Source: Acidobacteriaceae bacterium
Lineage (GTDB): Bacteria; Acidobacteriota; Terriglobia; Terriglobales; SbA1
Assembly (NCBI GenBank): GCA_003136335.1
Contig: PLEA01000419.1
Coordinates: forward strand, 153 to 14,095
Direction: 5' to 3'
Length of the DNA: 13,943 nucleotides
Part shown: piece after piece, positions 1 to 13,943 of the stretch
How the letters are laid out: each line of letters starts with the position of its first letter
Numbering within the stretch: the stretch's first letter is position 1
Notes under the pieces: generated by a model
Told to the model about the DNA's origin: nothing
Seen by the model: the letters and a program-made list of their open reading frames with translations, nothing else
Databases searched by the model: none
Made by a program: the position numbers and the translations under genes

Positions 1-615
1 CTCATACAGCACCACGCCGAACGAAAACAGGTCGCTGCGGGCGTCAATGGTTTCGCTGCGAGCTTGCTCCGGCGACATATAGACGGCCGTCCCGGGAATG
101 ATTCCCACCGCCGTCAAGGACTGGTCCTCTTCCGCGCCCGTGTTGTGTACGAGTTTCGCCAGCCCGAAGTCGAGCACCTTCACTTGCCCGCTCGGTGTCA
201 GAAAAATGTTGGCCGGCTTGATGTCGCGATGAACGATCCCCTTGGTGTGCGACGCCACCAGCGCGTCCGCCACCTGCACACCCACGTCGAGCACTTCCTC
301 CAGCTTCATCGGTTGCCCCCCGATGTGCTGCTTCAGGCTCTCCCCGTCGAGCTTCTCCATGACGATGAAGGGATGCCCGTGGTTGTCTTCAATGCCGTGG
401 ATGGTGCAGATGTTCGGATGGTTCAGTTGCGACGCCGCCCGCGCCTCTCGGGCGAAGCGCTCCAGCGATTTGGGGTCGCCGGCCAGATTCTCTGGAATGA
501 ACTTCAGGGCAACATGCCGCCCCAGGCTCAGATCCTCCGCCTCATACACCACGCCCATACCACCGCCCCCAAGTTTGCCAAGGATGCGGTAATGGGATAC
601 CTGCTGGCCAATCAT
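1..615 (-). CDS. Pkn-type Ser/Thr protein kinase, N-terminal part (cut by left edge)
   Basis: This is a Hanks-type Ser/Thr kinase that would phosphorylate protein Ser/Thr residues with ATP. The reverse strand is open from ATG at 615 to base 1 (205 codons). Motifs appear in order: glycine loop GGGGMGVVY (about residues 16-24), ATP-anchoring Lys in VALK (about 38), alpha-C Glu in AREA (about 57), catalytic loop HRDIKPAN (about 129-136), DFGLAK (about 149-154), activation-segment [11 protein letters not shown], and subdomain [12 protein letters not shown]. All catalytic residues seen so far are intact. The start [12 protein letters not shown] is the usual beginning of acidobacterial Pkn kinases, although the Shine-Dalgarno sequence is weak. 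The C-terminal lobe and any sensor region, often TPR, WD40 or TolB-like in this phylum, lie outside the window. It is divergent from the DUF2934 gene, and no substrate can be named. Confidence 0.95.
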
Positions 616-794
616 GAAAGCGTGGGATCCTGCTCGGCGGTAATGTTAGGCCGCCAGTTGAGTCCGGGTCAACTCCATTGGTTCCCGCGGCCGACCGATG
701 GGTACGTTACGGAGAAACTTGGATTTTGGCCGCGCTGCGCTTTAGTGTGTGCGTGAGAACTGATCCTGGGGAGATCGGTGGAACAGAATCTGCC

Positions 795-930
795 AAACTC
801 GAGCCCCGAAAGGGGCGGCAGGGGAAAGCCCGGCACGGCAGTGCCGGGTGAGCACGGGAAAAGCAGGCGAGTCCTGCAGGGACGGCCCAGCTTCCCACGC
901 AGTCTCTTCGGCGCGGCGATACCGTGCACG
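795..930. repeat. Palindromic intergenic repeat in a 529-base gene-free stretch
   Basis: The divergent gap 616-1144 has no convincing gene. Its centre holds two perfect hairpins close together: GCCCC-GAAA-GGGGC at 803-816 and CCCGGCAC-GGCA-GTGCCGGG at 829-848. They are followed by a GC-rich tail with further short inverted words up to about 930. The CCCC/GGGG motif recurs as CCCCGGAGGGG in the repeat region after the cyclodeaminase gene, so it is probably a dispersed REP-like element. Open frames crossing it are repeat artefacts. The remainder, 931-1144, shows only the leader of the DUF2934 gene. A TATTAT box at 1085-1090 could be a -10 element, but no matching -35 is clear. Confidence 0.6.
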
Positions 931-1144
931 CTATTGCCCTAGGGCTTCAGTCCATGAGGGAATCCATCCATGCAAACCGCGAATCAAGTTTCCCACCACA
1001 GGACTTGTCGGCGGCAATTCCCAAACTTGCCCTCACCTACGTTCTTCCGCGAGATGCCCGGCAATTCCAATCCGGCTTATCGAGTATTATTTGAGCTAGA
1101 ACGAATTCCCCGCTGTTGCTTCCGGCAGAAGGAGAGACGATTTC

Positions 1145-1513
1145 ATGAACGCCGTTGCCAACCCCCAGCCGTGGCCAAACCCTCTGCGCGACCAGCATGA
1201 AGCCATCCGTCAACGCGCCGAAGAAATTTACATCCGCAGCGGAAGAATTCCCAGCCGCGATATGGAAAACTGGGCTCAAGCCGAACAGGAAATCCGGCGC
1301 GAATCCGCGAAACCCGCAATCCGCAGAGCCATCGTGGTCAAAGTGGAGGGCGCGCAATATATCGGCCAGTACAACCTCGAATCATCGGAGGGCTACGTTC
1401 CCGGCGAGTTTGGCACGGGCGCGCCAGTCCCGGTGCGCTTCCACGGCGACAAGATGTTCGTCAAACGCCCCAACGGCAAGATACTGGAGACCACTATCGT
1501 CAAGGTCCGCTGA
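1145..1513 (+). CDS. DUF2934 domain protein
   Basis: This is a 122-residue soluble protein. Residues about 17-47 match the DUF2934 pattern: an IRQRAEEIY helix, SGR, then RDMENWAQAEQEI. The family is small, common in Acidobacteria and Proteobacteria, and has no established biochemical role. The C-terminal half (about 62-122) is beta-rich and basic (AIVVKVEGAQYIGQYNLE, KMFVKRPNGKILETT). It is not part of the usual short domain and I do not recognise it. The start is well supported: AAGGAG at 1129-1134 lies ten bases before ATG. No signal peptide or membrane segment is visible. The DedA-like gene follows 60 bases downstream on the same strand, so co-transcription is possible but not proven. Confidence 0.85.
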   Translation: MNAVANPQPWPNPLRDQHEAIRQRAEEIYIRSGRIPSRDMENWAQAEQEIRRESAKPAIRRAIVVKVEGAQYIGQYNLESSEGYVPGEFGTGAPVPVRFHGDKMFVKRPNGKILETTIVKVR

Positions 1514-1573
1514 GATTCCTCACAATTCGCTTGGGAGCGTCCTGCCAACGGGTCATCTTGATATATTGCAAAG

Positions 1574-2209
1574 ATGCTGAATCTGCTTTTCCAGAATCAC
1601 AGGCGGCCGCGGGCGCGGACTTTTACCTCGACCCTTCAGCACTTGGGAGCATTTGGCCTTTTCTTCCTTGCGATTCTCGACAGTTCTCCCCTCCCAACCT
1701 TCGGCGGTCTCGATATTCTCACCGCCGTATTGGCTGCCAGTCATCGCAATCCATGGTATGAGTACGCGGTGACGGCCACTGCCGGATCAATCATCGGTGC
1801 ACTCCTCACCTTTCGCTTGGCTCGCAAAGCCGGTACAGCTTACCTGGACAAGAAATTCACGAAAGGCACGGTCTCCAAGTTTCTAAAGTTGTTCAAAAAA
1901 TGGGGCACCGGAACTCTGGCGGCCTCCACGGCCATTCCTCTCCCCACTCCAACCAGCATGTTTTTCGCGGCAGCCGGCGCCTCCGATTACCCTCTGCCCA
2001 AGTTTCTGATCGTGGTCGCCCTTTGCCGCGCAGCCCGCTATTCCGCCATCGCCTTCGTTGCCGGCTATTACGGGAGTCGCTTCATTCGCGTGCTCCGGCA
2101 TCCCCTGCAACATTGGGGCTGGCTAGTGATTGCAGTTGCGTTGATTGCTAGTCTGATCGCGGCCGGTATCCTGATTGGCCGCCAACTGGAGACGGCCCCC
2201 GCCGACTGA
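1574..2209 (+). CDS. DedA/VTT (SNARE-associated) family membrane protein
   Basis: This is a 211-residue integral membrane protein, typical in length for short DedA/YqaA-type members. Hydrophobic segments lie at about residues 25-52, 66-82, 140-165 and 180-203. Family features include an early re-entrant segment with an acidic residue (FLAILDSSPLP), glycine-rich TATAGSIIGALL, and the Gly/Pro-rich core KKWGTGTLAASTAIPLPTPT followed by AAAGASDYPLPKFL and a basic RAAR. DedA/VTT proteins act in the inner membrane as lipid scramblase or transporter-like proteins, with undecaprenyl-phosphate or phosphatidylethanolamine as substrates in studied cases. The substrate here is unknown. The start codon has only a weak ribosome binding site, but an internal ATG would cut the first membrane segment. 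It ends 39 bases before the convergent ATP-grasp-like gene, with no obvious terminator between. Confidence 0.85.
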   Translation: MLNLLFQNHRRPRARTFTSTLQHLGAFGLFFLAILDSSPLPTFGGLDILTAVLAASHRNPWYEYAVTATAGSIIGALLTFRLARKAGTAYLDKKFTKGTVSKFLKLFKKWGTGTLAASTAIPLPTPTSMFFAAAGASDYPLPKFLIVVALCRAARYSAIAFVAGYYGSRFIRVLRHPLQHWGWLVIAVALIASLIAAGILIGRQLETAPAD

Positions 2210-2248
2210 ACGCACTTCCTGTGAGAATTACCCCGCCGCCTGTAGCTC

Positions 2249-3439
2249 TCACTCCTCCAAATACAGGCCTGCCGACGCCCCCACCCACTCCATATTTTTA
2301 TTCTGATCCACGCCCATCATCAGCCCCCGCCCCATGCGGATAATCGTCAGTACAGGCGTCAGCTCTTCCAGCCATATATACATCACACGCACCTCCGCCT
2401 TCGTCCCGCCAAACGGAGTCTCAATCACCGGCGCAAAGTGCATCCGCTCCTGCAAAATGTAATACGGACGCTTCTCCGCCGGGATCGCCGCAATATCTTC
2501 TTTTGTCGGCGCAATCACCACCCCCAGCCCCGCAAACGAATACAGCGGCTTCAGCGCGTAATTTTCCAGATCCGAAGGAATCTCCTGCAACCGATTCAGA
2601 AACCAGGTATTCGGCACCGACGCATGCTTCAGATAGGGAATCGAGAACTTGCTGATCCGAAAATACCAGTTCGGATGTCCCGCCCACTCCACATCGAGTT
2701 CGTCGCGCCAATCAAACGCGAGCTGCACATTCTTCCGCTCCAACTCATCCACGATCGTCCGGTTATAAATCCGCCGGATCGGCACGCGCTTTCCGCCGCG
2801 CTCATAATAAAGATGCGACCCATCTTTCCTGATGTCCACAATGTCGACGCTCCGCACCCCAAGCATTTTCTCGGTCAGCAGGAAATCCGGCAGCGTCTTC
2901 TGCTGCTGCGGATGAATCTCCATCAAAATCACATTCTCCGGATCATGCGTCCCCACAATCGCCCGCCGCAAAAGATCGCGGTAGGAAGCCGTATCCAGCC
3001 CACTCAGAAAATACTTCAACCGCCGGTCCAATCCGTACTTTTCAATGTAAGCCTGTGCAAGCGGCCCCTGATACGCATACAGAGAAGGGAAGGCCTGCAA
3101 CTCCACCAACTTCGGCTGCAGATCCCCCCGCGCATCCCGCACCAGCCCAAAATCCACCTGCAAAAACATAGGATGCGGTGCCTCGTTCGGAACCTTGAAC
3201 GCTGCGGGAACCGCCAAGTCCGACTGCGCTCGATACGCAGGATTGTCGACCAACTGTCGAACCAGTTCCTGACCATCCTCCGCCATCCGGTCAAGCAGCG
3301 ACTTAGGGAAGAAACAAGGAGTCTCCGAAATCCGAAACTGCACCTGCGTCCCGCAAGCGTCATCCACCCGCCGCAAGAACGCGCGATATTGATCCGCACT
3401 AAATTTCTCGTTGAATTGCTGACGCAAGGAAGGAATCAT
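2249..3439 (-). CDS. ATP-grasp-like amide ligase, resembling glutathionylspermidine-synthase/circularly permuted types
   Basis: This is a 396-residue cytosolic protein and the last gene of the six-gene block. The C-terminal part looks like an ATP-grasp nucleotide-binding region: ALKPLYSFAGLGV (about 295-307, candidate ATP-binding Lys297 and glycine loop), hinge-like YILQERM (about 327-333), KAEVRVMYIW (about 347-356), and a late QNKNMEW. The N-terminal part has QVDFGLV and PKLVELQAFPSLYAYQ. The middle has LLTEKMLGV...DIRKDG followed by an IRRIYNRTIVDE stretch. That order recalls the circularly permuted ATP-grasp and glutathionylspermidine synthase group, which joins a carboxylate to an amine through an acyl phosphate. 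The assignment is by motif order only, and substrate is unknown. The start is chosen at ATG 3439; TTG at 3451 would add four residues, and neither has a clear Shine-Dalgarno sequence. A 184-base repeat-filled gap separates it from the peptidase gene. Confidence 0.65.
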   Translation of the reverse strand: MIPSLRQQFNEKFSADQYRAFLRRVDDACGTQVQFRISETPCFFPKSLLDRMAEDGQELVRQLVDNPAYRAQSDLAVPAAFKVPNEAPHPMFLQVDFGLVRDARGDLQPKLVELQAFPSLYAYQGPLAQAYIEKYGLDRRLKYFLSGLDTASYRDLLRRAIVGTHDPENVILMEIHPQQQKTLPDFLLTEKMLGVRSVDIVDIRKDGSHLYYERGGKRVPIRRIYNRTIVDELERKNVQLAFDWRDELDVEWAGHPNWYFRISKFSIPYLKHASVPNTWFLNRLQEIPSDLENYALKPLYSFAGLGVVIAPTKEDIAAIPAEKRPYYILQERMHFAPVIETPFGGTKAEVRVMYIWLEELTPVLTIIRMGRGLMMGVDQNKNMEWVGASAGLYLEE

Positions 3440-3483
3440 CAGAAGCGCCAATCAGACTCGGCCGAACCAACTCGCCAAACCAT

Positions 3484-3530
3484 AGCGCCGGCGTCCCGCC
3501 GGCTGTCGCGAGGGCGTCACCGCCCTCGCA
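3484..3530. repeat. Double-hairpin intergenic repeat
   Basis: Two adjacent hairpins sit in the gap between the peptidase and the last ATP-grasp gene. The first is GCCGGC-gtccc-GCCGGC (3487-3503). The second is GCGAGGGCG-tcac-CGCCCTCGC (3508-3529), a perfect nine-base stem with a four-base loop. Neither is followed by a T-run on the transcribed strand, so a classical terminator is unlikely. It could stabilise mRNA ends or attenuate the downstream gene. The layout resembles dispersed repeats of acidobacterial genomes. Confidence 0.6.
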
Positions 3531-3573
3531 TTCCCATTTGTCAGAAGGATAGTTACAACCAACCCAAAGCCCT

Positions 3574-3613
3574 GTCATTCCGACCGAAGCGAAGCTCCCA
3601 CAGCGTTGTCATT
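3574..3613 (+). repeat. GTCATTCC repeat, copy 1 (short)
   Basis: GTCATTCCGACCGAAGCGAAG starts at 3574, and a second GTCATTC follows at 3608. This is the shortest and most diverged of the five copies in the block. It lies just downstream of the stop codon of the M29 peptidase gene. Confidence 0.6.
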
Positions 3614-3623
3614 CTAGAAGCCC

Positions 3624-4703
3624 CTACCCCTCCACCAAGAACTTCCCTTCCCGCATAATCTGCACGTCGTCCACCCAGATATTAAACTTCCTGCCCACTA
3701 CATCAATATGCGTGGTCGAATCCCACTGCGCTCCCGTGTGCGCCCCATATGGATTCCCAAACGCGATATGCACTCCAGGATATTTCTCATCCTGCAGAAT
3801 GTGCCCGATCACTTCTTTCAAATCAATGTTTGTCCCAATGGCAAACTCGCCCACGCGATCGCTGTTCTCGTCGGTATGCGTGTAATTCCAGAAATCACTC
3901 TCCAGCTCGCGATTGTCCGAGTGCGCCTCGGTCAGCCGGTTTCCCTTGATGCGCACTGTCAGGGGATTTTCCTGCAAGTCCCCAAATTTCGCGCACAAAT
4001 AATCGCCCACCACACCATCGATCACAAACGTCCCATTTACCTCGCCCGGCGTCGTAAAAATCTCCCCACCCGGCAAGTTCCCCCATTTTTCCGGAGTGAT
4101 AATCCCGCTCGTCTTCAGCCACTTATACTTCGAATTCAAATCCGCCGTCAGGTCCGTCCCCGCCGCCGTCTGCGCCCGGATCTTCGACGCCTTGCGCACC
4201 ATCTCGACAACTTTCTGGCTGAGCCGGTCCACGCGCTGAAAATCCGCGCGCATCCCCTCCAGCATAATCTGCCGGTTGATATTCACCATGTGCGCATGGC
4301 GAATCTTCCTGCGGTTCACCACGTCGGTCATCTGGATCCGCGACCGCAGTTCGTGGGCCTGCACCTGCGCCGCAAAAATCGAAACCTGGCTGCTCTCCAA
4401 ATCGTCCAGAATCTCGCGCGGCAAATCGGTCATGGGACGCTCCGCCAATTCTTCCAGCACCCACGCATGATACGGCGCGCCCACCTTATCGAGTTCATGC
4501 ACGATCGACGCCGCAATCTCGATCGTTGCCTCGTCCGTGATCGCACAAACCTGTTCGCCAGCCTGCACCTGCAAGCAAACGTTCACCGCGTTGAACGCCC
4601 CCGGTGAATATTCAGGATCAAAAGGAATGTCCAGGATGCCCCGTCTCTCGGTCCTTTGCAGAGACAGTGCAGGGATTTTGACTTGTTCCGCAGGAATGCT
4701 CAT
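3624..4703 (-). CDS. M29-family metallo-aminopeptidase
   Basis: This is a 359-residue protein of the thermophilic aminopeptidase (M29, AmpS/AmpT-like) family, which removes N-terminal residues from peptides using two metal ions. The metal-ligand set appears complete: Glu214 in LPGGEIFTTP, Glu286 in GEFAIGTN, His312 in HIAFGNPYG, Tyr319, and His332/Asp334 in THIDVV. The seven-residue His-to-Tyr and two-residue His-to-Asp spacings match those described for characterised members. It is shorter than the usual roughly 410 residues, mainly in the N-terminal domain. No signal peptide is present, so it should act in the cytosol. Its ATG overlaps the stop of the upstream GCS2 gene (TAATG), which argues for translational coupling and a shared pathway, probably processing or turnover of a peptide made by the neighbouring ligases. 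That role is inferred from context. Confidence 0.88.
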   Translation of the reverse strand: MSIPAEQVKIPALSLQRTERRGILDIPFDPEYSPGAFNAVNVCLQVQAGEQVCAITDEATIEIAASIVHELDKVGAPYHAWVLEELAERPMTDLPREILDDLESSQVSIFAAQVQAHELRSRIQMTDVVNRRKIRHAHMVNINRQIMLEGMRADFQRVDRLSQKVVEMVRKASKIRAQTAAGTDLTADLNSKYKWLKTSGIITPEKWGNLPGGEIFTTPGEVNGTFVIDGVVGDYLCAKFGDLQENPLTVRIKGNRLTEAHSDNRELESDFWNYTHTDENSDRVGEFAIGTNIDLKEVIGHILQDEKYPGVHIAFGNPYGAHTGAQWDSTTHIDVVGRKFNIWVDDVQIMREGKFLVEG

Positions 4704-5839
4704 TATCCGATTTTTCGAACGGCAACCGGCTCTTCTTCCAGCCCCGCTTCCGTCTCCCTAATAATGTAATCGACCACTTTCTCCAAGTCCCCAGTCTCCT
4801 GAAACACCCGCAACTGCCGGTCCGCCCCGCTGCCCTTTTCCAGAATTTCGTGAATATAATTCAGCTCTTCGCGCGAATCCAGTTCATCCACCACTTCGTC
4901 GACGAACTCCAGATACTCAAGCACCAGATCTCGCGCCGGCACTTCCGTCTGCTTGCCGAAATCAACGAGTTTGCCGTCGAGCCCGTACCGCGCCGCCCGC
5001 CACTTGTTCTCCATGATCAAGGCTCGTCTGTACAAGCGGAATCCCTGATTCGCCGTATGCAGCTTATACAGTTTAGCCACCGTAGCCTGAATCAGTGCCG
5101 CCAGCGCGATCGTCTCGTCGGCCCGCATCGGTATATCGCACACCCGAAACTCGATCGTGTTGAAGAATGGATGCGGCCGGATGTCCCACCAGATCTTCTT
5201 CGCGTTATCGATGCAGTTGGTCTTGATCAGCAGCTTGATGAAGTTCTCGTACTCGCCCCAGCTGGGAAAATAATCCGGAATATTCGTTCGCGGAAATTTG
5301 TCGAACACCTTGCACCGATACGACTTCAACCCGGTATTCATCCCCAGCCAGAAGGGCGAATTCGTCGACAGCGCCAGCAGGTGCGGCAGAAAATAGCGCG
5401 CATGATTCATCATGTGGATCGCCGTCTCTCGATCCTCAATCCCGATGTGTACATGCAGCCCAAAAATCAGATTGGCGCGCGCCACCAGCTGCAAATCCTC
5501 GACAATATGCTTATAGCGTTCGTCGGGATGAATCTCCTGCTCCCGCCAATCCCCAAACGGATGCGTCGCCGCCGAGGCCAGCCGCAGCCCATTCTCCTTG
5601 GCCAGTCGCACCATGTCGCGCCGCAGTTTCTTGAGTTCGACCTTCGCCTCTTTAATGCTGCTGCAGACCGATGTCCCCACCTCCACCACCGACTGGTGCA
5701 TCTCCGCCTTCACCCTCTCCTGAAGAATCATCTTTCCCTTCTCCAGGATCTCGGCATGAATGTGCGACCGCAGATCCCGCGTCTCCGGATCCACCGTCTG
5801 ATACTCCTCTTCAATCCCGATAGTAAAAGTAGGCTGCAT
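4703..5839 (-). CDS. GCS2/YbdK-family carboxylate-amine ligase (glutamate-cysteine ligase-like)
   Basis: This 378-residue enzyme belongs to the GCS2 family. Those enzymes use ATP to couple a glutamate or similar carboxylate to an amine. E. coli YbdK has weak gamma-glutamylcysteine ligase activity, and other members act in ergothioneine or other small-peptide pathways. Diagnostic motifs are the N-terminal FTIGIEEEYQ (Glu10-Glu12, metal/ATP site), LIFGLHVHIGIED (about 124-136) and NTIEFRVCDIPMRADE (about 227-242). The length matches the family. The start at MQPTFTIGIEEE is canonical, but the ribosome binding site is poor; the closest purine run is the GGAATGAC end of a repeat 14 bases upstream. 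The amine and acyl substrates cannot be read from sequence. The one-base overlap with the M29 peptidase gene links them functionally. Two ATP-grasp genes in the block could add further residues. Confidence 0.92.
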   Translation of the reverse strand: MQPTFTIGIEEEYQTVDPETRDLRSHIHAEILEKGKMILQERVKAEMHQSVVEVGTSVCSSIKEAKVELKKLRRDMVRLAKENGLRLASAATHPFGDWREQEIHPDERYKHIVEDLQLVARANLIFGLHVHIGIEDRETAIHMMNHARYFLPHLLALSTNSPFWLGMNTGLKSYRCKVFDKFPRTNIPDYFPSWGEYENFIKLLIKTNCIDNAKKIWWDIRPHPFFNTIEFRVCDIPMRADETIALAALIQATVAKLYKLHTANQGFRLYRRALIMENKWRAARYGLDGKLVDFGKQTEVPARDLVLEYLEFVDEVVDELDSREELNYIHEILEKGSGADRQLRVFQETGDLEKVVDYIIRETEAGLEEEPVAVRKIG

Positions 5840-5853
5840 CGCTATTTCTGCTT

Positions 5854-5923
5854 GTCATTCCGAGCGAAGTCGAGGAACCTGCTGTTGGCCCGTAGCGCCG
5901 CTGCTCTACGGGTGAAGAACCAG
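5854..5923 (+). repeat. GTCATTCC repeat, copy 2 with CCCGTAG hairpin
   Basis: GTCATTCCGAGCGAAGTCGAG starts at 5854 and leads into a seven-base stem, CCCGTAG (5889-5895) with CTACGGG (5906-5912), loop of ten bases. It lies immediately upstream of the GCS2 gene. Read on the mRNA strand, its end GGAATGAC comes 14 bases before that start codon. Confidence 0.7.
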
Positions 5924-5968
5924 GCCAGAACAGTATAACAACGACCAAGAAACACAGGACCGAGAACC

Positions 5969-6340
5969 TCAATCCCACTCTTCATTCTCCGCAACCCGCG
6001 CCTTTACAATCTTCTTCACCAGCACGTCCGGCAAAGGCTGATCCGAAGGAAACTGAATCGTCCCCTTGGAAGTAGCGAAGCCCTTGAGTTCCTTGGCGAA
6101 CTTCTCGATCACCCCGGACCCCGTCGGGAACAAGCTGCAATGATTCTTGAACGCCGCATACCCCACCAGCATCCCGTTGTACTTAAACATCGGAATCCGG
6201 TAGCTGATCACCTCGGTAGTCTCCGCCGGCACCACCGACCGAATTACCGCGCGAATATGTTTCAAAGTGCTGCGAGCCGGCTCCGGCACACGCGCCAGAT
6301 ATTCATCTACATTCTTCGCAGGAGCTTTGCCTTTTTGCAT
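5969..6340 (-). CDS. DUF1801 (YdhG-like) domain protein
   Basis: This is a 123-residue cytosolic protein covering one DUF1801 domain. Recognisable family patterns are VDEYLARVPEPARSTLKHIR, ISYRIPMFKYNGMLVGYAAF, KNHCSLFP, and the C-terminal KGTIQFPSDQPLPDVLVKK with VKARVAEN. The family includes Bacillus YdhG, annotated as an iron chaperone, but biochemical function is not established for most members. The start is set at ATG 6340. An in-frame start at 6427 would add 29 residues that are only the translation of a GTCATCC-type repeat and are therefore rejected. The proposed ribosome binding site, AGGATGAC ten bases before ATG, is the end of that repeat. It is flanked on both sides by the repeat family, and its role in the ligase block is unclear; it may be a passenger gene. 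Confidence 0.88.
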   Translation of the reverse strand: MQKGKAPAKNVDEYLARVPEPARSTLKHIRAVIRSVVPAETTEVISYRIPMFKYNGMLVGYAAFKNHCSLFPTGSGVIEKFAKELKGFATSKGTIQFPSDQPLPDVLVKKIVKARVAENEEWD

Positions 6341-6346
6341 ATGTCT

Positions 6347-6413
6347 GTCATCCTGAGCGAAGTGGCAGGTGCGCGAAGCGGACCTGCCACGCAGTCGAAG
6401 GATCCCTACCTGC
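6347..6413 (+). repeat. GTCATCC repeat, copy 3 with nine-base hairpin
   Basis: GTCATCCTGAGCGAAG starts at 6347. It continues into a perfect stem GTGGCAGGT (6362-6370) and ACCTGCCAC (6382-6390) with an eleven-base loop, then GCAGTCGAAGGATCCC. The copy fills the gap between the ATP-grasp and DUF1801 genes. On the mRNA strand its terminus AGGATGAC is well placed as the DUF1801 ribosome binding site. Confidence 0.75.
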
Positions 6414-6464
6414 AGTGCGCTGCCCACAACTCGTCAGCGAATTCTCTCACGAAGAATGTGGCAT

Positions 6465-7472
6465 CTATTTCGTAGGCTTCCCCCGCTTCCGCTCCGCCAC
6501 CCAAGCCGGTTCCCCCTTACCCGCTTGCTTGGAAGCCGTGCCCGCCAAAAACTCCGCCCACCGCATCTCCTTCACCGGACTCTCCCCGCTCACCGCCATC
6601 TTCACCGCCATCTCCGCCACCGCATTCACAATCCAGTCAAAATTCTCCTGCCCGACAGAAGTAATCTCCGCATCCGGCGCCGGATTCAGAAAGTCAATCG
6701 CATACGGCACTCCACCCTCTACCGCAAACTCCACGGTATTCAAGTCGTACCCCAAAGCCCGGCACAGCGCCAAAGCATCCTTCTCCATGCGCGCCCGCAG
6801 CCCCGCCGATGACGGCGCCGGATTCCCCTTCACATAGCGCTCATGATGCGGCGCCCGCGGATCGTATTTCATGATGTGTACTTTTTCCTGCCCCACCACA
6901 TAGCACCGGTAATACTCGTCGAATACCACGCCGTGCTGCAGCGTCATGCACAAGTCGCCCGTCTGGTTGTAGTGATGAAAAAAATCCTCCGGCGAATGCA
7001 CCTGATAAACATGCTTCCAGCCGCCTCCGGAATAGGGTTTCAAAAACGCAGGGAATCCAACGTAATCAAACAGCTCCTGCCAGTTCAGCGGAAACATCAA
7101 ATTCCGCATCGACTGATCCGTAGTCCCCTCCGGATGCTTGTTATGCGGCAGAATCACCGTCGGCGGAATCGCCACGCCCATCTTGTGCGCCAGCGCATAG
7201 TTGAAGAACTTGTCGTCGGCCGACCACCAGAACGGATTGTTCACCACAACCGTCCCGTGCAGCACCGCATTCTTCAAGTAGGCGCGATAGAACTGAATGT
7301 CCTGCGAAATCCGGTCAATGATCACCGCATACTTCTTCGGCTCATCCATCCGAACGCCGCCCACCTTCACAAACTCCGCCTCAACCCCCTCGAGCTTCAT
7401 CGAGTTGATCTTCTCCACCAGCGCCGGCGGAAACGTATTCTCCATCCCAAACAAAATCCCAATCTTCTTCAT
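6465..7472 (-). CDS. ATP-grasp ligase, D-Ala-D-Ala ligase/RimK-like
   Basis: This is a 335-residue cytosolic ATP-grasp enzyme expected to form an amide bond through an acyl-phosphate intermediate. The N-terminal pre-ATP-grasp domain starts MKKIGILFG. The ATP-binding part has PAFLKPYSGGGWKHV (about 142-154, Lys145 and glycine loop), the LQHGVVFDEYYRCYVVG stretch (about 178-194), and catalytic metal ligands Glu248 (TVEFAVEGG), Asp260 and Asn263 (YAIDFLNPAPDAE). The C-terminal 40 residues are basic and low in complexity. Start ATG 7472 has GGAG nine bases upstream. An in-frame upstream start at 7505 would translate the GTCATTCC repeat and is rejected. It resembles D-Ala-D-Ala ligase, glutathione synthetase and RimK relatives, but the match is not good enough to name the substrate. 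In this block it is a plausible second-step ligase acting with the GCS2 enzyme. Confidence 0.85.
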   Translation of the reverse strand: MKKIGILFGMENTFPPALVEKINSMKLEGVEAEFVKVGGVRMDEPKKYAVIIDRISQDIQFYRAYLKNAVLHGTVVVNNPFWWSADDKFFNYALAHKMGVAIPPTVILPHNKHPEGTTDQSMRNLMFPLNWQELFDYVGFPAFLKPYSGGGWKHVYQVHSPEDFFHHYNQTGDLCMTLQHGVVFDEYYRCYVVGQEKVHIMKYDPRAPHHERYVKGNPAPSSAGLRARMEKDALALCRALGYDLNTVEFAVEGGVPYAIDFLNPAPDAEITSVGQENFDWIVNAVAEMAVKMAVSGESPVKEMRWAEFLAGTASKQAGKGEPAWVAERKRGKPTK

Positions 7473-7500
7473 CGCAAAACGCTCCGTATCTCCAACTCTT

Positions 7501-7551
7501 GTCATTCCGAACCGGGCTGAAAGCCCGGCGAGGGACCTGCTGTTGTTTTTG
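7501..7551 (+). repeat. GTCATTCC repeat, copy 4 with CCGGGCT hairpin
   Basis: GTCATTCCGA at 7501 runs directly into the stem CCGGGCT (7512-7518), loop GAA, AGCCCGG (7522-7528), then GCGAGGGACCTGCTGTTG. It is located between the esterase and ATP-grasp genes. The outer words and the GACCTGCTGTTG tail resemble copy 2 (AACCTGCTGTTGG), but the inner hairpin is different. Confidence 0.7.
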
Positions 7552-7569
7552 GCTCGAACCGCCCATTTC

Positions 7570-8280
7570 CTAAAAATATTTCCCCGCCATCCTCACCCAA
7601 AGCGGCCAATCATGCTCCAAATTATCCCCCCAAACGTCCAGCCAGTGGGGAATCGCCTTCCCATTCAAAATCGCCGAGAACTTCACGTTCTGATCCAGGC
7701 ATATATCCCAGTGCGCCGACCCCAGCACAATCTTCATCTGCCGGTACCGGCTCAAGAACCAGTCATCCGACATATTCGGCAAAAAGTCCGGAGGATTGTT
7801 GAAGTAACAATCATTATCGTAGTACCCATCCAAAAACTTATGAATATCAAACGCCCCGCTCATGCTCACGCAATGCGTCACCACATCCGGATGCTTCAAC
7901 GCAAAATTCACCGCGTGGTATCCGCCAAAACTGCATCCCGTCAGCGCCAGCCGCGGCGTCTGATTCTTCCACCGGATAAACGGCAGCAACTCATGCAGAA
8001 TGTACCGTTCATACTGCAAGTGCCGCATCACGCGCACCCGCGGATGCACGCCCTTGTTGTACCAACTCTCCGTATCTACGGCGTCCGGACAAAACACCTG
8101 CAATTCGCCGCTCTCGATCTTCGGCGCCAGCGTCCCAATCATTCCCCGGTCTTCATATTCGAAAAACCTCCCCATCGACGTAGGAAACACCACGAGCGGC
8201 GTCCCCGCATGCCCAAAAACCAGCGCCTCCATGTCCCGGTGCAGTTCCTGGCTATAAGCCTTGTGATATTCGCGATTCAT
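7570..8280 (-). CDS. Esterase-like alpha/beta hydrolase
   Basis: This is a 236-residue protein of the putative esterase (esterase D/PF00756-like) alpha/beta-hydrolase type. It has the nucleophile elbow GCSFGGYHAV with Ser117, a probable acid Asp192 or Asp196 in GSAHWDICLDQN, and a C-terminal catalytic His223 in NLEHDWPLW. An early LVVFPTSMGRFFEYEDRGM segment forms the oxyanion side. No signal peptide is seen, so it should act in the cytosol. It is the first gene of the minus-strand block that contains three ligase-type enzymes and an aminopeptidase. It could hydrolyse or transfer an acyl group on the same product, but this is context only. The start at ATG 8280 has no good Shine-Dalgarno sequence, and the Met-Asn-Arg-Glu start fits the length of the fold. 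The complement carries a long antisense frame without support. Confidence 0.85.
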   Translation of the reverse strand: MNREYHKAYSQELHRDMEALVFGHAGTPLVVFPTSMGRFFEYEDRGMIGTLAPKIESGELQVFCPDAVDTESWYNKGVHPRVRVMRHLQYERYILHELLPFIRWKNQTPRLALTGCSFGGYHAVNFALKHPDVVTHCVSMSGAFDIHKFLDGYYDNDCYFNNPPDFLPNMSDDWFLSRYRQMKIVLGSAHWDICLDQNVKFSAILNGKAIPHWLDVWGDNLEHDWPLWVRMAGKYF

Positions 8281-8310
8281 CGTGAAGGTAGAAAAAAAGC
8301 GTCCCGTCGT

Positions 8311-8334
8311 AGAGCTGTTGCTTGCAACGTCTCT
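8311..8334. repeat. Imperfect hairpin, AGAGCTGTTGC / GCAACGTCTCT
   Basis: An 11-base arm at 8311-8321 and its imperfect complement at 8324-8334 (two mismatches, two-base loop) sit in the leader of the esterase gene. It may be a repeat relic or a leader hairpin. No T-run follows on either strand. Confidence 0.45.
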
Positions 8335-8430
8335 TCTTGCAGCCGAAATATCTTACCGGATGAAAGGCAGAAAACCCTAGGGAAGCGAGAGTGGTGCAGC
8401 TTGAGCTTCGAGGGTCTGTTACCCGTGGGT

Positions 8431-8511
8431 GTCATCCGGAGCGAAGTCGAAGGGGATCTTGCGCGGGCAACTCTACCGGCTGGCCAGCGCCGCACACCCA
8501 AACGAAATGAC
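8431..8511 (+). repeat. GTCATCC repeat, copy 5, with both ends
   Basis: This copy begins GTCATCCGGAGCGAAGTCGA and ends AAACGAAATGAC, so the outer words GTCAT and ATGAC form a terminal inverted repeat about 81 bases apart. The centre holds a short palindrome GCTGGCCAGC. It lies between the NTF2-like gene and the esterase block and is the most complete copy, showing the probable element limits. Confidence 0.7.
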
Positions 8512-8520
8512 GCCCGCGGA

Positions 8521-8976
8521 CTACTGCGGTCCACCCGGCGCTTTCGACATATGCACCGCAATAATCTGCCAGCCCTCAGCATGCTTCTGAAACACCGTGG
8601 TCATGCGCACGTCCTCCGCCTTCTGCGGAACCTGCATCTCGACGTCCCCCATAAGCACAGCCGTGTCGCCAAAAATCCTCACCGTAGATTCCCTCAACAC
8701 GCATTTCGGCATGTGATTCGCGCTCATTCCGTCCGCGGGAACCACATCGCTCTTGCTGAGCACGCCTCCGCCGAACGATGTCCCCATGAAGTCTTCGGAA
8801 AACATTCTTCGCAATGTGGGCAGATCGGGGACGGACGCTGCGTCAAGCCAGGTTTGTTCCATCTTGCGGAAGTCGTCCTCGCCAATGTTTGCCGTTGACG
8901 CGCGAGCACCCAAACGTCCGAATGCAAGAAGAGAAATACAGATCACCAGAGCGAACGCAGCCCGCCTTGTCCTCAT
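8521..8976 (-). CDS. Secreted NTF2-like (DUF4440/SnoaL-type) protein
   Basis: This is a 151-residue protein with an N-terminal signal peptide (MRTRRAAFALVICISLLAFG, probable cleavage after an Ala-rich ARA/S region near residues 24-27). The mature part has the NTF2-like pattern: a first helix MEQTWLDAASVPDLPTLRRM, FSEDFMGTSFGGGVLSKSD, then beta strands VRIFGDTAVLMGDVEM, RMTTVFQKHAEGWQIIAVHMS. This fold occurs in ketosteroid-isomerase-like enzymes and in many non-catalytic binding proteins, and no specific activity can be assigned. Start ATG 8976 has an excellent AAGGAG seven bases upstream. An in-frame start at 9069 would add 31 residues and bury the signal peptide, so it is rejected. It is divergent from the cyclodeaminase-like gene and separated from the esterase by a repeat, so it is probably its own unit. 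Confidence 0.85.
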   Translation of the reverse strand: MRTRRAAFALVICISLLAFGRLGARASTANIGEDDFRKMEQTWLDAASVPDLPTLRRMFSEDFMGTSFGGGVLSKSDVVPADGMSANHMPKCVLRESTVRIFGDTAVLMGDVEMQVPQKAEDVRMTTVFQKHAEGWQIIAVHMSKAPGGPQ

Positions 8977-9043
8977 AAAACAACTCCTTGTTGATTTTCT
9001 TGAGCGGAGCCCGGAACTTAGAGCAGTAGACACCGTTCTCTGT

Positions 9044-9073
9044 AGAATAGTTCCAGCTGTAAACCGCAATCAA
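9044..9073 (-). promoter_or_regulatory. Candidate sigma-70-like promoter for the NTF2-like gene
   Basis: On the minus strand TTGATT (9068-9073) and TATTCT (9044-9049) are separated by 18 bases, about 70 bases upstream of the start codon. It is a fair but not strong match to -35/-10 consensus and unverified. Confidence 0.35.
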
Positions 9074-9140
9074 TTTTTTCAAGTACGCTGCGCCTGATTC
9101 CCATCCTCCGTGTCCCTTTGTGCCGCTGTGGTTAAATGTT

Positions 9141-9168
9141 TTGCGCTTGCCTAGCAGGGCAATAAAAT
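9141..9168 (+). promoter_or_regulatory. Candidate sigma-70-like promoter for the cyclodeaminase-like gene
   Basis: TTGCGC (9141-9146) and TAAAAT (9163-9168) are spaced by 16 bases. Transcription would begin close to 9175, giving a very short leader before ATG 9189. An inverted repeat, TTGCC-tagcag-GGCAA (9147-9162), fills the spacer and could be an operator. The gene has no visible Shine-Dalgarno sequence, consistent with a very short leader. Confidence 0.4.
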
Positions 9169-9188
9169 AAGTTCGCTTCCGAAACCGA

Positions 9189-10172
9189 ATGTCCGAACCT
9201 CACCTCACCGAAGCCGACGTTCGTCGCCTCCTCGATCCCACGCAGTTGAGCGCTGCGATCGAGTCCGCATTCCGCGATCGCTATCCCTCCGTCCTCATCC
9301 CGCAGCGCACTCAGACGCAACTCCCCCAGGGCATCTTCCTGACCATGTCCTGTTACGACAGAATCTCCAACGTTCTCGGAATGAAGCTTGTGCTGGTTCG
9401 AGAGCAAGCTCGAAATCAAGATCAGCACCGCACGGATGACAGCGCTCGCGAAGGCCGCATCCAAGCCACCTATCTGCTGCTCGATCCGGAAACCGCGCAA
9501 CCCCGCCTCACCATCGCGGCCAACTACCTCACCGACCTGCGCACCGCCGCAACCTCCGCCGTAGCCACAAAATTTCTCGCGCGCCCGGAAGCCTTCGCTC
9601 TCGGCATCTTTGGCACCGGACGCCTCGCCCGCGCGCATCTCGCCGTGCTTCCCCTGGTGCGCAACTTTCAGCGCGTGTTCGTCTGCGGACGCAATCCTGC
9701 TCGCTCTGCTGAATTTGTGCACAAAGTTTCCACGGAATTTCCGAGGTTGACCATCACCGCAGCCGACGCACGCACCTGCGCCGCTCAATCCGACGTGCTC
9801 TGCACGTGCACCTCGGCCTCCGCTCCGCTCTTCGACGGTCGCGACCTGCGTCCCGGAACCCATCTCAATCTAGTCGGAGCCTTCCGGACTGAAAGGCGCG
9901 AAGTCGATACCCACACGATCCAGCGATCGCGCGTCGTGGTCGATACGCATAGCGCTGCCGCGTCCGAAATGGGGGAGCTGTTGATTCCCCTGAAAGAAGG
10001 CGCGATCGCGCCGGATCACGTCGCCGCAGATCTTCACCAATTAGTCAGTGGAAAGAAGCAGGGAAGACGCAGCCCGGAAGAAATTACCGTATTCAAGAGC
10101 GTAGGCTGCGCCCTGGAGGACCTGGTGGCCGCCGAACTCTTGCTCTCGGCGCATCCCGCTCAAAAAGTTTGA
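9189..10172 (+). CDS. Ornithine cyclodeaminase/mu-crystallin family protein
   Basis: This 327-residue cytosolic protein belongs to the NAD(P)-dependent ornithine cyclodeaminase/mu-crystallin family, which includes ornithine and lysine cyclodeaminases, alanine dehydrogenase and imine/ketimine reductases. Visible residues are Arg40 in LIPQRTQ, Lys66 in GMKLV, Arg118 in TDLRTAATSA, the Rossmann motif LGIFGTGRLARAH (138-150), CTCTSASAPLF, Asp240 in RREVD, and the C-terminal TVFKSVGCALEDLVAA. The catalytic set known from ornithine cyclodeaminase is therefore kept. The substrate loop between Lys66 and Arg118 is unusual: residues 71-92 are long, polar and charged where relatives have a short Pro/Gly/Asn stretch. 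Substrate is therefore uncertain. No amino-acid pathway genes are adjacent. ATG 9189 fits the family start (LTEADVRRLL). Confidence 0.9.
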   Translation: MSEPHLTEADVRRLLDPTQLSAAIESAFRDRYPSVLIPQRTQTQLPQGIFLTMSCYDRISNVLGMKLVLVREQARNQDQHRTDDSAREGRIQATYLLLDPETAQPRLTIAANYLTDLRTAATSAVATKFLARPEAFALGIFGTGRLARAHLAVLPLVRNFQRVFVCGRNPARSAEFVHKVSTEFPRLTITAADARTCAAQSDVLCTCTSASAPLFDGRDLRPGTHLNLVGAFRTERREVDTHTIQRSRVVVDTHSAAASEMGELLIPLKEGAIAPDHVAADLHQLVSGKKQGRRSPEEITVFKSVGCALEDLVAAELLLSAHPAQKV

Positions 10173-10315
10173 CTGGACTTTGCGCAGCGCTTTCAGAGCC
10201 TCTGAGTCCAGCCGCGAAGCGGCGAAAGTGCAGCCCTTGGCGTAAGAGGTGGGTAGCCAGTGCAAAATCAACAAGCCCCGGAGGGGCGAAAGAAAAGGCA
10301 CGAGCAGATGAACCT
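10173..10315. repeat. Intergenic repeat region with several inverted repeats
   Basis: The 208-base gap between the cyclodeaminase-like gene and the small membrane peptide gene is mostly repeat-like. CTGGACT (10173-10179) pairs with AGTCCAG (10205-10211). CGCGAAGCGGCG and CCCCGGAGGGGCG follow. The CCCC/GGGG motif echoes the hairpin at 803-816. It may also serve as the 3' end of the cyclodeaminase transcript, but no T-run is present. Confidence 0.5.
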
Positions 10316-10380
10316 TGAGGCAAACTCAAAAACCGCTCTTCACACCCCACGCCGGGACGGCCATCCCCGCCTGCGGAAAA

Positions 10381-10473
10381 CTACCTCTTGTACCAGAAGA
10401 TCGCCAACGCGATCAGGGCGACCGTGATAATCCACAGAATGATGTCTTTGCTGCGGCTTTTTTCCTCGGCCAT
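10381..10473 (-). CDS. 30-residue single-pass membrane peptide
   Basis: A short frame encodes 30 residues with classic tail-in-membrane layout. A charged N-terminus MAEEKSRSKD is followed by a continuous hydrophobic stretch IILWIITVALIALAIFW (about residues 11-27) and a basic end YKR before TAG. Random frames in this GC-rich DNA rarely give such a clean acidic/basic-hydrophobic-basic order. The N-terminal AEEKSRSK and the positive C-terminal residues leave topology open. It lies 63 bases downstream of the LolA-like gene on the same strand. The Shine-Dalgarno sequence is poor, so translation may depend on the upstream gene. I do not recognise a family, and function is unknown. Confidence 0.6.
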   Translation of the reverse strand: MAEEKSRSKDIILWIITVALIALAIFWYKR

Positions 10474-10536
10474 GAAAGGCAGTACAACACATCTGAAATC
10501 CCGGTTCAAGTGCCAATTGAATTCCCCCGCGCCCGT

Positions 10537-11367
10537 CTACGGTTTAGCTGCGGCGTCTGTCCCTGCCCGCTTGTACCCGGTGAACTTCACGATCTCGCGC
10601 ATATGGATCGCCTGCACCTGGAAATGTAGTATGTCGTCCACTCGGGTATACGCCGGGAACCAGTGCCCATCCACCACCTGCCGATAGCTCACAAACATGG
10701 GACGAATATCCATCGGCTGATTCTTTTTCACGTGGACCACATCGGGCACGCTCTTGCCGCACAGTTTCACGATCTGCAAATCATGCGTGTCAACCCACAC
10801 TCGCCCCTGGAAATACCGCTTGCCCTTCTCTTCTTGCTTGGGCTCGACGTGGAATACGTAGGTGTCCAAATCGTCCACGTGTTGCTGCCCGGCATAGGTC
10901 AGGTTGTAGTGCGGCGATTCCTCCGCAGTCAGCATCCACGGCATGAACACACGAATGTCGTCCATGTCTTGCTGGGACAACTGAATCCCCCGCAGAGTGG
11001 ACTGCTCGGCAAAGGTCACGCTCTCCGCGCGCTTCCCCTTATCGTCATACGACACGCTGGCGATCTCGTGAAACTGCCCGTCAACCGCTTTGCCGCTGAG
11101 CGTCTGCACCAGCACGTCTTGCGTGTAGACGTAATGCGTCCGTGCCTCCTTGACCTTCGTTTCCTCCACGGCAACTCTCTGGACCAGTTCCTGCGGCGTC
11201 ATGTTCTTCGGCGGAGTCATATCCAGCACTCCATTCCCCTCGGCGCAGTCGGTCTGCGCCCGTGCGCCCGCAACCAACCCGCACAGCACGGCGATCAGTA
11301 CCTCCGCCGCCACCAGTCCCATTCGTCCGGCGACCTGCTTCTTCGTTTCTTCAGCACGCGTGCCCAT
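10537..11367 (-). CDS. Secreted LolA-like (outer-membrane lipoprotein-sorting-like) protein, function unknown
   Basis: This is a 276-residue exported protein. The N-terminus is basic, followed by a hydrophobic core (about residues 16-35) and an Ala-Arg-Ala/Gln signal-peptidase I site near residue 37. The mature part is beta-rich with patterns seen in LolA/LolB-like or DUF-type periplasmic proteins of Acidobacteria: THYVYTQDVLVQTL, YDDKGKRAESVTF, LTYAGQQHVDDLDTYVFHVEP, RYFQGRVWVDTHDLQIVKLCGK, and DGHWFPAYTRVDD. Such proteins fold as a half-open beta barrel that can hold a lipid or lipoprotein acyl chain, but the assignment rests on pattern and no ligand is known. ATG 11367 has GGAG eight bases upstream. 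A second in-frame Met (residue 16) would still keep the signal core. A 30-residue membrane peptide follows downstream. Confidence 0.7.
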   Translation of the reverse strand: MGTRAEETKKQVAGRMGLVAAEVLIAVLCGLVAGARAQTDCAEGNGVLDMTPPKNMTPQELVQRVAVEETKVKEARTHYVYTQDVLVQTLSGKAVDGQFHEIASVSYDDKGKRAESVTFAEQSTLRGIQLSQQDMDDIRVFMPWMLTAEESPHYNLTYAGQQHVDDLDTYVFHVEPKQEEKGKRYFQGRVWVDTHDLQIVKLCGKSVPDVVHVKKNQPMDIRPMFVSYRQVVDGHWFPAYTRVDDILHFQVQAIHMREIVKFTGYKRAGTDAAAKP

Positions 11368-11504
11368 GCGCTCTACTCCGTCTCTAGCTGGTCAGCGGAA
11401 ACATACACCCCCAAAGCACGCCGCGCAACGCCGGAAACATTCCTCACCGCGAGATGCACAAAACGATTGTCCCCTCCGACGCATCAGACAACTAGCACCA
11501 AACC

Positions 11505-11560
11505 TAAGCAGCAGGCATTAGCAGCAGACATTAGCAGCAGACCATAAGCATCAGACGATA
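11505..11560. repeat. Imperfect 13-14-base tandem repeat
   Basis: Four head-to-tail units occur: TAAGCAGCAGGCAT, TAGCAGCAGACAT, TAGCAGCAGACCA, TAAGCATCAGACGA. Related GCATCAGAC and TAGCACCA words stand just upstream (11481-11500). The array is in the divergent gap (11368-11647) between the LolA-like and outer-membrane genes. It does not encode a peptide of note and could be a slippage array or a set of protein-binding sites. Confidence 0.65.
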
Positions 11561-11647
11561 GAAACGCGTGATTCCGGCAAACAGCCGCTCGCTGTCCGGC
11601 CGTATTCGCGGGAGTGTACACTGCCCACAGGGGAGGGAACGTAATTA

Positions 11648-12364
11648 ATGAAGCGATGCAAGCGGCATCTGGCCCGCACGGTTGTGTTTCTCTTATTCCT
11701 ATTGGCCACGGTCCCCGCCTATTGTCAACGCGGGACCATCGACCTAAACATCGGCGAGACGACCGACAAATTTGACGCATTGGCGCCCGTCAGCGGTGCT
11801 GCCCTCGACCTCAACGGCGAGTTGACCGTGAAAAAGCCCTCCGCCAAGAACGGTGGCCCCAGCATCGTCGCCGGTGGAGAAGTCCGCGTCCCCTCCGACA
11901 ACACCAATCATGCCAAGGAGTTCGCCGTCTTCGGCGGGTTAGCCTTCCCGGTCCGCAGCAATTTCTCCATCGGCATCAACGTCCAGGTCCGCAAGATCGA
12001 TCTCCCGGCCGCCACGGTGGATAACCAGATACTGGTTCGCGACAATCTTGAACTGGTGGAGACGCCGATCGTGATCAAATACAAATTCGGTCCGGCCCAG
12101 CGCGTCTTCATCCATCTACAAGGCGCACCCGAATTCACTCCCCGCTATCGTGCGTCCACGTCAACTCTGATCATCTTGCCTAATCCGAACTTCGATCATG
12201 GCTACAGCCTGCGCGGAAGCCTCGGCTACACCTTTGGCAAGTGGTACGCCCAGGGCACCTACGCAACTCGCTACTTCAAGTTCATCGAGAACCAAGGCAA
12301 TCCCAGCAATCTCTACAACTGGAAGAGCAACATGATCACCGCAGGTGTTGGCCTGGTCTTCTGA
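11648..12364 (+). CDS. Small outer-membrane beta-barrel protein
   Basis: This is a 238-residue protein with a signal peptide (basic MKRCKRHLAR, hydrophobic VVFLLFLLATVPAYC, cleavage before QRGTID). The mature part alternates polar and hydrophobic residues in short strands: SIVAGGEVRVP, EFAVFGGLAFPV, FSIGINVQVRKI, PIVIKYKFG, RVFIHLQGAPEF, YSLRGSLGYTFG, WYAQGTYATRYF. It ends MITAGVGLVF with a terminal Phe, the classic outer-membrane beta-barrel signal for the BAM machinery. About eight to ten strands are plausible. No enzymatic motif is seen, and this family is usually annotated as outer membrane beta-barrel or hypothetical. A strong GGGAGGG lies upstream of ATG 11648. A bidirectional hairpin ends the gene. 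Confidence 0.8.
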   Translation: MKRCKRHLARTVVFLLFLLATVPAYCQRGTIDLNIGETTDKFDALAPVSGAALDLNGELTVKKPSAKNGGPSIVAGGEVRVPSDNTNHAKEFAVFGGLAFPVRSNFSIGINVQVRKIDLPAATVDNQILVRDNLELVETPIVIKYKFGPAQRVFIHLQGAPEFTPRYRASTSTLIILPNPNFDHGYSLRGSLGYTFGKWYAQGTYATRYFKFIENQGNPSNLYNWKSNMITAGVGLVF

Positions 12365-12410
12365 AGAAAGAAGCTCTCAGCTATCGGTCATGTCAGTTGT
12401 AAAACGATAC

Positions 12411-12431
12411 GGCGGAGCCTCCGGCTCCGCC
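12411..12431. terminator. Bidirectional hairpin between convergent genes
   Basis: A perfect nine-base stem GGCGGAGCC-tcc-GGCTCCGCC lies 46 bases after the outer-membrane gene and 73 bases after the convergent ATPase gene. It is followed by ATTTTCGTT on the plus strand, and TCGTTTTAC follows on the minus strand. This fits a rho-independent terminator serving both, though the T-runs are short and it could also be a dispersed repeat. Confidence 0.6.
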
Positions 12432-12504
12432 ATTTTCGTTCCACCTAAATTTCGCAACTCAAATCAGACAGCGACGCATTCGCCGACGACTCCAAGCGTG
12501 AAGC

Positions 12505-13263
12505 TCAACTCCGTTGCCCGCGGCCTTTGCTCTCATCGCTAGCGATGACGCCGTCTTTAATGTGAATGACCCGGTGGGCATACTCCGCGATATCGCCTTC
12601 ATGCGTGACCAGAATGATCGTATTGCCCTCCGCGTGCAGCCGGTCAAACAGCGCCATGATTTCGACGCCGGTTTGTGAATCCAGATTGCCCGTGGGTTCG
12701 TCCGCCAGAATAATCGAAGGCTTGTTCACCAGGGCGCGCGCAATGGCGACGCGCTGCCTTTGACCGCCGGAGAGTTCGTTGGGCTTATGGCTCATGCGGG
12801 ATTCCATGCCCACCGCCGCCAGCGAGCCTTTGGCCCGCTCCATCCGCTCATCGGTAGGAATGCCGGCATAGATCAAAGGCAATTCCACGTTGTGCAACGC
12901 TGTGGCACGCGCCAGCAGGTTGAATGTCTGGAATACGAATCCGATTTCCTTGTTGCGGATGCGTGCCAGTTCGTCGTCATCCAGTTCGCTGACCAGTTGG
13001 CCGTTTAGCCAGTACTTGCCCTGCGAAGGCGTATCCAGGCAGCCAATCAGGTTCATCAGTGTCGACTTGCCCGAACCCGAGGGTCCCATGATGGCGACGT
13101 ATTCATTGCGCTGGATGCGCAGATTCACTCCGCGGAGCGCGTGCACCTGCTGCTCCGACCCCATATCGTAAGTCTTCCAAAGATCTTCCGCCGCGATCAT
13201 GCACGATTCCGGCGGTGCTAGGGTTGCGGTGTTAGGCATACTGATGACTTCTGCGGTTGCCAT
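12505..13263 (-). CDS. MacB/LolD-type ABC transporter ATP-binding protein
   Basis: This 252-residue ATPase of the MacB/LolD/FtsE class powers export across or extraction from the inner membrane. Motifs in order are Walker [10 protein letters not shown] (60-68), Q-loop in FVFQTFNLL (Gln112), signature [15 protein letters not shown] (165-179), Walker [14 protein letters not shown] (184-196) and switch His221 in LVTHE. Residues 1-23 are an unstructured extension. Start ATG 13263 has AGGAG immediately upstream; an in-frame GTG at 13287 has no such support. It lies 137 bases downstream of the MacA-like adaptor gene, so the pair forms a tripartite-efflux operon. No permease gene follows, because the next gene is convergent, so the MacB-type permease must be upstream of the adaptor or elsewhere. 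Substrate is unknown. Confidence 0.93.
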
Positions 13264-13330
13264 TTTTTTCTCCTGGTCCGGTGCCACTGACCTCTCCGAT
13301 CCTTGCGCTCCGTACGTTCTGGGTGCAGGC

Positions 13331-13360
13331 TCCGTTTTCCGAGACTCCGTTTTTCGAGAC
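13331..13360. repeat. Short tandem duplication between adaptor and ATPase genes
   Basis: TCCGTTTTCCGAGAC is followed directly by TCCGTTTTTCGAGAC, a 15-base duplication with one difference. It is noncoding, in the 137-base gap. It has a direct-repeat character only, and nothing shows a regulatory role. Confidence 0.5.
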
Positions 13361-13400
13361 CTCTACGGGCATTTCCTTTGACGTAGCAGCCCGGTTAAGG

Positions 13401-13943
13401 TTATGACTCTTCGTCTTCTTTCTTGGGAACACTATTATCGATCTTGACGCTGCTCCCGGGACGCAAAGTGCGCAAGACCTTGTAACTCCCCGTTATCACT
13501 TCGTCGCCGTCTTTCAGGCCGTCGAGCACTTCAATATCGGTTGTGCCGGTAATTCCCGTCGCCACCGGAACGAACACCGCTTTCTTGTTGCGGATGACGA
13601 AAACCCCCTGCACGTCATCCTCTTTCTTCCCCTTGGATGCGACTTCCTTGGCCACCGGCGCCGCCGCGTGTACCGAGCCCGGCGGATTATTCTGCTGCTC
13701 GATCTGCGTCTTGCTGCGCAAAGTCAGCGCCTGGATCGGCAAAGCAAGAGCATTGCTCCGCGTTGCCGTTGTAATCTTGGCGGTGGTTGAAAGTCCGGGA
13801 CGCAGGTCCAGCGGCGCATCCTGCAGGTTCACCACTACTTTGAAGTCTTTGGCCTCTTCGCTGGCGGTCGCTTGCTGCGACGTTGAAACCCCACTGGAGC
13901 GGACGATCGCGTTATCCCCAATCTCAGAAACCGTGCCGTGAAA
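13401..13943 (-). CDS. MacA-like periplasmic efflux adaptor, C-terminal part (cut by right edge)
   Basis: The reverse strand stays open from the TGA/TAA region at 13401 to the right edge (181 codons), beyond the internal GTG at 13835. The visible part is the C-terminal half of an HlyD/MacA-type membrane-fusion protein. It includes FHGTVSEIGDNAIV, then EAKDFKVVVNLQDAP, LRPGLSTTAKITT, NALALPIQAL (the typical end of the beta-barrel domain), a charged linker (SKGKKEDDVQ), GVFVIRNKKAVFVPVATGIT, and LKDGDEVITGSYKVLRTL with GSSVKIDN at the end. These adaptors bridge the inner-membrane transporter and an outer-membrane channel. The signal/anchor helix, lipoyl and hairpin domains are outside the window. 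A MacB/LolD-like ATPase gene follows downstream, which supports a MacA-type role rather than an RND adaptor. Confidence 0.9.
   Translation of the reverse strand, partial: FHGTVSEIGDNAIVRSSGVSTSQQATASEEAKDFKVVVNLQDAPLDLRPGLSTTAKITTATRSNALALPIQALTLRSKTQIEQQNNPPGSVHAAAPVAKEVASKGKKEDDVQGVFVIRNKKAVFVPVATGITGTTDIEVLDGLKDGDEVITGSYKVLRTLRPGSSVKIDNSVPKKEDEES

What the first reader, a model, noticed from the sequence alone, without database searches (positions are those of the whole stretch)
2249..8280. Six-gene block with a GCS2 ligase, two ATP-grasp-type ligases, an M29 peptidase and an esterase: candidate uncharacterised peptide/amide pathway
The sequence shows six consecutive minus-strand genes: esterase, ATP-grasp, DUF1801, GCS2/YbdK, M29 peptidase, ATP-grasp-like. 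Three come from families that join a carboxylate to an amine. GCS2 and ATP-grasp enzymes work in succession in glutathione-type and related small-peptide pathways, and amidoligase plus peptidase neighbourhoods are known for making and removing peptide products or tags. No known pathway gene (egtB/C/D, gshB, poly-gamma-glutamate, cyanophycin, ribosomally made peptide precursor) is adjacent. My inference is that the block makes, trims and perhaps esterifies or hydrolyses a small gamma-glutamyl-like peptide, or a peptide tag on a protein, not yet described.
Basis: partly seen in the sequence, partly recalled or inferred. Interest (0 to 1): 0.75.

Follow-up and report, generated by a model that had tools for sequence, protein, structure and literature searches.

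The report
Conserved three-ligase peptide pathway, product unknown
A soil acidobacterium carries a set of five neighbouring enzyme genes, three of which can join acids to amines; much the same set keeps together in another bacterial phylum, so it very probably makes a small peptide-like compound that has not been identified.

Summary
Five of the six genes (esterase, ATP-grasp, GCS2, M29, second ligase LIG2) form a conserved block; DUF1801 is a passenger (4 of 80 loci). The full order occurs in 30 of 46 AGRASP loci with enough flank and recurs in Bacteroidota, usually with a GATase-like hydrolase or no gene in the M29 slot. In 198 Bacteroidota genomes, 57 of 59 with LIG2 have AGRASP, 55 have high-scoring GCS2, and no such GCS2 occurs without LIG2. 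LIG2, unknown to Pfam and NCBIfam, is predicted to have the glutathionylspermidine/eukaryotic glutathione synthetase fold, nearest the peptide-polyamine ligases YgiC and YjfC. Catalytic residues of esterase, M29 and GATase are conserved. Against: 15 of 44 Bacteroidota LIG2 regions hold LIG2 alone, and the esterase and hydrolase can be absent. BshC is in nearly all genomes checked, so the block does not replace bacillithiol. Best reading: a cytoplasmic NRPS-independent pathway that builds and trims a small gamma-glutamyl-type peptide or peptide-amine. Substrates and product are not shown.

The parts
7570..8280 (-). EST: alpha/beta-hydrolase esterase (PF00756), 236 aa, no signal peptide seen by eye; S117 (GCSFGG), D192 and H223 invariant in 44 aligned sequences; first gene of the conserved block
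6465..7505 (-). AGRASP: ATP-grasp ligase whose residues 95-307 resemble D-Ala-D-Ala ligase, RimK and LysX; likely start at 7472
5969..6427 (-). DUF1801 (PF08818) gene, likely start 6340; passenger between AGRASP and GCS2, found in 4 of 80 loci; not part of the conserved block
4703..5839 (-). GCS2: YbdK-type carboxylate-amine ligase (PF04107; NF010039), 378 aa, GIEEE motif invariant in 38 aligned sequences
3624..4703 (-). M29-family metallopeptidase-like protein, 359 aa; E214, E286, H312, H332, D334 invariant in 31 aligned sequences; start codon overlaps the GCS2 stop by one base
2249..3451 (-). LIG2: ligase with predicted glutathionylspermidine / eukaryotic glutathione synthetase fold (mean pLDDT 92), no Pfam or NCBIfam family; likely start 3439
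3573..3589 (+). REP-like repeat copy (2 mismatches to TGTCATCCNGAGCGAAG) in the M29-LIG2 gap
5853..5876 (+). REP-like repeat copy just upstream of GCS2
6346..6369 (+). REP-like repeat copy just upstream of the likely DUF1801 start
8430..8453 (+). REP-like repeat copy upstream of EST

Best explanation
The block is a dedicated cytoplasmic pathway, independent of ribosomes and of NRPSs, that forms successive ATP-driven amide bonds to make a small gamma-glutamyl-type peptide or peptide-amine, and that trims or recycles it. Inferred order: GCS2 (YbdK type) joins the gamma-carboxylate of glutamate to an amine; AGRASP (Ddl/RimK-like ATP-grasp) adds another amino acid; LIG2 (glutathionylspermidine/glutathione-synthetase fold) closes the molecule with a further amino acid or a (poly)amine. 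M29, mainly in Acidobacteriota, or a class-I GATase-like hydrolase, in many Bacteroidota, cuts one of these amide bonds (removal of a protecting residue, or turnover). EST is an active-looking serine hydrolase acting on an ester or thioester form. Shown here: gene set, order, co-occurrence, families or predicted folds, conserved catalytic residues. Inferred: substrates, order of steps, product.
Against: No substrate or product evidence. 4 of 59 Bacteroidota LIG2 genomes gave no GCS2 match, and the X-type Bacteroidota regions (L180-L190) have no adjacent GCS2 in 11 of 11, with only a lower-scoring one elsewhere in 4 of those 11 genomes, so gamma-glutamyl chemistry is not obligatory for the AGRASP part. 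AGRASP occurs without LIG2 in 14 Bacteroidota and 31 Acidobacteriota genomes. EST is missing near AGRASP in 10 of 68 loci. Of 18 LIG2 genomes checked, 13 have no strong match to M29 or to the GATase, so the hydrolase is dispensable or another one serves. 15 of 44 Bacteroidota and 6 of 15 scored Acidobacteriota LIG2 regions have LIG2 alone. The nearest locus, L001, has no LIG2 near its block. Of the 14 Acidobacteriota X genes, 6 lie 4.5-8.1 kb from AGRASP on the other strand. Fisher p-values assume independent genomes, which they are not. AGRASP superposes on known ligases only over its ATP-grasp part. No transporter or regulator family accompanies the block in more than 18 of 140 loci (ORFs of 100 aa or more).
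Confidence: 0.5

Rival explanations
1. A protein-modification system: one or more of the ligases add amino acids, a peptide or an amine to a protein (RimK-like or Pup-like), and M29 or the GATase-like enzyme removes them.
For: AGRASP resembles RimK and LysX among others; PMC2588565 (passages) reports GCS2 as the best profile match of the Pup ligase PafA; a hydrolase often travels with the ligases.
Against: Among short ORF segments in and within 800 bases of the block in 120 loci I saw no convincing conserved tag gene, but only the 12 largest clusters were printed and judged by eye. GCS2 is a clear YbdK-type protein. LIG2's closest solved folds act on small peptides. No other ORF family of 100 aa or more is in more than 20 of 140 loci apart from the block genes and ORFs that look antisense to coding regions.
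Confidence: 0.15
2. Amine utilisation or detoxification by glutamylation: GCS2, LIG2 and AGRASP attach glutamate or a peptide to an amine such as a polyamine, and the hydrolase releases the processed product, as in the Puu pathway (recalled).
For: LIG2 fold nearest to peptide-polyamine ligases; a free-standing class-I GATase-like hydrolase in many Bacteroidota is reminiscent of PuuD (recalled).
Against: I saw no oxidase, dehydrogenase or aminotransferase family among the most conserved neighbours (60 largest clusters printed, named by eye). No PuuD model is among the NCBIfam hits of the two GATase proteins scanned (best weak hits PRK07567, PRK09065).
Confidence: 0.15
3. A glutathione-like low-molecular-weight thiol pathway: GCS2 makes gamma-Glu-Cys and LIG2 or AGRASP adds the third residue.
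For: YbdK has gamma-glutamyl:cysteine ligase activity (title of a reference seen); LIG2 has the eukaryotic glutathione synthetase fold; of 44 LIG2 genomes checked only G072 has a strong canonical GshB ATP-domain match (161.7 bits), five others score 55-75 bits and nine 23-38 bits (the same family also rings in Bacillus subtilis and archaeal controls, so weak hits are unspecific).
Against: BshC is present in 196 of 198 Bacteroidota genomes whether or not they have the block (one of the two without it, G308, has LIG2) and in 22 of 23 Acidobacteriota LIG2 genomes, so a bacillithiol-type thiol is already predicted. Two ligases suffice for glutathione; the third ligase and M29 are unexplained.
Confidence: 0.12
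4. Neighbouring but functionally unrelated housekeeping genes.
For: GCS2, esterase and M29 families are common (recalled); a third of the fetched LIG2 regions have LIG2 alone.
Against: Order kept in two phyla, strong genome-level co-occurrence even where genes are unlinked, and replacement of the hydrolase and of LIG2 in the same setting.
Confidence: 0.03

Closest known systems
E. coli YgiC and YjfC (peptide-polyamine ligases) and GspS
   Different: No sequence-level match: the PDB profile search found none up to E = 1 and there is no Pfam GSP_synth hit. A GspS-related ligase is reported with PspA-type operons (PMC11237479 passage), not with GCS2 and M29
E. coli YbdK / GCS2 carboxylate-amine ligase (NF010039)
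   Same: GCS2 of the block is a clear family member (558 bits vs cut-off 371)
   Different: E. coli YbdK is not known to me as part of such a block (recalled). Here it sits with two more ligases and, in the 198 Bacteroidota, high-scoring copies occur only with LIG2 (55 of 55)
Glutathione pathway (gamma-Glu-Cys ligase plus glutathione synthetase)
   Same: A gamma-glutamyl ligase followed by a GS-fold ligase
   Different: A third ligase and often a hydrolase are linked; nearly all genomes checked carry BshC
GCS-like ligase with a linked GATase-like thiol peptidase in Proteobacteria (PMC2588565, passage)
   Different: A different ligase family; the passage mentions no ATP-grasp, GspS-like, esterase or M29 partner
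Amidoligase gene-neighbourhood predictions of Iyer et al. 2009 (Mol Biosyst; recalled, not held)
   Same: General prediction of ATP-grasp and GCS-type ligases with unrelated peptidases making peptides
   Different: I could not check whether this exact block is listed there
E-64 biosynthesis ATP-grasp ligase Cp1B (PDB 9cjn)
   Different: Fungal, partnered with an amide bond synthetase; no GCS2 or M29 in the passages I saw

Membership tests
YbdK/GCS2 carboxylate-amine ligases | PF04107/NF010039 profile above curated cut-off | tested here: met
   218 bits (cut-off 21) and 558 bits (cut-off 371)
YbdK/GCS2 carboxylate-amine ligases | GhExE metal/ATP signature | tested here: met
   G8-I9-E10-E11-E12 invariant in 38 sequences; signature as given in PMC2588565 (passage)
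YbdK/GCS2 carboxylate-amine ligases | gamma-glutamyl ligase activity | not testable with these tools
   needs assay
Glutathionylspermidine/eukaryotic glutathione synthetase superfamily (LIG2) | shared overall fold | tested here: met
Glutathionylspermidine/eukaryotic glutathione synthetase superfamily (LIG2) | GSP_synth (PF03738) or other named family profile hit | tested here: not met
   no family at E 0.001 in Pfam or NCBIfam; at E up to 1 only ATPgrasp_ST at 0.09
Glutathionylspermidine/eukaryotic glutathione synthetase superfamily (LIG2) | peptide-amine ligase activity | not testable with these tools
   needs assay
RimK / D-Ala-D-Ala ligase-type ATP-grasp (AGRASP) | ATP-grasp fold | tested here: met
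RimK / D-Ala-D-Ala ligase-type ATP-grasp (AGRASP) | RimK family score above curated cut-off | tested here: not met
   TIGR00768 26 bits vs 143.4, the only NCBIfam hit at E 0.001
M29 metallopeptidases | PF02073 above cut-off | tested here: met
   55.4 bits vs 27
M29 metallopeptidases | two-metal ligand set E, E, H, H, D (recalled) | tested here: inconclusive
   E214, E286, H312, H332, D334 invariant in 31 sequences; the first three line up with E, E, H of AmpS 1zjc, but that alignment ends before the last two, and the ligand identities are recalled
M29 metallopeptidases | aminopeptidase activity | not testable with these tools
   the profile also weakly matches a dioxygenase, 7cn3 (E 0.0037)
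PF00756 esterases | profile above cut-off and Ser-Asp-His triad | tested here: met
   40.3 bits vs 22; S117, D192, H223 invariant in 44 sequences; which residues form the triad is inferred from the motif and the 5vol alignment
Glutathione biosynthesis | canonical GshB in host genomes | tested here: not met
   strong PF02955 match in 1 of 44 LIG2 genomes; 15 of 44 over the family cut-off, 14 of them at 75 bits or less. The 44 were all 23 strong Acidobacteriota and 21 of the 59 Bacteroidota LIG2 genomes
Ribosomal-peptide (graspetide) or protein-tag cluster | conserved short precursor/tag ORF beside the ligases | tested here: inconclusive
   5426 short segments of 120 loci clustered; the 12 largest clusters (up to 35 loci), judged by eye, look like antisense, shifted-frame or low-complexity segments or the GCS2 start. 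Smaller clusters were not viewed, pairs over 90% identical were dropped, and an unlinked precursor is not excluded

The most novel reading that the evidence does not exclude
A widespread undescribed metabolite (a gamma-glutamyl pseudo-peptide or peptide-polyamine conjugate) is made by a near-obligate trio of ligases (YbdK-type GCS2, Ddl/RimK-like ATP-grasp, GspS-fold LIG2) in Acidobacteriota and Bacteroidota, with the amide-cutting step supplied interchangeably by an M29 metallopeptidase or a class-I amidotransferase-like hydrolase.
Probability: 0.4. Interest if true: 0.8.

Novelty: new variant of a known kind. Interest (0 to 1): 0.58.

Why it matters
If right, many uncultured soil Acidobacteriota and many Bacteroidota share a small-molecule pathway with no known product, and LIG2, a family of at least 7999 database proteins (the 120 listed there are nearly all unnamed or called hypothetical), gets a testable role. 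It also offers a natural experiment: two unrelated hydrolases in one slot, and two GspS-like ligases beside the same partner.

Tried and rejected
Generic unrelated-genes reading: rejected on order and co-occurrence. DUF1801 as a pathway member: rejected (4 of 80 loci). Bacillithiol replacement: rejected, BshC in 196 of 198 Bacteroidota and 22 of 23 Acidobacteriota LIG2 genomes. Plasmid-borne copies to get annotated context: no match for LIG2 or AGRASP. Sequence search of LIG2 in PDB: none up to E = 1. Source names for LIG2 relatives: nearly all missing or hypothetical protein in the 120 rows listed each time. Linked short precursor: none recognised, with the limits given in Membership tests. 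Promoter scan: 3 found against 3.6 expected, uninformative; terminator-like sites 14 found against 6.6 expected, on both strands, not used. The LIG2 tree mixes the two phyla, with several low supports; not used for a transfer claim.

Papers: eight searches listed nothing that I recognised, from titles and abstract starts, as describing this block. Passages only were seen of PMC12568646, PMC11237479, PMC4431377 (nothing relevant) and PMC2588565. Iyer 2009 is not held, so a description there is not excluded.

Rows dropped before counts: co-occurrence used only strong matches. Bacteroidota: 2 of 61 LIG2 matches (G216, G250, E about 1e-3) and 7 of 78 AGRASP matches (E 2e-7 to 9e-4) were left out; 6 of 61 GCS2 matches below 550 bits are left out of the main figure and included in a second one. 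Acidobacteriota: 3 of 26 LIG2 matches (G137 at 2.7e-11, G139, G146) and 16 of 69 AGRASP matches (six at 1e-43 to 1e-49, ten at 1e-5 or weaker) were left out. L155 fell below the 60-bit cut.


Full report
WHAT IS THERE. The window (closest relative in the collection searched: L001, an Acidobacteriaceae MAG, 92% identity over AGRASP) holds six minus-strand ORFs at 2249-8280. Profile scans identify the esterase (PF00756), DUF1801, GCS2 (PF04107; NCBIfam NF010039 carboxylate-amine ligase, 558 bits against a cut-off of 371) and M29 (PF02073). AGRASP reaches only a sub-threshold RimK hit; LIG2 reaches none. Homologue starts suggest LIG2 from 3439, AGRASP from 7472, and DUF1801 probably from 6340 (by eye).

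CONSERVATION. Mapping the window's proteins on them and re-scoring with profiles shows EST-AGRASP-GCS2-M29-LIG2 complete in 30 of the 46 loci with enough flank; the other 16 are 7 without EST, 4 without LIG2, 3 with EST-AGRASP only, 1 without EST and LIG2, and 1 without M29. Partner rates where flank allowed: EST 58 of 68, GCS2 63 of 67, M29 51 of 56, LIG2 45 of 53. Record titles include Vicinamibacterales, Chlorobi and Ignavibacteria (L069, L059, L075). DUF1801 is in 4 of 80. L001 keeps EST, AGRASP, GCS2 and M29, but no LIG2 was found in its 21-kb locus.

SECOND PHYLUM. LIG2 was sought in 199 genomes of the phylum of G005 (Granulicella locus L080; 26 matches, 23 strong) and 198 of the phylum of G002 (Chlorobi locus L059; 61 matches, 59 strong); I call these Acidobacteriota and Bacteroidota. 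Of 44 Bacteroidota regions fetched (of 61), 11 are EST-AGRASP-GCS2-GATase-LIG2, 7 EST-AGRASP-GCS2-LIG2, 11 other subsets and 15 LIG2 alone. Of 16 Acidobacteriota regions fetched (of 26) 15 were scored: 9 carry two or more block genes and 6 LIG2 alone. Co-occurrence in Bacteroidota: 57 of 59 LIG2 genomes have AGRASP (71 of 198 overall); 55 of 59 have GCS2 of at least 550 bits, and no such GCS2 occurs without LIG2; 53 of 59 have all three. Acidobacteriota: 22 of 23 LIG2 genomes have strong AGRASP (53 of 199 overall, so 31 have AGRASP without LIG2). Fisher p-values (1.3e-33, 1.1e-44, 8.8e-14) ignore shared ancestry and are only a guide. All 18 LIG2 genomes checked by handle have GCS2; in 17 it lies on another contig or far away, in G357 beside LIG2. 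AGRASP too is often far from LIG2. So the association is not only linkage.

SLOT SWAPS. The gene between GCS2 and LIG2 in many Bacteroidota blocks is a free-standing class-I GATase-like protein (PF00117; C113, H216, E218 invariant in 15 sequences), where Acidobacteriota have M29. Of nine Bacteroidota genomes whose block has nothing in that slot, eight carry the GATase elsewhere, and seven of the nine also have a distant M29 relative (104-125 bits) elsewhere; of 18 other LIG2 genomes checked, five have the GATase, none M29, and 13 neither. M29 blocks outside Acidobacteriota were seen in L109, L059 and L075. Where AGRASP occurs without LIG2, another ligase X is present in 11 of 12 Bacteroidota and 14 of 22 Acidobacteriota regions fetched. 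X matches CP_ATPgrasp_2 and a putative glutathionylspermidine synthase structure (3n6x, E 6.8e-13) and is weakly related to LIG2 by profile comparison (probability 66%, E 5.6e-5). Eight of the 14 Acidobacteriota X genes are within 2 kb of AGRASP on its strand; six lie 4.5-8.1 kb away on the other strand.

WHAT IT LIKELY DOES. Three ligases plus, usually, an amide hydrolase and an esterase, with no transporter or regulator family in more than 18 of 140 loci and no short precursor recognised (limits stated above), fit a cytoplasmic small-molecule pathway: gamma-glutamyl start, extension, GspS-type closure, trimming. The sequence of steps and the substrates are inference. BshC is in 196 of 198 Bacteroidota and 22 of 23 Acidobacteriota LIG2 genomes, and a strong GshB match is in 1 of 44 LIG2 genomes, so the product is probably not the main thiol, though a second thiol is not excluded.

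NOVELTY. Amidoligase-peptidase clusters as a kind are known (PMC2588565 passages, for a different GCS-like family with a GATase-like thiol peptidase; Iyer et al. 2009, recalled and not held). The eight searches listed under Tried and rejected showed no paper that I recognised as describing this block. I file it as a new variant of a known kind.

Noticed in passing
window 3573-3589, 5853-5869, 6346-6362, 8430-8446: Four copies of a REP-like repeat (TGTCATCCNGAGCGAAG, up to 2 mismatches; 0.01 expected from shuffles) lie in gaps of the block: before LIG2, GCS2, DUF1801 and EST. Exact copies occur in 7 of 199 loci, e.g. three in L002.
   Followed up: partly
window 1-700, minus strand: The plus-strand ORF at 64-756 looks like ORFs antisense to Ser/Thr protein kinases in relatives (by eye), so a truncated kinase gene may run off this end.
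   Followed up: no
window 9189-10172, plus strand: Ornithine cyclodeaminase / mu-crystallin family protein (PF02423) beside the block; a match lies in only 5 of 80 loci (L022, L023, L024, L057, L064).
   Followed up: partly
L133:2887-4104, L139:2994-4223, L135:9248-10456, L067:1659-2867, L072:14337-15560; also L183, L184, L190: A further ATP-grasp ligase (AGRASP3, about 405 aa, weakly PRK02186-like) lies next to or near the block in some Bacteroidota and Acidobacteriota.
   Followed up: partly
L161, L165, L167, L170, L171, L173, L175: In these Acidobacteriota an AGRASP homologue lies near what looks by eye like a PspA-type gene, and in 5 of the 7 an X-like ligase is in the region, reminiscent of the PspA / GspS-related ligase operons of PMC11237479 (passage).
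   Followed up: no
L181-L187 and L190, about 3.2-3.6 kb downstream of AGRASP: A second gene that looks esterase-like by eye follows the GATase in 8 of the 11 X-type Bacteroidota regions.
   Followed up: no
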